A DNA stretch of 64,000 nt from an uncultured Flavobacteriaceae bacterium (GTDB lineage: Bacteria; Bacteroidota; Bacteroidia; Flavobacteriales; Flavobacteriaceae): the NCBI GenBank assembly GCA_947502635.1, contig CANNAN010000008.1, forward strand, positions 1-64,000, in the 5' to 3' direction. Below the pieces are notes generated by a model. That model worked only from the letters and a program-made list of their open reading frames with translations, did not search any database and had not been told where the DNA came from. The translations under genes were made by a program, and so were the position numbers. Positions 1 to 64,000 of this stretch are shown here, in pieces (the stretch's first letter is position 1; every line of letters starts with the position of its first letter).

Positions 1-84
1 GCTTACTGCTTACTGCTTACTGCTTACTGCTTACTGCTTACTGCTTACTGCTTACTGCTTACTGCTTACTGCTTACTGCTTACT
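1..84. repeat. Heptamer tandem array, 12 copies of GCTTACT
   Basis: Twelve uninterrupted perfect copies of a 7-bp unit fill positions 1-84, and the array may continue to the left of the window. The last copy (78-84) supplies the stop codon of the YitT-family gene on the minus strand. Every copy carries TTA, which is TAA on the minus strand, so copy-number change would not alter that protein. Such arrays expand and contract by slipped-strand replication. No function is evident. Confidence 0.95.
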
Positions 85-1051
85 TCATAGGTTTTTTCTT
101 AATCATACCACCTTTTAAATCTTTAACAATTCCCATAATAATAAACGCATTTCTATCAATTTTATCAATTTCGGTTTGTAATTTGGCCAGTTCTAAACGT
201 GTTACCACAGTATAAATAATGTCTTTGTCATAACTTTTTCCTTGTGATCCAAAACCACCTTTTCCAGCATAAATTGTGCAAGCTCGAAGTAGTTTCTCTG
301 TTATCATGATTCTTAAATCTTCGTGCTTGTTTGATATTATTGTAACCCCAACATATTCTTCTACACCATCAACTACAAAATCTACCGTTTTTGCTGCTAC
401 CAAATAGGTGAGAATTGCATAGAGGGCTATTTCTATAGAGAGTATATAAGCTCCCACAGAAAATATTATGATATTAATTAATAATAAAACATCACCAATG
501 GTTAGCGATAATTTTCTACTTAAAAATATGGCTAAAACCTCGGTACCATCAATAACGCTTCCGCCACGCATAGACATACCTATTCCTAGTCCTAAAAAGA
601 AACCACCAAAAACAGCAATTAATAATTTATCTTCTGTAATGGTAGGGTAGTCTACAAAGTGAACAACAACAGCTAAAAGTGCAATGGCAGCGATACTTTT
701 TAGTGCAAATTTTGGACTAATAGTTTTGGATGCAAGAATTAAAAAGGGAAGGTTAACTAAAAGCAATAATAATCCCAGTTTTAATGAGGTCACATTTTCT
801 AATAATAAAGAAATCCCAGTGGCGCCTCCATCAATAAACTTATTTGGTAGTAAAAAACCTTTTAAGCCAAATCCAGCAGAAAAAACACCAATTATTATAA
901 AAATATATTCTTTAATAGCATGCGATAATTCAACTTGAAACTTTCTTACTAAAGGAACTATTTGTTTTTTGCTTACAGGCTTGTTTACTTGTTTTTTTTC
1001 AAGTCTTTTGCGAGCTAGATCTATTAATAGTTTCGATAAGAATGGATTCAT
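80..1051 (-). CDS. YitT family membrane protein (DUF161 plus DUF2179)
   Basis: This 323-residue protein has a Lys/Arg-rich cytoplasmic N-terminus of about 45 residues. Five or so hydrophobic segments follow to about residue 225, with the Gly-rich GxFxxGxGxG patches usual in YitT proteins. The soluble C-terminal DUF2179 domain (about 235-315) includes a [14 protein letters not shown] segment. The family is widespread, but its transported substrate or role is not established. The basic N-terminal extension is longer than in Bacillus YitT. The stop codon lies inside the first heptamer repeat. A lipoprotein gene lies 11 bp upstream on the same strand, so the two may be co-transcribed. Confidence 0.88.
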
Positions 1052-1062
1052 TTATTTGTTTG

Positions 1063-1623
1063 CTAATGCATATACCAGTTTAAGAAAAAGTATTTAATTT
1101 TAGAATTATCGGGAATATGCGTTGATTCTATTTTTATATTCATATTGAATCTAAGATTGGCAGGGAGTTCTTCTTTATCTATAACAAAGCTTGCGTTTAA
1201 TTCATTAATAATTATATGAACGGAGTTTATAAGATTATTTATTTTTGAAATTTTGTAAGTGCTTGAAATATCTTTAAAAGTGCTTAGGGTAGTAATGCCT
1301 TTATCGGTTTTATAGCGAGGGTCTATAATTTGAATACTTTCAATAGTAGATGTCGAATCTAAAACCTGTTTAGGTGTTAGAACTAAAAGTTTTTTACCAC
1401 CTTTTTCAAATATTTCTATGTTGTTTTTATTTCCTGAAAACTCATCACCACTAATAAATTTCACTAAAGAATCATTGGCAAAAATCTTTTTAAGGTCTTT
1501 AACCATTGTCGAGTCTGTTAATAGTCCAATATGTTGCTTCTCAATTTCAAAGGGGTTTTGTTTTTTTTCGCAGCTAGAAAATAAAAAACTAAGAATAATA
1601 AGGCTTAAAAATAATTTATACAT
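1063..1623 (-). CDS. Small exported lipoprotein of unknown function
   Basis: The 186-residue protein begins with a typical lipoprotein signal ending in the lipobox LFSSC, with Cys18 as the predicted lipidated residue. The rest is hydrophilic with alternating beta-rich stretches, and I recognise no domain. It ends 11 bp before the YitT-family gene, so both probably share a transcript. Function is unknown. The lipoprotein call is seen in the sequence; cell-envelope location is inferred from it. Confidence 0.75.
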   Translation of the reverse strand: MYKLFLSLIILSFLFSSCEKKQNPFEIEKQHIGLLTDSTMVKDLKKIFANDSLVKFISGDEFSGNKNNIEIFEKGGKKLLVLTPKQVLDSTSTIESIQIIDPRYKTDKGITTLSTFKDISSTYKISKINNLINSVHIIINELNASFVIDKEELPANLRFNMNIKIESTHIPDNSKIKYFFLNWYMH

Positions 1624-1668
1624 TATTTAAAGATGATTTACGGGTTGGTTAATATTTATATTGTTGAT

Positions 1669-3213
1669 TTATTTTTTTAACACTTTGGTTAAAATACCAA
1701 AAACGCTTCTTATAAACGTCGCGCTTGTAAGTACTTTTACAATAGGGTTCATTCTAGTACTTTTTCTTCTGGAACTTGTTGTTGTACGTTTTCTAGATTC
1801 AGCTTTTTTAAGAGCCTCTCTTTCTTGCTTTGCTTTTTCTTTTGCTTCTTCAGCTTCAGCTAATTCTATTTTTTCATTAAGCATTTCATAAGCACTTTCT
1901 CGATCAATATCCTTATTGTATTTTTTTACCAATTTTGATTTTGAAAGTAATGTGCTTAATTCGATTTCGGTTAAAACGTCCATTCTACTCATTGGTGCGC
2001 GCATCATAGTAGCTGCTAATGGAGTCGGTCTTCCTTTTTCATCTAAAGCAGATACTAAAGCTTCACCAATACCTAGTGATGTTAAGACTTCTGTTGTATC
2101 GTAATAGTCGGAATCTGGATAATTTTGTGCCGTAAGTTTTATGGCTTTTCTATCTTTAGCTGTAAAGGCTCTAAGTGCATGTTGTACTTTTAAACCTAGT
2201 TGGCCCAAAACGGCTTCTGGAACATCTGTTGGGTTTTGAGTTACAAAATACAAGCCTACACCTTTACTTCTTATTAGTTTTACAATGCTCTCAATTTGAT
2301 TTAATAGGGCTTTCGATGCCTCATTAAAAATTAAGTGAGCTTCATCAATAAATAGAATTAATTCAGGTCTGTCACTATCACCTTGCTCAGGGAATGTTGA
2401 ATAAATTTCCGCTAATAGACTCAACATGAAAGTTGAGAATAATTTAGGTCTATCTTGAATATCGGTTAGCCTAATAATATTGATATAACCACGTCCATTC
2501 TCATCAATTCTTAATAGATCTTGAGTATCAAAAGAGGTTTCACCAAAAAACAAATCGGCACCTTGTTGTTCCAATTGGACAACTTTACGCAAAATAGCAC
2601 CAGTTGAGGCTGTAGAAATTCTGCCATAAGCTTCTGTGAATTCTGCTTTTCCTTCTTGAGTAGCGTATTGTAATATTTTTTTAAAATCTTTTATATCTAG
2701 GATCGGTAGCTTATTGTCATCACAATATTGAAATATTACAGACACAACTCCAGATTGTGTTTCAGATAAATCTAAAACTCTTGAGAGTAATACGGGGCCA
2801 AATTCAGTAACAGTAGCTCTTAAGCGTACGCCGTCTTGTTCAGATAGTGTTAATATTTCAACGGGGAAATTTTTGGCTTCAAAAGGAAGACCTATTTTTT
2901 CATGGCGCTCATCAATTTTTGGATGCCCAGGACTTGGTTGTGCCAATCCACTTAAGTCCCCTTTAATATCCATAAGTAAAACAGGAATGCCTTTATCACT
3001 TAAGTTTTCAGCAAGTACTTGTAAAGATTTTGTTTTTCCAGTACCAGTTGCACCAGCTATTAAACCATGACGATTCATGGTTTTTAAAGGTATTTTTACA
3101 TGCGCACCAGTAATTGTTTCACCATCTAACATGGCAGCACCTATAGGAATAAAATCACCCTTTGTAGTATTGCCTTCGGTTATGTGTTTAAAAAAAGTTT
3201 CCTTGCTCCCCAT
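1669..3213 (-). CDS. HerA-like helicase / DUF853 P-loop ATPase
   Basis: The 514-residue protein carries a Walker A motif GATGTGKT at about residues 54-61 and a Walker B segment ELILFIDEAH near 285. It also has the Gln-rich and Arg motifs of the HerA/FtsK-type hexameric ATPases (DUF853, YjgR-like). A Lys/Arg/Glu-rich coiled segment (about 445-485) leads to a basic C-terminus. Family members are usually called HerA-like helicases or DNA pumps, but their cellular role is not settled. No NurA-like nuclease gene is adjacent. The next gene upstream lies across a 100-bp gap, so it is probably transcribed alone. Confidence 0.88.
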   Translation of the reverse strand: MGSKETFFKHITEGNTTKGDFIPIGAAMLDGETITGAHVKIPLKTMNRHGLIAGATGTGKTKSLQVLAENLSDKGIPVLLMDIKGDLSGLAQPSPGHPKIDERHEKIGLPFEAKNFPVEILTLSEQDGVRLRATVTEFGPVLLSRVLDLSETQSGVVSVIFQYCDDNKLPILDIKDFKKILQYATQEGKAEFTEAYGRISTASTGAILRKVVQLEQQGADLFFGETSFDTQDLLRIDENGRGYINIIRLTDIQDRPKLFSTFMLSLLAEIYSTFPEQGDSDRPELILFIDEAHLIFNEASKALLNQIESIVKLIRSKGVGLYFVTQNPTDVPEAVLGQLGLKVQHALRAFTAKDRKAIKLTAQNYPDSDYYDTTEVLTSLGIGEALVSALDEKGRPTPLAATMMRAPMSRMDVLTEIELSTLLSKSKLVKKYNKDIDRESAYEMLNEKIELAEAEEAKEKAKQEREALKKAESRKRTTTSSRRKSTRMNPIVKVLTSATFIRSVFGILTKVLKK

Positions 3214-3313
3214 TTGCTATAATTTTGCATAAAAATACAGGAAAAATGAAGAAGAAAAAAATAAGGTTTTGTTATGAAAATAGGACAGTAAAGCTATAAA
3301 TGTTTAAACTATT

Positions 3314-3925
3314 CTATTTACGCCATTTAACCCAAATAACTCCTACAGGGTCATCAACATCATTAGTTCCGTTGTTTCTTACTCTTAATTGGATGTGATC
3401 TCCAGCATTAAAATCGATATTATAGGAAGTATATGAAAAAGTTCCACTAGAAAGATTAACGCGTCCGTCTAATGTTGGATCTGCATTATTTCCTACATTT
3501 GAACCATTAATACTAATGTCGAAGGATTTGTTAGCTTGTCCGCCTGAAGAATTTAGAGTCATATACACAATAGTTCCATCAAAGGGCATAAGTGGACCTA
3601 TGTCTTCTACACCACCACCGCCATACCATAATGTCTCATTTGAAGCTGGACCAAAAATAGAGAATTGTAAAGCATGACTTTCTGTGCTAAGCCATTTTGA
3701 CCTTGTAGCGTCGTACATATATAACATGTCTCCTATAACGGCCAATTGGCCAGTAACAGTACCTGTTGGAGCTGACTGCGGATTTAATTCTAATGCAGGG
3801 ATTCCTGTATTAGTGGTTTCAATTTCTAATTCTGAGGTTGGAGATGTTGTCCCAATACCTACTTGTGCAAAACTGTAATAATGCATGCAAAAAAGCAGCA
3901 TTAAAAAATAAGTTGTTTTTTTCAT
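3314..3925 (-). CDS. Secreted surface protein with VGIGTTSP motif
   Basis: The 203-residue protein starts with a signal peptide that probably cleaves after SFA, followed by QVGIGTTSP. That motif is very common at the mature N-terminus of flavobacterial exported tail-fibre-like proteins. The C-terminal part is beta-rich and Gly/Asn-rich, like a trimeric C1q/TNF-type or BclA-like globular head, though this is inference. Its signal peptide and about 28 bp of upstream DNA closely match those of the gene at 4062-4757, so the two are paralogues. Function is unknown; surface structure or adhesion is plausible. Confidence 0.75.
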   Translation of the reverse strand: MKKTTYFLMLLFCMHYYSFAQVGIGTTSPTSELEIETTNTGIPALELNPQSAPTGTVTGQLAVIGDMLYMYDATRSKWLSTESHALQFSIFGPASNETLWYGGGGVEDIGPLMPFDGTIVYMTLNSSGGQANKSFDISINGSNVGNNADPTLDGRVNLSSGTFSYTSYNIDFNAGDHIQLRVRNNGTNDVDDPVGVIWVKWRK

Positions 3926-4061
3926 TTTAGAGAGAGGTTAAAAGCAATTTACTTATTCGTTAATTTGTAATGAGATTCTAAAATCACAACCAAATCTAAG
4001 AGTGTGATTTATTTAAACTCGTTAAAACCATCCTGAATTATTATTATTATACCATATAGTA

Positions 4062-4757
4062 TTAGTTTAGTTTAGTGATACCAATGTTGGCGAATTGTGC
4101 TTCTAAAGGTGTGCCACCATTGTTTATAACATATCTTATTTTTACTATATCATTTGCAGTAATAGGGTACATAATATTTCCACTAGTACCCCAAAAATCT
4201 GTGCCTGTTAAGGTTGCAAATCCTCTACTAAGATAACCTACCAGCGTACCATTTATAGTTATAGCAATAATGTATTTTGTACTACCTGATGGCATATTTC
4301 TTACAGATAGAGAAGCACTGAACATATAATTTCCAGACTCTAGTATCATTATAGTTCCATTAGAGGTTATGCTGTATACTTGTGAGTTTGTAACTAAAGC
4401 ATGACTTGCTCCAATAGGGAAATCATAGTATGTATTTGTGTTGGTTGATATGATTGAATTTCCACTAGCACCAACCCTATTCATTACTAAAGTTGAATTA
4501 GAAAGGCTAGACCAAGAACTATTTTCGTATATAAAATAAGAATTTTTAGTAGTATTAAATACTAAAGCACCATCTAGAGGCGTTGTTATAGATAACATTT
4601 GAGTATTAGTCATCCTAGGAGGTACAAAAGCTCCTGTAGTACTATCTATTTGCAAAGCAGAACCGTCATCTGGGGTGGTCGTGCCTATGCCTACTTGGGC
4701 AAAGCCATAATAATGCACACAGAAAAGCAGCATTAATGAATAAACTATTTTTTTCAT
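4062..4757 (-). CDS. Secreted surface protein with VGIGTTTP motif, paralogue of the 3314-3925 gene
   Basis: The 231-residue protein has a signal peptide nearly identical to that of its downstream neighbour, then QVGIGTTTPDDGSALQID. The following FVPPRMTNTQ...GALVFNTT segment is typical of flavobacterial repeat-stalk proteins. The C-terminal 120 residues are beta-rich, resembling a C1q/TNF-like head (inference). The two paralogues share the 5' flank TTTAGAGAGAG...AGCAATTTAC directly before the start codon, read here on the plus strand. This suggests duplication of the whole leader plus N-terminus with divergence of the head domain. Confidence 0.75.
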   Translation of the reverse strand: MKKIVYSLMLLFCVHYYGFAQVGIGTTTPDDGSALQIDSTTGAFVPPRMTNTQMLSITTPLDGALVFNTTKNSYFIYENSSWSSLSNSTLVMNRVGASGNSIISTNTNTYYDFPIGASHALVTNSQVYSITSNGTIMILESGNYMFSASLSVRNMPSGSTKYIIAITINGTLVGYLSRGFATLTGTDFWGTSGNIMYPITANDIVKIRYVINNGGTPLEAQFANIGITKLN

Positions 4758-4848
4758 TTTAGAGAGAGATTGTAAGCAATTTACCTTACTAATATATAAA
4801 TAAAAATACTTATTTATACTATTCTATTGTTTTAATTCACTTGTTTAT

Positions 4849-5244
4849 TCAACAAAAATAAAAATGCAAGTTTGTACCTAATATAAATTCCACAAAACCA
4901 TTCCCAGCATTTTTGTAAGATCGAAATTTCGTTTTGTGTTTCGCATGTGTTAATGTAGTACGATCACTGGTTGTTTTTAACTGAGAAGTACTTACAGGTT
5001 TTCTGTATTGTAACTCATGCCGATTAGTATCGTCAAAAGAAGTTTCAATAATATCGCTGTCGTTTTCTAAACTTAAGAGATACACTTCGGTTTCAGCACC
5101 AATGTTAGGTTCATAGTTAGAAAATTTAACGTTTTCGCTTGTTAAATAATTCTGATTCAGTGAGTTAGCGGTATTAGTACCAGCTAAGGAGAAAGAGTAA
5201 TAGCTACTTAAGAGTAGTACTACTAGGTGTGTAGTTTTTTTCAT
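4849..5244 (-). CDS. Hypothetical secreted protein, 131 aa
   Basis: A hydrophobic signal-like N-terminus (MKKTTHLVVLLLSSYYSF) is followed by a short hydrophilic region with no recognised domain. The C-terminus is hydrophobic (VEFILGTNLHFYFC). It lies on the same strand as the two paralogous secreted proteins and has a similar MKKTT start, but its mature part lacks the VGIGTT motif. It may be a decayed relative. The reading frame is intact. Function is unknown. Confidence 0.5.
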   Translation of the reverse strand: MKKTTHLVVLLLSSYYSFSLAGTNTANSLNQNYLTSENVKFSNYEPNIGAETEVYLLSLENDSDIIETSFDDTNRHELQYRKPVSTSQLKTTSDRTTLTHAKHKTKFRSYKNAGNGFVEFILGTNLHFYFC

Positions 5245-5348
5245 ATAAGATAGATTTTTGAGGGGCGTTCAAAATTAATCGATCACTTGCAAATCTATAA
5301 AAACAGATTTGAAAATCAAAATATAATAATAAAAGTAATAGAATTATG

Positions 5349-5356
5349 TATCTTTG
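5349..5356 (+). promoter_or_regulatory. Bacteroidota -7 promoter box for queE
   Basis: TATCTTTG matches the TAnnTTTG -7 consensus. It ends 6 bp before the ATG at 5363, implying a leaderless or nearly leaderless queE mRNA. The TTG inside this box opens the longest reading frame, but it is promoter and not a start codon. Confidence 0.65.
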
Positions 5357-5362
5357 CAGACT

Positions 5363-5992
5363 ATGAAAAAAGAGGTTCAATTGCAGGTTGAAAAGGGTGA
5401 TATGTTACCTTTAATGGAAGAGTTTTATACTATACAAGGTGAAGGATATCATAAAGGTACAGCGGCTTATTTTATCCGTATTGGAGGATGTGATGTAGGA
5501 TGTCATTGGTGTGATGTTAAAGAAAGTTGGAATGCCGATTTACACCCTCCTACCGAAACTGTTAAGATTGTTGAAAATGCTAAAAAATACAGTGATACTA
5601 TTGTTGTAACTGGAGGAGAGCCTTTAATGTGGGATATGACTATTTTAACAGCCCAGTTAAAAGAAAAAGGACTTCAAATACATATAGAAACATCTGGTGC
5701 TTATAAATTAACAGGTAATTGGGATTGGATTTGTTTATCACCAAAAAAAATGAAATTGCCAACTCAAGAAGTTTATGATAATGCAGATGAACTTAAGGTA
5801 ATTGTATATAATAAAGATGATTTTCGCTTTGCAGAAGAACAAGCTGCTAAGGTTAATAAAGATTGTATTTTGTATTTACAACCAGAATGGAGTAAGCGTG
5901 ATAAAGTGGTGCCAGAAATTGTAGATTATGTGATGGCTAACCCTAAATGGAAAGTGTCACTTCAAACGCATAAATATTTGAATATACCTTAA
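5363..5992 (+). CDS. queE: 7-carboxy-7-deazaguanine synthase QueE (radical SAM)
   Basis: QueE converts 6-carboxy-tetrahydropterin to 7-carboxy-7-deazaguanine in the queuosine pathway. The sequence shows the substrate-loop motif EEFYTIQGEGYHKGTAAYF and then GGCDVGCHWCDV, whose CxxxCxxC cysteines bind the radical-SAM 4Fe-4S cluster. VVTGGEPLMWD is the GGE SAM-binding motif. At 209 residues it is full length for the short Bacteroidota QueE type. The ATG at 5363 is chosen because the upstream TTG at 5354 sits inside a TAnnTTTG box. No other queuosine gene is adjacent. Confidence 0.95.
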   Translation: MKKEVQLQVEKGDMLPLMEEFYTIQGEGYHKGTAAYFIRIGGCDVGCHWCDVKESWNADLHPPTETVKIVENAKKYSDTIVVTGGEPLMWDMTILTAQLKEKGLQIHIETSGAYKLTGNWDWICLSPKKMKLPTQEVYDNADELKVIVYNKDDFRFAEEQAAKVNKDCILYLQPEWSKRDKVVPEIVDYVMANPKWKVSLQTHKYLNIP

Positions 5993-6178
5993 GCAGAATA
6001 TTCCTAAATTAGTTTATTGTTCAATAAAGAGGCTAACAAATGTTTATAGGCTTAGTCTAAATAATGGTTTTATTTTGTAGTTAAAGATTAACTTCTTAAT
6101 TATGTAATAGCGCTTTGAAATCATAAGAAATAAAAGAATTAAATATAATACAAACCAAATCAAATCAAGAAATAACCT

Positions 6179-7390
6179 ATGAAACACTTTTTCCTTTTTT
6201 TAATAGCCTCTCTTTTAAGTTTTAATTTTTATTCTCAAGTAACTTTTGAACCAGGATATTTTATTGACAATTCAGGTAAGAAAGTTGATTGTATCATTAA
6301 AAATATTGATTGGGCGAATACTCCAATCTCCTTTAATTATAAACTTTTGGAAGATGATGAGCTACTTAGTGCTTCAATTTCTACTACAAAAGAATTTAGT
6401 ATTATAAACAAAATAAAATTCATCAGAGAAGTCGTTGATATAGATAAATCTACAAGCGATATTAATAAATTGAATAATGACAGAAACCCTGATTTTGTTT
6501 CAAAAAAGGTGTTTTTAAAAGTTTTAGTTGAAGGTAAATCTAGTTTGTATTCATATAAAAAAGGAAACTTAATAAGATTCTTTTACAGGATTGATAATTC
6601 TGATATTAAACCATTGATTTACAAACTTTTTTTAGTTGATGGAAACCAGATATCCAGTAATAATGCTTATCAACAGGAGCTTTGGAATAATTTGAAATGT
6701 GCTGATATAACTTCTAACTCTGTGAAAAATACGCCATATCAGGAAAATAGGTTAGTTAGTTTATTCAAGAGATACAATGATTGTGTGGGAGGAGAACCTT
6801 ATAGTTTTAACGAAAAAGAAAAAAGAGATTTATTCAATTTGTCTATAAGAATAGGTCTAAGAAACAACACTTTTCGTATGGAAAGACCAAATTTGGATAG
6901 AGAGCTTGACTATGGTAGTATGCTGTCTTTTAGAGTTGGATTAGAAGCGGAATTCATTCTTCCTTTTAATAATAATAAATGGAGTATCGTTGCAGAACCT
7001 ATAATTCAAAGCTTTAAATCTTCAACTGAAACTACTAATATTGTAGCGACGAACAATTTTTCTACAAACGAGGCAACATTAGATTATAACTCAATTGAGT
7101 TGCCTATTGGAATAAGACATTATTTCCATATCAATAGTAATTTTAAAATATTTGCTAATGCACTTTATAGTTTAAATCTTAAGAACACATCAAAAATAGA
7201 TTTTGATATAATAGGAGATTTAGAACTGTCTAAAGTTAGTTTTGGGACTGTAGGAGTAGGTTTCGTACTTAAAGAAAAAATAAATTTAGAAATCAGACAT
7301 GGTTTTAAAAGGGATAATTTATGGAATAGTCAAAGATTTGAATCAGATTATTCTCACACATCATTAATTATAGGGTATAATATTTTTTGA
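6179..7390 (+). CDS. Outer-membrane beta-barrel family protein, 403 aa
   Basis: A cleavable signal peptide (MKHFFLFLIASLLSFNFYSQ) precedes an N-terminal domain with GYFIDNSGKKVDCIIKNIDW, a pattern common in Bacteroidota exported proteins. The second half (about 215-403) alternates hydrophobic and polar residues in strand-length blocks and ends in SLIIGYNIF. That is typical of a small porin-like or OmpA-like barrel ending in Phe. No specific substrate can be read from it. It stands alone and is closed by the palindromic terminator at 7413-7442. Confidence 0.75.
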   Translation: MKHFFLFLIASLLSFNFYSQVTFEPGYFIDNSGKKVDCIIKNIDWANTPISFNYKLLEDDELLSASISTTKEFSIINKIKFIREVVDIDKSTSDINKLNNDRNPDFVSKKVFLKVLVEGKSSLYSYKKGNLIRFFYRIDNSDIKPLIYKLFLVDGNQISSNNAYQQELWNNLKCADITSNSVKNTPYQENRLVSLFKRYNDCVGGEPYSFNEKEKRDLFNLSIRIGLRNNTFRMERPNLDRELDYGSMLSFRVGLEAEFILPFNNNKWSIVAEPIIQSFKSSTETTNIVATNNFSTNEATLDYNSIELPIGIRHYFHINSNFKIFANALYSLNLKNTSKIDFDIIGDLELSKVSFGTVGVGFVLKEKINLEIRHGFKRDNLWNSQRFESDYSHTSLIIGYNIF

Positions 7391-7412
7391 TAGTTATACC
7401 TATGCAATAATA

Positions 7413-7442
7413 AAAAACGCCTTGAAATTTCAAGGCGTTTTT
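7413..7442. terminator. Bidirectional intrinsic terminator
   Basis: A perfect 30-bp palindrome: five A residues, ACGCCTTGAAA-type arms, then five T residues. It sits between the convergent ends of the outer-membrane protein gene (plus) and the DUF2911 gene (minus), so it can terminate both. Confidence 0.9.
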
Positions 7443-7470
7443 GTTTAGTATGGAGAGAAATAAATTTAGA

Positions 7471-8016
7471 TTACTTTGTAAAAGGAACTGCAACTCTGGT
7501 AGTCCCCCATCCTAAATGCATATTAATAGTTCCATTAGCTTCTTCAAAAGCAATAGAAAATGCTTCTAAAGATTTCCCGCCAGATGTTACAGGTACAGAT
7601 AAACGAGCTACATCATTGGTTTCTTTGTAGAAATAAGAGCCCCAAACGTTTAAGTCTTTACTAATAATAGCAGTCCATTCTTTGTCTCCTGGAATAGCAT
7701 AAAATGTATAAGTTCCAGCTTTTACAGATGTATTTCCTAATTTCATGTCTTTGTAAAGTGTTAACTCAGCAGCTTCATTAGCTCCAAGTCTCCAAACTTC
7801 ACCATTTGGTGCTAATTTGCTAAGTTTTCTGTCTTTAAGCTGAGGTCTGCTATAAACTATTTTAATTAATTTATTGGTGTCCTTGTAGCTTGTTGGAAAC
7901 GCTGCCGCATCCATAGGGCTTTTATCCAGTTTAGAGAATTCTTGAGCATTTACATTGGGAGTTAATAACAAGACAAATACACAAGTAATAATTGAAAATA
8001 CGGTTGTTTTTTTCAT
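7471..8016 (-). CDS. DUF2911 domain-containing secreted protein
   Basis: The 181-residue protein has a signal peptide (to about residue 24) and the DUF2911 features IVYSRPQLKDRK, GEVWRLGANEAAELTLYKD, AGTYTFYAIPGDKEWTAIIS and a C-terminal MHLGWGTTRVAVPF. The family is abundant in Bacteroidota and its function is unknown. It is a single gene between two hairpin terminators. Confidence 0.88.
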   Translation of the reverse strand: MKKTTVFSIITCVFVLLLTPNVNAQEFSKLDKSPMDAAAFPTSYKDTNKLIKIVYSRPQLKDRKLSKLAPNGEVWRLGANEAAELTLYKDMKLGNTSVKAGTYTFYAIPGDKEWTAIISKDLNVWGSYFYKETNDVARLSVPVTSGGKSLEAFSIAFEEANGTINMHLGWGTTRVAVPFTK

Positions 8017-8098
8017 GATGAAAGATTTAAATTATTAATTAAAGTTAATATGCAAGAGTCTAATTTTTTTTGTATAACTTACCAATAAGAATGTTAAA

Positions 8099-8144
8099 TT
8101 TTACTTAAAAAGCTTCAGCGTATACTGAAGCTTTTTAAGTAAAA
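8099..8144 (-). terminator. Intrinsic terminator of the gatC-gatA-gatB::aspS operon
   Basis: Twenty-base arms (8099-8118 and 8125-8144) form a perfect inverted repeat around a 6-base CGTATA loop. The core is AAAAAGCTTCAG/CTGAAGCTTTTT. It begins 15 bp past the stop codon of the GatB-AspRS fusion gene. Confidence 0.88.
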
Positions 8145-8158
8145 TGAAGAATAATTTT

Positions 8159-11100
8159 TTATTTATTTCGAATTATTTTAACGTTCATTTCCTCTACTTT
8201 TTTATCAGACAAGGGAGAGGGAGAACCGAATAATAAATCTTCACTGGTTCCTGTTTTAGGGAAAGCCATAACCTCTCTAATAGATGCTTTTTTCTCTAAG
8301 ATCATCATCAGTCTATCAACACCCCAAGCAATACCACCGTGCGGGGGTGCTCCGTAATGGAATGCTTCATACATAGTACCAACGCTTTTGAGCATCTCTT
8401 CTTTATTGTAGCCCATATTCTTATAGGTTGCTTCAAGAATTTCTGGTTTATGAGCACGTACAGAGCCTCCTCCAATTTCGTAACCGTTTAAAATTAAATC
8501 GTATTGTTGTGCTATAATAGTTCCTATTTCGTCTTCTTTACCATCCATATGTTTATTAATATCATAGGTAGCAGGCATTGAAAAGGGATTGTGAGTAAAT
8601 GTCCAACGACCTTCATCTGTTTTTTCAAACATTGGGAAATCTACAACCCATGCAGGTCTTAGCTCCTTAGGGTTAATAAGTCGTAACATAGCTCCTAATT
8701 CTTGTCTTACAGCATCTAAAGCTTTATTCGCAGTTTCGTAATCTGCAGCAGAAAAGAATACAATATCTCCAACTTGAGCATGTGTAGTTTCAATAATTCC
8801 TGCAGCGATTTCTTCTCCTAAAAATTTAATAATTGGAGATTGTAAATCGGTTTCATTAACAATAATATAGGCTAAACCACCTAAGCCATGTTGTTGAGCT
8901 GTTGCGGTAAGCTTTTCAATCTGTCCTTTGGATAAACGTTTTTTACCCTGTTCTTCTTTAGATACTTTAATGCATTTTACAATACCGCCATCATCAATAG
9001 GTTTACTAAATACTTGGAATGTCGTTTCTTTTACAATTTCGGTAATATCTTGCATTTGTAATCCAAAACGTAAATCAGGTCTGTCGCAACCATATTTATC
9101 CATGGCATTTTTATAAGTAATCACTTCAAACGGATGCAAAATCCATTTTTTACCATAAACTTTAGAAACAATCTCATTGAACATTTTGGTGTTCAGATCT
9201 ATAATTTGTTGCATACTTGCGTATGCCATTTCAATGTCTAATTGTGTAAATTCTGGTTGACGATCGCCACGAGAATCTTCATCTCTAAAACAACGCGCTA
9301 TTTGGAAATATTTCTCATAACCACTAACCATCAAAATTTGTTTGAATTGTTGAGGTGCTTGTGGTAACGTATAAAAAGAACCTGCTTTTTTTCTGGTAGG
9401 GACAATAAATTCTCTAGCACCTTCGTCTGTACCAGCAGTTAAAATAGGAGTCTCTACTTCTATAAATTCTTGTTCATCTAAAATATCACGCATCAATTTA
9501 ATCACTTTATGGCGATTAATCATAGCTTTACGAACAGCTTCATTTCTATGATCTAAATATTTGTATTGAAAACGCACAGATTCGTTTGTTTTTGTAGCTC
9601 TTTTGATTTCGAAAGGCAAGGTTTTAGATAGGTTTAATATATCTAAATCGGATGTTTCTAATTCTATAGTTCCTACTCTAAGAGATGCATTATAATCATC
9701 TTCTTTACGTTGCACAACAGTTCCTGTAACTGTGATTACCGATTCTGGTTTTAACTTAATAAGATCGTCTAGGTTCGCAAAAGATTCTCTACTTAAACGT
9801 ACTTGAAAAATTTCGTTACTCGAATCGCGTAAATCGATAAACATTAATTCACCATGGTCACGCACACTAGATACCCAACCCGCAAGTGTTACTTTTTCTG
9901 AAATAGAGCTTTCAGATAAATCAGATATTTTATGCGTTCTGTATTCTTCTTTAATAATTAACGGAACTTCTGGAAGTATTTCTTCTTCGGTAGTTTTTAG
10001 CTCTTGGTTATTAGCTTTTTGTGTAGAAGCTTCGTTTGTATTGGATTTTTCATTTCCTACGCCTTCATTATTCGCAACAGCATCCAAAATACCCTGACGG
10101 ATTACTTTTCCTGAAGCACCTTTACCTATAATGGCAATTACTTTACCAACAAGAATACCTGCTTTTCCTTGATTGCCGCCTCTAATATCACTGGCAACTG
10201 CTTCATTTTCGGAAATTACTTTTTGAATAGCATCTTCAATCTGAGATTCGGAGATAGTATTGTCTTCAAAATACTTATTATAATTAAAACTTCTATCTTT
10301 TAAATATGAAGTAATAGCATTTTGAACTAGTACCGATGTTATTTTTTCATCTTTAAAAAGTTGGAATATTTCAATAAGATGTTCTATCCTATGTATATCG
10401 GCATAATCATCAGCTCCAATATTATTTACTAATGTTTTAGCAACAAAAGACGGATCTTTAATTTTGTTATTAATAGCAACAAAAGTCTCCGAACGTAAAG
10501 AATCTGCTGTAAAGAATTTTGCATCTTGTGGTAATACACCACCTTTAATTAAAATCGATTCAACGGCATAAGGAAGTGTGCTTAAATCGACATCGATAGC
10601 TTCAACAACTTCTTTAATATTTACAAAAGGTAAATCAGGCTCAGAGATAAATCTATAGTCAGCTTCAAACTCTTTTTTACGCATGGTTTTGGTTTGCTTC
10701 AATTCAGCATCCCATAACACCGTGGTTTGGTCTGGTCGAAACTCTTTGTGCTCTAAAAAGTAGTTTAATTGTTTTTCAATTTCCTCTTTTAAAGCATCCA
10801 CCATGAACTTGAACGAGTTTAAGTTTTTTATTTCGGTACGCGGATTTAAATTGTAATCGTGTTTTTTACGAAGTGATACTGAGACATCCGATTTAAACTC
10901 ACCTTTTTCAAGATTAGCCTCCGATATTTTTAAATTTTGAACAATACGTTGAATGTATTGTGCATAGGTAGAAGCATCTTCGATATGACGAATACAAGGT
11001 TCTGTAACAATTTCAATAAGTGGTACGCCTGCTTTATTAAAATCGACTAAAGAGGTTTTCTTTTCGTGCATCAATTTAGCAGCATCCTCTTCTATATGAA

Positions 11101-11503
11101 CTTGCGTTAAGTTTACAGTAAACTGTGATCCATCATTACGGTAGCATGATACTTGTCCGTCGGGAATCACAGGATTATGAAACTGTGTAATTTGTATATT
11201 TTTTGGATTATCTGGATATTCGTAGTGCTTGCGGTCCCAAGAAATCACATCATTTTCAAAAGTTGATTTTACAGCTTTACCAAAGTAAATAGCTTTGTTA
11301 ATGGCTTCTTTATTAATAGCTGGTAAAACGCCCATTTGTCCCGTACAAACCGAACATATATTTTCGTTTGGGGTATCTATCTCTTGATTAGGGCAAGAAC
11401 AAAATAACTTGGTTTTAGTATTTAACCGAACATGAGTTTCTAGTCCAATTACCAATTCTAATTCGTGCGCTTTTAAAGCTTCATTTAATTGTTCTAATTC
11501 CAT
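8159..11503 (-). CDS. gatB/aspS: GatB-AspRS fusion: amidotransferase subunit B joined to aspartyl-tRNA synthetase
   Basis: One 1114-residue frame joins two enzymes. Residues about 1-487 are GatB: a VIGLETHVRLNTKTKLFCSC start, zinc-type CSC/CSVC cysteines, and a YqeY-like tail ending KVIRQGILDAV. Residues about 488-519 are an Asn/Glu-rich linker. Residues about 521-1114 are a full bacterial-type AspRS: OB fold, class II motif 2 FQIARCFRDEDSRGDRQPEF, a GAD insert, and motif 3 GIAWGVDRL. In the OB fold, VRDHGELMF carries His550 where discriminating AspRS usually has Leu. His is the residue linked to non-discriminating AspRS that also charge tRNA(Asn). The product is inferred to make Asp-tRNA(Asn) and pass it to GatCAB for amidation. 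The start codon overlaps the gatA stop by one base. Confidence 0.95.
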   Translation of the reverse strand: MELEQLNEALKAHELELVIGLETHVRLNTKTKLFCSCPNQEIDTPNENICSVCTGQMGVLPAINKEAINKAIYFGKAVKSTFENDVISWDRKHYEYPDNPKNIQITQFHNPVIPDGQVSCYRNDGSQFTVNLTQVHIEEDAAKLMHEKKTSLVDFNKAGVPLIEIVTEPCIRHIEDASTYAQYIQRIVQNLKISEANLEKGEFKSDVSVSLRKKHDYNLNPRTEIKNLNSFKFMVDALKEEIEKQLNYFLEHKEFRPDQTTVLWDAELKQTKTMRKKEFEADYRFISEPDLPFVNIKEVVEAIDVDLSTLPYAVESILIKGGVLPQDAKFFTADSLRSETFVAINNKIKDPSFVAKTLVNNIGADDYADIHRIEHLIEIFQLFKDEKITSVLVQNAITSYLKDRSFNYNKYFEDNTISESQIEDAIQKVISENEAVASDIRGGNQGKAGILVGKVIAIIGKGASGKVIRQGILDAVANNEGVGNEKSNTNEASTQKANNQELKTTEEEILPEVPLIIKEEYRTHKISDLSESSISEKVTLAGWVSSVRDHGELMFIDLRDSSNEIFQVRLSRESFANLDDLIKLKPESVITVTGTVVQRKEDDYNASLRVGTIELETSDLDILNLSKTLPFEIKRATKTNESVRFQYKYLDHRNEAVRKAMINRHKVIKLMRDILDEQEFIEVETPILTAGTDEGAREFIVPTRKKAGSFYTLPQAPQQFKQILMVSGYEKYFQIARCFRDEDSRGDRQPEFTQLDIEMAYASMQQIIDLNTKMFNEIVSKVYGKKWILHPFEVITYKNAMDKYGCDRPDLRFGLQMQDITEIVKETTFQVFSKPIDDGGIVKCIKVSKEEQGKKRLSKGQIEKLTATAQQHGLGGLAYIIVNETDLQSPIIKFLGEEIAAGIIETTHAQVGDIVFFSAADYETANKALDAVRQELGAMLRLINPKELRPAWVVDFPMFEKTDEGRWTFTHNPFSMPATYDINKHMDGKEDEIGTIIAQQYDLILNGYEIGGGSVRAHKPEILEATYKNMGYNKEEMLKSVGTMYEAFHYGAPPHGGIAWGVDRLMMILEKKASIREVMAFPKTGTSEDLLFGSPSPLSDKKVEEMNVKIIRNK

Positions 11504-12903
11504 TATATAGCGTCTTTTAAGAAGTTAGCAAACTTCAAAACAAGTTCGTCATTATTTTTTGCGGCACTAATTTGTAAGCCTGTTGTTGTTCCTTGTGGTA
11601 TGGTAAGCGTAGGTAATTGTCCTAAACTAAAACCAACGGTATAAGCGTCAGATAAATACATGGCCAGAGGGTCTTTTAAGCTATCTCCAATTTTTGGAGG
11701 TGTGCTTGGAGTAACGGGTGAAAGGATAATATCAACCTCATTGAAATCATTTTCGAAATTCTCAGAAATTTGGTCTCTTAAAGCCAATCCTTTTAGATAA
11801 ATTTCATCTGAAAATCCTTGGGATAATACTTGGTTTCCTCCAACAATTCTACGTTTAGTTTCTTCAGAGAAATTTTCAGAACGTGTAACAGAATACGTTT
11901 CTTTTAAACTTCCAGACTCAATACGTTCACCATAATTAGTACCGTCTAAACGAGATAGGTTAGAGGCTGTCTCTGCCATAGCCAAAGTATAGTATGTAGA
12001 AACTAGAGTGTCAGATTTAAAGAAATCGAGTGCTTTTACTTCAATTCCTTTTGCTTTTATTTTTTCAAGTGTAGCTAAAAAATCAGATTTTACTTGAGCA
12101 TCAATAGCTTCACTTTCAATGAAATTTTTAAAGTAACCAACTGTTTTTACATCTTCATAATTTAAAACAGAAGCTTCATCAATGGCATTCGAAATATAAG
12201 TTGTTTGATCTTTAGCATCTTTACCACTCATAGTATTCAGTACGATTCTAATATCTTCGATAGATTTAGCTAAAGGGCCAACACAATCGGTAGACGATGC
12301 GTAAGCCATTAATCCGTAGCGTGAAATACGCCCGTAAGTTGGTTTTAAACCATAAATATTATTATAACCTGCTGGTTGACGTACAGAACCCCCTGTATCG
12401 CCCCCAATAGAAAATACGGTATAATCTTTAGCAACATTTACTGCAGAACCACCACTAGAACCTCCTCCAACTAAATCTGGATTTATAGCGTTTTTAACCG
12501 CTCCAAATATGGTGTTTTCACTAGAAGATCCATGACCAAAGCTGTCACAGTTTTCTTTTGCTAAAGGTATCGCTCCGGCATCTAATAATTTTTGAATGGC
12601 TGTTGCAGTGTATGCCGATTTATAATTTTTAAGTAAGTCGGAACTCGCTGTTGCATAAGTACCCTGAAGCATATATACATCTTTAATTCCAAAAGGAATA
12701 CCTTCCAGTAAACCAATAGTTTCTCCATGAGCTATTTTAGCATCTACTTTTGCTGCTAATTCTAATGCTAATGTATCTAAAAGCGAATTGACTGTATTGT
12801 GAGTATTCTTCTTTAATAAATCTAATTTTTCTTGTATTAAAGCTGTACAAGTGATCTGTTTATTCACCAATTGCTGGTGTATTTGTTTTATTTGAGAATC
12901 CAT
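11503..12903 (-). CDS. gatA: GatA, glutaminase/amidase subunit of GatCAB
   Basis: GatA releases ammonia from glutamine for tRNA-dependent amidation of Asp-tRNA(Asn) or Glu-tRNA(Gln). The 466-residue protein shows the amidase signature: the Lys-containing segment PFGIKDVYMLQG, then GGGSSGGSAVNVA and GGDTGGSVRQPAGYNNIYGLKPTYGRISRYG. Together these supply the Ser-cisSer-Lys triad. Length is normal. It starts 2 bp after the gatC stop and its stop overlaps the start of the gatB::aspS gene (TAATG), indicating tight translational coupling. Confidence 0.96.
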   Translation of the reverse strand: MDSQIKQIHQQLVNKQITCTALIQEKLDLLKKNTHNTVNSLLDTLALELAAKVDAKIAHGETIGLLEGIPFGIKDVYMLQGTYATASSDLLKNYKSAYTATAIQKLLDAGAIPLAKENCDSFGHGSSSENTIFGAVKNAINPDLVGGGSSGGSAVNVAKDYTVFSIGGDTGGSVRQPAGYNNIYGLKPTYGRISRYGLMAYASSTDCVGPLAKSIEDIRIVLNTMSGKDAKDQTTYISNAIDEASVLNYEDVKTVGYFKNFIESEAIDAQVKSDFLATLEKIKAKGIEVKALDFFKSDTLVSTYYTLAMAETASNLSRLDGTNYGERIESGSLKETYSVTRSENFSEETKRRIVGGNQVLSQGFSDEIYLKGLALRDQISENFENDFNEVDIILSPVTPSTPPKIGDSLKDPLAMYLSDAYTVGFSLGQLPTLTIPQGTTTGLQISAAKNNDELVLKFANFLKDAI

Positions 12904-12905
12904 AA

Positions 12906-13175
12906 TTACTCTTCTATGACTTTAGAAACTACTAAAAATCCGTTTTTTTCGTTCGGGAAGTTTTCTTTGATGATTTGTTTTTCAATTGCAGAGCTTTCAA
13001 CAATGACATCATCTCTTAAATCATTTAAAGACACGGCATTATTATTAGCATTATTAAAAGAATTGTTATTTGTTGGATGTGCATTTTTAATGACATCAAA
13101 TAATTTACTAACCGCCTCAGAGGGTTCTGCTCCTTTAATACTCGACAATATGTCGACTGTCATAATTTTACTCAT
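12906..13175 (-). CDS. gatC: GatC-like subunit, atypical N-terminus
   Basis: The 89-residue protein has a recognisable GatC C-terminal half. LNDLRDDVI...IIKENFPNEKNGFLVVSKVIEE corresponds to the LREDxVxxxL...NAPxxxxGxFxVPxVIE pattern of the family. The N-terminal 45 residues do not show the usual LARLELSEEE helix. They end instead in an Asn-rich run with eight Asn between residues 36 and 46. GatC clamps GatA and GatB together. Its position as first gene of the operon, 2 bp before gatA, supports the call. The Asn run could itself slow translation when Asn-tRNA is scarce (inference). Confidence 0.75.
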   Translation of the reverse strand: MSKIMTVDILSSIKGAEPSEAVSKLFDVIKNAHPTNNNSFNNANNNAVSLNDLRDDVIVESSAIEKQIIKENFPNEKNGFLVVSKVIEE

Positions 13176-13193
13176 GTCTTAGATTTTTTGATT

Positions 13194-13226
13194 AAAAAAA
13201 GCCTTCCAAATTTGGAAGGCTTTTTT
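13194..13226 (-). terminator. Attenuator terminator in the gatC leader
   Basis: On the minus strand this reads A-run, GCCTTCCAAATTTGGAAGGC (a perfect 20-base palindrome), then seven T. It is a canonical intrinsic terminator. It lies between the operon promoter and gatC, ending 18 bp before the gatC start codon. No complete gene lies upstream for it to terminate, which marks it as an attenuator. Confidence 0.9.
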
Positions 13227-13241
13227 ATATTTTTAAACAAT

Positions 13242-13249
13242 AACCTTCC
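13242..13249 (-). promoter_or_regulatory. Candidate antiterminator strand
   Basis: GGAAGGTT (minus strand) can pair with AGCCTTCC at 13214-13221, the 5' arm of the attenuator terminator. That gives eight pairs including one G-U, and it competes with the terminator hairpin. It begins 5 bases past the leader stop codon, so a ribosome terminating there should cover it and favour termination. A ribosome stalled earlier on the Asn codons would leave it free. The pairing is seen in the sequence; the mechanism is inferred. Confidence 0.65.
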
Positions 13250-13253
13250 TATC

Positions 13254-13298
13254 CTAACAATTAGGATTATTGAAATTATTATTGTTGTTATTTATCAT
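13254..13298 (-). CDS. Asn-rich leader peptide of the gatCAB-aspS operon
   Basis: A complete small ORF encodes MINNNNNNFNNPNC, 14 residues of which nine are Asn, read from AAT and AAC codons. It starts 16 bp downstream of a TAnnTTTG -7 box and stops 27 bp before the attenuator terminator. Its last codons lie in a small hairpin: ATCCTAA/TTAGGAT, 13251-13267, with a 3-base loop. The layout matches amino-acid-biosynthesis leader peptides such as those of the his and phe operons. The downstream operon makes Asn-tRNA, so the codon choice fits the product. It is probably a regulatory peptide without function in trans. Confidence 0.85.
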   Translation of the reverse strand: MINNNNNNFNNPNC

Positions 13299-13314
13299 GT
13301 TTTTTTTATCTGTT

Positions 13315-13322
13315 CAAAGATA
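13315..13322 (-). promoter_or_regulatory. -7 promoter box of the gatCAB-aspS leader transcript
   Basis: On the minus strand this reads TATCTTTG, an exact TAnnTTTG match. Transcription would begin a few bases downstream, giving about a 10-base leader before the Asn-rich ORF. I see no convincing -33 TTG at standard spacing. Confidence 0.6.
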
Positions 13323-13847
13323 TATAGAATAAATAGACTAGACACTATTTTTTTGTTACAACCTATTCTATATTATCAAATTAATAAAAAACTCAATATT
13401 AATCTGATAGTTTTATAACATATTTATAGAAATTGCTTTTTTTATTGTTGAAGGAGATAATAAAAAATCCATAAATTAATGCTGAAGACATTTATAGGTT
13501 TAAAGGGCTTAAATAATTTTAATCATTTTATTTATGTTCTATAGTTGGACTATGTACTATATATCGATTGAAGAATTAATTCGTATTGAAGTCGATTTTA
13601 TTGTACTAAGATTGAGTAGTCTTATACTAGATAGGGCATTTTCTGTGTTATTTTTTCACAAATGAAACATCAAAGTATCGTTTTTAAGAGGTTTTTAGTT
13701 TTTTTGATTTTCAAATGAAACAAAAATGAGTCAAAATTTGATTTAAAGTGGTTTTTAGGCGATTTAAGGCGTTTTTAAGTAATTAACAATTGTTGATAAT
13801 TATTGTATAAAGTCTCTAAAGTGCTTTTTAAAGGGGTGATGATTTTG
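13323..13847. other. Non-coding AT-rich region between divergent gatC leader and gyrB
   Basis: No convincing gene is visible in about 520 bp. It holds two similar segments with a shared CAAATGAAACA core (near 13660 and 13712), several TTTTTAGG/TTTTTAAG runs around 13680-13780, and one DnaA-box-like TTATCAACA on the minus strand at 13791-13799. These may be regulatory for gyrB, but nothing identifies a specific binder. Confidence 0.5.
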
Positions 13848-13855
13848 TATATTTG
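13848..13855 (+). promoter_or_regulatory. Candidate -7 promoter box for gyrB
   Basis: TATATTTG matches TAnnTTTG and lies 79 bp upstream of the gyrB start codon. The -33 region is not clear. Confidence 0.45.
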
Positions 13856-13922
13856 TTAATATCCATAGAATGATGCATTAGCGTCATTTTTTTATGAAAT
13901 AAAATCAAGTTTTAACTTATAG

Positions 13923-15884
<1,962 letters not shown>

Positions 15885-15909
15885 ATAGCATAAAATAAAA
15901 ATGACTTTA

Positions 15910-15945
15910 AAACCCTGATATTATTAATGTCAGGGTTTCTTTTTT
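15910..15945 (+). terminator. Intrinsic terminator of gyrB
   Basis: AAACCCTGA (15910-15918) and TCAGGGTTT (15930-15938) form a 9-bp stem with an 11-base loop, followed by CTTTTTT. Confidence 0.85.
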
Positions 15946-15986
15946 AGTAAAAACATCGTTGAAATGCATTTTTTTTCGATAAAAAG

Positions 15987-16016
15987 TTGTTTGTGGTCAT
16001 TTTTTTTATATTTTTG
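15987..16016 (+). promoter_or_regulatory. Promoter of the DUF6588-like gene
   Basis: TTG at 15987-15989 and TATTTTTG at 16009-16016 are separated by 19 bp, a good match to the Bacteroidota -33/-7 layout. The -7 box sits 22 bp before the ATG at 16039, which supports that start over the in-frame ATG at 15964. Confidence 0.6.
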
Positions 16017-16038
16017 TTATAATCAAATTTATAAAAGA

Positions 16039-17055
16039 ATGAAAAAATTAACCTTATTTATGTTGCTATGTACGGTAGCAACCATATCAAAAGCTCAGAG
16101 TGATATAGATGCACTTCTGGCAGCTGGTGTTGAAGATGCTGAACATTTTGCTAATGATTATTTAGCTTCAGGAACAAATGGTCTAATGCATAGCATGAAT
16201 GCCAACTGGTTTAATACAGCTGATGCAAAACCTTTAGGAGGTTTTGAAATTTCTGTGATTGTTAATGCAGCATCTATAAAAAATGATAATAAGGTGTTTA
16301 ACTTAAACACGGCTGATTATAACAATATTGAATTTGCACAAGGGCCGAGTTCACAAATGGTATCTTCTGTTTTAGGAGAAAATAATCCTGCCGTTTTTGT
16401 TGAAGTATCATATGATGATCCTATTTTTGGAAATCAAACGCAACAAATAGAATTACCAGATGGTATTGGTTCTGGAAGTGGTAGTTTGTTACCAACAGCT
16501 TTCATTCAAGGGGCTGTAGGGCTTATTAAAGGGTTTGAAATTAAAGCGCGTTTTATTCCAAAAATTGATGCAGATGATGTGTCTATGAGTATGTATGGAG
16601 CTGGTTTACAAATGGAGTTTACTAAATGGTTGCCAGCTGATAAATTAATGCCTGTGGCTATATCTGGTTTAGTTGCTTATACACATTTAGATGGTTCATA
16701 TGATTTAACAGATTCATCTGGTATCCAGGGGCAAAATCAACGTATTGAAAATAGTACAAATACATGGTTACTTCAATTAATCACATCAACAAAATTACCA
16801 GTAATTAACTTTTATGGAGGTATTGGGTTAATAAGTGGAAAATCAGAATCAGATTTATTAGGAACTTATGTTGTAACAAATGGCCCTATATCATCAAACC
16901 CTATAGTTGATCCATTTTCAGTATCTAGTAAAGTCTCATCAGTAAGAGGGACTATAGGTACGAAATTAAAATTAGGATTCTTTAGACTTAATGCAGAATA
17001 TCATTTATCAGATTTTAATGCCTTTTCTGTAGGTATGCATTTTGGTTTTAGATAA
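16039..17055 (+). CDS. DUF6588-like secreted outer-membrane protein
   Basis: The 338-residue protein has a signal peptide cleaving near SKAQ. The mature start SDIDALLAAGVEDAEHFANDYL, a LMHSMNANWFNTADAKPLGGFEI segment and a beta-rich C-terminus ending in SVGMHFGFR are consistent with the DUF6588 family of Bacteroidota barrel proteins. An in-frame ATG at 15964 would add 25 residues ahead of the signal peptide. It is rejected because a good promoter lies between the two ATGs. Function is unknown. Confidence 0.8.
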   Translation: MKKLTLFMLLCTVATISKAQSDIDALLAAGVEDAEHFANDYLASGTNGLMHSMNANWFNTADAKPLGGFEISVIVNAASIKNDNKVFNLNTADYNNIEFAQGPSSQMVSSVLGENNPAVFVEVSYDDPIFGNQTQQIELPDGIGSGSGSLLPTAFIQGAVGLIKGFEIKARFIPKIDADDVSMSMYGAGLQMEFTKWLPADKLMPVAISGLVAYTHLDGSYDLTDSSGIQGQNQRIENSTNTWLLQLITSTKLPVINFYGGIGLISGKSESDLLGTYVVTNGPISSNPIVDPFSVSSKVSSVRGTIGTKLKLGFFRLNAEYHLSDFNAFSVGMHFGFR

Positions 17056-17111
17056 AAATTAAAAAATAAAGTCATTTAGTTAAGTTAGTTTATATTTCAT
17101 TAATTAGTTTT

Positions 17112-17145
17112 AAAAGTACAAGATTTAATCTTGTACTTTTTTTAT
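17112..17145 (+). terminator. Intrinsic terminator of the DUF6588-like gene
   Basis: AAAAGTACAAGAT/ATCTTGTACTTTT arms (17112-17140) around a 3-base TTA loop, followed by a T-rich tract. Confidence 0.9.
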
Positions 17146-17163
17146 TTAGAGTATATTAATTTG

Positions 17164-17171
17164 TAATTTTG
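17164..17171 (+). promoter_or_regulatory. Candidate -7 promoter box for mdh
   Basis: TAATTTTG matches TAnnTTTG and lies 112 bp upstream of mdh, just after the preceding terminator. Confidence 0.5.
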
Positions 17172-17283
17172 CATGACTAAAATCATATAATTTAGGCTTT
17201 TAAATTATGAGATTTGTGTTAATGAAATTTCATTAAAGAGAAATAGTCAAAGAGTTACAAATAACAATAAAAATTAATAATAC

Positions 17284-18210
17284 ATGAAAGTAACAGTTGT
17301 AGGAGCAGGTGCAGTAGGTGCAAGTTGTGCAGAGTATATTGCAATTAAAGATTTTGCTTCAGAAGTCGTTTTATTAGACATTAAAGAAGGTTATGCAGAA
17401 GGAAAAGCCATGGATTTAATGCAAACAGCATCATTAAATGGTTTTGATACTAAAATAACAGGTATTACAAACGATTATAGTAAAACTTCAAATAGCGATA
17501 TTTGTGTGATTACTTCTGGGATTCCTCGTAAACCAGGAATGACACGTGAAGAGTTAATAGGAATTAATGCAGGTATTGTAAAAGCAGTATCGTCAAGTTT
17601 AATAGAGCATTCTCCAAATACAATTCTTATAGTTGTTAGTAATCCAATGGATACGATGACCTATTTAGCGCATAAATCAACGAACTTACCTAAGAATAGA
17701 ATTATAGGTATGGGTGGAGCTTTAGATTCTGCTCGATTTAAATACAGATTAGCAGAAGCATTAGGAGCGCCTATTAGTGATGTTGACGGTATGGTAATTG
17801 GTGGACACAGTGATACTGGTATGGTGCCATTAACAAGTCAGGCAACGAGAAATAGTATTAAAGTATCTGAGTTTTTAAGTGAAGACAGATTAAATCAAGT
17901 AAAAGAAGATACTAAAGTTGGAGGCGCTACGCTTACTAAGTTGTTAGGAACTTCTGCTTGGTACGCACCTGGTGCAGCAGTTAGTGCTTTAGTACAAGCT
18001 ATAGCTTGCGATCAGAAAAAGATGTTCCCTTGTTCTACATTTTTAGAAGGGGAGTATGGTTTAAATGATATTTGTATCGGTGTACCAGTTATATTAGGTA
18101 GAAACGGTATTGAAAGTATTGTAGATATTGAGCTAAGCGATGCCGAAAAAGCACATATGCAAGCAAGTGCAGAAGGTGTTAGAAAAACGAATGGTTTATT
18201 AGAATTATAG
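17284..18210 (+). CDS. mdh: Malate dehydrogenase
   Basis: The 308-residue enzyme oxidises malate to oxaloacetate with NAD in the TCA cycle. It has the Rossmann motif VTVVGAGAVGASCAEY, a DI acidic pair after the second strand typical of NAD use, the substrate-binding loop SGIPRKPGMTREEL, VSNPMDTMTYL, and the catalytic His in GGHSDTGMVP. It belongs to the LDH-like tetrameric MDH group. The gene has its own terminator at both ends and is probably monocistronic. Confidence 0.97.
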   Translation: MKVTVVGAGAVGASCAEYIAIKDFASEVVLLDIKEGYAEGKAMDLMQTASLNGFDTKITGITNDYSKTSNSDICVITSGIPRKPGMTREELIGINAGIVKAVSSSLIEHSPNTILIVVSNPMDTMTYLAHKSTNLPKNRIIGMGGALDSARFKYRLAEALGAPISDVDGMVIGGHSDTGMVPLTSQATRNSIKVSEFLSEDRLNQVKEDTKVGGATLTKLLGTSAWYAPGAAVSALVQAIACDQKKMFPCSTFLEGEYGLNDICIGVPVILGRNGIESIVDIELSDAEKAHMQASAEGVRKTNGLLEL

Positions 18211-18240
18211 TATTCAATACTTTAAAATATATATTTATAT

Positions 18241-18271
18241 AAAGACTGTAGAAATACAGTCTTTATTTTTT
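18241..18271 (+). terminator. Intrinsic terminator of mdh
   Basis: AAAGACTGTA and TACAGTCTTT (18241-18264) form a 10-bp stem with a GAAA tetraloop, followed by a T-rich tract. Confidence 0.92.
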
Positions 18272-18278
18272 ATATTTG
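18271..18278 (+). promoter_or_regulatory. Candidate -7 promoter box for the 18359 gene
   Basis: TATATTTG directly follows the mdh terminator and lies 80 bp before the next start codon. Confidence 0.45.
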
Positions 18279-18358
18279 AAACCTAAAACATCCAAAACAA
18301 GATCTTCATAATCAAGGAAAAAAGTTTGGATGTTATATATAACGACTCAAAACAATAG

Positions 18359-18970
18359 ATGAACGCGAAATGGTACTTTAGTACTTTAGTTATTGCCCTC
18401 ACCTTATTAGGTGTATGTCAGGAGCAATTTTCTGTACCAAATCAAGAAATTGTTATGGAGTTTATCTATGAAGAGGTTTCTTCAGACGAAGTTCAAGATG
18501 CTATTGCAGTTGTAAAGAAGCAATTGCAAACTTTAGGAATAGATAACATCCAAGTAGGAAAGAAAGAAGATGGAAGATTAAAAATCACATATTACAGTGA
18601 TGTTAATGTCGCTAGTATAAAAAGAATACTTTCTAAAGAGAAAAACCTGGAACTTGATTACACGCCGTATAATCAAGATGAAAAACACACGGGGTTTCCT
18701 TCTGATGAAAATAAAAACGGTTATAATCTAGATGTATATGAAATCCAAAAAGGAACAGATGGCGAATCTGGTTTAAATGGCACATACGTCGCAGAATTAA
18801 AACACGAGTATGATCGGTTTTCTAACCCCAATCTCTATATAGGTAAAATAGATAGTAGTGATAGGGATCAGGTTGTTAAAGTCGCCTATAAAGTACGTAA
18901 ACATGTTGTCATTACAATAGATGATATGTCTCATCATGTTCCTGATGTTAGAGCAGGACCAACTTCATAA
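18359..18970 (+). CDS. Exported protein with SecD-like N-terminal domain, upstream of secDF
   Basis: The 203-residue protein has a signal peptide or membrane anchor (to about residue 20). A segment AIAVVKKQLQTLGIDNIQVG then recalls the first periplasmic ferredoxin-like fold of SecD (pairs of beta strands around a KKxLxxLG helix). The C-terminal half is hydrophilic with no recognised domain. It precedes secDF on the same strand by about 250 bp. The SecD resemblance is by eye only. It could be an accessory of the Sec system or an unrelated envelope protein. Confidence 0.6.
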   Translation: MNAKWYFSTLVIALTLLGVCQEQFSVPNQEIVMEFIYEEVSSDEVQDAIAVVKKQLQTLGIDNIQVGKKEDGRLKITYYSDVNVASIKRILSKEKNLELDYTPYNQDEKHTGFPSDENKNGYNLDVYEIQKGTDGESGLNGTYVAELKHEYDRFSNPNLYIGKIDSSDRDQVVKVAYKVRKHVVITIDDMSHHVPDVRAGPTS

Positions 18971-19217
18971 AGGGAATTCTTAACCTTAATTAAATAGTGC
19001 TTTTACTTTTCATATAGTGCATAAATAAAAATGCTTCTAGAAAAGAAATAGAAATTTAAAAAGCATTTCCCAAAAAAATAAAAATATAATAAGGCTGATT
19101 TTATCATTTATTTGAAAACGATGGGATGTCTTATTTGAATCACAAAAAAAAATGTCAAAATTAGAGTAAGTTATACATTTTACTCATTTTAAAAATTTGA
19201 CCAAAAAAATATATAAA

Positions 19218-22208
19218 ATGCAAAATAAAGGATTAGTAAAACTATTTGCAATTTTGTTCGGATTGGTAAGTATCTATCAATTATCGTTCACATTTAAAGC
19301 AAATCGAATAGAAAGTAATGCCGAGGAAATCGCAATTAATAAAATTCCAGAAACGGAAGCTGATTATCGTGCAAAAAGAAGCCAGGAAGAAGTTAGTTAT
19401 TTAGAGTCTATTGCGACCGATACTGTTTTCAACATTGGTATTTCTAAGTTCACTTATAATCAGGTTAAAGAAAAAGCCATGCCTTTAGGTTTAGATCTTA
19501 AAGGAGGGGTTAGTGTGACTTTACAAATATCTGTTAGAGATATTTTAGAAGGACTAGCTAATAAAAGTAAAGACCCAGCATTTAATAAAGCTTTAGATGA
19601 TGCACAAGAGATTCAAAAAGATGCTCAAGAGTCTTATTTAGAATCTTTTTTCAAAGCTTTTGATGCTGTTAAAGGAGATACAAAGTTGGCTTCACCAGAT
19701 ATTTTTTACACAAAAGATTTGGATGGTGAAATAAATGGTAATATGTCTGATGATGAGGTTAAACAAGTCATTGAGCAAAAAGTAGATGAGTCCATAGTTT
19801 CAGCTTTTGAAGTATTACGTAAGCGTATTGATGAATTTGGAGTAACACAACCTACTATTCAGCGTCTTGGTAATTCTGGTCGTATTTTAGTTGAATTACC
19901 AGGTGTTAAAGATAAAGAACGTGCTATAAGATTACTGCAAAATACAGCACAACTAGAATTTTGGGATGCTTATAAAGGCGAACAATTTTTTAGCTTTTTA
20001 GCACAAGCTAACGAAGTTTTAAAAGAATCTGTTAAACCTGAAGCAACTAAAGAAGAGCAAGAACCTCAAGATGGAGAAAGCACGGAAGATGATACTATTG
20101 ATGATCTTTTAGGAGATGCAACAACAGATTCTACTGCTGTTAAAACTGAAAACAATCCTATTTTTGACTTATTTAGAGGACAAGGTTATCAGGGAGGTCC
20201 TGTTATTGGGAGATTTGAACTTAAAGATAAAGCAATACTTCTAGATTATTTAAACAGACCTGAAGTAAGAGCACTACTTCCAGCTGAACAACGTTATGCT
20301 AAATTTGTTTTTGGGAAACCAGAAGAAGATAGCGAAATAGTAGACTTATATGCTTTAATAGGAAATAGAGATAATACACCTCCGTTAAGTGGAGCCGTTA
20401 TTGTTGATGCCCGTAATCAATTTGACGCTGCAAATAGATCTGAAGTTTCTATGCAAATGAATGCAAAAGGTGCTAAAATCTGGGAAGAAATGACTGGTAA
20501 AGCATACAATCAACAAAGTCAAATAGCGATTGTTTTAGACGATATTGTGTATTCTGCACCAGGCGTAACAACAGGACCTATTGCTGGAGGTAATTCTTCA
20601 ATTTCTGGAAATTTCACATTAAATGAAGCGGTCGATTTAGCAAACGTATTACGTGCAGGTAAATTACCTGCATCTGCAGATATTATTCAAAGTGAAGTTG
20701 TTGGTCCATCACTTGGTCAAGAAGCTATTGATAGTGGTAGTACATCATTCTTAATAGCATTAGCGCTAGTCTTAATATGGATGGTGTTTTATTATGGTAA
20801 AGCAGGTGGTTTTGCAGATGTTGCCATGTTGTTAAATATATTATTAATCTTTGGTATTTTATCAGGATTAGGGGCTGTTTTAACCTTGCCAGGTATTGCA
20901 GGTATTGTGTTAACAATTGGTATGTCGGTAGATGCGAACGTACTTATATTTGAGCGTATTCGAGAAGAATTAACTAAAGGAAAAGGGCAAAAAGAAGCTA
21001 TTAAAGATGGATTTAGTAATGCCTTGTCTTCAATTTTAGATGCGAACATTACGACTGGTTTAACAGCATTAATTTTATTTATATTTGGTTCTGGACCCAT
21101 TAAAGGATTTGCGACTACGTTATTAATAGGTATAGGTACTTCTTTATTTACAGCTATATTTATTACTAGATTATTAATTGATTGGTATGCGAATAAAGGT
21201 GGTCAATTAGATTTCTCTACGGCTGTTACAAAAAAACTATTCAGAAATATAAATATCGAATTCTTACAGAAACGTAAAATAGCTTATATCATTTCTGGTG
21301 CTTTTATTGTGTTAAGTTTAGGATCTTTGTTTACTAATAGTTTAGATCAAGGTGTAGACTTTGTTGGAGGACGAACTTATCAAGTACGTTTTGCTCAAGA
21401 TGTTAGCGCCACAGAAATTACAGATGTATTATCAAAGCCAGAAGTTTTTGGTAGTGCTGATGCTAAGACTTTTGGTGACGCCAATCAGTTAAAAATTACG
21501 ACAAAGTATCAAGTAAATGAGACAGGAGCCGAGGTAGATGAAGCTATTAGAAGGTCATTATTTGACGCATTACAATCGCATTTAGAAGGTCTGTCTTATG
21601 AGGATTTTATTAGCGACTCTGACACTAAAACTGTTGGTTTAATGAAATATTATAAGGTAAGCCCAACTATTGCAGATGATATTAAGAAAGCATCTTTCTG
21701 GGCCATTTTAGGATCTTTAATCGTTGTTTTCCTTTATATTTTGATTCGTTTTAAAAGATGGCAATTCTCTTTAGGAGCAGTTGCAGCAGTATTCCATGAT
21801 GTGTTAATCGTATTAGGAATATTCTCTTTAACTTATAAGTTTATGCCATTTAATATGGAAATAGACCAAGCATTTATTGCAGCTATATTAACGGTTATTG
21901 GTTATTCATTAAATGATACCGTGGTTGTGTTTGATAGAATTCGTGAATTCTTTAATGACCATGCTAATTGGGAGTTTAATCGCGTTGTAAATGTATCACT
22001 TAGTAGTACATTAAGTAGAACATTGAATACCTCTTTAACTACTTTAGTTGTGTTATTAGCTATCTTTATTTTTGGTGGAGACTCGATTAGAGGTTTTATG
22101 TTTGCCTTAATAGTAGGTGTTATAGTAGGAACGTATTCATCTTTATTTATTGCAACACCAATAATGTATGATACGGTAAAAAAACTAGAAGATAAGAAGA
22201 AGGAATAA
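19218..22208 (+). CDS. secDF: SecDF fusion, protein translocase accessory subunit
   Basis: This is a 996-residue single-chain SecDF. The SecD half (to about 640) has a first membrane helix, a large periplasmic region with LGLDLKGGVSVTLQ and EVLRKRIDEFGVTQPTIQRLG, and membrane motifs GMSVDANVLIFERIREEL. The SecF half starts near IEFLQKRKIAYIISG, with GVDFVGGRTYQV and TVIGYSLNDTVVVFDRIREF. It uses proton motive force to pull exported proteins through SecYEG. The ATG at 19218 is chosen over a TTG 21 bp upstream because MQNKGLVKLF is the usual flavobacterial start. Confidence 0.96.
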   Translation: MQNKGLVKLFAILFGLVSIYQLSFTFKANRIESNAEEIAINKIPETEADYRAKRSQEEVSYLESIATDTVFNIGISKFTYNQVKEKAMPLGLDLKGGVSVTLQISVRDILEGLANKSKDPAFNKALDDAQEIQKDAQESYLESFFKAFDAVKGDTKLASPDIFYTKDLDGEINGNMSDDEVKQVIEQKVDESIVSAFEVLRKRIDEFGVTQPTIQRLGNSGRILVELPGVKDKERAIRLLQNTAQLEFWDAYKGEQFFSFLAQANEVLKESVKPEATKEEQEPQDGESTEDDTIDDLLGDATTDSTAVKTENNPIFDLFRGQGYQGGPVIGRFELKDKAILLDYLNRPEVRALLPAEQRYAKFVFGKPEEDSEIVDLYALIGNRDNTPPLSGAVIVDARNQFDAANRSEVSMQMNAKGAKIWEEMTGKAYNQQSQIAIVLDDIVYSAPGVTTGPIAGGNSSISGNFTLNEAVDLANVLRAGKLPASADIIQSEVVGPSLGQEAIDSGSTSFLIALALVLIWMVFYYGKAGGFADVAMLLNILLIFGILSGLGAVLTLPGIAGIVLTIGMSVDANVLIFERIREELTKGKGQKEAIKDGFSNALSSILDANITTGLTALILFIFGSGPIKGFATTLLIGIGTSLFTAIFITRLLIDWYANKGGQLDFSTAVTKKLFRNINIEFLQKRKIAYIISGAFIVLSLGSLFTNSLDQGVDFVGGRTYQVRFAQDVSATEITDVLSKPEVFGSADAKTFGDANQLKITTKYQVNETGAEVDEAIRRSLFDALQSHLEGLSYEDFISDSDTKTVGLMKYYKVSPTIADDIKKASFWAILGSLIVVFLYILIRFKRWQFSLGAVAAVFHDVLIVLGIFSLTYKFMPFNMEIDQAFIAAILTVIGYSLNDTVVVFDRIREFFNDHANWEFNRVVNVSLSSTLSRTLNTSLTTLVVLLAIFIFGGDSIRGFMFALIVGVIVGTYSSLFIATPIMYDTVKKLEDKKKE

Positions 22209-22240
22209 AAACTAACTTAAATTATTTTTCTTCATAATGA

Positions 22241-22271
22241 AAGCCCGTCAACATTCGTTGATGGGTTTTTT
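22241..22271 (+). terminator. Intrinsic terminator of secDF
   Basis: AAGCCCGTCAAC and GTTGATGGGTTT (22241-22268, one mismatch/G-U) around an ATTC loop, followed by T residues. Confidence 0.85.
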
Positions 22272-22441
22272 ATTTCTATTTCGTGTTTGTTTCAAGACAA
22301 ACATTACAGAAATTCATGAAATTGAAGTGCTTAGACTGCTCAGCTTATACAGAAGTGATAATGTATTTGGGTTACATAATTAATAAACAATAAGGTTTGT
22401 TTATATCGAACTGATATTTATTAAGTAGAAATAATGTTTCT

Positions 22442-22708
22442 TTATTGTCCAGATAGAAAGTAACTATTCACCAAGTCTATGTACAGGCGTTTAGCTTCAT
22501 CTTCGCTTATGTTTTTAGCTTGAAATAGCGCGTTGGTTTTAAAAGCATTGATTATAGGTTTTTTACTTTTGGGTCTACCATAGTCGTTGGTAGCTTTTTT
22601 ATAGTATGCGTAAAGTTTTAAAAGTGTATCAGCAGGAAAAGGTTTCGTATGCGCGTTTACCCTACTAACAGCATTTTGAAATTCTATATCTAAATCTTTA
22701 CTGGTCAT
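22442..22708 (-). CDS. Acyl-CoA-binding protein
   Basis: The 88-residue protein matches the four-helix ACBP fold: LDIEFQNAVSRVN, LLKLYAYYKKAT, and KPIINAFKTNALFQAKNISEDEAKRLYIDLV. The conserved Tyr and Lys residues that hold the CoA 3'-phosphate are present. ACBP buffers and delivers long-chain acyl-CoA. Its start overlaps the stop of psd by one base (TAATG), tying it to phospholipid synthesis genes. Confidence 0.9.
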   Translation of the reverse strand: MTSKDLDIEFQNAVSRVNAHTKPFPADTLLKLYAYYKKATNDYGRPKSKKPIINAFKTNALFQAKNISEDEAKRLYIDLVNSYFLSGQ

Positions 22709-23358
22709 TAAACTTCTGCAATAACACTTTCACCACCTCGAACTTTTTGGTTAAGTTCAACTTTAATATTTGTATCTAAAGGCAAATATAAATCGACTCT
22801 AGAGCCAAATTTTATAAAACCAGAGTCTTCACCTTGTGTAGCCTTATCATTTAGTTTAGCATAGTTTACTATACGTTTTGCCAAGGCACCTGCAATTTGC
22901 CTGTACAATACTTTGCCATAAGTCTCATTTTCAACAACAACTGTAGTGCGTTCATTTTCTTCACTAGCTTTTGGATGCCATGCGACTAGGTATTTGCCTG
23001 GATGGTATTTGCTAAAAATAACACTGCCACCAATTGGATAACGAGTAACATGTACATTTATTGGAGACATAAAGACGCTTACTTGTAAACGTTTTTCTTT
23101 AAAATATTCTTTTTCAAAAACTTCCTCAATTACGACAACTTTGCCATCAACAGGAGAAACTACTTGTTTGTTATTAGCTATAGTATTTCGTTTTGGATTT
23201 CTAAAAAACTGAAGTATAAGTACTAAAAACACAAGTAAAACGATCAGAATGAGAGTTCTTAACCATTGAATTTCAATAAAATTGTCAACCAATAGAAAAG
23301 ATGTAATAATAATTACAAAAGTTATAAATATAATTTTATGGCCTTCTTTATGAAACAT
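22708..23358 (-). CDS. psd: Phosphatidylserine decarboxylase family protein
   Basis: The 216-residue protein has two N-terminal membrane helices and the core VVSPVDGKVVVIEEV. MSPINVHVTRYPIGG follows, and near the C-terminus IKFGSRVDLYLP contains the Gly-Ser pair where these enzymes self-cleave to form the pyruvoyl group. It is the short Bacteroidota/archaeal-type PSD, making phosphatidylethanolamine. It overlaps cdsA by 11 bp upstream and the ACBP gene by 1 bp downstream, so these form a lipid operon. Confidence 0.93.
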   Translation of the reverse strand: MFHKEGHKIIFITFVIIITSFLLVDNFIEIQWLRTLILIVLLVFLVLILQFFRNPKRNTIANNKQVVSPVDGKVVVIEEVFEKEYFKEKRLQVSVFMSPINVHVTRYPIGGSVIFSKYHPGKYLVAWHPKASEENERTTVVVENETYGKVLYRQIAGALAKRIVNYAKLNDKATQGEDSGFIKFGSRVDLYLPLDTNIKVELNQKVRGGESVIAEV

Positions 23359-24169
23359 ATTGTATAATTCTTAAAAATAAATATATAAATGGAGCTGCAA
23401 AAATAATGCTGTCTAATCGATCTAATAATCCACCATGGCCAGGCATAATTACTCCACTGTCTTTTACGTTAGCTTGTCTTTTAAATTTAGATTCTATCAA
23501 GTCTCCTAAAGTTCCAAATACACTAATAATAATGCTTAAAATAAGCCAGCTTGTAAATCCTAATAGCCCTGTAAAGGTAGCAATAAAATAACTTGCCACG
23601 CATGAAAAAAATAAACCACCAAGAAAACCTTCTACTGTTTTTTTAGGAGAGATTTTTTCAAAAAGCTTTTGTTTTCCAAAATTTTTACCAACTAAATAGG
23701 CAAATGAATCATTCACCCAAACTAAAATGAAAGACCCTAATAATATGTTTGGATTATATTTTTCATGATAATTAGCTATTAAAATTAAAAATACAAAGGC
23801 ACTTGATAAATAAAATGTTGTGAGAATAAAGCGTTTGGAAGCAAAGAGAGGAATTGTTTTTTCTGAAAACAAATCTTTTATTAAAAACAACTCAACAAAA
23901 ATAGTAAGTACCATAAATATTTGAGTAACTTCATCTAACCCTGTATCGGTATTTAAAACTAATTGCCAATACCCAAATACAACGTAGAGCGTAATAAAGA
24001 TAAGGTAAGGGATATAGCTCTTAAGTTGAATGAGTTTTTTAAATTCTCCCAAACAAATCAACCCAAAAATAAAAAAAAGTGCGATCAATAGCTGTTCGTA
24101 ATTCAAGCATAGAATTAATAACAAGACGTAAAGTAGCCCAGAAAGTGATCGAATAAGAATTTCTTTCAT
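23348..24169 (-). CDS. cdsA: Phosphatidate cytidylyltransferase
   Basis: The 273-residue integral membrane enzyme makes CDP-diacylglycerol from phosphatidic acid and CTP. About eight hydrophobic segments are visible. The CDP-DAG synthase signature is near the C-terminus: LGDLIESKFKRQANVKDSG, then the VIMPGHGGLLDRLDSI motif with the catalytic Asp residues. It starts 1 bp after the LUD gene ends and overlaps psd by 11 bp. Confidence 0.95.
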   Translation of the reverse strand: MKEILIRSLSGLLYVLLLILCLNYEQLLIALFFIFGLICLGEFKKLIQLKSYIPYLIFITLYVVFGYWQLVLNTDTGLDEVTQIFMVLTIFVELFLIKDLFSEKTIPLFASKRFILTTFYLSSAFVFLILIANYHEKYNPNILLGSFILVWVNDSFAYLVGKNFGKQKLFEKISPKKTVEGFLGGLFFSCVASYFIATFTGLLGFTSWLILSIIISVFGTLGDLIESKFKRQANVKDSGVIMPGHGGLLDRLDSIIFAAPFIYLFLRIIQYVS

Positions 24170-24170
24170 T

Positions 24171-24779
24171 CTATAAATCTTCTAAAAGTAGTAAGTAAAG
24201 ATTTTTTGCACTACTGCCATAACTTAGAAAATCTTTTTCATCATTGGATTTAAAATGTTTTATGGTTGTAATATTAGTTGGGATTTTTTTTCTGTTTTTA
24301 GATTTTATACCACGTAAACCTTCTCCAATATTTTCAACAATTTGACTTGTTGTAGCAAAGACAATAAAGTTTACAGGTAATTCAGGGAGTTTCTTTTCGA
24401 AAATTTGTTTTGAAGAGATAAGTAGCGACCCATCATTTGCAATAAGATTTTCGCAGGTTGTTAACAAGAAAGTTGATTCATTTATCTTATTCGTATCTTT
24501 TAAATTAGAGTTTTTAAATTTGTTTTTCAAATTCTTGTCAAGAAGTAAAGCTTTTTTCTCTTTCCAATCATTTTCCTCAAGGATGTACTCTAAGTTATGG
24601 AATATTTCGTTTAAATTCTCACAATATAAGAACTTGCCACCATTAGCTTTGAAGTTTATAGTAAACCTTTCATCTATTGGTAGTTTTATCTCAGGCATAT
24701 ATTTGCCTCTATCGTCAGATTTCAATTCTTCCCCTGAACGTTCAGACTTGGAACCAAAAATTTTTCTAAAAAGACTCAT
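24171..24779 (-). CDS. LUD domain-containing protein (LutC/YkgG-like)
   Basis: The 202-residue protein has the LUD-domain pattern: FLYCENLNEIFHNLEYIL, LTTCENLIANDGSLLISSKQ, and ELPVNFIVFATTSQIVENIGEGL. LUD proteins act in lactate use, but in Flavobacteria this stand-alone gene next to ftsH and cdsA has no assigned role. It sits 1 bp before cdsA and follows the ftsH terminator, so readthrough or a weak promoter in 24780-24830 must serve it. Confidence 0.82.
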   Translation of the reverse strand: MSLFRKIFGSKSERSGEELKSDDRGKYMPEIKLPIDERFTINFKANGGKFLYCENLNEIFHNLEYILEENDWKEKKALLLDKNLKNKFKNSNLKDTNKINESTFLLTTCENLIANDGSLLISSKQIFEKKLPELPVNFIVFATTSQIVENIGEGLRGIKSKNRKKIPTNITTIKHFKSNDEKDFLSYGSSAKNLYLLLLEDL

Positions 24780-24828
24780 TTAAGTGGGTTGCTATTAACA
24801 GAATTCTTTTTGAGGTTTATCAAATATA

Positions 24829-24868
24829 AAAAATCTTAAATTAACCGTACGATTAATTTAAGATTTTT
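24829..24868 (-). terminator. Intrinsic terminator between ftsH and the LUD gene
   Basis: Sixteen-base perfect arms (24829-24844 and 24853-24868) around an 8-base loop, with A-run/T-run ends. It follows the ftsH stop by 33 bp. Confidence 0.85.
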
Positions 24869-24901
24869 ACTAAAAGCGTCATAAAATATGTACTTATGAA
24901 G

Positions 24902-26842
<1,941 letters not shown>

Positions 26843-26850
26843 CTGATTTT

Positions 26851-27222
26851 TTAGTAACTATTTTCTATAACTGTTGTTTTTGCATCTCCCCAAAGACTTT
26901 CAATATCATAATACTCTCTTATGTGTTTCTGGAACACATGTACTACAACATTAACGTAGTCTATTAATACCCATTCAGCGTTATCCACTCCTTCGGTATG
27001 CCAAGGATTATCTTTAAGTTCTTTACTTACTTTTTTTTGTATTGAATTAACTATGGCGTTTACTTGTGTGTTTGAAGTTCCTTCACAAATTATAAAGTAA
27101 TCACAAACCGTATTTTCAATTTCTCTTAAATCTAGAATATTTACTTTTTTGCCTTTAACATCTTCAATGCCATTTATTATTACAGATATTAGTTGGTCTG
27201 CGCTTATATTTTCTTTCGCCAT
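26851..27222 (-). CDS. rsfS: Ribosome silencing factor RsfS
   Basis: The 123-residue protein matches RsfS/Iojap: VNILDLREIENTVCDYFIICEGTSNTQ, the PWHTEGVDNAEWVLIDYVNVVVHVF core and REYYDIESLW. It binds ribosomal protein L14 (uL14) and blocks subunit joining when nutrients are low. It is the first gene of an rsfS-ftsH unit, divergent from birA. Confidence 0.95.
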   Translation of the reverse strand: MAKENISADQLISVIINGIEDVKGKKVNILDLREIENTVCDYFIICEGTSNTQVNAIVNSIQKKVSKELKDNPWHTEGVDNAEWVLIDYVNVVVHVFQKHIREYYDIESLWGDAKTTVIENSY

Positions 27223-27241
27223 TAATTTTATTTAATTTATG

Positions 27242-27249
27242 CAAAGTTA
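27242..27249 (-). promoter_or_regulatory. -7 promoter box for rsfS-ftsH
   Basis: On the minus strand this reads TAACTTTG (TAnnTTTG), 19 bp before the rsfS start codon. Confidence 0.55.
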
Positions 27250-27315
27250 TTATTTTTTTAGTTCTTTATACTTTAAAATAGTTATAAGATTTCATAGTGT
27301 CACAATAACTCTAAT

Positions 27316-28047
27316 ATGTTTATAGTCAAACTTAATGCCATTGATTCTACAAATAGCTATTTGCGAAAGCTTAGTGCTGAAGAAATAGTACAAGATTATA
27401 TGACTGTTATCGCAAAAGAACAAACGAATGGGCGTGGACAAATGGGGACTGTCTGGAGTTCTCAATCAGCTAAAAATCTCACATTTAGCGTATTTAAGGA
27501 TGTGTCTCAGTTTGATTTAGAACATCCTTTTTATATTAGTATTGTTACTTCTTTGGCTTTACTAAAAACACTTCAATTTTTTTCAATTTCCCGATTAAGC
27601 ATAAAATGGCCAAACGACATTTTGTCAGAAGACAAGAAAATTTGTGGCATTTTAATAGAAAATGTCATAAAACAAAATAATATTAATGCCTCTATTATTG
27701 GAGTTGGTTTAAATGTAAATCAAACTGAGTTTAAAAATTTACCAAAAGCTTCGTCGTTAAAAATTATATCAGGAAAGGTTTTTGATTTAGATGAAATAGT
27801 TCATGTTATTTTAAAAAACCTAAAGCATTATTTCCTCCTTTTGAAAAAAGGACATTATGATATTTTAAAAAATGATTATGAAACGTACTTATTCAGAAAA
27901 AATAAACCTTCAACATTTAAAGATGAAGAAGGCGTTGTCTTTTCTGGCTTTATAAAAGGAATTTCCATGTCTGGAAACCTACAGGTTTTGTTAGAAGATG
28001 CTATTATAAAAGAGTTTGATTTAAAAGAAATACAGCTTTTATACTAA
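27316..28047 (+). CDS. birA: Biotin--[acetyl-CoA carboxylase] ligase, catalytic type without HTH
   Basis: The 243-residue enzyme attaches biotin to carrier proteins. It shows the early IDSTNSYLR, then NGRGQMGTVWSS (the GRGRxGxxW biotinyl-AMP loop, with Gln-Met in place of the usual basic pair), LSIKWPNDIL, KICGILIEN and GVGLNVNQ. There is no N-terminal winged helix, so it is not expected to repress transcription. Its last 4 bases overlap the convergent SRPBCC gene. Confidence 0.93.
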   Translation: MFIVKLNAIDSTNSYLRKLSAEEIVQDYMTVIAKEQTNGRGQMGTVWSSQSAKNLTFSVFKDVSQFDLEHPFYISIVTSLALLKTLQFFSISRLSIKWPNDILSEDKKICGILIENVIKQNNINASIIGVGLNVNQTEFKNLPKASSLKIISGKVFDLDEIVHVILKNLKHYFLLLKKGHYDILKNDYETYLFRKNKPSTFKDEEGVVFSGFIKGISMSGNLQVLLEDAIIKEFDLKEIQLLY

Positions 28048-28439
28048 ATAGCATTTGGGATACTGGTAGCAAGGGTTTCAATAAATTTACTAATAGGGCC
28101 TTTTATCATCATTGCCATCATAGGATTAAAGTCTCCCGTAAATTCTAATTGAACTTCGCTCAAAGTTTCATTAACTTCAACAATATTTGCAACAAGTGAA
28201 AAATCTAATTTTCCACCAGCTGCACCTAAAATTATTTTATTTGGAGCTATAGCTTCTTTCTTTTTAAGAATAATCTCAGGCATACCTTTTAAGGCAAATA
28301 AGAATTTGTCATTTTCTAAAACTTCAAACTTACTAATGTTTTCAGGCATTAAAGATTCAAAATTTTTAACATCAGATAAAAAGTCAAAGACCTCTTGAGG
28401 CGATTTGCTAACATTAATTTTTGGAGATTCTAAATTCAT
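28044..28439 (-). CDS. SRPBCC-fold protein
   Basis: The 131-residue protein has the START/SRPBCC pattern: an opening strand with SPQEVFDFLSDVKNFESLMPE, alternating strands, then a long C-terminal helix with KGPISKFIETLATSIP. Such proteins bind hydrophobic ligands, but none can be named. It ends convergent with birA and lies 25 bp downstream of pyrE on the same strand. Confidence 0.8.
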   Translation of the reverse strand: MNLESPKINVSKSPQEVFDFLSDVKNFESLMPENISKFEVLENDKFLFALKGMPEIILKKKEAIAPNKIILGAAGGKLDFSLVANIVEVNETLSEVQLEFTGDFNPMMAMMIKGPISKFIETLATSIPNAI

Positions 28440-28464
28440 TAATTTTTGTTTTAGTAATAGTATA

Positions 28465-29109
28465 TCAATTAGCGTTCCATTCTGCGGGATTGCTGTTCCA
28501 TTCAGACAATGTCTTTAACTCTTTTTCGGAAATGTAATTAGTATCTAAAGCTTGTTCTAATAAACTTTCGTAGTTACTAAGTGTTAGTAGTTCGATACGC
28601 TCTTTATTAAAATTTTCGGAAGCAACTTCAAAACCATAAGTAAAAATGGCAATCATACCTTTTACGTTTATGTGAGCTTCTTTTAAGGCTTTTACAGCAT
28701 TTAAACTACTTTTTCCTGTACTAATTAAGTCTTCAACTACTACTACATTTTGTCCGCCTTCAATAAAACCTTCTATTTGGTTTTTTCTTCCATGTCCTTT
28801 AGCATCTGGTCTAACATAAATAAAAGGCAATCCTAAATAATCAGCAACGAGCATACCTATACCTATAGCACCTGTTGCTACACCAGCAATGGCATCAGGT
28901 TTGCCGTATTGTTTTTCAATTTGCTTACCCATTGTTTCACTAATGTAATTTCGAATTAGTGGAAATGATAATATGATCCGATTGTCACAATAAATTGGTG
29001 ATTTCCATCCAGATGCCCATGTAAAAGGATCAGTTGGATTAAGCTTTATAGCATTAACTTGTAATAAAACTTCGGCTGTTTTTTTTGCGGTTTCTTTGTT
29101 AAAAATCAT
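28465..29109 (-). CDS. pyrE: Orotate phosphoribosyltransferase
   Basis: The 214-residue enzyme makes orotidine 5'-phosphate from orotate and PRPP in pyrimidine synthesis. Visible motifs are FTWASGWKSPIYCDNR, AGVATGAIGIG, FIYVRPDAKGHGRKNQIEG, and the PRPP-binding VVVVEDLISTGKSSLNAV. It probably forms a two-gene unit with the SRPBCC gene, divergent from the NUDIX gene. Confidence 0.96.
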   Translation of the reverse strand: MIFNKETAKKTAEVLLQVNAIKLNPTDPFTWASGWKSPIYCDNRIILSFPLIRNYISETMGKQIEKQYGKPDAIAGVATGAIGIGMLVADYLGLPFIYVRPDAKGHGRKNQIEGFIEGGQNVVVVEDLISTGKSSLNAVKALKEAHINVKGMIAIFTYGFEVASENFNKERIELLTLSNYESLLEQALDTNYISEKELKTLSEWNSNPAEWNAN

Positions 29110-29241
29110 GAGAACAAAATTACATATAAATTTAGTTTTACCTAAAGGTTGTCTTACGAATAAAAAATATTTTTTTCAACAATGAGTAGATTATTACTAA
29201 AAATGATATTTTTACCGTATTGTAATTGTTAGTTATAAAGC

Positions 29242-29823
29242 ATGTTTAAAGTTTTTGTTGGGGATAAACCTATTATATTAACAACTAAAGTTGAGAAAGA
29301 AGCCAACTTTAAAAATTATTTACTGGATACTGTTAATATTGGAAAAGTTATAAAGGAACTAAGCACAACTTCTTTAAAAGAAGTACGTCTTATTCATAAA
29401 AAAGAAGACAAACTTCTTAAAAAATTCTTAAAGAAGTTACCTAATGTTATAGCTGGTGGAGGTAAAGTATATAATGAGAATAAAGATATTTTATTTATTT
29501 ACAGAAATGATAAATGGGACTTACCAAAAGGAAAGGTAGAGGGAAATGAAACTATAGAGAAAACAGCAATCCGCGAAGTGTCTGAAGAAACAGGGGTTGG
29601 TGGACTGGAAATTATTAAGCCTTTAGAAACGACCTATCATATTTTTAAACGTAGTGGGCGGCATAAAATAAAAATCACTTATTGGTTTGAAATGAAAACG
29701 AACTTCAACGGTGATTTGTTTGCCCAAGAAGAAGAAGGAATAACCAAAGTTGAATGGCTAAATAAAAACCAAGCTAAGGATGCTCTAGGGAACTCTTATG
29801 CTAATATTAAATTATTGGTATAA
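29242..29823 (+). CDS. NUDIX hydrolase
   Basis: The 193-residue protein has a NUDIX box in GKVEGNETIEKTAIREVSEETGV (about residues 92-114), fitting Gx5Ex7REUxEExGU. An N-terminal domain of about 65 residues precedes it. The substrate cannot be named. It is divergent from pyrE. Confidence 0.88.
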   Translation: MFKVFVGDKPIILTTKVEKEANFKNYLLDTVNIGKVIKELSTTSLKEVRLIHKKEDKLLKKFLKKLPNVIAGGGKVYNENKDILFIYRNDKWDLPKGKVEGNETIEKTAIREVSEETGVGGLEIIKPLETTYHIFKRSGRHKIKITYWFEMKTNFNGDLFAQEEEGITKVEWLNKNQAKDALGNSYANIKLLV

Positions 29824-30165
29824 ATAATATTCTTAATCTAAAAAATCCTCCTTTCAGTTATCAAACTTTTAAAGGCTTAGAATTAGCCTATGAGCAGGTA
29901 GGCTAGTATTGTTCATGTTAAACTATTTGTATAATATTTTTTAAGTATATCTAGTCCTTGATTTATATTTATTAATACTTGTGTGCGCTATAATAATCTG
30001 TAAAACAGGACGCTTGGCTTTAGGTCATTCATTATTGATCTAGGAGATACTGTCATTTTATTCTTTTTCATTCTTTGCTTCTTAAGAAATTATTTACATT
30101 CTTTAACTTTTATTGTTTTTTTCTCGATGTATGGTATGTTTTTTTGTTTAAAGATTTTTTTAAAT
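29824..30165. other. Non-coding AT-rich stretch
   Basis: About 340 bp between the NUDIX gene and the regulatory palindromes before the T9SS repeat protein. I see no ORF, tRNA or clear hairpin terminator in it. Confidence 0.4.
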
Positions 30166-30216
30166 AGTTAAACATTATATTTTTTGTTTAACTTTGTTTA
30201 AAATAAATTAAACAAA
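30166..30216. promoter_or_regulatory. Two abutting inverted repeats of GTTTAA at the T9SS protein promoter
   Basis: AGTTAAACA (30166-30174) and TGTTTAACT (30185-30193) form a perfect 9-bp inverted repeat with a 10-bp spacer. TTTGTTTAA (30193-30201) and TTAAACAAA (30208-30216) form a second, with a 6-bp spacer. They share base 30193 and straddle the -7 box TAACTTTG at 30189-30196. This looks like a multi-site operator, or a leader hairpin just before the start codon. Confidence 0.5.
30189..30196 (+). promoter_or_regulatory. -7 promoter box for the T9SS repeat protein
   Basis: TAACTTTG matches TAnnTTTG and lies 26 bp before the ATG at 30223, inside the inverted repeats described for 30166-30216. 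Confidence 0.5.
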
Positions 30217-30222
30217 AGTATT

Positions 30223-33200
30223 ATGAAAGCAAAATTATCCTGCCAAATCCCCAAATTTCGATATCTACTTTTTTTATTTGTTCTTTTAGCATCATTTCAA
30301 TCTTTCGCAGATGTTACATGCGGACATATAGAAGGATTTGAATTTACTAATGGACACGAATCTGTGTCTATTTCTGATGGAAATACATACGTTTTAGGAG
30401 AATTACCAGCTAATTTTTATATTAACATGCATGTTAATGGTTATTCACAAAGTGTAGTCTATAAGGTTAAAAATTTAGACACTGGAGAAACTTCTAAGAT
30501 TGTTGAAAACTTGGTGCCATATACTTTTCCTGCAGGAAATAAACCATGGCATTTAGGCAATGGTACTTTTAAAGTAAAAGCGACTTTATATAAATATGAT
30601 TTAGGAATTGGAAAGTGTGATTATAAAGAATTTACATTTACTATTAGAGAAAGCTGTAGTGCCGATGCAGGAACCCTAACAGCTACATCAGCAACTGTTG
30701 TTCTAGCAAATGGAGAGGCAATGTTAAGTGCGACTGCCAACGGAGATATTAATATACCAGAAGGTTACAGCAGTTTATATGTGCTTACTTCGGGTGCCAA
30801 TTTGGTTATCGAGCAAGTAGGATCAAATCCAGAATTCACGGTAAACGAATCAGGTTTATACACCATCCATACATTGGTGTACGATGGCAATGTAGATAGT
30901 GCAAACTATCTGGATTTAAGTATTGTAGAACTGGGAGTAACCACAGGTGTGGATGTCTTAACAGTGGTAGGAAACGCAGGGATCTGTGCTTCATTGGATG
31001 CCGTGGGCGCACCAATTATGGTAGAAAGCTGTAGTGCCGATGCAGGAACCCTAACAGCTACATCAGCAACGGTTGTCCTAGCAAATGGAGAAGCAATGTT
31101 AAGTGCGACTGCTAACGGAGATATTAATATACCCGAAGGCTACAGCAGTTTATATGTGCTTACTTCGGGTGCCAATTTGGTTATCGAGCAAGTAGGATCA
31201 AATCCAGAATTCACGGTAAAAGAATCAGGTCTATACACCATCCATACATTGGTGTACGATGGCAATGTGGATAGTGCAAACTACCTAGATTTAAGTATTG
31301 TAGAACTGGGAGTAACCACAGGGGTGGACGTCTTAACAGTGGTAGGAAACGCAGGAATCTGTGCCTCATTGGATGCTGTGGGCGCACCAATTATGGTAGA
31401 AAGCTGTAGTGCCGATGCAGGAACCCTAGCAGCTACATCAGCAACCGTTGTTCTAGCAAATGGAGAAGCAATGTTAAGTGCGACTGCCAACGGAGATATT
31501 AATATACCCGAAGGCTACAGCAGTTTATATGTGCTTACCTCGGGTGCCAATTTGGTTATCGAGCAAGTAGGATCAAATCCAGAATTCACAGTAAACGAAT
31601 CAGGTCTATACACCATCCATACATTGGTGTACGATGGCAATGTGGATAGTGCAAACTATCTGGATTTAAGTATTGTAGAACTGGGAGTAACCACAGGGGT
31701 GGATGTCTTAACAGTGGTAGGCAATGCAGGAATCTGTGCTTCATTGGATGCTGTGGGCGCACCAATTATGGTAGAAAGCTGTAGTGCCGATGCAGGAACC
31801 CTAGCAGCTAGATCAGCAACCGTTGTCCTAGCAAATGGAGAAGCAATGTTAAGTGCGACTGCCAATGGAGATATTAATATACCCGAAGGCTACAGCAGTT
31901 TATATGTGCTTACTTCGGGTGCCAATTTGGTTATCGAGCAAGTAGGATCAAATCCAGAATTCACGGTAAACGAATCTGGTTTATACACCATCCATACATT
32001 GGTGTACGATGGCAATGTAGATAGTGCAAACTACCTAGATTTGAGTATTGTAGAACTTGGTGTAACCACAGGTGTGGATGTCTTAACAGTGGTAGGCAAT
32101 GCAGGGATCTGTGCTTCATTGGATGCCGTGGGCGCACCAATTATGGTAGAAAGCTGTAGTGCCGATGCAGGAACCCTAACAGCTACATCAGCAACTGTTG
32201 TTCTAGCAAATGGAGAGGCAATGTTAAGTGCGACAGCCAACGGAGATATTAATATACCCGAAGGCTACAGCAGTTTATATGTGCTTACCTCGGGTGCCAA
32301 TTTGGTTATCGAGCAAGTAGGATCAAATCCAGAATTCACAGTAAACGAATCTGGTCTATACACCATCCATACATTGGTGTACGATGGCAATGTGGATAGT
32401 GCAAACTACCTAGATTTAAGTATTGTAGAACTTGGTGTAACCACAGGGGTGGACGTCTTAACAGTGGTAGGCAATGCAGGAATCTGTGCTTCATTGGATG
32501 CCGTGGGCGCACCGATACTGGTAGAAAGCTGTAGTGCCGATGCAGGAACCCTAACAGCTACATCAGCAACGGTTGTCCTAGCAAATGGAGAAGCAATGTT
32601 AAGTGCGACTGCTAACGGAGATATTAATATACCCGAAGGCTACAGCAGTTTATATGTGCTTACCTCGGGTGACAATTTGGTTATCGAGCAAGTAGGATCA
32701 AATCCAGAATTCACAGTAAACGAATCTGGTCTATACACCATCCATACATTGGTATATGATGGCAATGTAGATAGTGAAAACTATCTGGATTTGAGTATTG
32801 TAGAACTTGGTGTAACCACAGGGGTGGATGTCTTAACAGTGGTAGGTAATGCAGGAATCTGTGCTTCATTGGATGCTGTGGGCGCACCAATTATGGTAGA
32901 AGAGGATGCCACATGTAATGCTTTTTCTGGGACTTTATATTCTAAAAATCCTATCAATTGTTTAAGTGGAGGTAAGACTATCATTTATGCTGAAGTAAAT
33001 CAAAAACCGATAGTCCCATCAGGTTATCAGCAGCTATATGTTTTAACAGAGGCATTTTCATTAACTATTTTAAATGTGTCGCCAACTCCTGAATTTGAAG
33101 TTAATAACAGAGGCTTTTATAGAATTCATAGTTTGGTTTACAATCCCAACACATTAGATTTAAGTGTTGTTGTTCCTGGAAAAACTACTGGCTTTGATGT

Positions 33201-33681
33201 TGTAAACTTAATTAATGATAATAATATTTGCGCTTCTTTAGATGTTCATGGAGCTATAAATTTAGTAATAGGTTCAAGATGGTTCTGTTATTTCTTTAAT
33301 AAATATTTTAATGGAAATACCAGTGGTAAAAGTAGTCTTTCAAATAAAGGAGGTAGCTCTCCTAATTTAGATGCTTTAGTTACAAGTTATGGTAGCTATG
33401 AAGCATTTAAAAACGATTTTATTTCTACAAATGGAGAAGTTAAGTTTTATCCTAATCCAGTAATCAACAATCTAAATGTTGATATAGCATTATTTGATGA
33501 TGAAGAGATGAGTTATAGTATTGTTGATGTTAGTGGACGTCAGATAGTGTCAGGATTAGCGAAAGATTTAGAATCTGGTAAGCAAACGATAGATGCAAGC
33601 ATATTAAATGCGGGCATGTATTTAGTGCGATTTGTGTCTAATTACCGAACAATAACAAAAAAAATAGTGGTAAAAGAATAA
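30223..33681 (+). CDS. Large T9SS-secreted repeat protein with C-terminal sorting domain
   Basis: The 1152-residue protein has a signal peptide (to about residue 29) and an N-terminal domain of about 110 residues. Six near-identical 125-residue repeats follow (about 143-892), then a diverged seventh repeat (about 893-1015) and a Ser/Gly linker. The C-terminal sorting domain starts near VKFYPNPVINNLNVDI and ends in TITKKIVVKE, the type A signal for the type IX secretion system. Each repeat contains GYSSLYVLTSG and GLYTIHTLVYDG with an invariant pair of Cys. The protein is most likely exported and anchored at the surface, perhaps as an adhesin. Codon-level identity between repeats indicates recent amplification or homogenisation. 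Confidence 0.92.
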   Translation: MKAKLSCQIPKFRYLLFLFVLLASFQSFADVTCGHIEGFEFTNGHESVSISDGNTYVLGELPANFYINMHVNGYSQSVVYKVKNLDTGETSKIVENLVPYTFPAGNKPWHLGNGTFKVKATLYKYDLGIGKCDYKEFTFTIRESCSADAGTLTATSATVVLANGEAMLSATANGDINIPEGYSSLYVLTSGANLVIEQVGSNPEFTVNESGLYTIHTLVYDGNVDSANYLDLSIVELGVTTGVDVLTVVGNAGICASLDAVGAPIMVESCSADAGTLTATSATVVLANGEAMLSATANGDINIPEGYSSLYVLTSGANLVIEQVGSNPEFTVKESGLYTIHTLVYDGNVDSANYLDLSIVELGVTTGVDVLTVVGNAGICASLDAVGAPIMVESCSADAGTLAATSATVVLANGEAMLSATANGDINIPEGYSSLYVLTSGANLVIEQVGSNPEFTVNESGLYTIHTLVYDGNVDSANYLDLSIVELGVTTGVDVLTVVGNAGICASLDAVGAPIMVESCSADAGTLAARSATVVLANGEAMLSATANGDINIPEGYSSLYVLTSGANLVIEQVGSNPEFTVNESGLYTIHTLVYDGNVDSANYLDLSIVELGVTTGVDVLTVVGNAGICASLDAVGAPIMVESCSADAGTLTATSATVVLANGEAMLSATANGDINIPEGYSSLYVLTSGANLVIEQVGSNPEFTVNESGLYTIHTLVYDGNVDSANYLDLSIVELGVTTGVDVLTVVGNAGICASLDAVGAPILVESCSADAGTLTATSATVVLANGEAMLSATANGDINIPEGYSSLYVLTSGDNLVIEQVGSNPEFTVNESGLYTIHTLVYDGNVDSENYLDLSIVELGVTTGVDVLTVVGNAGICASLDAVGAPIMVEEDATCNAFSGTLYSKNPINCLSGGKTIIYAEVNQKPIVPSGYQQLYVLTEAFSLTILNVSPTPEFEVNNRGFYRIHSLVYNPNTLDLSVVVPGKTTGFDVVNLINDNNICASLDVHGAINLVIGSRWFCYFFNKYFNGNTSGKSSLSNKGGSSPNLDALVTSYGSYEAFKNDFISTNGEVKFYPNPVINNLNVDIALFDDEEMSYSIVDVSGRQIVSGLAKDLESGKQTIDASILNAGMYLVRFVSNYRTITKKIVVKE
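30649..32898 (+). repeat. Six direct repeats of 375 bp
   Basis: Repeat boundaries fall at 30649, 31024, 31399, 31774, 32149 and 32524, exactly 375 bp apart. Copies differ at only a few mostly synonymous sites. Amino-acid changes include Lys for Asn in copy 2, Ala for Thr in copies 3 and 4, Arg for Thr in copy 4, and Asp for Ala and Glu for Ala in copy 6. A degenerate seventh copy follows to about 33270. Copy number is expected to vary by recombination and is easily misassembled. Confidence 0.95.
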
Positions 33682-33701
33682 GAAGAATGTCTTTAGCTTG
33701 A

Positions 33702-33735
33702 AGAGTCGTTGTTTAATAGCAGCGACTTTTTATAG
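33702..33735 (+). terminator. Intrinsic terminator of the T9SS repeat protein
   Basis: AGTCGTTG and a GCAGCGACT arm form a stem with one G-U pair around a TTTAATA loop, followed by TTTTTATA. Confidence 0.7.
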
Positions 33736-33810
33736 TTCTATGTATTTTAGTTATTAGGTGAAAATATATGATATAGTTTTTTAAATTCTAAGATAGAATA
33801 AATAGCAGGC

Positions 33811-35550
33811 TTATTTCACTCTATAAATAGGATATTGCATATGGGCAGTTTCATAAAATTCACTTTGCTTGTGTATCCAATCTAATTGTGCATACCAATT
33901 GTTATTGAATTGGGCTGTATTTTTTTTATGAAGTTCAAATGCTTCCTTTAGTTTGGGATTCTTTCTTAATAACTCTAAAGCTTTGTCTTCCCAAACATAG
34001 GGTGAGAACCCCTCTTTTTGTTGTAAGATAGTATCAAAGAAATTCCAATTAAAAAAAGAGTCTGGTGCTTGTGGTTCTAAAGTTTCTAATAAATATCTAA
34101 AGGCATCCTGATTTGTAGAAATAATATAATCACCTTTTATAAAGTTGACATCCTTTTCGGTTTTTATAGTCTTGGTGTTGTAGTGTTGATAATGACCTTC
34201 GTATGGTGTTTTTCGCGTGTCGTAATTACTGATTCTATAAGATTCTACCTTGATTATTGAATCTTTTTTTAGCGGAGTCATCTCAACTTGATTCAATTTT
34301 AATAGCTCTATGATGTTATGCCAACCTTGAGGGATTATATAGGCATTAGGAATTTTAACTTCTATACTGGGTTTAAAAAAGTTTTGATAATTAATTTCTT
34401 TGGTAAATGGTTTGGCTCTATCATATTTTAAACGGTTGGTTCCTGTTATTTCACTGGTAATTAATTCGCCTTCATAACCTTTAAAATTTAAAACAGAGCT
34501 TTTTGTAGTATCAACTTCCCAGTCAAGCGGATAGCTTTTTGTATAATCATGAAGGTTTTCTTTTGAATGAATTCGTTTTTGTTGAATTACAATACGATCT
34601 TCTTCAATAATTTCAATCATACTTTTCATAAGCTCATAGGTGCCTTCAACACGTTGTTTATAAGGTTTTAGCATATGAGTTTCTACCATCATGCCTAGTG
34701 TATTAAATAAGGAAGTATAACCTGTTGAATATCTTGGAGAATCCATAAATTGAGAAAATCCTTTTTCTGGAACTTCATTAAAAATATTTACGTAAGGTGT
34801 AATGTCCCAATTTTTTAAAGCTAGTTTTTGCTCTAATTTTGGCATCATACTATTATGGATATATTCGCCTAAATCACCGCCTAACTTATTGTGTTGGGTA
34901 AATAAATGTGTAAGGGTGTATTGGTAATCTGCGCCATTGCTTACGTGATTATCGATAAAAACATCTGGTTTTACCAAATGAAAGATTTGAGCAAAGGTTC
35001 TTGCATTTTTAGTATCGCACTTAATAAAATCCCTGTTTAAATCGTAGTTTCTTGCATTGCCTCTAAAACCATAATTTTTTGGCCCATTTTGATTTGTTCG
35101 TGTGGTAGAATTTCTATTATAGCTGCCTCCAACATTGTAAATAGGAATAGTAACTAAAACGGTTTCTTTTAGCGTTTTAAATTTACCTTGAACAATATCT
35201 CTAAAAAGCATCATTGTGGCATCAATGCCATCGCTTTCTCCAGGGTGAATACCATTGTTTATTAGTAATATCCCTTTTTTGTTTTTGCGAATTTTAGAAA
35301 AATCGAATTCGCTATTTAGGTTAAGGGTTACTATATGTAAAGGAGAGCCAGAATCTGTTTCTCCTATAGCTTGTATAGAAATTTCTGAATAAACTTTGGC
35401 TAAATCTTTATAAAACTGAATGGTTTGCTGATAGGTTGCTGTCTCTAATCCTTTCGATTTTTCAAAATGAGTTTCAAAATCATATCCTATTTTTTTATCT
35501 GAATTTGTACAAGAAATGTATAGGATTAGCAGTATAAGAGTTCGTCTCAT
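33811..35550 (-). CDS. M14 family zinc carboxypeptidase, probable lipoprotein
   Basis: The 579-residue protein starts with a lipoprotein-type signal ending YISC (Cys14). The M14 catalytic domain shows NNGIHPGESDG (zinc ligands His102 and Glu105), NYDLNRDF, the third-ligand region FIDNHVSNG, and a C-terminal catalytic Glu region MMVETHMLKPYKQR. A domain of about 250 residues of unknown fold follows. It is predicted to trim peptides in the envelope. It is convergent with the T9SS gene and stands alone. Confidence 0.9.
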   Translation of the reverse strand: MRRTLILLILYISCTNSDKKIGYDFETHFEKSKGLETATYQQTIQFYKDLAKVYSEISIQAIGETDSGSPLHIVTLNLNSEFDFSKIRKNKKGILLINNGIHPGESDGIDATMMLFRDIVQGKFKTLKETVLVTIPIYNVGGSYNRNSTTRTNQNGPKNYGFRGNARNYDLNRDFIKCDTKNARTFAQIFHLVKPDVFIDNHVSNGADYQYTLTHLFTQHNKLGGDLGEYIHNSMMPKLEQKLALKNWDITPYVNIFNEVPEKGFSQFMDSPRYSTGYTSLFNTLGMMVETHMLKPYKQRVEGTYELMKSMIEIIEEDRIVIQQKRIHSKENLHDYTKSYPLDWEVDTTKSSVLNFKGYEGELITSEITGTNRLKYDRAKPFTKEINYQNFFKPSIEVKIPNAYIIPQGWHNIIELLKLNQVEMTPLKKDSIIKVESYRISNYDTRKTPYEGHYQHYNTKTIKTEKDVNFIKGDYIISTNQDAFRYLLETLEPQAPDSFFNWNFFDTILQQKEGFSPYVWEDKALELLRKNPKLKEAFELHKKNTAQFNNNWYAQLDWIHKQSEFYETAHMQYPIYRVK

Positions 35551-35701
35551 ATATTATGAATCTGAAATTATTTTGTGATGAAATGCTTAAAAATAGAAAA
35601 AAATAACTAAATTAGACTTGTAAGTAATATCTTCCATAATTGCTATGGGATGTTTTTTTGGAGTTTTTATTATTTTATGAACCCCTCAAAAAAGTTTTTA
35701 T

Positions 35702-36067
35702 ATGAAAACTTATAGATTATCGTTTGGTATAATTAATATAATTAACAACGAACTAGCCGAAGTTGTAGTTGATGAGGGAATTAAAATGGATAAGGTTAAA
35801 GTTGAAGAATATCATGCTTTTTTGTTCGATAATTTAGAGGCTCCATTTTCTTTACTGATAAATAAAAAGCACTCCTATACTTATACTTTCGAAGCTCAAA
35901 AAACAATAGCACATTTAGAAGAAATAAAATCGATTGCTGTAGTTGCTAATACCAGCGGAAGGGTGATGTCTACAGAGACTTTAATTAATATTAATGGCAA
36001 TGCACATCTTAATATTAAATTATTTCAAGAAAGAGCAGATGCAATAGTATGGTTAAATAAAGAGTAA
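35702..36067 (+). CDS. Small SpoIIAA/STAS-like protein
   Basis: The 121-residue protein has an alternating beta-alpha layout: an opening strand YRLSFGIINIINNELAEVVVDEG, then VEEYHAFLFDNLEAPFSLLINK, IKSIAVVANTSGRV and a C-terminal KLFQERADAIVWLNKE. That resembles the short STAS/SpoIIAA-like proteins found next to transporters or alone in Bacteroidota. The SulP transporter gene lies 115 bp downstream on the same strand. The fold assignment is by eye; function is unknown. Confidence 0.65.
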   Translation: MKTYRLSFGIINIINNELAEVVVDEGIKMDKVKVEEYHAFLFDNLEAPFSLLINKKHSYTYTFEAQKTIAHLEEIKSIAVVANTSGRVMSTETLININGNAHLNIKLFQERADAIVWLNKE

Positions 36068-36182
36068 TTATTTGGTTTTTAAAATGTTAATCAATCGTTT
36101 TAGTATGGTTCTTTATCAAAATAAAGATTACTTGTTGTTTCTCTGTATTTTAAGTGTAAATTTACAGCTTCAAAAATAAACA

Positions 36183-37805
36183 ATGACAGAATTTATTAGA
36201 AAACGGGCAGCCAATGCCAAAAATGATGTTTTAAGTGGAATAACGGTGGCTTTAGCTTTAGTGCCTGAAGCTGTTGCATTTGCATTTGTTGCAGGCGTAG
36301 ACCCTTTGGTAGGTTTGTATGCGGCTTTTATGATTGGATTAATTACAGCTGTTTTTGGAGGTAGACCAGGTATGATTAGTGGTGCGACAGGTGCTTTGGC
36401 AGTTGTTATGGTGAGTTTAGTTGCAGAAGGAAATGCGTTTGGGGCAGAAGGAGAAAATCTTGGCCTTTATTATTTGTTTGCGACTGTTATCTTAATGGGC
36501 GTTATACAAATTCTTGCAGGTGTTTTAAAATTAGGAAAATTTGTAAGGTTGATCCCGCACCCAGTTATGATGGGGTTTGTAAACGGATTAGCTATTGTGA
36601 TCTTTTTGGCACAGTTAAAAATGTTTAAGGATGTTAATGGTGATTGGTTTAGTGGATCTCAAATGTGGACTATGTTAGGTCTTGTAGCCTTAACGATGGG
36701 AATAATGTTTGGTTTACCCAAACTAACAAAGAAATTACCAGAGGCTTTAATTGCTATTTTAGTTGTTTCTGCTATTGCTATTTTTGGTGATTTGGATGTA
36801 GCAACGGTTAAATCTTTTATTATAGACGGTAGTGGTGGAGAATCTCAAGGTATAAAAGGAGGCCTGCCTCAATTTCAAACAGATATATTTAGTAAAGTCC
36901 CATTTAACTGGCAAACTTTAAAATTTATTGGTCCTTATGCTTTAATATTAGCGGCGATTGGTTTAATTGAATCTTTAATGACATTAAATCTTATTGACGA
37001 ACTAACAGATACCAGAGGAAACACCAACAGAGAGTGTATGGCACAGGGAGGTGCTAATATTATTACAGGATTATTTGGTGGTATGGGAGGTTGTGCTATG
37101 ATTGGACAATCAATTATTAATATTAAGGGAGGCGGACGTGGCAGATTGTCTGGAGTCGTTGCAGCATTAATGTTGTTGATTTTTATTGTATTTGCCTCAG
37201 GACTTATTGAACAAGTACCTATTGCTGCCCTGGTAGGCGTTATGTTTATGGTTGTTGTAGGGACATTTGCCTGGAGTAGTTTCAGAATTTTGAATAAAAT
37301 TCCAATAACAGATGTTATTGTTTTAGTAGCAGTATCTGCATTAACTGTTGTTTTTGATTTAGCAGTTGCGGTGATAGCTGGTGTTATTATTAGTGCACTA
37401 GTTTTTTCCTGGGAAAATGCAAAACGTATCAGAGCTAGAAAACGTATGCGCGAAGATGGTACGAAAGTATACGAAATCTGGGGGCCTTTATTTTTTGGAT
37501 CTATAATCGCTTTCAATGAAAAATTTGATATTAAAAACGATCCGCGACATGTAGAGGTTGACTTCGTGGAATCACGAATAAGTGATCATTCTGCTATAGA
37601 GGCTATTTTTAATTTAGTTAATAAGTATGAAGCTGAAGGAAAAGCAATAAGGCTGAAACATTTAAGTGAAGATTGTAAAATTTTATTATATAAATCTAGT
37701 CCGAAATTCAGAGAAGTTATTATTGAAGATATAGATGATCCACGTTATCATTTAGCCGAAAACCCTGAGGCGTTTACCAAAGGGCTTGCAGAGTATAAAT
37801 TGTAG
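36183..37805 (+). CDS. SulP family anion transporter with C-terminal STAS domain
   Basis: The 540-residue membrane protein shows the SulP signatures VALALVPEAVAFAFVAGVDPLVGLYAAF, GGRPGMISGATGALAVVM, and the transmembrane 8-10 region GGANIITGLFGGMGGCAMIGQS. About twelve hydrophobic segments end near 405. A cytoplasmic STAS domain follows (about 425-525; DFVESRISDHSAIEAIFNLVNKYE). Substrate may be sulfate, bicarbonate or another anion and cannot be decided from sequence. Confidence 0.93.
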   Translation: MTEFIRKRAANAKNDVLSGITVALALVPEAVAFAFVAGVDPLVGLYAAFMIGLITAVFGGRPGMISGATGALAVVMVSLVAEGNAFGAEGENLGLYYLFATVILMGVIQILAGVLKLGKFVRLIPHPVMMGFVNGLAIVIFLAQLKMFKDVNGDWFSGSQMWTMLGLVALTMGIMFGLPKLTKKLPEALIAILVVSAIAIFGDLDVATVKSFIIDGSGGESQGIKGGLPQFQTDIFSKVPFNWQTLKFIGPYALILAAIGLIESLMTLNLIDELTDTRGNTNRECMAQGGANIITGLFGGMGGCAMIGQSIINIKGGGRGRLSGVVAALMLLIFIVFASGLIEQVPIAALVGVMFMVVVGTFAWSSFRILNKIPITDVIVLVAVSALTVVFDLAVAVIAGVIISALVFSWENAKRIRARKRMREDGTKVYEIWGPLFFGSIIAFNEKFDIKNDPRHVEVDFVESRISDHSAIEAIFNLVNKYEAEGKAIRLKHLSEDCKILLYKSSPKFREVIIEDIDDPRYHLAENPEAFTKGLAEYKL

Positions 37806-37851
37806 TTTTTTGTAGAAGTTGTTGGAAGCGGTTTTATTGTTATGCTAAGAA

Positions 37852-38298
37852 CTATCTCATAGGTCTTTTTAGTTGTTCTTTTACACGATCAAAAGATTTT
37901 TTGCTAGCGCGTTCCCATCTATAAATTCTATACTTCTTGTCTTTGTTAGCTTCAAATTTGGCCTTTTTTTCACGCTTATTTTTTAGCCAATTAAACCTCT
38001 TTTTTATAATAATAGCTCCTAATTCATCATCATAACCAATCATTTCAAGAGCGTTCAAAGCTGCAATAGATACATTATGTACTTTGTCGTTTATAGTTTT
38101 AAAAAGTATTGGGATTGACGATTTGTAACCTGTTTCACCCAGAGCTTCAGCTGCTAATTTTCTGGTTTTATAATTACCATGCTCTAAAACATATTCTATT
38201 CTTCTAACCTGTTCTGATAACATCCATATCTTGATATCTCTTTCAGAAGGTTGAATAAGTTTTAACTTAACGAGTATGTATTTTATCCCTTGAAGCAT
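37852..38298 (-). CDS. HEAT-repeat protein, 148 aa
   Basis: The protein contains at least two HEAT-like helical repeats: YKTRKLAAEALGETGYKSSIPILFKTI and HNVSIAALNALEMIGYDDELGAIII. A strongly basic C-terminal tail follows (NKREKKAKFEANKDKKYR). HEAT repeats mediate protein contacts. The basic tail could bind nucleic acid or acidic lipids. No specific role is known. It is convergent with the SulP gene. Confidence 0.75.
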   Translation of the reverse strand: MLQGIKYILVKLKLIQPSERDIKIWMLSEQVRRIEYVLEHGNYKTRKLAAEALGETGYKSSIPILFKTINDKVHNVSIAALNALEMIGYDDELGAIIIKKRFNWLKNKREKKAKFEANKDKKYRIYRWERASKKSFDRVKEQLKRPMR

Positions 38299-38374
38299 AA
38301 ACTGTTAGAAGTCATTGTTTACTTATTAGTATATAATAAGTGAAATATGTTACAAATTAACAGTTATTTTAATC

Positions 38375-38845
38375 CTAGTTTAGCTTTCTGGATTGGCCAT
38401 TTAAGAATTTCCAGCCATCTTCACGTTTAATTAATGTTCCAGATTCTATTATTCTAAAGGTTTTGGAGTTATGATTGGTGTCAACTTGTACACATTTTAC
38501 AATGCCCGAATAGTTAGCTATTTCATTTGTTAAGGGAATTATTTTTATGCTTTCCCAAGAAAACTCAATAAAATTGACAGTTTTTGAATTTCTAGTTAAT
38601 ATACTTTTTACTGTATTATAGTCTAATGTTTTCTTATAACCTGGTGGTACCCAAAAAAAGTCTGAAGAGGTATCCAAATATTTAAACTCACTCATTAAAC
38701 CATTTTTTGTAATGTCTTTATGGAAGCTGTCAAACATTTGTTTAATCTCAAGAGAGATGGTTTCCTTATACTCTTTGCTCAAGGTTTCTTGTCCATAACT
38801 ATTAAAAACGGCTACAGAAAGTAAAATAGTCCAGATTGGTTTCAT
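38375..38845 (-). CDS. Secreted NTF2-like protein
   Basis: The 156-residue protein has a signal peptide cleaving near YGQ. The layout of a DUF4440/SnoaL-type NTF2-like fold follows: an initial helix with FDSFHKDI, LDTSSDFFWVPPGYKK, and a curved sheet ending SGTLIKREDGWKFLNGQSRKL. Its start overlaps the coaD stop by 4 bases (ATGA). Function is unknown. Confidence 0.75.
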   Translation of the reverse strand: MKPIWTILLSVAVFNSYGQETLSKEYKETISLEIKQMFDSFHKDITKNGLMSEFKYLDTSSDFFWVPPGYKKTLDYNTVKSILTRNSKTVNFIEFSWESIKIIPLTNEIANYSGIVKCVQVDTNHNSKTFRIIESGTLIKREDGWKFLNGQSRKLN

Positions 38846-39297
38846 TTAATTCTCACGCTTTTAGGTACAAGTTTTGTGTAATCACCGTTGTTTCTTATAA
38901 CATCTCTTACAATAGAGGATGCTATATAAGATGTGTCTGCCGAGGTTAAAAGGAATACCGTTTCAATGGGAGCTAAGTCACGATTAGTATGAGCTATCGC
39001 TTTTTCAAATTCAAAATCTGCAGGATTTCTAAGCCCACGTAATATAAATTCTACTCCTATTTCTTTACAAAAATGAACTGTTAACCCTTTATAAGTAACA
39101 ACCTTTATTTTAGGTTCGTCAGCAAAAGTTTGTTCAATAAATTTTTTACGTTCTTCCAAAGAGAACATGTATTTTTTGTCAGCATTTACACCTATAGCCA
39201 CAATTACTTCATCAAAAAGCGTAACACCACGTTTTATAATATCATAATGACCCAATGTAATAGGATCGAAAGATCCTGGGAATATGGCTTGTTTCAT
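38842..39297 (-). CDS. coaD: Phosphopantetheine adenylyltransferase
   Basis: The 151-residue enzyme catalyses the penultimate step of coenzyme A synthesis. It has the nucleotidyltransferase motif PGSFDPITLGHYDII (TxGH type), LRGLRNPADFEFE, and the C-terminal SSIVRDVIRNNGD. It lies downstream of ddl in a ddl-coaD-NTF2-like gene unit. Confidence 0.97.
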   Translation of the reverse strand: MKQAIFPGSFDPITLGHYDIIKRGVTLFDEVIVAIGVNADKKYMFSLEERKKFIEQTFADEPKIKVVTYKGLTVHFCKEIGVEFILRGLRNPADFEFEKAIAHTNRDLAPIETVFLLTSADTSYIASSIVRDVIRNNGDYTKLVPKSVRIK

Positions 39298-39373
39298 GTT
39301 CTTAAAGTTACAAATTATATTTAATTTTTAAAACTTATTATTTTTCTTACTGGATGTAATGTAAATTGCTGAT

Positions 39374-40360
39374 TTATTGTTGTTTAAAAGCTTCCTCAAT
39401 CGCATTATCAAATAAGTCTATTAATGAAATACCAGCAGCAGCAGCTTGCTGTGGTAAAATACTTTCTTTTGTTAGTCCAGGAACTGTATTCATTTCTAGT
39501 AGATGTGGTTCTCCATTTTTAAAAATAAATTCAGTACGCGAGAAACCTTTCATTTTTAAAACTTCATATATTTTTTGGGCAAGAGTATTCACTTTATCTT
39601 CTTGTTCTTTACTTAATCGGGCAGGTGTTATTTCTTGAGATTTTCCTAAATATTTAGCTTCGTAGTCAAAAAAATCATTTTCGCTTACAATTTCAGTGAT
39701 AGGTAACACTTTGGTTTTTCCTTTATAAGTAATGACTCCAACAGAAACTTCGGTGCCATCTAAAAAGGACTCAATAATAATTTCGTCATCTTCTTTAAAA
39801 GCAATAGCAATGGCATTTTGTAAATCTTCCTTTTTATGCACTTTAGTTACTCCAAAACTACTTCCAGCTTTATTTGCTTTAACAAAACAAGGTAAACCCA
39901 CTTTATCTATGATTTTATCTTCATTAACAGCGTCTCCTAAATTTACATAAAAAGAGACTGCTGTTTTAATATCATAAGGTTTTAAAACACTAAGGCAGTC
40001 ACGCTTATTAAATGTTAAAGAAGCTTGATACATGCCGCAACTTGTATGTGGTATATTTAGTAACTCAAAATAACCTTGCATAAACCCATCCTCACCAGGA
40101 GATCCATGAATAGCATTGAATACACAATCGAAAGTAATAACACGATTGGCAACTCGCACAGAAAAATTATCTTTATTAATAGGGAATTCAGCATTATTAG
40201 CATCTACATACACCCATTTGTCTTTAAATATGTGAATACGATACGCATTATATTTTGTCGAATCGAGTGTTTCATAAACAACATTTCCACTTTTTAAAGA
40301 GATTTTATATTCACTTGAAAAACCTCCCATAATAATAGCAATATTTTTTTTTGTAAGCAT
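39374..40360 (-). CDS. ddl: D-alanine--D-alanine ligase
   Basis: The 328-residue ATP-grasp enzyme makes the D-Ala-D-Ala dipeptide for peptidoglycan. It shows IIMGGFSSEYKISLKSG, NAIHGSPGEDGFMQGYFELLNIPHTSCG, LPCFVKANKAGSSFGVTKV, and LLEMNTVPGLTKESILPQQAAAAG with the metal ligands. It is divergent from the PASTA-rluD pair. Confidence 0.97.
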   Translation of the reverse strand: MLTKKNIAIIMGGFSSEYKISLKSGNVVYETLDSTKYNAYRIHIFKDKWVYVDANNAEFPINKDNFSVRVANRVITFDCVFNAIHGSPGEDGFMQGYFELLNIPHTSCGMYQASLTFNKRDCLSVLKPYDIKTAVSFYVNLGDAVNEDKIIDKVGLPCFVKANKAGSSFGVTKVHKKEDLQNAIAIAFKEDDEIIIESFLDGTEVSVGVITYKGKTKVLPITEIVSENDFFDYEAKYLGKSQEITPARLSKEQEDKVNTLAQKIYEVLKMKGFSRTEFIFKNGEPHLLEMNTVPGLTKESILPQQAAAAGISLIDLFDNAIEEAFKQQ

Positions 40361-40509
40361 ATTTTTTTATTTCAATAAAAACAGAAATTTTTTTAATTAT
40401 AGTTTGTATCAGTCTAAAAATATATAATAAAACGTATCTATTATAAGTTTTATATAAGATGAGCTAAAATATCATATATATTGCAAAAGAAAAAACAGTT
40501 CTGTTTTTA

Positions 40510-40517
40510 TATATTTG
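40510..40517 (+). promoter_or_regulatory. -7 promoter box for the PASTA-rluD operon
   Basis: TATATTTG (TAnnTTTG) lies 20 bp before the PASTA gene start codon. Confidence 0.5.
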
Positions 40518-40537
40518 CCTTATCGAAAAATTTATAA

Positions 40538-41092
40538 ATGAATCTATTTAAATTTCTTACCAGCAAAACGTTTTTAAAACAAATTTTATTAGCATTGGTT
40601 GCTGTATTTGTATTATGTTTTATTATGCTTAAATGGTTAAAGTCTTCAACAAATCATGGTGATTTTGAAACGGTTCCAAATTTAACAGGTAAATCCATAA
40701 GTGTTGCGGATATAGAATTGAAAGAGAATAATTTGGTAATGCAAATTCAGGATTCTGCAAATTTTAATCCAGACTATCCTAAGTTTTCTGTTATAGAGCA
40801 AGAACCGCCTGCAGGCTCAAAAGTTAAAGAGAACAGAAAAATATATTTAACGTTAAATCCATCTGGGTATAGAAAAATACAAGTTCCGAACTTAAAAGAA
40901 CGTACCTTTAGGCAAGCAAAACCAATGTTAGAAGCTTTAGGATTTCAAGTAGGTAAAGTAACTTACGAAAATAATATTGGTAAAGACCTCGTGCTAAAGA
41001 TGCGCTATAAAGGAAAAGCCATTAAAAAGGGGGATAAGCTAGCAAAAACTTCAAAAATAGATTTAGTTTTGGGTAATGGTAGAAGACCATAA
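40538..41092 (+). CDS. Membrane-anchored PASTA-domain protein
   Basis: The 184-residue protein has one membrane helix (about 13-33) and then two PASTA-like domains: VPNLTGKSISVADIELKENNL...IEQEPPAGSKV and VPNLKERTFRQAKPMLEALGFQVG. PASTA domains bind muropeptides or lipid II in other phyla. No kinase domain is attached. In Bacteroidota this gene is commonly found directly before rluD, 38 bp away here. Confidence 0.88.
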   Translation: MNLFKFLTSKTFLKQILLALVAVFVLCFIMLKWLKSSTNHGDFETVPNLTGKSISVADIELKENNLVMQIQDSANFNPDYPKFSVIEQEPPAGSKVKENRKIYLTLNPSGYRKIQVPNLKERTFRQAKPMLEALGFQVGKVTYENNIGKDLVLKMRYKGKAIKKGDKLAKTSKIDLVLGNGRRP

Positions 41093-41130
41093 AGTTAAGC
41101 AGTTTATATTAATATCTAATTTTACTGTAA

Positions 41131-42168
41131 ATGGACGACTATACACCACAATTACCTGATGAAGATAATCTTTATGAGCATCATTCATTTACTGTTGATA
41201 AAGGGCAAGCTCCTTTACGCATAGATAAATATTTAATGAATTTTGTTGAGAATGCGACTAGAAATAAAATTCAAGCGGCGGCAAAAAATGGCAGTATTTT
41301 TGTTAATGACGTAATCGTAAAATCAAGCTATAAAGTAAAACCATTTGATAATATTCGTGTCCTATTTTCGCACCCGCCATTCGAAAATTTATTGGTAGGA
41401 GAAGACATTCCTATTGATGTGATTTATGAAGATGATGAACTTTTGGTCGTTAACAAACCAGCAGGGATGGTAGTACATCCAGGGCACGGCAATTATTCAG
41501 GGACACTTATAAATGCTTTAATTCACAGATTTGATAATTTACCCAATAATTCGAGTGACCGTCCAGGGTTGGTTCACAGAATAGATAAAGATACCAGCGG
41601 GCTTTTAGTGGTTGCAAAAACCGAAAAGGCGATGACACATTTGTCATTGCAGTTTGCTAAAAAAACGAGTGAGCGTGAGTATGTTGCTATTGTTTGGGGA
41701 CATATAGAAGAAGATGAAGGCACGATTGAAGGTAATATAGGTCGTCATCCAAAAAACAGATTACAAAATACTGTTTTCTTTGGTGATGAAGCCGATAAAG
41801 GCAAACCAGCTGTAACCCATTACAAAGTTTTGGAGCGGTTAGGTTATGTTACTCTGGTGTCTTGCAAACTAGAAACTGGGCGTACACACCAAATACGTGT
41901 GCATATGAAATACATTGGGCATACCCTATTTAATGATGAACGTTATGGCGGTGAAAGGATTTTAAAAGGAACCACTTTTACAAAGTATAAACAGTTTGTA
42001 GAGAATTGTTTTAAAGTATTACCTCGACAAGCACTACATGCCAAAACATTAGGCTTTGTACATCCCAAAACAGGTGAATTTATGCGATTTGATACACCCG
42101 TTCCAGATGATATGAAGCAGTGTATTGAAAAATGGAAATCTTATACTAAGAATCAGGAATTGGAGTAG
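41131..42168 (+). CDS. rluD: 23S rRNA pseudouridine synthase RluD family
   Basis: The 345-residue protein has an S4 RNA-binding domain (about 20-85; RIDKYLMNF...GSIFVNDVIVKSSYKV), the catalytic Asp in HRIDKDTSGLLVVAKT, and GRTHQIRVHMKYIGHTLFNDERYGG. It modifies uridines in helix 69 of 23S rRNA in its best-known form. It is co-oriented with the PASTA gene. Confidence 0.95.
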   Translation: MDDYTPQLPDEDNLYEHHSFTVDKGQAPLRIDKYLMNFVENATRNKIQAAAKNGSIFVNDVIVKSSYKVKPFDNIRVLFSHPPFENLLVGEDIPIDVIYEDDELLVVNKPAGMVVHPGHGNYSGTLINALIHRFDNLPNNSSDRPGLVHRIDKDTSGLLVVAKTEKAMTHLSLQFAKKTSEREYVAIVWGHIEEDEGTIEGNIGRHPKNRLQNTVFFGDEADKGKPAVTHYKVLERLGYVTLVSCKLETGRTHQIRVHMKYIGHTLFNDERYGGERILKGTTFTKYKQFVENCFKVLPRQALHAKTLGFVHPKTGEFMRFDTPVPDDMKQCIEKWKSYTKNQELE

Positions 42169-42208
42169 GTTTTGAGTTTTTGTTAATCCAAAATAGATAA
42201 TTCAATAG

Positions 42209-42775
42209 TCAATTTTTATGTAAATCAATGGTTTGATGTTTTGGACTGATATTTTCATTCCGACATTTTATATAATACAACCATCTTTGAGCTAATGTGT
42301 CAAAAAATTTAATGTATCCAGTTTGACCTGCCTCCATAAATACATCAATAAAAATTTCTATAGAATTAGATAATCTGGATTTAATTGAAGCGATAAATTC
42401 ATAAGTTCTGCTATCATCCCGAATGCTAGAAACCGTTACACAAATATTCTTATTACTTTTTAATTTTCTATGATTTAATTTGGATAAAACGTCCTCACTA
42501 TTACTATGATTATGGGAAATAAAAGCATGAATATTATCCATATCGGTACTATTCATATTCTCCAATAATTCTTCAAAATCGCGAACACTATGGAATCTAT
42601 GAATTTCGAAATTATATTCTAGATGTCGTAGGTGAGCCTTCATAATGGTGCAAGATGCTCTATCCCAATAAGGCGTTCCACAAATAATGATATTCATAGG
42701 AGTTTTTTTTAAGGTATCAATTGTGTTTATAGATGAGATGTCTACCTTATTAAACATAATGATCAATTTTATCAT
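42209..42775 (-). CDS. Unknown alpha/beta protein, second gene of a two-gene unit
   Basis: The 188-residue protein begins MIKLIIMFNKVD, and an internal Met at residue 7 is an equally good start. A strand-loop MNIIICGTPYWDRASC, helix KAHLRHLEYNFEIHRF, MDNIHAFISHNHSNS and ICVTVSSIRDDSRTYEFIASIKSRL suggest a Rossmann-like or TIR/flavodoxin-like three-layer fold, but no known motif is complete. It overlaps the upstream membrane/coiled-coil gene by 26 bp. Function is unknown. Confidence 0.6.
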   Translation of the reverse strand: MIKLIIMFNKVDISSINTIDTLKKTPMNIIICGTPYWDRASCTIMKAHLRHLEYNFEIHRFHSVRDFEELLENMNSTDMDNIHAFISHNHSNSEDVLSKLNHRKLKSNKNICVTVSSIRDDSRTYEFIASIKSRLSNSIEIFIDVFMEAGQTGYIKFFDTLAQRWLYYIKCRNENISPKHQTIDLHKN

Positions 42776-43346
42776 TTACGCGCGAATCAATTCTTTCAAA
42801 TAGATTATTTAACGCGTCTTTTGCAATCTGACGTAAATCTTGGTGCTCTTTGTTTAGTTCTTCTAAAATATTTAGTAGAGAGGTTTTCTTTTCTTTATTT
42901 TTTGTTTTTAGAAATTCTATCGTAATTTCTGTACTTTCAATTATTAAGTTTTTTAAATAGTGGGTTTTTTTCTGAGTGTTTTCTGAAATACTTAATTGTG
43001 ATTTTGAATATAAATCAATAATGGTTTGTTGACGTTCTAACAGGGTCTTTTTTGTAGTATTAACAGAATATTCTTTAGGGTATTTAATAACGTCTCTCAG
43101 ATATTCTTTCTGTAGTTGTAGTTCTTGTAAATAACTTTTTAAAAAAGTTAGTTCATCTTGAAAATTATCAAAAAACGAATCGGCATAAGCTTTAATAAGT
43201 TCTTCACTATATATTTTCGAAATATCTAACTTACTCTTTAAAGTTTCAATTTTAATAGCATTTTTTCGAGTAATTATTAATTGCACTATGGCAGTGGTAA
43301 GAGCAAAAACAGCTGTTATAATGGCTATATAAAACTTGTCTTCCAT
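42750..43346 (-). CDS. Single-pass membrane protein with long coiled coil
   Basis: The 198-residue protein has one N-terminal membrane helix (about 7-27; IAIITAVFALTTAIVQLIIT). After it comes an almost entirely helical, Lys/Glu/Leu-rich cytoplasmic part with heptad-like spacing. No domain is recognised. Its 3' end overlaps the next gene by 26 bp, so the pair is translationally coupled. A membrane sensor or anchor plus a soluble partner is one reading. Confidence 0.6.
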   Translation of the reverse strand: MEDKFYIAIITAVFALTTAIVQLIITRKNAIKIETLKSKLDISKIYSEELIKAYADSFFDNFQDELTFLKSYLQELQLQKEYLRDVIKYPKEYSVNTTKKTLLERQQTIIDLYSKSQLSISENTQKKTHYLKNLIIESTEITIEFLKTKNKEKKTSLLNILEELNKEHQDLRQIAKDALNNLFERIDSRVNDKIDHYV

Positions 43347-43692
43347 AATTTAATAAATTTAGTCACTTTATATATTATAAGTATCACTTATAAAGCAGAT
43401 GAATCCGTTTTAATAATGAGATAAATTCAGAAAAGATAATTTAATCCGAAAATACAAAATAAATCTACACAAAAATTCTTTCAAACTTAAGAATTTTACA
43501 TATGAAATTATTTATTTAGGATGCCATTAAAAATATAAAATTTTAATTTAATGATTTTATAATGAGTAAAGTAACTTTTAATTACGAAACCATTTGTTTA
43601 TCTAATATTTCAAATTTATGTAAATAGGAAGTTAGATGTGCTTCCTTGTAATTTATTATGAAGTTAGAAGTCTATTAGGAATTTTACATAAT
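43347..43692. other. Non-coding AT-rich stretch
   Basis: Between the two-gene unit and the terminator at 43693 I see no convincing gene, RNA or repeat. Confidence 0.4.
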
Positions 43693-43724
43693 AAAAAGCC
43701 CCCTCTGTTTAGAGGGGGCTTTTT
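43693..43724 (-). terminator. Strong intrinsic terminator
   Basis: AAAAAGCCCCCTCT and AGAGGGGGCTTTTT form a perfect 14-bp inverted repeat with a GTTT loop, unusually GC-rich for the region. It lies 76 bp past the stop of the lipoprotein gene on the minus strand. Confidence 0.9.
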
Positions 43725-43800
43725 CAATGATTATTGTTATTGAAAGATTATAAAATATCTTGTGTAGAGTCTTCTGTCAGGACATTTTATTGTAAATTAA

Positions 43801-45081
43801 TTAATTTGTAGTGACATAAACAGTAGCCTTAATATTTATTGTTATAGGATCATGCACCATGAAGTTTAGATATTCTATACCTCCTCCAAGAATATTACTC
43901 ACATTTGGAGTCGCATAAGAATTAAGCATTGTATTGAAAGTAGCAGTTACGTGGTAACCTCCAAGACCAAAACCATTATCAGTTCCTATAAAAGGACTAG
44001 GGAAGTTAACTACAATATCTAACTTTCCTCTTTCACCAGTATTGATAATATTGTTATCGTCGTCAGGATTATTTTCTTTTAAGCGAACATAATAATTGGA
44101 ATAATAATTTACAGGATCCTCAGCTGGCGTTTTGGTGACTTCTATAGCTGGATTAGACAAGTGAGATTTTATAGGATAATTACCTTTATATGTGAAACCA
44201 ATAACATTGTCATAATTGGTCTCAAAATTATTTATCGGATTACCATTATTTAAGACAATATTTTCATCATCAAAGTCTATTATTTTTTTAAAATCTACAA
44301 GGATACGATATTCGCGATACCTTGTTTCATCACTATTGTATAGTCTAAAAGCTACAATGTTTGGGAATTTAAAATCTACTTTAGTACCCTCAGTGTAATC
44401 TGTGAAATCAGCATGGTTTCCGTAATGTTCTGTAGTAAATTTAATAGATCGTCCATCATAATCTAATGTTGGTATTAAATTAGAAAGATTAGTTTCGTTT
44501 GGTACAATAACCATGACAGTTCCATTATAGCTTTGCCCAGTATGTTCTCTCACTTCAATGCTTGTAATATCTTGACTGAGATCTGGATTATTGGTCTTCA
44601 AAAAATTAAGGCCATTAAGCTTGAGTTTTTGCAGTGCAGGATGAACATCTTTTATAATTACCAGTACTTCATATTCCAAAGAAATACTTGTTTCTTTCGT
44701 TGAAGTTATTGTATAGGTTATTGTTTCTCCAGGAATAATACTTTTTTCACCAACAGCTGGTGAAATGGTGAAGTCGGAAGTATTAAAATCAACTTGTTTT
44801 AAGCTAAATTTCTTTATATCGTTGTTCTCTAATTCTATGGTTATTTTTCCTTTCTCTTGAGGAGTTCCATTTTTCAGTTCAGGCTGATGAATAGTAATTT
44901 TATCGGCTTTTAATTCAATATCAATTTCAGATAAAGGGAATGTTTTGAGAAGTGCTTTTTCATAGTCTATAGAGTTAGGAGCTGTATCAGGATCTATAAT
45001 GGAGTCATCTTTAGTATCACAACTCAAATTAATTAAAAATACTGTAATTAATAGTAAGGCTGTGTAGAGGCTTGTTTTCAT
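43801..45081 (-). CDS. Large exported lipoprotein of unknown function
   Basis: The 426-residue protein has a lipoprotein signal ending INLSC (Cys21). An Asp-rich spacer follows, then several beta-sandwich-like segments: NDIKKFSLKQVDFNTSDFTISPAVGEKSI...GETITYTITS resembles an immunoglobulin-like or cadherin-like module. It has an N-terminal LKLNGLNFLKTNNPDLSQDITSIEV block as in Bacteroidota DUF5018-type lipoproteins. It ends with TINIKATVYVTTN. It is a single gene with its own terminator. Confidence 0.75.
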   Translation of the reverse strand: MKTSLYTALLLITVFLINLSCDTKDDSIIDPDTAPNSIDYEKALLKTFPLSEIDIELKADKITIHQPELKNGTPQEKGKITIELENNDIKKFSLKQVDFNTSDFTISPAVGEKSIIPGETITYTITSTKETSISLEYEVLVIIKDVHPALQKLKLNGLNFLKTNNPDLSQDITSIEVREHTGQSYNGTVMVIVPNETNLSNLIPTLDYDGRSIKFTTEHYGNHADFTDYTEGTKVDFKFPNIVAFRLYNSDETRYREYRILVDFKKIIDFDDENIVLNNGNPINNFETNYDNVIGFTYKGNYPIKSHLSNPAIEVTKTPAEDPVNYYSNYYVRLKENNPDDDNNIINTGERGKLDIVVNFPSPFIGTDNGFGLGGYHVTATFNTMLNSYATPNVSNILGGGIEYLNFMVHDPITINIKATVYVTTN

Positions 45082-45342
45082 TTAAAATTATAATTTAAGG
45101 TTTAATAAACTTGAACGCAAAACTATGTGTTTTCGTATTTCACACCTAGCTTTATTCTTACCATTTTTGTGCATGCAAAAAACAATCAAAAAATGCTTGT
45201 TTTTAATGATTTTATAATGAGTGAGTTGTGTTCTATGGGGACGTTTTTTGTTTTTACTTTAAATATCTATTAAAATAAAAACATTTTATTCTCTTATAAA
45301 TTTTATCATTTTAAATCATAAAAACAATAAGGTTATCTAACT

Positions 45343-45350
45343 TATATTTG
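45343..45350 (+). promoter_or_regulatory. -7 promoter box for the VOC-yaaA-TPR operon
   Basis: TATATTTG (TAnnTTTG) ends 4 bp before the ATG at 45355, implying a leaderless transcript. Confidence 0.55.
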
Positions 45351-45354
45351 AAGT

Positions 45355-46011
45355 ATGAAGATTAAAGAGATTATCCTTTTTACAAACAATATTCAGAAAC
45401 AAAAACAATTTTATCAAAATGTTTTAGAGTTTGAATTGGTTGTAGATACTGAAGAAAAAATATCATTTAAAACAGGGATAAGTATTTTATCATTTAAGTA
45501 TAGTGAAACAGTCGTTAAGTCGTCGCATTTTGCATTCAACATACCTTTAAATCAAGATAAAAACGCTTTATTGTGGTTGCAAAGACGTGTGGAAATATTA
45601 CCAGATGGTGATGATCTTATATCAGATTTTAAAAATTGGAATGCTAAGGCCATTTATTTTTATGATGCAGATAAAAATATTGTAGAATTTATTGCGCGGA
45701 AAAATTTAAATATTGAAAGTCATACACCGTTTTCGTCTAAAAGTATTTTATCAATAAGCGAAATGGGTATTGTCGCGACTAATATTGAAACTATTTATAA
45801 TTCAATAAACAGCATTAAAAACATACCTGTTTTTAGTGGTGACCTTAAACGATTTTGTGCTTTGGGAAATGATGAAGGCCTGTTTATCTTAATAAATGGG
45901 ACTATAAAAAATTGGCACCCTACCCAAGAGAAGGCATTTACTTCAAATTTTATTATTAAAGGTGATTATAACTTTAGTTTTGAAAATGGAGAAATAAAAG
46001 AATTATTGTAA
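45355..46011 (+). CDS. VOC family (glyoxalase-fold) protein
   Basis: The 218-residue protein starts with the typical first VOC module: IILFTNNIQKQKQFYQNVLEFELVVDTEEKISFKTG, with FYDADKNIVEFIARKN near 100-115. A second half-module follows (EMGIVATNIETIYNSINSIKNIPVFSG). The metal-binding residues are only partly recognisable, so the enzyme activity is open. It is the first gene of a VOC-yaaA-TPR unit (gaps 26 and 1 bp). Confidence 0.82.
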   Translation: MKIKEIILFTNNIQKQKQFYQNVLEFELVVDTEEKISFKTGISILSFKYSETVVKSSHFAFNIPLNQDKNALLWLQRRVEILPDGDDLISDFKNWNAKAIYFYDADKNIVEFIARKNLNIESHTPFSSKSILSISEMGIVATNIETIYNSINSIKNIPVFSGDLKRFCALGNDEGLFILINGTIKNWHPTQEKAFTSNFIIKGDYNFSFENGEIKELL

Positions 46012-46037
46012 TTTAGTTATCTAAAAAAACAGCTTTA

Positions 46038-46796
46038 ATGAAATTAGTCCTGTCACCCGCAAAATCTCTCAATTTTGAAAGTCAATTACCAATAGCCAGT
46101 AATACAGAGGCACAGTTTTTAAAACAATCTGAGCGGTTAAATAAGTTACTTAAAAAGAAATCGGCCAAAAGTTTATCGAAACTCATGAGTATTTCAGATG
46201 CTTTAGGTCAGCTAAACTATCAGCGTAATCAAGATTGGCAATTACCTTTTACAGCAGATAATGCACGACCTGCTATTTATGCGTTTAGTGGTGATGTTTA
46301 TAGAGGGTTGGATGCATATACTATTTCAGAAGAAAAAATAAATACATTGCAAAATACCGTTCGTATTATATCTGGTTTATACGGGTTATTAAAACCAACA
46401 GATTTAATTCAGCCATACCGTTTGGAAATGGGAACTAAATTTCCTGTTGGAAAAAATAAAAACCTCTACGAGTTTTGGAAAAAGCAAATAACTAAGGCTT
46501 TGAATGAAGAATTAGAAGCAGATGAATTGTTTTTAAACCTTGCTAGTAATGAATATTTTAAAGCTATCGATACAAAAGCATTAAAAGTGCCTGTGATTAC
46601 TGCAAATTTTAAAGACTTTAAAAATGGCGAGTATAAAATGATCATGACATTTGCTAAACAAGCTCGAGGTTTTATGGCACGTTATATTATTGATACCAAT
46701 GCAGAAACTATTGACGATATTAAAGCTTTTAATTATGAAGGGTATAATTTTAGTGAACCCATGTCTACAGAAACCGATTTAGTTTTTATCAGATAG
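46038..46796 (+). CDS. yaaA: Peroxide stress protein YaaA (DUF328)
   Basis: The 252-residue protein matches YaaA closely: MKLVLSPAKSLNFESQLP, RPAIYAFSGDVYRGLDAY, ISGLYGLLKPTDLIQPYRLEMGTK, NLASNEYFKAID and KMIMTFAKQARGFMARYII. In E. coli YaaA lowers free iron and DNA damage during peroxide stress. It is followed 1 bp later by a TPR gene. Confidence 0.95.
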   Translation: MKLVLSPAKSLNFESQLPIASNTEAQFLKQSERLNKLLKKKSAKSLSKLMSISDALGQLNYQRNQDWQLPFTADNARPAIYAFSGDVYRGLDAYTISEEKINTLQNTVRIISGLYGLLKPTDLIQPYRLEMGTKFPVGKNKNLYEFWKKQITKALNEELEADELFLNLASNEYFKAIDTKALKVPVITANFKDFKNGEYKMIMTFAKQARGFMARYIIDTNAETIDDIKAFNYEGYNFSEPMSTETDLVFIR

Positions 46797-46797
46797 T

Positions 46798-47520
46798 ATG
46801 GCGTTTTACTTAATTATTGCACTCCAAGCCTTTTGTTTATATCACCTTTATAAAAACAGAAATCCCTACTATTGGGCCTTTTTAATATTTTTTATTCCAG
46901 TTATAGGCTGTATTATTTATTTAATAACTCAGGTTTATAACAAGCGGGATGCAGAAAAAATCACAAATGAAATCACACATATTATTAATCCGACTAAAAA
47001 AGTAAGGGATTTAGAAAAACAACTTCAATTTTCAGAATCGTATCAAAATAGAGTGAATCTAGCCGATGCTTATTTAGAAATAAAGGATTATAATAGTGCA
47101 ATTTCTCATTATTTGGAAGCCTTAGGCGATAGCTCACAAAGCGACTTTTATGTTATTAAACAATTAACAGAAGCGTATTTTAATATTGAAGATTGCGAAC
47201 ATGTTATTTCGTATGTAGAAAGAATAAAAAACCATTCAGAATTTAAAAAATCTAGAACACAATTTTTATACGGGTTGGCTTTAGAAAGGATTGGTAAATT
47301 AGAAGAAGCTGAAGAAAATTTAAAGCAGATAGATATTCGATATTCCTTTTATGATGAGCGTTTAATTTATGCGAAGTTTTTGTTAAGTAGGGATAAAAAA
47401 GAAGAAGCTAAAGAAGTACTGGAAGATGTATATACTGAGTCTCAGCATATGACAAAACCTAACAAACGCATATATAGAGTAACCATATTAGAGGTTGAAA
47501 AGCTATTGGCAGACTTCTGA
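46798..47520 (+). CDS. Membrane-anchored TPR protein
   Basis: The 240-residue protein has two N-terminal membrane helices (about 3-15 and 25-43) with a short YKNRNPYYWAFLIFFIPVIGC linker, like the phospholipase D N-terminal membrane domain. A tetratricopeptide region follows (about 75-235; VNLADAYLEIKDYNSAISHYLEAL, QLTEAYFNIEDCEHVISYVERI, EEAKEVLEDVYTESQ). It begins 1 bp after yaaA. A scaffold role is likely; the partner is unknown. Confidence 0.85.
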   Translation: MAFYLIIALQAFCLYHLYKNRNPYYWAFLIFFIPVIGCIIYLITQVYNKRDAEKITNEITHIINPTKKVRDLEKQLQFSESYQNRVNLADAYLEIKDYNSAISHYLEALGDSSQSDFYVIKQLTEAYFNIEDCEHVISYVERIKNHSEFKKSRTQFLYGLALERIGKLEEAEENLKQIDIRYSFYDERLIYAKFLLSRDKKEEAKEVLEDVYTESQHMTKPNKRIYRVTILEVEKLLADF

Positions 47521-47559
47521 ATGTTTTTCTGTGCTTTTACCTATTTACTATTCAGAGTT

Positions 47560-48038
47560 TTAGCTGCATCTAATTATTGGAAGGCACAATATTGGAGGCA
47601 ACCCTCCTAATATTGATATTCCATCGTTTTGGGATTTAAGAGAAAAATATAAAATATTATTTTCTATTTTTTTTGGCAATTCATCAGACATAGCCATTAG
47701 ATAAATTATAACCTTGTCTAAGGTGCCATTAAAAAAAACAATTAAACTAGTGCCTCTTGGCGATGGCATTTCTCCAATTCCAATAACTTTAAAATTTATG
47801 ATTACATGGTAAGACTTTTGTTTATTCAAATCATCTAATTTTCTTAAGTAAGTGATTTTAGATTTTGAATGTTCTTCGATTAATGTTTGTTTTTTATTGA
47901 TTTTTTTATCAGAAACAAATTGTTTGTAAAATTGTAATTCAGCTAAACCTAAAGCATACTTTCTAATAATTCTCCATTCATATCTTCATTAAAAACCAAA
48001 GTATCTAATCCTACATTTTGTTCAGTTCTTAGTCTCAT
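47560..48038 (-). pseudogene. Frameshifted remnant of an unknown gene
   Basis: An ATG at 48038 opens MRLRTEQNVGLDTLVFNEDMNG and stops at 47949-47951. A second frame, open from about 47985, continues YEWRIIRKYALGLAELQFYKQF and runs through to the stop at 47560. It ends GGLPPILCLPIIRCS. The two halves read as one protein of about 158 residues broken by a frameshift near 47971-47985. The longest intact piece (47560-47829, 89 codons) would be only the C-terminus. The protein family is not recognised. Confidence 0.55.
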
Positions 48039-48119
48039 GTTAAAACAGGTTTCTTTTGGTATACTTGTCTATTAATTCGTTATATAGTATAAAATTTAAT
48101 AGGGTTATTTCAGGATGAG

Positions 48120-49205
48120 TTATTGTTTGTCAATAAGGAATTTGTCAAATTTTTGTTTGGAATTTAAGAATTTCAATTTGCTCCTAAACGTATACATTTT
48201 ATCAGGGTATGGTGCAAAATCATAAAGGTATTTAATTATTTCTAACCTATCTTTATCAAAGCTAAATATGGTTACAATTTCCTGAAGCTGCTCCATTGAA
48301 AAACATTTTCTTTCTATGTTTTTTTTAGCCATTACTTTTTGTTTATCCGAAAAAAGTTGATCCTTGATCGATATAAGAGTTTGCGAGAATTCTTCATCAT
48401 TAATATAACAGTTATTAATTGGATAATCAGTAGTAGGAGGGCTTACAGATATTAAATAATCTTCAATGTATGCTTCTAGATCATCTTTATAATAGCTATG
48501 ATTTATAAGCTGTGAAGTGCTAATGAAATTTTCTAAATCAAAACATTTATTTAGTGCAAATTTTAGAAAAGTTAGGCGATTTTTTTCTAATTGTAATTCC
48601 AGACCTAGTTTCATTATTTGAGCGGTCGAAAAGCAATGTGTTGTAACTTGTTGTTTTAAAAATTCTAATTGTTCATTATCATTGCTACCGAACAATAAAC
48701 CATCAAAAAAATAGTTAAAGTCATTTTGAGACATAGGTAAGTTACAATTAATGCCCGTAAGACCTATATAACCATCTGAATTTGGAAAATTAATAGAAGA
48801 ATAATCCCTATCTGGTGTGTTTTCAGATTCTAAACTCCCGTCCTTGGCTTGAGTCCCATGATACAGTTTGATGGCATAAGAAAGTGTAGAAAATAAATCA
48901 TAAATATTAAAAAAATTATTTTTGTCAATAACTTTAGGGTATGCGGCCAAGCAAAGCTGATATCTCATTTGATCATTGGGCATATAGTAAGACACATCTT
49001 GTAACTGGAAAGTAGTATGCCATTCGTTTATAAAGTATTGCATGGCATTATTATAACGAACGTCTCTATTGGTATTTGACTTTAAAGAAACAATGAATTT
49101 CTTATGTGCTACGTCTGAGTTTGCATTTTTATTTTGTGCAGATACATGTTTAGGTATTGATAAAATTAATACCAATATTAGTAAGGTGATTGAGGTTCTT
49201 TTCAT
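48120..49205 (-). CDS. Secreted protein with two DUF4476-like domains
   Basis: The 361-residue protein starts MKRTSITLLILVLI with a signal peptide cleaving near VSAQ. Two regions have the DUF4476 pattern of a Cys-Phe-Ser turn followed by a RLxFLKxA-type helix: DNEQLEFLKQQVTTHCFSTAQIMKL...KNRLTFLKFALNKCFDLENF, and KKNIERKCFSMEQLQEIVTIFSFDKDRLEIIKYLYDFAPYPDKMY. The family is common and uncharacterised in Bacteroidota. An in-frame ATG at 49277 would add 24 residues ahead of the signal peptide and is unlikely. Confidence 0.8.
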   Translation of the reverse strand: MKRTSITLLILVLILSIPKHVSAQNKNANSDVAHKKFIVSLKSNTNRDVRYNNAMQYFINEWHTTFQLQDVSYYMPNDQMRYQLCLAAYPKVIDKNNFFNIYDLFSTLSYAIKLYHGTQAKDGSLESENTPDRDYSSINFPNSDGYIGLTGINCNLPMSQNDFNYFFDGLLFGSNDNEQLEFLKQQVTTHCFSTAQIMKLGLELQLEKNRLTFLKFALNKCFDLENFISTSQLINHSYYKDDLEAYIEDYLISVSPPTTDYPINNCYINDEEFSQTLISIKDQLFSDKQKVMAKKNIERKCFSMEQLQEIVTIFSFDKDRLEIIKYLYDFAPYPDKMYTFRSKLKFLNSKQKFDKFLIDKQ

Positions 49206-49410
49206 TTTTTTTATAATTTGAAGTAAACTTTTTTCAAAACCAATTCTATTATTTAAGCTATAGATTGGCGGTATCATATTATGTTACGTGTAATTTTTAT
49301 CTAATTTATTGATAAAAGATGATTGAATATCATTTAAAATTTATGACTTTGAAAATATTCATTATTGGGAAATTAACTAATATTTATATTAAGCCGTTCT
49401 ACGATTATTT

Positions 49411-49518
49411 TTAAAGGAAAACTAATTCCAACTTCTCGTTTATTGATTGTGTTCCTAATTTTTGATTCCGAAATTCCTTACTTACAATTACCTTGCCAAT
49501 CTTAGAGGTGTTAGAATC
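49411..49518 (-). pseudogene. Fragment of a GNAT acetyltransferase (ElaA-like)
   Basis: A 35-codon stretch reads TSKIGKVIVSKEFRNQKLGTQ and ends in a stop at 49411. It resembles motif A of GNAT enzymes (V-x-V-x-x-x-x-R-x-x-x-L-G). A TGA lies a few codons upstream, and no acetyltransferase N-terminus is seen. It is an isolated remnant in otherwise non-coding DNA (49206-49591). Confidence 0.4.
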
Positions 49519-49591
49519 CGTGCTCCCTCAAATCGAGTCTAATATTTGATTCTATGGTTTGCATTAATATAGGAATTCAAAAGGTATTATA

Positions 49592-50029
49592 TTATGTTAA
49601 AAAGGCAGAAATATTATTCCTGAAATTTTCTCCAATTGGGATTTCAATTGAGCCAATTTCAATATCATTTTTTGTGTAAGCAGTAATTTTATCCTTGTTA
49701 ATAATATAGGAACGATGCACTCTTATAAACCGATTGTCTAGCTTTTCTTCGAAAGACGAAATACTATGCTTAGTCATGCGATTTTCTCCCTCCAGATGAA
49801 TTTTAATATAATCTTTTAAGCTTTCAATATATAGAATGGACTTTAACTGTACTTTTACCTGTTTTCTGTCTTTTCTAATGTAAATAAAAGCATCTGTACT
49901 TACAGAATCGGTAACTGTAGGAACCGATACAGAACCTCCTTGCAAAGCTCTAAACTTTTCAATAGCGTTAAAAAAACGTTGAAACGTGATGGGTTTTAGA
50001 ATATAATCCACAGCATTAAATAGAAAGGT
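49592..50029 (-). pseudogene. Truncated LytTR response regulator (receiver domain lost)
   Basis: From codon 50029 the frame reads TFLFNAVDYILKPITFQRFFNAIEKF, the last strand and helix of a receiver domain. A linker and a complete LytTR DNA-binding domain follow (IYIRKDRKQVKVQL...RFIRVHRSYIINKDKI...IPIGENFRNNI). An in-frame TGA at 50030-50032 and loss of about 95 upstream residues show truncation, with the phospho-acceptor Asp missing. A GTG at 50011 could start a 139-residue LytTR-only protein, so residual DNA-binding activity cannot be excluded. Confidence 0.75.
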
Positions 50030-50397
50030 TCAATTTGGTAGTTACTATAGTGGGTACAGAAATCGCTTAAGTGCTTATCTACAATAGTAGATTAATGCCT
50101 TTAGCACGTTTGTGGTTGAGATACGAGCGTAATGGTATCGATTTAAAGGAATTAGGAAGTGATACATTTCATTTGGCAAGGTTTACTGGGGAGATTTTCT
50201 TTTCTAACCGATTAAACTGGACGACCTATGTACAGTATAATACACAGTTCGATAATTTTAATATAAATAGTCGCCTACAATGGGAGTATAAACCTTTGCC
50301 CTATATCTATTTGGTCGTTTCAGATGATTATAATCAGGACATTGTCCATAAAAATTGGGGAATAGCCTTTAAAATGAATTATAGATTTGATTTATAA
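50028..50397 (+). pseudogene. C-terminal fragment of a DUF5916-type outer-membrane protein
   Basis: The plus strand reads VQFGSYYSGYRNRLSAYLQ and stops at 50085. The adjacent frame from about 50071 continues YNSRLMPLARLWLRYERNGIDL...FSNRLNWTTYVQYNTQFDNFNINSRLQWEYKPLPYIYLV. This is the barrel end of DUF5916 (CBM9-like) proteins, broken by a frameshift and lacking the first 600 or so residues. Its 5' edge coincides with the broken edge of the LytTR gene, so one deletion probably removed parts of both. Confidence 0.7.
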
Positions 50398-50669
50398 GGA
50401 TTGATATTTGAGACCTAAAAATACTAGATCGGTTTGTAAATAAATTTCTATTCGCTATTTCTTTAGCTTTAACTATTTTTTTGTCCTTCCAGAGGTTTTG
50501 GTCAACCTATTTCAAGGAAGCACAAATTCCAAATGTTGGATAACAGTTTGAATTACCACTGTAGCCTAGCAACTACATCCAAACGCTCATAAACTTATAA
50601 ATTAAACAACTACAATAGTTAAAATGCCTAGCAGCTATTGTTTTTATTTTGTGTTGGGCACAGTTAATT
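50398..50669. other. Non-coding stretch with a small inverted repeat
   Basis: No gene is seen. CAATAG/CTATTG (around 50608-50636) can form a weak hairpin just upstream of the small membrane ORF. GTTGGGC follows at 50653-50659. Confidence 0.35.
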
Positions 50670-50810
50670 ATGATTAAAAGATTGCTAAAAGTTATATTAT
50701 TTATTCCTGCTTGCTTAATAGCTGCACCTTACTTGCCGATTGCAATAATAAAATGGATAATAACGGGGGATTTTCCAAATGCACCCATATATTATTTAAT
50801 TAAGTGGTAA
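50670..50810 (+). CDS. Small membrane protein, 46 aa
   Basis: ATG at 50670 opens MIKRLLKVILFIPACLIAAP and the ORF ends at TAA 50808-50810. The 46-residue product has a basic start, one hydrophobic segment (about 5-31) broken by prolines and a short polar tail ending YYLIKW. The amphipathic pattern and basic N-terminus look like a real small membrane protein. There is no recognised family and no perfect promoter box. It may belong to a small mobile cassette. Confidence 0.5.
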   Translation: MIKRLLKVILFIPACLIAAPYLPIAIIKWIITGDFPNAPIYYLIKW

Positions 50811-50871
50811 TTGTGTCTAGTAATGGTATATATATACTGGGCACATATATCTATTATAGACATCCAAATAC

Positions 50872-51267
50872 TTAACTGTTAAAGTTAGAAGTTTCAAGCA
50901 CCTCATAGTTTTTCATTATTAAGCTCCTTGAATCTGTCATACCCGCAAATTTCATAGCGTTCTTGTCTTGCATAAATGTTTTCTGAACTCGCTCAACATC
51001 TTCTTTACTTTTCCAAATAAAAATATCCATATAACCATCATCTGTTTTTAAAAATTGTCTACTAACTAGACCTTTACATTTAGAGCAATATTCTTTGTTA
51101 AATGCTTTTGAAGCCAATAAAAGTTCTTCGTGAGTTACATTTTTTGCTGCTTTGTAAGTGGTGATTTCTACTATCATTTTTGAATTATTTGTTTTAGTTG
51201 TACATGAACTAATAAATGCAAAAAAGATTATTGCGATAATAAATTTAGAGATATCCATTTTTGCCAT
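50872..51267 (-). CDS. Lipoprotein with ferredoxin-like (ABM-type) dimeric fold
   Basis: The 131-residue protein has a lipoprotein signal ending FISSC. The mature part IVEITTYKAAKNVTHEELLLASKAFNKEYCSKCKGLVSRQFLK...YMDIFIWKSKEDVERVQKTFM follows the antibiotic-biosynthesis-monooxygenase/dimeric alpha-beta barrel layout. A CSKC pair (about residues 61-64) stands out and could bind metal or form a disulfide. Function is unknown. Confidence 0.72.
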   Translation of the reverse strand: MAKMDISKFIIAIIFFAFISSCTTKTNNSKMIVEITTYKAAKNVTHEELLLASKAFNKEYCSKCKGLVSRQFLKTDDGYMDIFIWKSKEDVERVQKTFMQDKNAMKFAGMTDSRSLIMKNYEVLETSNFNS

Positions 51268-51306
51268 TTATTCAGAATTATTAGTGGCAAATCTACTTAT
51301 GCATTT

Positions 51307-51492
51307 TTAGGTAGAACAATAAGATAGTTTAAGAAAATTGTCTTTCAATGGTTGTTTTTTTCGAATTGCGCTTAAAAATTTAGGAGTGACACTAATATAT
51401 GAAGCAATTTGTACACTTGAAATGCGGCTTGATATACTTGGATGTTTTTTTAGAAAATAAAAGTGTCTTTCATGTGCCGTTAAACTTCTCTG
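51307..51492 (-). pseudogene. C-terminal fragment of a Crp/Fnr-type regulator
   Basis: An open stretch of 61 codons reads SLTAHERHFYFLKKHPSISS and then VQIASYISVTPKFLSAIRKK. It matches the end of the cyclic-nucleotide-binding helix and the winged-helix HTH of Bacteroidota Crp/Fnr regulators. A stop codon precedes it and the ligand-binding domain is absent. It is a remnant and not a working regulator. Confidence 0.65.
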
Positions 51493-51527
51493 TTAGAGAA
51501 CTCTTTTTTGTTGTTCAATAAACGTAG

Positions 51528-52175
51528 TTAGACATTATTGTGCAACGTATTTTTATTTCGTTTGTCAATTTCTATAGCTCTTTTATAAAAGTCTCTAAAT
51601 TCATTTTCATTATATTTTGCTCTCATTGCAGAAAGAACATCAGATAACCCCAAACTACACCAATCCCATAGCATTGTGTCAAAATTGTATTTATACATCT
51701 GTTTTTCGACTTCTCTTCTTAATTTTTCAATTTCTGTTTTTTCAATTCCGTTCTCATTTAATCTTTCTGAAATACGTTGTTCATTTTCTTTACTGAATTC
51801 AGTGTCGAGATATGGTTCCAAAATCCAATCCCAGTTCCAGCTATGTTCTGTCAATTTAATTTTATTGTTTTCAGCAAACTTTTTTAATTCTTCTTTTTTT
51901 TCTGCTGAAACAAAAACAATATCGTTAGTTAAATAAATTTTACAAACTCCAAAATTAACACTCATTGAATTAATTTCGTATGCTTTGATTAGCTTATTGG
52001 GATAAGCAATAGAAGGCTCAAAAGGATAGTCTGTTATTAATATTTCATTTTCTTTAATTTCAGACTTTCCAATTCCACAAAGTAAGTTTTTCATTTCATA
52101 TTTACTCGAATTAAAGAAAGCTCCTTTGGACTTTTCTTTTTTCTTTGATTTAAATATGTTTTTAATAAAGTTCAT
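51528..52175 (-). CDS. Hypothetical protein, 215 aa
   Basis: The protein has a basic N-terminus (MNFIKNIFKSKKKEKSKG) and an alpha/beta region with ILITDYPFEPSIAYPNKLIKAYEINSMSVNFGVCKIYLTNDIVFVSAEKK, which resembles a PH-like or small regulatory fold. A Trp-rich helical part follows: HSWNWDWILEPYLDTEFSKE...MLWDWCSLGLSDVLSAMRAKY. No family is recognised with confidence. It starts 25 bp after the GH18-like gene ends, so they may share a transcript. Confidence 0.7.
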   Translation of the reverse strand: MNFIKNIFKSKKKEKSKGAFFNSSKYEMKNLLCGIGKSEIKENEILITDYPFEPSIAYPNKLIKAYEINSMSVNFGVCKIYLTNDIVFVSAEKKEELKKFAENNKIKLTEHSWNWDWILEPYLDTEFSKENEQRISERLNENGIEKTEIEKLRREVEKQMYKYNFDTMLWDWCSLGLSDVLSAMRAKYNENEFRDFYKRAIEIDKRNKNTLHNNV

Positions 52176-52200
52176 AGTTTTCGCAGTTACCTATAAGCTG

Positions 52201-53445
52201 TTACTTGTAATGTAAAGAGTCGTTTTGCTCTTGTGAGAATTTGTCATATAGAAGATCCCATAGTTCAGAATATCCGTTATCATAGCCTAAAGCCCAAATA
52301 CCGACACCTCCTATTTTTTTATCTTTTATCCAATCATATTTAACGGATAATGATTTTGAGTCTTCAAAAAACAATTGTCTATAGGTATTGTTACTACTGT
52401 CTTTCATAATCAAATAACTAGAAGAACTCTTAGGGTCAAATTGAACAGGTATCTTTAAAGAATCAATATCAATTTTTCTTATTGATTTGTAACTTGGATG
52501 GGACCTAAATTTTGTAACATTAGCACCTGTTTTAGGACTTTTTGTGTACCATTCAGCTCCATAATAAGGCAATCCAGTAATTAATTTTTTAAGACGCACC
52601 CCTTTGTTTTCATAGTATCGAACCGATGCCTGAAGTCCATTTCCAAATTGCTTACTATTTGCAAGAGGGCTTACTGGTCCAGTAGTTTTGCTAAAACTAC
52701 CATAATAATCATACCCCATCAAAGTATAAAATTCGATGTATTGATCAATCTTCTTTATATCGAAAATGTTGTTCCAATCAATGGCATAGAGGCATAAGGA
52801 AACCATATAATCAGGGTTAGCTTGTTTCAATTTAGTAGATATCAAAATAATGAATTTTGTGAAATCCTCTTTGTTTTCTTTAGAAACACCTTCAAAATCA
52901 ATGTTGATACCATCTGCACTCCTGTATGCTAACAAATTAGAAAGACTATCTATTAAAGTGTTTTGTGCTTTTGGGTTTTTTAAAAATAGAGCATTGTTTT
53001 TACTGCCAAAATTAGAAACAGAAAGAAATATTTTACAACCATTAACCTTTGCACTATCAATTAATGCTGTAGTTTTCCATTGATGTATACTTTTATAATT
53101 ACCTGTTTCTGGTTTTACAGAATAAGAAAAATAGGAAATCCCCCAAAGCATAGGGAAATTATAATTTATATATGAAGAACCATTGGAATACAAATGCCAA
53201 CCAAATGTTCGATAATCACTGCTAACTTTTCCTTTTTTATATTGTATTTGTTTATAAGAAATATTATTTAAACTATCCCATTGCTTCTCAGAAGTAAAAT
53301 TTAAATCGCCAAAATTTTTCTCATGTAAATTTCGTTGACTAGTAAAATTGCTTTTGGAAACTGTTGGAAGGTTTTCATTTTTCTTGTCGCCATGACATCC
53401 ATAGAATAAAATTAATGGCACTATTATAATTAATAATATTCTCAT
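52201..53445 (-). CDS. Glycoside hydrolase family 18-like lipoprotein
   Basis: The 414-residue protein starts MRILLIIIVPLILFYGC with a lipobox Cys17. A TIM-barrel GH18 layout follows: KIFLSVSNFG (strand 3), SADGINIDFEG (strand 4, catalytic DxxxxDxE pattern, about 178-185), FYTLMGYDYYG (strand 6), KLITGLPYYGAEW and GVGIWALGYDNGYSELWDLL. This is the YaaH/chitinase-like branch, expected to cut beta-1,4 GlcNAc linkages in chitin or peptidoglycan at the envelope. An in-frame ATG at 53505 would bury the lipoprotein signal and is not preferred. Confidence 0.9.
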   Translation of the reverse strand: MRILLIIIVPLILFYGCHGDKKNENLPTVSKSNFTSQRNLHEKNFGDLNFTSEKQWDSLNNISYKQIQYKKGKVSSDYRTFGWHLYSNGSSYINYNFPMLWGISYFSYSVKPETGNYKSIHQWKTTALIDSAKVNGCKIFLSVSNFGSKNNALFLKNPKAQNTLIDSLSNLLAYRSADGINIDFEGVSKENKEDFTKFIILISTKLKQANPDYMVSLCLYAIDWNNIFDIKKIDQYIEFYTLMGYDYYGSFSKTTGPVSPLANSKQFGNGLQASVRYYENKGVRLKKLITGLPYYGAEWYTKSPKTGANVTKFRSHPSYKSIRKIDIDSLKIPVQFDPKSSSSYLIMKDSSNNTYRQLFFEDSKSLSVKYDWIKDKKIGGVGIWALGYDNGYSELWDLLYDKFSQEQNDSLHYK

Positions 53446-53605
53446 TAAGATTTTGTGTAACTGTTTATGTAAGTACTTTATTTCGGATGGGGTATTGCTA
53501 AACATAAATATTATACTTTTATTTTTCTCATAATCGCCAAAGTTTTCGAATAGTCTTAAACCGATCTAATTATTTCATACATTTTTTGTTGCATATTATT
53601 TTTGT

Positions 53606-53794
53606 TTATTTTTTTAAGAAATCTCCATCTATAATTAATAGTTTTACTCCATTTTTAGCAATTGAGCGATGACAACTCAGTTCATCAGAAACAATATATG
53701 TCATTCCTTTTGTAAGCTCAAATTTTTCATCATTTTTTAATTCACTTATAAATATAGCTATATTCTTACTGTAGTTGATTTGGTATTGTATCAA
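53606..53794 (-). CDS. Small hypothetical protein, 62 aa
   Basis: The reading frame MIQYQINYSKNIAIFISELK...LTKGMTYIVSDELSCHRS...GVKLLIIDGDFLKK is beta-rich and looks like the C-terminal part of a cupin-like barrel (His-containing turn then a hydrophobic strand). No promoter is obvious. It may be a real small protein or a remnant. Confidence 0.4.
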   Translation of the reverse strand: MIQYQINYSKNIAIFISELKNDEKFELTKGMTYIVSDELSCHRSIAKNGVKLLIIDGDFLKK

Positions 53795-53999
53795 TTTTAT
53801 TATTTTTAAGAAATAATTTAACTGAGGACTTTGTAAATATTAAATATTTGAAGGCTAATGTATTTAATACTGTATATTCATGTCGAGGTATGATGTGAAA
53901 CTCATTATAAATTGGGTAAGAATTGAAAGATTGCAACTGTGGTATGCCTTGAGTCTTTCAACTGTCAAGATAGGCTATAATGAAAAGAGGAATGAAAAT

Positions 54000-54680
54000 A
54001 TGTTTAAACACAACCACCCATACAAACCATTTATACAAAACGATACAACAAAACTAATAGTTGGAACATTACCACCACCACGATTTACAACTGGAGAACT
54101 TTTAGAAAAGGATGTTAATTTTTGTTACGGAAGTTATTACAATTCGTTGTGGTTGTTTATTGATAAGATTCATGGATTAAATTTACGTTATGATAACTCT
54201 CAGGAAGCTATAGAACAACGCAAACAGTTTTTAATTAAAAATAAAATTGGTGTTTGTGATATTGTTGAAAGTGCCGAACGTGAAAAAATTGATGCTTCCG
54301 ATTTAGGGATGCAAAACATAAAACTACGGGATGTTATTGATTATTTAAAACAGTATCCAAATATAGATACCTTATTATTTACGGGAGGCAACAGTAAAAA
54401 TGGCCCAGAATATTTCTTTAGAAAGCATATAAAAGATTATAATATAAAATTAGAATTAGTTTCAAACGAAATTCCACGAATTCATCAATTTGTCATTCCT
54501 AACAAGGCGCGGGAATTTGTTCAAGAGAAACGTACTATTAAAACGGTGTCTTTAACCTCTGGGTCTGGAGCAGCTAATATTTCAATAAGTAGAATTCCTT
54601 TGTATAAACAGTTAAAAGCTAAAAACCCTAAATTCAATACGTTTGATTTTAGGGTGATGCAGTATAGTGCGTTTTTCTAA
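54000..54680 (+). CDS. Uracil-DNA glycosylase-superfamily protein
   Basis: The 226-residue protein resembles the UDG-like/mismatch-specific glycosylase group: LIVGTLPPPRF (a GxxPPxR variant of the water-activating motif), NFCYGSYYNSLW, KIGVCDIVESAEREKIDASDLGMQNIKLRDVIDYL, and LLFTGGNSKNGPEYFFRKH. A C-terminal TVSLTSGSGAANISI corresponds to the DNA-intercalating loop region (LxSxSxAN). The ATG at 54000 is chosen. The longer frame from 53880 adds 40 residues of unlikely composition. Confidence 0.82.
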   Translation: MFKHNHPYKPFIQNDTTKLIVGTLPPPRFTTGELLEKDVNFCYGSYYNSLWLFIDKIHGLNLRYDNSQEAIEQRKQFLIKNKIGVCDIVESAEREKIDASDLGMQNIKLRDVIDYLKQYPNIDTLLFTGGNSKNGPEYFFRKHIKDYNIKLELVSNEIPRIHQFVIPNKAREFVQEKRTIKTVSLTSGSGAANISISRIPLYKQLKAKNPKFNTFDFRVMQYSAFF

Positions 54681-54783
54681 GGTTTTTAATCAGAAATTAG
54701 CAAACGAACAACTAAAATGGGTTAAGTAAAAAGCAGCAATTTCTCACTGCACCCGAAATGACAATTATTTAAAGAGTAGTTTG

Positions 54784-56637
54784 TTAATCTTTGTTGAAAG
54801 CCAATAAATCATCAATGGTATTGGCCGTAACCGAATGATAATTTGATCTTGCTTTATTATAAATAGCTAAAGCAGCATCCGTTTTATTATTCCTTTTAAA
54901 GGCTTTATAAATGGTAGAAACATACCAGCGTCTACCTACTTTAATTAGAAAATCTTCAATTTTAGCATCAATATTATTTCCGTGATAATCGTGATTAATA
55001 GCTTGTTCATACCAAACCATAGCAATGTATGAATTGTTAGAGTTGGTTAAATTGAAAGCAGCATCAATCATGGTTAAATGCTCCGTTTTAATATCGCTAG
55101 GAAAATTTCGAACAAAATGTACCCATTCTTGAGTCGTCCAACCTTTAGTAAGTGCTTCATCAACCATATTGGTCTTAACAAACTGCTGAATTGTTTTTTC
55201 GACCGTTTCGAATTTATCTGAAGAAATTATAGCTTGATTATCAGGAATACCTGCGTTATAAATCCATTCATCTGTATTAAATGTAATGCTATATTTTTCT
55301 AATAAGTTTTTATTTAAAAACGCAACGAATTTTTCGGTATTGATTGTTGAGAATGCATGTTTTTTAAAATAGCTTTTTAAGAACGTATCAAATTTTTCAC
55401 GACCTACGGTTTCTTCTAATGTTCTTAAAAAGAGATAGCCCTTATCGTATGCAATGCTATTCATCCCATCATCAGGGTTGCGTCCCTTTAAATTAAGTTT
55501 TAGTTTCGTGTCTTCTGGAGATTCTTTAAAACCTGCTATTTCTTCTTCTAAATCTTGTCTTCCAATGCGAGCCAGCATATTGGCTCTGTCTTTACCGTAA
55601 AGCGCTTCCATAATACGCATTTCAAAGTATACAGTAAACCCTTCATTAAGCCAAAAATCATCCCAAGTGGCATTGGTTACTAAATTTCCAGACCAGGAGT
55701 GTGCTAATTCATGAGCAATAAGCGACGTTAAACTTTTATCACCTGCAATAACTGTAGGTGTGGCAAAGGTTAATCGCGGATTTTCCATACCTCCAAAAGG
55801 GAAACTAGGCGGTAACACAATAACATCAAATTGTTCCCAGGCATAGGTTCCGTACAAAGCTTCGGCAGAAGCGACCATGTTTTCCATATCTGAAAACTCA
55901 TAATGTGCCTTTTCTACCATAGATTTTTCGGCATAAATACCTGTTCGGTTACTAATAGCTTTATATTCAATATCTCCAACGGCAAGTGCTATTAAATAAG
56001 GAGAAATAGGCTGTGTCATTTTAAAAGTATAATGACCGTCTGATGTTTTTGTTTTTGGGTTTTCGGCACTCATAACCGCCATTAATTGTGATGGTACGTG
56101 TACTTTGGCGTTGTAAGTAATTCTAATTTGCGGACTGTCTTGAATAGGAATCCAGGTTCGTGTTAAAATAGCTTGTCCTTGTGTGAATAAAAAAGGATGT
56201 ACTTTATCTGCGGTTTGTTGAGGTTTTAACCATTGTAAAGCCTCTGTTTTATGGGTGGTTTTATAAAAAACAGTGATTTGTTTGGTGCTTTTGTTGATAT
56301 CAATTTTTAATGGATTACCTAACTGTTCATCAAAATTACCTAAAGAAAAAGTGGTGTCTTTTCCATCAGCTTGAACATTTTCAATGGTTAAAAATTTTGA
56401 ATCAAGAATAATTTGAGAAGCTTCGTTATTTTCGATTAAGTATGAGGCTTTACCTTGTATAATTTCGTTGTCAAAATTAACATTGATATCCAAATCCATG
56501 TGAGTAATAACAGCTTCGTTTGGTTGAGAAAAAGAATGTGGTTCTTCAATATAACTTGGAATAGGTTTATGTTGCTTTTTTGAACAGCTTGAAATTAAAA
56601 GGATTAAACACCCTAATACTAATGCAATTTTTTTCAT
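54784..56637 (-). CDS. M1 family aminopeptidase, lipoprotein
   Basis: The 617-residue protein has a lipobox LISSC (Cys18), a beta-sandwich N-terminal domain, and the exopeptidase motif FGGMENP (281-287). The zinc site is HELAH (309-313) with Glu332 as third ligand (WLNEGFTVYFE). A helical C-terminal domain resembles leukotriene A4 hydrolase. It should remove N-terminal residues from peptides in the periplasm or at the surface. It is divergent from the DEAD-box helicase. Confidence 0.95.
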   Translation of the reverse strand: MKKIALVLGCLILLISSCSKKQHKPIPSYIEEPHSFSQPNEAVITHMDLDINVNFDNEIIQGKASYLIENNEASQIILDSKFLTIENVQADGKDTTFSLGNFDEQLGNPLKIDINKSTKQITVFYKTTHKTEALQWLKPQQTADKVHPFLFTQGQAILTRTWIPIQDSPQIRITYNAKVHVPSQLMAVMSAENPKTKTSDGHYTFKMTQPISPYLIALAVGDIEYKAISNRTGIYAEKSMVEKAHYEFSDMENMVASAEALYGTYAWEQFDVIVLPPSFPFGGMENPRLTFATPTVIAGDKSLTSLIAHELAHSWSGNLVTNATWDDFWLNEGFTVYFEMRIMEALYGKDRANMLARIGRQDLEEEIAGFKESPEDTKLKLNLKGRNPDDGMNSIAYDKGYLFLRTLEETVGREKFDTFLKSYFKKHAFSTINTEKFVAFLNKNLLEKYSITFNTDEWIYNAGIPDNQAIISSDKFETVEKTIQQFVKTNMVDEALTKGWTTQEWVHFVRNFPSDIKTEHLTMIDAAFNLTNSNNSYIAMVWYEQAINHDYHGNNIDAKIEDFLIKVGRRWYVSTIYKAFKRNNKTDAALAIYNKARSNYHSVTANTIDDLLAFNKD

Positions 56638-56725
56638 ATTGAAATTTAATAGTTTTAAGCGAAGAACGAAGTTAGTTGTTTTTCTTTTAAAATAAATAAT
56701 AAAAGGTCGTGGAGAAAATTAGCTG

Positions 56726-56733
56726 TACATTTG
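56726..56733 (+). promoter_or_regulatory. -7 promoter box for rhlE
   Basis: TACATTTG (TAnnTTTG) lies 81 bp before the chosen ATG at 56815, between divergent genes. Confidence 0.5.
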
Positions 56734-56814
56734 CGGCTTAATTAAAAGAGGTGATGTTTAATTTATAAGTTGTCATCTCATATACCTAAAAAAAGGGATT
56801 ACCAAACAATTTAT

Positions 56815-58113
56815 ATGTCATTTAACTCATTAGGCCTATCTCAAGCCTTACTAAAAGCGATTAGTAAAAAAGGATACACAACGCCATCACCTATACAACA
56901 AAAAGCAATTCCACCTATTTTAGAAGGGAAAGATGTTTTGGCTTCTGCGCAGACAGGAACAGGAAAAACAGCTGGTTTTACATTACCACTTTTACATATT
57001 CTTTCTGAAAATCCTAAGGAAAAATATAGACCCATACGTGCTTTGATTTTAACTCCAACAAGAGAATTAGCAGCACAAGTGTATGCTAATGTTAAAGAGT
57101 ATAGCGAATTTTTAAATCTACGAAGTGCTGTGATTTTTGGTGGTGTAAACCAGAAACCTCAGGTAGCAACAATTCGTCAAGGAATTGATGTTTTAGTGGC
57201 TACACCAGGGCGTTTATTAGATTTAGAAAGTCAGGGTTTATTATCACTAAAAAGAGTTGAAATTTTTGTTTTAGATGAAGCAGATCGCATGTTGGACATG
57301 GGGTTTTTGCGTGATATAGAACGTGTTATAAAAATGATACCGCCTAGAAGACAAAATTTGATGTTTTCAGCAACGTTTTCAAAGGATATAAAAAAATTAG
57401 CACATGGTATTTTGAGTCATCCAGTGCAAGTAGAAGCGGAACCAGAGAATACAACTGTTGATGCTATTAGTCAGAAAGTGTACCGTGTTGCTAAAGGTTT
57501 AAAAACAGGATTAATTATTAAATTAATTTCTGATGGTAATTGGAAGCAAGTACTCGTTTTTACGCGTACTAAGCATGGAGCAAACAAGCTTTGTAAAAAA
57601 ATGGTGAGTTCTAATATTAGCGCAGCAGCCATTCATGGTAATAAAAGTCAGGGTGCTAGAACAAAAGCATTAGCTGGATTTAAAAATGGAAGTATTCGTG
57701 TTTTGGTAGCAACAGATATTGCGGCTCGAGGATTAGATATTCCACTATTACCACACGTTATCAATTTTGAGTTGCCTAATATTTCTGAAGATTATGTACA
57801 TAGAATTGGTAGAACAGGTAGAGCAGGAGCTAAGGGAGAAGCCTTGTCGTTAGTTAGTGCCGATGAAATAACGTATTTACGTGGTATTGAAAAGTTGATA
57901 GATATAAAACTTCCTGTAGAAATTATTGAAGGTTTTGAGCCAGACCCCAACGCTTCAACTGTTCCTGAAAAAAGGCAACAGCGTGGTGGCGGAAATAATA
58001 AACCTAGAAATCATTCTGGTTCTAGGAATTCAAATGCTGATGGACAAAAAAGTAATAATTCTAGACGTCCCAAGAGAAGTAACGACAGACGTAATAGTGA
58101 TAGAAGACGTTAG
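56815..58113 (+). CDS. rhlE: DEAD-box RNA helicase, RhlE type
   Basis: The 432-residue protein has the Q motif ([27 protein letters not shown]), Walker [54 protein letters not shown] and [11 protein letters not shown] Gly/Asn/Arg-rich C-terminal tail (about 385-432) likely binds RNA. It unwinds RNA in ribosome assembly or decay. The ATG at 56815 (MSFNSLGL) is preferred over a TTG at 56770. Confidence 0.95.
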
Positions 58114-58118
58114 ATGGC

Positions 58119-58328
58119 ATGCAGAAAATTCTAAGAGATAAAATTATTGAGGTTTGTAATAAAAAAATAAAAGAGAAAGGCTCCAACGTCGGTTTGTCTT
58201 TCTATGCTTTTTTTGCAAATAAAAATGATAATCCTGAGTTACTTATGGAAGCTGCAACTTGGTGGATTATGGAACACAAGCTCGATCATTTTGAAAAAGC
58301 TGTAAAGATTAAAAGTTTAGTAGAATAA
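58119..58328 (+). CDS. Small protein, probably DUF6500 family
   Basis: The 69-residue protein reads KIIEVCNKKIKEKGSNVGLS then FYAFFANKNDNPELLMEAA and WWIMEHKLDHFEKAVKIKSL. This is a compact helical protein that I associate tentatively with DUF6500. It lies 5 bp after rhlE and 43 bp before the VF530 gene, so it is part of a three-gene unit. Function is unknown. Confidence 0.7.
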   Translation: MQKILRDKIIEVCNKKIKEKGSNVGLSFYAFFANKNDNPELLMEAATWWIMEHKLDHFEKAVKIKSLVE

Positions 58329-58371
58329 TTTAAAGACACAAGTCTTGATTGCACTCGACTCAATATAAAAA

Positions 58372-58596
58372 ATGGAACAACCTAATAATCCATTACATGG
58401 TGTAAAGCTAGAACAAATCATTAACGATTTGGTAGCCCATTATGGTTGGGAATATATGGGGTACACTATAAAAATTAAATGCTTTACAGACAACCCTTCA
58501 GTAAAATCGAGTTTAAAGTTTTTGAGACGTACACCTTGGGCACGGACTAAAGTGGAAGCGATGTATTTGCATATGCTGAAGCAAAAAAAGCTGTGA
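58372..58596 (+). CDS. VF530 family DNA-binding-like protein
   Basis: The 74-residue protein matches the VF530/DUF2132 pattern: [25 protein letters not shown], then [31 protein letters not shown]. The fold is a small helical one known from a Vibrio structure with a proposed DNA-binding role. It is last in the rhlE unit. Confidence 0.85.
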
Positions 58597-58627
58597 TTTA
58601 TTTAAGTTCGTTATGATCATTGAATTT

Positions 58628-59302
58628 TTATGAATGGTTAGCTTTTGTTTTCTTTAGTAGATAATACTGTGACACCATATTATGGATTTGTCCATTAAAT
58701 TCAATTGGTGCTTCGCTCAGGGATTTTTTTTCTACAATTTTAAAATTTGCTTTATGAATTATAGACTCTACTTCTTCAGTTTTATATTCTGTAAATCCGT
58801 ATTCAGAAAAATTAAGTGATTGTCCTTCAATATAAGGTCTAAAAGAAATGATGAATAGTCCATCTTTTCTTAGTATTCTGTAAACTTCTTTTAACGCTTT
58901 GGTTGGGTTTTTCCAGAAATAGATGGTGTTAATTGTACATATTTTGTTAAATGATTCTTTTAAAAAAGGCATTTTTTCTATGTCTGCAAGAATTAAATTC
59001 ACAAATCCAGCTTTAATGAATTTATCATTCAATTTCTTAGCTTCTGTTATCATTGTATGGGAAATATCAATACCTGTATAGCAAATATTATTTCCATAGT
59101 TAAGGATGTTTTTTATGAATTTCCCGTTTCCTAGTCCAATTTCTAATACCTTATCAGAATCGTTTATTTGCAACAAATCATAAGTATTTTTGTTTATAAA
59201 CTGGTTTAGATGATTCATTCCTAATGCTACTTCAACTCCAAATGCACCTGTAGGGTGTGCTAGTTGTTTTGCTACTTTTTCAAAATCCATCGGGCTATTC
59301 AT
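58628..59302 (-). CDS. Class I SAM-dependent methyltransferase
   Basis: The 224-residue protein has the SAM motif VLEIGLGNGKFIKNIL (about residues 49-64), a second-strand acidic CYTGIDISHTMI, and NLILADIEKMPFLKESFNKICTINTIYFWKNP typical of UbiE/Methyltransf_11 enzymes. The substrate is unknown. Its start overlaps the end of the VOC gene by 8 bp, so they are coupled. Confidence 0.9.
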   Translation of the reverse strand: MNSPMDFEKVAKQLAHPTGAFGVEVALGMNHLNQFINKNTYDLLQINDSDKVLEIGLGNGKFIKNILNYGNNICYTGIDISHTMITEAKKLNDKFIKAGFVNLILADIEKMPFLKESFNKICTINTIYFWKNPTKALKEVYRILRKDGLFIISFRPYIEGQSLNFSEYGFTEYKTEEVESIIHKANFKIVEKKSLSEAPIEFNGQIHNMVSQYYLLKKTKANHS

Positions 59303-59768
59303 CTGATGTTTCCGAAAACGTTAAAATAAAACCGTTGATATCTATTATTGCAAACTCATTGGTACCATAAAAAGTTGTATTCATTGGTTTGATGATGGTC
59401 ACTTTATCTTCTATTTTTTTATATAGTTTTTTAATATTTTGGGTACGAATATAAAAGGTTAATGCACCTCCAATATTTAATGTCTTCAATTCTTGATATT
59501 CATTTTTTAATGATTTTTCTTCTTGAAACATAATTCCAACATCATCTAACATTACAAAACCCCATTCAAATTCTCCAGATTCAGGATTTGTGTCAATGAT
59601 GTTAAAGCCAAGTATTTTTGTGTAATAATCTAGAGTTTCGTTAACATTTTTCACCATTATGTTTGGTGTAAGTGATTCTAATTTCATAGGTGTTGTATCT
59701 TTTTTTGTTTGAGAAATAGTAACAGAAGAAATAGCGATAAATATTAAAGGTAAAGCAAATTTTCTCAT
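59295..59768 (-). CDS. Secreted VOC (glyoxalase-fold) protein
   Basis: The 157-residue protein begins MRKFALPLIFIAISS with a signal peptide. A VOC domain follows: LTPNIMVKNVNETLDYYTKILGFNIIDT, GFVMLDDVGIMFQEEKSL, and NEFAIIDINGFILTFSE. The Glu and Asn positions usual for metal binding are partly kept. Export of a VOC protein is less common. It is co-oriented between an AraC regulator and a methyltransferase. The ATG at 59768 is chosen over one at 59789. Confidence 0.8.
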   Translation of the reverse strand: MRKFALPLIFIAISSVTISQTKKDTTPMKLESLTPNIMVKNVNETLDYYTKILGFNIIDTNPESGEFEWGFVMLDDVGIMFQEEKSLKNEYQELKTLNIGGALTFYIRTQNIKKLYKKIEDKVTIIKPMNTTFYGTNEFAIIDINGFILTFSETSDE

Positions 59769-59837
59769 CCGTTTATTTTTTGTTTTCACAAAAGTAGTTT
59801 CGGAGCAGGCTTTTTCTTTTGTAAAAAAACGACAATG

Positions 59838-60578
59838 TTAAATTTGGGATGGATTTATACCAGCCATCTTGTAAATATCTTTTGTTAGATGTGCATGATC
59901 AAAATAACCGTTGTCAAATGCCGTAAGTAATAAACTTTTTTTTGGATTTTGAGAGATGCTCTCAATTGTTTTGCAGAACCTCACTATGGAGTGATATTCT
60001 TTCATAGTAACTCCAACAGCGACTTTAAAACGTCTTTCTAACTGCCTTAAGCTTATATGATGTTGCTTAGCTATATGTACCATGTTAATTGTTTGAAAAG
60101 AAGTATTTATAGAGGCACAGACGGATGCTATTAAATTGTTTGTATTTGACCAACTCAGTTGATTTATTAAAAACCTTTCAATAACTTGAATTTTATCAGA
60201 TTGACTTTTTTTATCAATTAATTCCTCTAGTAAAGCACAATTGAAATTTGGCAGTATTTCTGAAGCATTTATTGCCTTGTTTTTTATTTCTGAGATGGGA
60301 AAACATGATATTGCATTAAACTGTCCTGCTTTAAAACGAATACCAAAAGTCTCTGAATTTTGTTTGGATATTACATTTCTGAATTTTGTCATCATCCCCG
60401 AAATTCGAATACTATCATCCGAATAATTATTTGACTCTTCATTTATATCAAAAACAATATCAATGTAGCCATCAGGAAGAATTTTGGATTCTGTTAGATC
60501 ATTATCGTTTTTTGATACCCAGTATTTATCAATATAGTGTCCTAGTTTAGGAGAAGGAATGTATTCTTGATATGGCAT
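59838..60578 (-). CDS. AraC family transcriptional regulator
   Basis: The 246-residue protein has an N-terminal sensor-like domain of the DUF6597 type: MPYQEYIPSPKLGHYIDKYW, PDGYIDIVFDIN, and FGIRFKAGQFNAI. The C-terminal AraC HTH region (about 150-246) includes HIAKQHHISLRQLERRFKVAVGVTMKEY and AFDNGYFDHAHLTKDIYKMAGINPSQI. It probably controls the VOC and methyltransferase genes just downstream (inference from context). The longer frame to 60623 is less likely. Confidence 0.88.
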   Translation of the reverse strand: MPYQEYIPSPKLGHYIDKYWVSKNDNDLTESKILPDGYIDIVFDINEESNNYSDDSIRISGMMTKFRNVISKQNSETFGIRFKAGQFNAISCFPISEIKNKAINASEILPNFNCALLEELIDKKSQSDKIQVIERFLINQLSWSNTNNLIASVCASINTSFQTINMVHIAKQHHISLRQLERRFKVAVGVTMKEYHSIVRFCKTIESISQNPKKSLLLTAFDNGYFDHAHLTKDIYKMAGINPSQI

Positions 60579-60721
60579 CTTAATTACTGATAATGTTTTG
60601 GTGTCTGAATTCCGTTTTAACACTGAAATATACTTTGTCTATGCTTCGTAGATGAGTTCGATTCAATTTATATAAAACGTTAAACGAATTTAGTTAATTT
60701 CTTTTTACAAAATCAAGCTAA

Positions 60722-61174
60722 TTAATTCATGGATTTTAAACCTTCATAAACTACAATGCTTACTGCATTTGCTATGTTTAAACTTCTAACATGATCACTA
60801 TATAATGGAATTTTATATAATTTATTAGCATATTTTTCAATAATGGGTTTTGCTAATCCAACTGATTCTTTACCAAAAACTAAAAATAGATTATCTTCAA
60901 AAGGAATGTCCCAATGATTTTTTGTACCGTGGCTAGAAAGAAAAACCATTTTTTTGTCTTTATTTTTTAGAAAAAAATCATCGACATTATCATAGTAGGT
61001 AACCGATAAATGTTGCCAATAGTCTAAGCCAGCACGTTTTAGTCGGGTGTCATCAATCTTAAAACCAAAAGGTTTTACCAAGTGCAAATGAGAACCAGAT
61101 GCTAAGGCTAAACGTCCTATATTACCTGTGTTATTAGGGATTTCGGGTTCTATTAATACAATGTTTAAAGGCAT
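60722..61174 (-). CDS. trmL: tRNA (cytidine/uridine-34-2'-O)-methyltransferase TrmL
   Basis: The 150-residue SPOUT enzyme shows MPLNIVLIEPEIPNNTGNIGRLALASGSHLHLVKPFGF, KRAGLDYWQ, LVFGKESVGL and IPLYSDHVRSLNIANAVSIVVYE, which form the trefoil knot. It methylates the wobble base of leucine tRNAs. It starts 3 bp after the DUF805 gene ends. Confidence 0.95.
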   Translation of the reverse strand: MPLNIVLIEPEIPNNTGNIGRLALASGSHLHLVKPFGFKIDDTRLKRAGLDYWQHLSVTYYDNVDDFFLKNKDKKMVFLSSHGTKNHWDIPFEDNLFLVFGKESVGLAKPIIEKYANKLYKIPLYSDHVRSLNIANAVSIVVYEGLKSMN

Positions 61175-61177
61175 ATT

Positions 61178-61594
61178 TTAGTTGTCTAATAATGGTTTTC
61201 CAATATCATCGATTTCGTCAAAATTTGGAGTTTTAGGATCAGGACCAAATTTGTTTGGTCCTCTATCTCCTTCAGTAGTTAATAAAATTAAGAGCCAGAT
61301 ACCTCCAATAAACGGAATAAAATAAACAAGAAAATAGGTGCCACTTTTTCCAGTGTCGTGTAGCCTTCGAGAAATAACCCCAAGTGTTGGTAAAATGATT
61401 CCAAGAAAATGAATAAGAATGACGAAGGTCAAAACCTCATTTCCGCCTATTAAATTATCAATAAAGTCTATTAAAAAAGTTAAAGAGACTAGGATTATAA
61501 GGTTAAATAATGTGAACATCCAGAACTCTTTGCGCCTTGCTCTGCCACTAAATGTTGCATAATTATTTATTAAAACCTTTAAATACCACTTCAT
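61178..61594 (-). CDS. DUF805 inner-membrane protein
   Basis: The 138-residue protein has the DUF805 pattern: YATFSGRARRKEFWMFTLFN, several membrane helices, LPTLGVISRRLHDTGKSGTYFL and the Gly/Pro-rich tail TTEGDRGPNKFGPDPK. Function is unknown. It lies between trpA (5 bp upstream) and trmL. Confidence 0.92.
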   Translation of the reverse strand: MKWYLKVLINNYATFSGRARRKEFWMFTLFNLIILVSLTFLIDFIDNLIGGNEVLTFVILIHFLGIILPTLGVISRRLHDTGKSGTYFLVYFIPFIGGIWLLILLTTEGDRGPNKFGPDPKTPNFDEIDDIGKPLLDN

Positions 61595-61599
61595 GAAAT

Positions 61600-62364
61600 C
61601 TAATTTAATATAGATTTTACAAATTTATCAATACTATTAATTCCTTCGTTTGTCACATGTTTTACAAAAGCACTGCCAATAATAGCGCCCTTAGCGTATT
61701 CTGTGGCTTGAGTAAAGGTTTGGTTGTTGCTAATCCCAAATCCAACAATTTGAGAATTCTTAAGATTCATATTGCCTATGCGTTCAAAATACTGGGTTTG
61801 TTCTTTTTCAAAACCAACTTTGGCACCAGTTGTACTGGCACTACTAACCATATAAATAAAACCATTTGAAATAGAGTCTATATAACGAATGCGTTCATCA
61901 CTAGTCTGTGGTGTTATTAAAAACACATTAATTAAACCATACTTCTCAAAAATGGTTTGGTATTTTTCATGATATACGTCTACGGGTAAATCGGGAATTA
62001 TTAAGCCATCTATACCAATTTCCTGGCATTTTTTACAAAAAGCTTCTACACCATATTGAAACATCGGATTGAAATACCCCATAATGATTAAAGGAATATT
62101 AACAGATTGTCTAATATCCTTTAATTGCTCAAAAAGCACTTCGGTAGTCATGCCATTTTTTAAAGCTTGTGTCGAACTTGCTTGGATGGTTGGTCCATCG
62201 GCTAGAGGATCACTAAATGGCAAGCCTATTTCAATCATATCAACCCCGTTTTTTTCTAAATCTTCAATGATTGTAGCTGTATCATTAATACTTGGGTAAC
62301 CTGCTGTGAAGTATATGGAAAGTAACTTCTTATCTTCTTGTAATTTTTGATTTATTCTGTTCAT
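61600..62364 (-). CDS. trpA: Tryptophan synthase alpha subunit
   Basis: The 254-residue TIM-barrel subunit cleaves indole-3-glycerol phosphate. It shows YFTAGYPSINDT, the catalytic Glu in VDMIEIGLPFSDPLADGPTIQ, IDGLIIPDLPVDVY with the catalytic Asp, and VGFGISNN with the phosphate-binding GSAFVKHV region. It is separated from trpB by a GIY-YIG gene flanked by palindromes. Confidence 0.97.
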   Translation of the reverse strand: MNRINQKLQEDKKLLSIYFTAGYPSINDTATIIEDLEKNGVDMIEIGLPFSDPLADGPTIQASSTQALKNGMTTEVLFEQLKDIRQSVNIPLIIMGYFNPMFQYGVEAFCKKCQEIGIDGLIIPDLPVDVYHEKYQTIFEKYGLINVFLITPQTSDERIRYIDSISNGFIYMVSSASTTGAKVGFEKEQTQYFERIGNMNLKNSQIVGFGISNNQTFTQATEYAKGAIIGSAFVKHVTNEGINSIDKFVKSILN

Positions 62365-62384
62365 TTCAAATGAATAGTTTTTTC

Positions 62385-62404
62385 ATTTCCGCGAAGGCGG
62401 AAAT
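62385..62404. repeat. Hairpin palindrome, left copy
   Basis: ATTTCCGC-GAAG-GCGGAAAT: a perfect 8-bp stem and 4-base loop between trpA and the GIY-YIG gene. Read on the minus strand its loop is CTTC. That makes it an inverted counterpart of the copy at 62713-62732, with the outer flank AGATTTCCG shared. Confidence 0.85.
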
Positions 62405-62421
62405 CTGTTTGTCGTTTATTT

Positions 62422-62697
62422 TTAAATATATTCTGAAAGATCTTTCCAATCTGGATTTAAACTGTTTATTAGATTGATTTTCCATTCTCGATTCCACTTT
62501 TTTAGTTGTCTTTCTCGTTTTATAGAATTATTTAGATATTTGGTTGTCTCAAAATATACTAACTTGTTTACATTGTATTTTCCAGTAAATTTTTTTAAAC
62601 TATTATTTTTATGCTGTACTAAACGTTGTTTTAATCTACCGATGTATAATGTCGTATGATTTTTATTAGTTAATATGTAAACATAGTGAATATCCAT
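62422..62697 (-). CDS. GIY-YIG nuclease family protein
   Basis: The 91-residue protein has HYVYILTNKNHTTLYIGRLKQRLVQHKNNSLKKFTGKYNVNKLVYFE and KRERQLKKWNREWKINLI, typical of the UPF0213/YhbQ-like single-domain GIY-YIG group. The segment after YIG is shorter than usual: the V-T-N/S-D-L residues before the conserved Arg seem deleted, so catalysis may be impaired. The ATG at 62697 is chosen because the longer frame runs into trpB. It sits between two palindromes inside the trp operon. Confidence 0.85.
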   Translation of the reverse strand: MDIHYVYILTNKNHTTLYIGRLKQRLVQHKNNSLKKFTGKYNVNKLVYFETTKYLNNSIKRERQLKKWNREWKINLINSLNPDWKDLSEYI

Positions 62698-62712
62698 AGG
62701 TTGATTGATGAG

Positions 62713-62732
62713 ATTTCCGTTTTCACGGAAAT
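62713..62732. repeat. Hairpin palindrome, right copy
   Basis: ATTTCCGT-TTTC-ACGGAAAT: a perfect 8-bp stem. Compared with the left copy in inverted orientation, both the closing base pair (C-G to T-A, compensatory) and one loop base differ, so the hairpin is preserved. It lies 8 bp downstream of the trpB stop. Confidence 0.85.
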
Positions 62733-62740
62733 ACAAAAAA

Positions 62741-63922
62741 TTATATCTTAAAATACTCGATATAATTCTCCAAATCCTTATCACCCCGGCCAGATAAACT
62801 CACTACAACTACATCGTCGGATTTAAAACTTTTTTGTTCGAAAATGGCAAGTGCATGAGAACTTTCTATAGCAGGAATAATACCTTCTAATTTGCATAAT
62901 TCTAATCCAGCTTTCATAGCTTCATCATCTGTGATTGCCATAAATTCTGCACGTCCTGTTTTACATAAATGAGCATGCATAGGACCAACTCCAGGATAAT
63001 CTAAGCCTGCCGAAATAGAGTAAGGCTCGGTTATTTGTCCATCGTTTGTTTGCATCAATAAGGTTTTACAACCATGTATAATACCTTCTTTTCCTAAAAC
63101 AGATGTTGCAGCACTTTCGCCAGAATCAACTCCTAAACCAGCAGCCTCAACAGCTATAATATTGACGTCGTTTTCATGTAAAAAATGATAATAGGTTCCT
63201 GCAGCATTACTACCACCACCGATACACGCAACTAAGTAATCAGGGTTTTCTCTTCCTTCATGTTCTTTTAGCTGCCATTTAATTTCTTCAGATATAATAG
63301 ATTGAAATTTAGTTACCATATCTGGGTAAGGATGTGGACCTATTGCAGAACCGATAATATAATGGGTGTCTACGGGGTTATTAATCCAATCTCGAATGGC
63401 TTCATTGGTAGCATCCTTTAGAGTACGACTTCCAGAAAGTGCAGGGATAACAGTAGCTCCTAACATTTTCATTCTGGCCACATTTGGTGCTTGTCTTTTA
63501 ATATCGATTTCACCCATATAGACAATACACTCTAATCCCATTAAAGCACAAACAGTAGCGGTGGCAACACCATGTTGACCAGCTCCAGTTTCAGCAATAA
63601 TACGATGTTTACCCAAACGTTTAGCCATGAGTATCTGACCAATCGTATTATTTATTTTATGGGCTCCTGTATGGTTGAGGTCTTCACGTTTTAAATAAAT
63701 TTTGGTGTTATATTTTTCTGAGAGACGTTTTGCAAAGTAGAGTGGAGAAGGGCGCCCCACATAATCTTTTAAAAGTTGATTAAACTCTTTTTGAAACTCA
63801 GGTTCTGCCATCACTTTTAGATAGTTTTGACGTAACTCTTCTACATTAGGATACAGCATTTCTGGAATATATGCCCCTCCAAACTCGCCGTAATATCCTT
63901 TTTCGTTTACATTGTAATTCAT
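62741..63922 (-). CDS. trpB: Tryptophan synthase beta subunit
   Basis: The 393-residue PLP enzyme condenses indole and serine to tryptophan. It shows [14 protein letters not shown], the PLP lysine Lys89 in [21 protein letters not shown] with the catalytic Glu, [15 protein letters not shown] for phosphate binding, and the C-terminal LSGRGDKD. The ATG at 63922 ([12 protein letters not shown]) is preferred over one 24 bp upstream. Remaining trp genes probably lie beyond the right edge. Confidence 0.97.
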
Positions 63923-64000
63923 GTTATTTTCTTTGTTGCCATTCACTGCAAAATTTTTGAAAAAACTTTTGAGGTAATCTGTTTTTTAGAGATTACTTCA

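Follow-up and report, generated by a model that had tools for sequence, protein, structure and literature searches.

A predicted asparagine-codon leader-peptide attenuator upstream of a gatC-gatA-gatB::aspS operon in Flavobacteriaceae

The gatC-gatA-gatB::aspS operon of this uncultured Flavobacteriaceae bacterium is preceded by a short leader that appears to be a ribosome-mediated transcription attenuator sensing Asn-tRNA(Asn) and controlling the operon, an interpretation to which we assign a probability of roughly 0.87 on the basis of sequence and modelled RNA folding. The features by which a leader-peptide attenuator is recognized, namely a codon-rich ORF (here Asn-rich), a terminator, an antiterminator computed to be exclusive with that terminator, and suitable target genes, are all present at this locus. 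The interpretation, first put forward in a preliminary description of the same DNA, is supported by anatomy, conservation, coding signature, gene context, and a predicted folding switch. The proposed mechanism is a known one, with a new amino acid (Asn) and a new target (gatCAB-aspS).

Every part that the preliminary description had named, from the promoter box to the terminator, is present on the minus strand where it had been placed in the window, by which we mean the whole 64,000-nt stretch of DNA that was analysed (Table 1). The element is about 115 nt long and consists mainly of the ORF and the terminator, which ends 18 nt upstream of the gatC start codon. Its promoter box matches TAnnTTTG, which we take to be the Bacteroidota -7 consensus, and a loosely matching box (one extra A/T tolerated) lies 14-23 nt 5' of the leader start in 41 of 42 distinct leaders, and 37 nt 5' of it in leader L109. 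The segment from 13190 to 13322 folds at -34 kcal/mol (z = -6.25), a value equalled by none of 200 dinucleotide shuffles. The window contains a single ORF of 25 codons or fewer with at least nine Asn, whereas 60 dinucleotide-shuffled windows contain none; with the threshold lowered to six Asn, the window still holds one such ORF, against 0.43 per dinucleotide shuffle.

Table 1. Positions of the operon genes and leader elements in the window.
Feature	Position	Strand	Score or basis
gatB::aspS fusion gene, 1114 aa (GatB, residues 14-475; bacterial-type AspRS with GAD domain, residues 520-1112)	8159..11503	-	
gatA, 466 aa	11503..12903	-	Pfam Amidase 364 bits; NCBIfam gatA 426 bits (cut-off 481)
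gatC, 89 aa, divergent; ATG at 13175	12906..13175	-	NCBIfam gatC 19.8 bits (cut-off 47.1)
Perfect intrinsic terminator, AAAAAAGCCTTCC AAATTT GGAAGGCTTTTTTT	13194..13226	-	conserved
GTTATTGTTT, complementary to the Asn codons, overlapping the end of the antiterminator strand	13235..13244	-	
Antiterminator strand GGAAGGTT, complementary to the terminator 5' arm	13242..13249	-	
Small stop-codon hairpin CCTAA-TTG-TTAGG (CCTAA 13265-13261 / TTAGG 13257-13253)	13253..13265	-	
Leader ORF MINNNNNNFNNPNC, 14 codons, nine Asn, ATG at 13298, stop TAG	13254..13298	-	
Bacteroidota-type -7 promoter element TATCTTTG (TAnnTTTG)	13315..13322	-	sequence match

Judging from the promoter box, transcription would start about 10 nt 5' of the leader ATG. 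When Asn-tRNA is plentiful, the ribosome would pass the Asn codons, reach the TAG, and cover GGAAGG, upon which the terminator would form and transcription would end short of gatC. Under a shortage of Asn-tRNA, the ribosome would instead stall on the Asn run, and the exposed GGAAGGTT would capture the terminator's 5' arm, AGCCTTCC, ahead of synthesis of the 3' arm, so that RNA polymerase would go on into the operon. The fused AspRS, a second one with probably relaxed specificity, would make Asp-tRNA(Asn), which GatCAB would amidate, and this amidation would replenish Asn-tRNA and also, where the usual asparagine synthetase is missing from the cell, asparagine as such. We infer that translation of the leader, ribosome stalling, termination, and readthrough take place in the cell in this manner.

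Masked folding of the 42 leaders, in which the ribosome was represented by keeping single-stranded all positions between 18 nt 5' and 13 nt 3' of the first A-site base, reproduces two predictions of the preliminary description, namely that a ribosome at the leader stop blocks the antiterminator strand and that one stalled on the Asn codons leaves it free. In the modelled partial transcript, the mean probability of the antiterminator is 0.97 while the A site lies between 13 and 3 codons from the stop, which covers a ribosome stalled in the main Asn run, 0.82 at two codons before the stop, and 0.07 (highest value 0.47) at one codon before it; with the ribosome at the stop it is 0 in 42/42. The value for L006 (0.17), an outlier in the masked folding, probably reflects an indexing artefact, as the first GAAGG there lies within TAGGAAGG. 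The partial transcript without a ribosome also favours the antiterminator (mean 0.95), so pairing of GTTATTGTTT with the Asn codons could act only as a kinetic block, if at all. For 38 of the 42 leaders the terminator prevails in the full-length RNA whatever the ribosome state; in the other 4 it drops below 0.5, and then only when the ribosome has reached the end of the Asn run. Because the terminator wins in the complete RNA, antitermination would have to be kinetic, with the decision falling ahead of 3' arm synthesis, and attenuators usually decide antitermination at this stage. In a contiguous-helix test, only 2 of 300 spacer shuffles gave a helix as good as the antiterminator of the window.

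The leader alignment comprises 42 distinct copies after removal of duplicates (among them L053 and L080, copies of L006 and L013); L052, a chance match to a crude motif, was also left out. All 42 leader ORFs end in TAG, and each has an in-frame start 1-4 codons 5' of the first Asn codon (ATG in 41, GTG in L060). Across the nine mainly-Asn codons, 9 first bases, 17 second bases, and 44 third bases depart from the majority letter, and this drift, mostly at the third base, indicates that the Asn run is translated. An exception to the pattern is one Asn codon that reads CGT (Arg) in 7 of 42 leaders, with its first two bases changed. RNA pairing may be what conserves some of the Asn codons that hardly vary.

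The covarying stems that the preliminary description had proposed looking for are seen at the top pair of the terminator, where both sides have changed in 15 of 42 leaders and the bases are unpaired in 5. The stop hairpin keeps its five pairs in 42/42, with a single double change from C-G to U-A. In the helices other than the antiterminator, double-change cells number 16, a count reached by 0/500 shuffles, and pairs with any double change number 2, a count reached by 156/500. All eight pairs of the antiterminator helix, GGAAGGTT with AGCCTTCC, are kept in 40/42 leaders and none shows a compensated change; as this helix is nearly invariant in the gatC set, covariation says nothing about it, and the covariation detected by RNAalifold is small because the functional strands barely vary.

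The conservation of the peptide bears on a different explanation, in which the leader and terminator are real and control is exerted by nascent-peptide stalling, a trans-acting short RNA, or RNA stability. The sequence F-N-N-P that follows the Asn run is almost invariant, which is more than codon sensing alone needs. However, RNA pairing can explain part of this constraint, with GGAA as the partner of the Phe codon and the stop hairpin as that of the Pro codon, although the invariance of the two Asn codons inside F-N-N-P is not explained in this way. Against this explanation, the number of Asn residues (7-10) and the residues neighbouring them vary among the 42 leaders, and the leaders found upstream of asnB (see below) have an Asn run but no F-N-N-P. 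We consider such control improbable, and codon sensing by a translating ribosome remains the preferred reading.

Known T-box elements offer a further comparison, as in these the uncharged tRNA binds the RNA directly. A T-box or small-molecule riboswitch reading tRNA-Asn or asparagine directly would not be without parallel, since T-box control of tRNA-dependent amidation in Clostridium acetobutylicum is cited in PMC4206432; there, as in the attenuator proposed here, tRNA charging controls transcription for tRNA-dependent Asn formation, but the sensor we propose is the translating ribosome. No Rfam family, T-box included, is matched at gathering score anywhere in the 64,000 nt, and the element, at this length, is made up mostly of ORF and terminator. 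In addition, the third-position drift of the Asn codons argues for translation and against a riboswitch, and the survey in PMC2494555 lists 0 T-boxes in 7 Bacteroidetes/Chlorobi genomes. A direct RNA sensor is highly unlikely. No phage record resembling the region was found.

The distribution of the element was examined in several sets of genomes, and the Asn ORF, as the preliminary description had suggested might be sought, recurs in relatives together with the antiterminator strand and the terminator. A GatA search of 60 genomes found relatives 83-88% identical in 11/11 other genomes of the same genus and in 3/25 other family genomes; the leader is present in 12/12 genomes of the genus, window included, and absent from the three other family genomes. 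The genus is probably Flavivirga, as L053, a locus titled Flavivirga amylovorans, covers the same DNA as L006 from a genome of this genus. In a scan of named genomes, limited to the 80 best of 163 loci, almost all of which have Flavobacteriaceae titles, 32 have the leader and 48 (two with little upstream DNA) have none. The leader-bearing loci are titled Flavivirga, Algibacter, Polaribacter, Mariniflexile, Hyunsoonleella, Flaviramulus, Confluentibacter, Snuella, Aestuariivivens, and Aestuariibaculum; within the same best 80 of 163, no leader was seen in the examined Flavobacterium, Lutibacter, Tamlana, Wocania, and Jejuia loci or in some of those titled Algibacter, Polaribacter, or Flaviramulus. 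R1, a covariance model built from the 42 leaders and run on 299 family genomes, matches 29 of them (the window, G157, and G203 included) at 102-135 bits, every match lying 5' of gatC, with a clear gap to the next-best match at 53 bits; at E up to 0.01 some match occurs in 133/299 genomes, and beyond the 29 none exceeds 53 bits among the matches listed.

A census of genomes with the operon gave the leader in 29/46 and none in 17/46. These 46 operon genomes are the 46 that carry the fusion gene, less G173 (no upstream DNA) and plus G157, which was counted although the fusion gene is absent from its assembly; G028 was counted among the leaderless. On a FastTree GatA tree of 91 rows with many weak branches, the leader state needs 10 changes against 30.2 in shuffles (0/500), and well-supported branches force only 3. 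From this tree L088 and L034 were left out as copies of L003 and L007, and L083 and L084 were scored leaderless despite having little upstream DNA. Because the leader state is clustered, it is largely inherited, with several losses or gains. A constitutive terminator behind a chance A-rich ORF, without any regulation, is favoured by the AT-richness of the region and by the relatives that have no element, but chance is excluded by the fold and ORF shuffles, and the 42 distinct copies with third-position drift and some covariation, together with this clustering on the tree, make the idea hardly credible.

The operon itself departs in one respect from the preliminary description, which had named a gatCAB-aspS operon: the gene content is as described, but aspS is not a separate gene and is fused to gatB. 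GatC is named mainly by its place because its NCBIfam score is below the cut-off. Among the matches listed, the GatB-AspRS fusion occurs in 46/299 family genomes (G203 with a fragment), and the remaining matches to the fusion protein cover the AspRS half only. A stand-alone AspRS is present in at least 10 operon genomes, including G001 of the window's genus, and the window's own genome gives two matches to the fusion-protein query. The fused AspRS has RDHG at a position where the stand-alone AspRS of G001 and G103 has RDKG; chains 4wj3_M and 4o2d_A have RDHG, and chain 1efw_A has RDLG. The His in RDHG is, we assume, a mark of non-discriminating AspRS. Residues 31-62 of GatC form an Asn-rich stretch (NNNSFNNANNN), found in leaderless relatives too and odd for an Asn-making enzyme; this stretch has a mean of 9 Asn in 32 residues (range 5-12) in the 71 of 95 loci where GatC was located.

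The preliminary description had pointed out that the codons sensed match the operon product, Asn-tRNA, and this logic is strengthened by the distribution of asparagine synthetases. AsnA is found in 0/46 operon genomes against 4/34 controls, and housekeeping-type AsnB (about 556 aa, with the match split near 385/437) in 0/46 against 32/34, the 34 controls having been hand-picked among near-complete genomes without the operon. One of the 32 AsnB-positive controls (G064) has a more distant AsnB, and both AsnB-negative controls have AsnA. Longer proteins of the AsnB family (569-642 aa) score above the cut-off in 16/46 operon genomes, and no protein of the family does so in the other 30, the window's included. 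In a less selected set, a housekeeping AsnB match occurs in 108/149 genomes, and none of these 108 is an operon genome. The absence of AsnA and housekeeping AsnB makes the operon look like a route of Asn biosynthesis, one that, as far as gene content indicates, stands in for the housekeeping asparagine synthetase. Housekeeping AsnB and GatCAB-AspRS are distributed in a complementary way, which speaks against these strains being asparagine auxotrophs.

GlnRS is present in 45/46 operon genomes, so GatCAB is not needed for Gln-tRNA, and 42/46 give a strong match to AsnRS (E 8e-160 or better). Those without one are G213, G261, G270 (99% complete), and G303 (76% complete, GlnRS missing too); the leader is absent in the first three and present in G303. 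Because AsnRS and GlnRS are mostly kept, the attenuator would be one of Asn biosynthesis, and the operon is best read as the Asn-biosynthesis route of these cells, with AsnRS alongside for imported asparagine. The tRNA-Asn, looked at in the window's genome only, has U1-A72, which bacterial GatCAB requires according to PMC4206432. The same source includes Bacteroidetes among the clades in which AsnRS, GlnRS, and GatCAB occur together and an Asn synthetase is missing. The arrangement resembles the dual routes it describes for Deinococcus, Thermus, and Bdellovibrio, in which AsnRS and GlnRS are kept and GatCAB serves for Asn without AsnA or AsnB, although the extra AspRS of Deinococcus-Thermus is, in that account, archaeal-type, whereas the one described here is of the bacterial type and forms a fusion with GatB.

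Leader-peptide attenuators are known in Enterobacteria at the his, trp, phe, leu, and thr operons and at pheST. The element described here resembles these in having repeated codons for the product in a short ORF, a terminator before the first gene, and an antiterminator covered when the ribosome is at the stop. It differs from them in its Asn codons, in its target, an operon for tRNA-dependent amidation in which GatB and AspRS are fused, and in its Bacteroidota-type promoter box and probably very short 5' UTR; moreover, only two alternative folds are clearly supported and the third, the Asn-codon stem, is weak. Within the same family, clues for leader-peptide attenuation at amino-acid biosynthesis operons have been reported for Flavobacterium psychrophilum, where this type of mechanism was proposed from transcript maps and asparagine is nowhere named in the main text (PMC9723704), and leader-peptide-like ORFs are mentioned for Bacteroides thetaiotaomicron in PMC7366714. 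The preliminary description knew of no Asn leader for a transamidation operon; a search of the open-licence literature likewise found none, nor any asparagine leader peptide or attenuator on gatCAB or asparagine synthetase genes.

Asn-rich leaders are also found upstream of other genes of asparagine supply. An Asn-rich leader ORF followed by a terminator lies 5' of asnB in 10/53 distinct genomes (L240-L244, L249, L250, L262, L215, and L218; an example peptide is MLLNNNNNNNNRMP), a proportion biased upward because 30 of the loci were chosen as those whose AsnB best matches that of a genome with such a leader; among the loci drawn from controls, 3/32 have one. Their antiterminators, from a contiguous-helix search, are only short (4-8 pairs), with 173, 42, 54, 101, 38, 10, 97, 2, 159, and 150 of 300 spacer shuffles as good. 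The asnB leaders are thus Asn-rich ORFs with terminators, in which a switch is weakly supported. About 100 nt 5' of asnB in G190, L216 has an ORF with four consecutive Asn codons and a stop hairpin, and no terminator was found behind this short ORF; it could be a translational variant.

Upstream of asnA, an Asn-rich leader with a terminator is present in 4/13 genomes (an example peptide is VIFNNNNNNFNNNLNQIRLRKAIIV). Two of these, L228 and L229 (G018 and G274, one genus), have two Asn-leader and terminator units in tandem within about 350 nt 5' of asnA, and the others, L230 and L233 (G398 and G486), come from one genus of another family in the same class. A GGAAGGCT-like strand, which pairs with the terminator arm of the same leader, is retained in the asnA leaders, and 0, 2, and 0 of 300 shuffles are as good in three of them (L229 left out). 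Common descent of the asnA, asnB, and gatC leaders was assessed with R1 and is not shown by it, as the asnA and asnB leaders score at most 48.5 bits, within the background set by unrelated terminators (53.2 bits in G181 and 51.4 bits in G141; 39.4 bits on the window antisense).

These leaders raise the speculative notion of an Asn-attenuation regulon across Bacteroidota, in which like leaders would sit on three unrelated sources of Asn (asnA, asnB, and gatCAB-aspS), those of asnA and gatC perhaps having one origin. In such a regulon the gatCAB leader would also report a backlog of unfinished transamidation, and hence glutamine supply, a signal that classical attenuators are not known to read, because the ribosome should accept Asn-tRNA and not Asp-tRNA(Asn). 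The lack of a leader in the three genomes G213, G261, and G270, which have no strong AsnRS match, would fit this idea, because the pathway is then always needed. We regard the proposal as tentative.

Finally, if the attenuator reading is correct, asparagine would join the amino acids known to have a leader-peptide attenuator, and tRNA-dependent amidation would be under ribosome-mediated control in a phylum for whose surveyed genomes PMC2494555 lists no T-box. It would also explain how asparagine is balanced in cells that use transamidation instead of the usual asparagine synthetase. The sequence model would mark a control region in many marine flavobacteria, and the leader would provide a natural reporter for the charging of Asn-tRNA.
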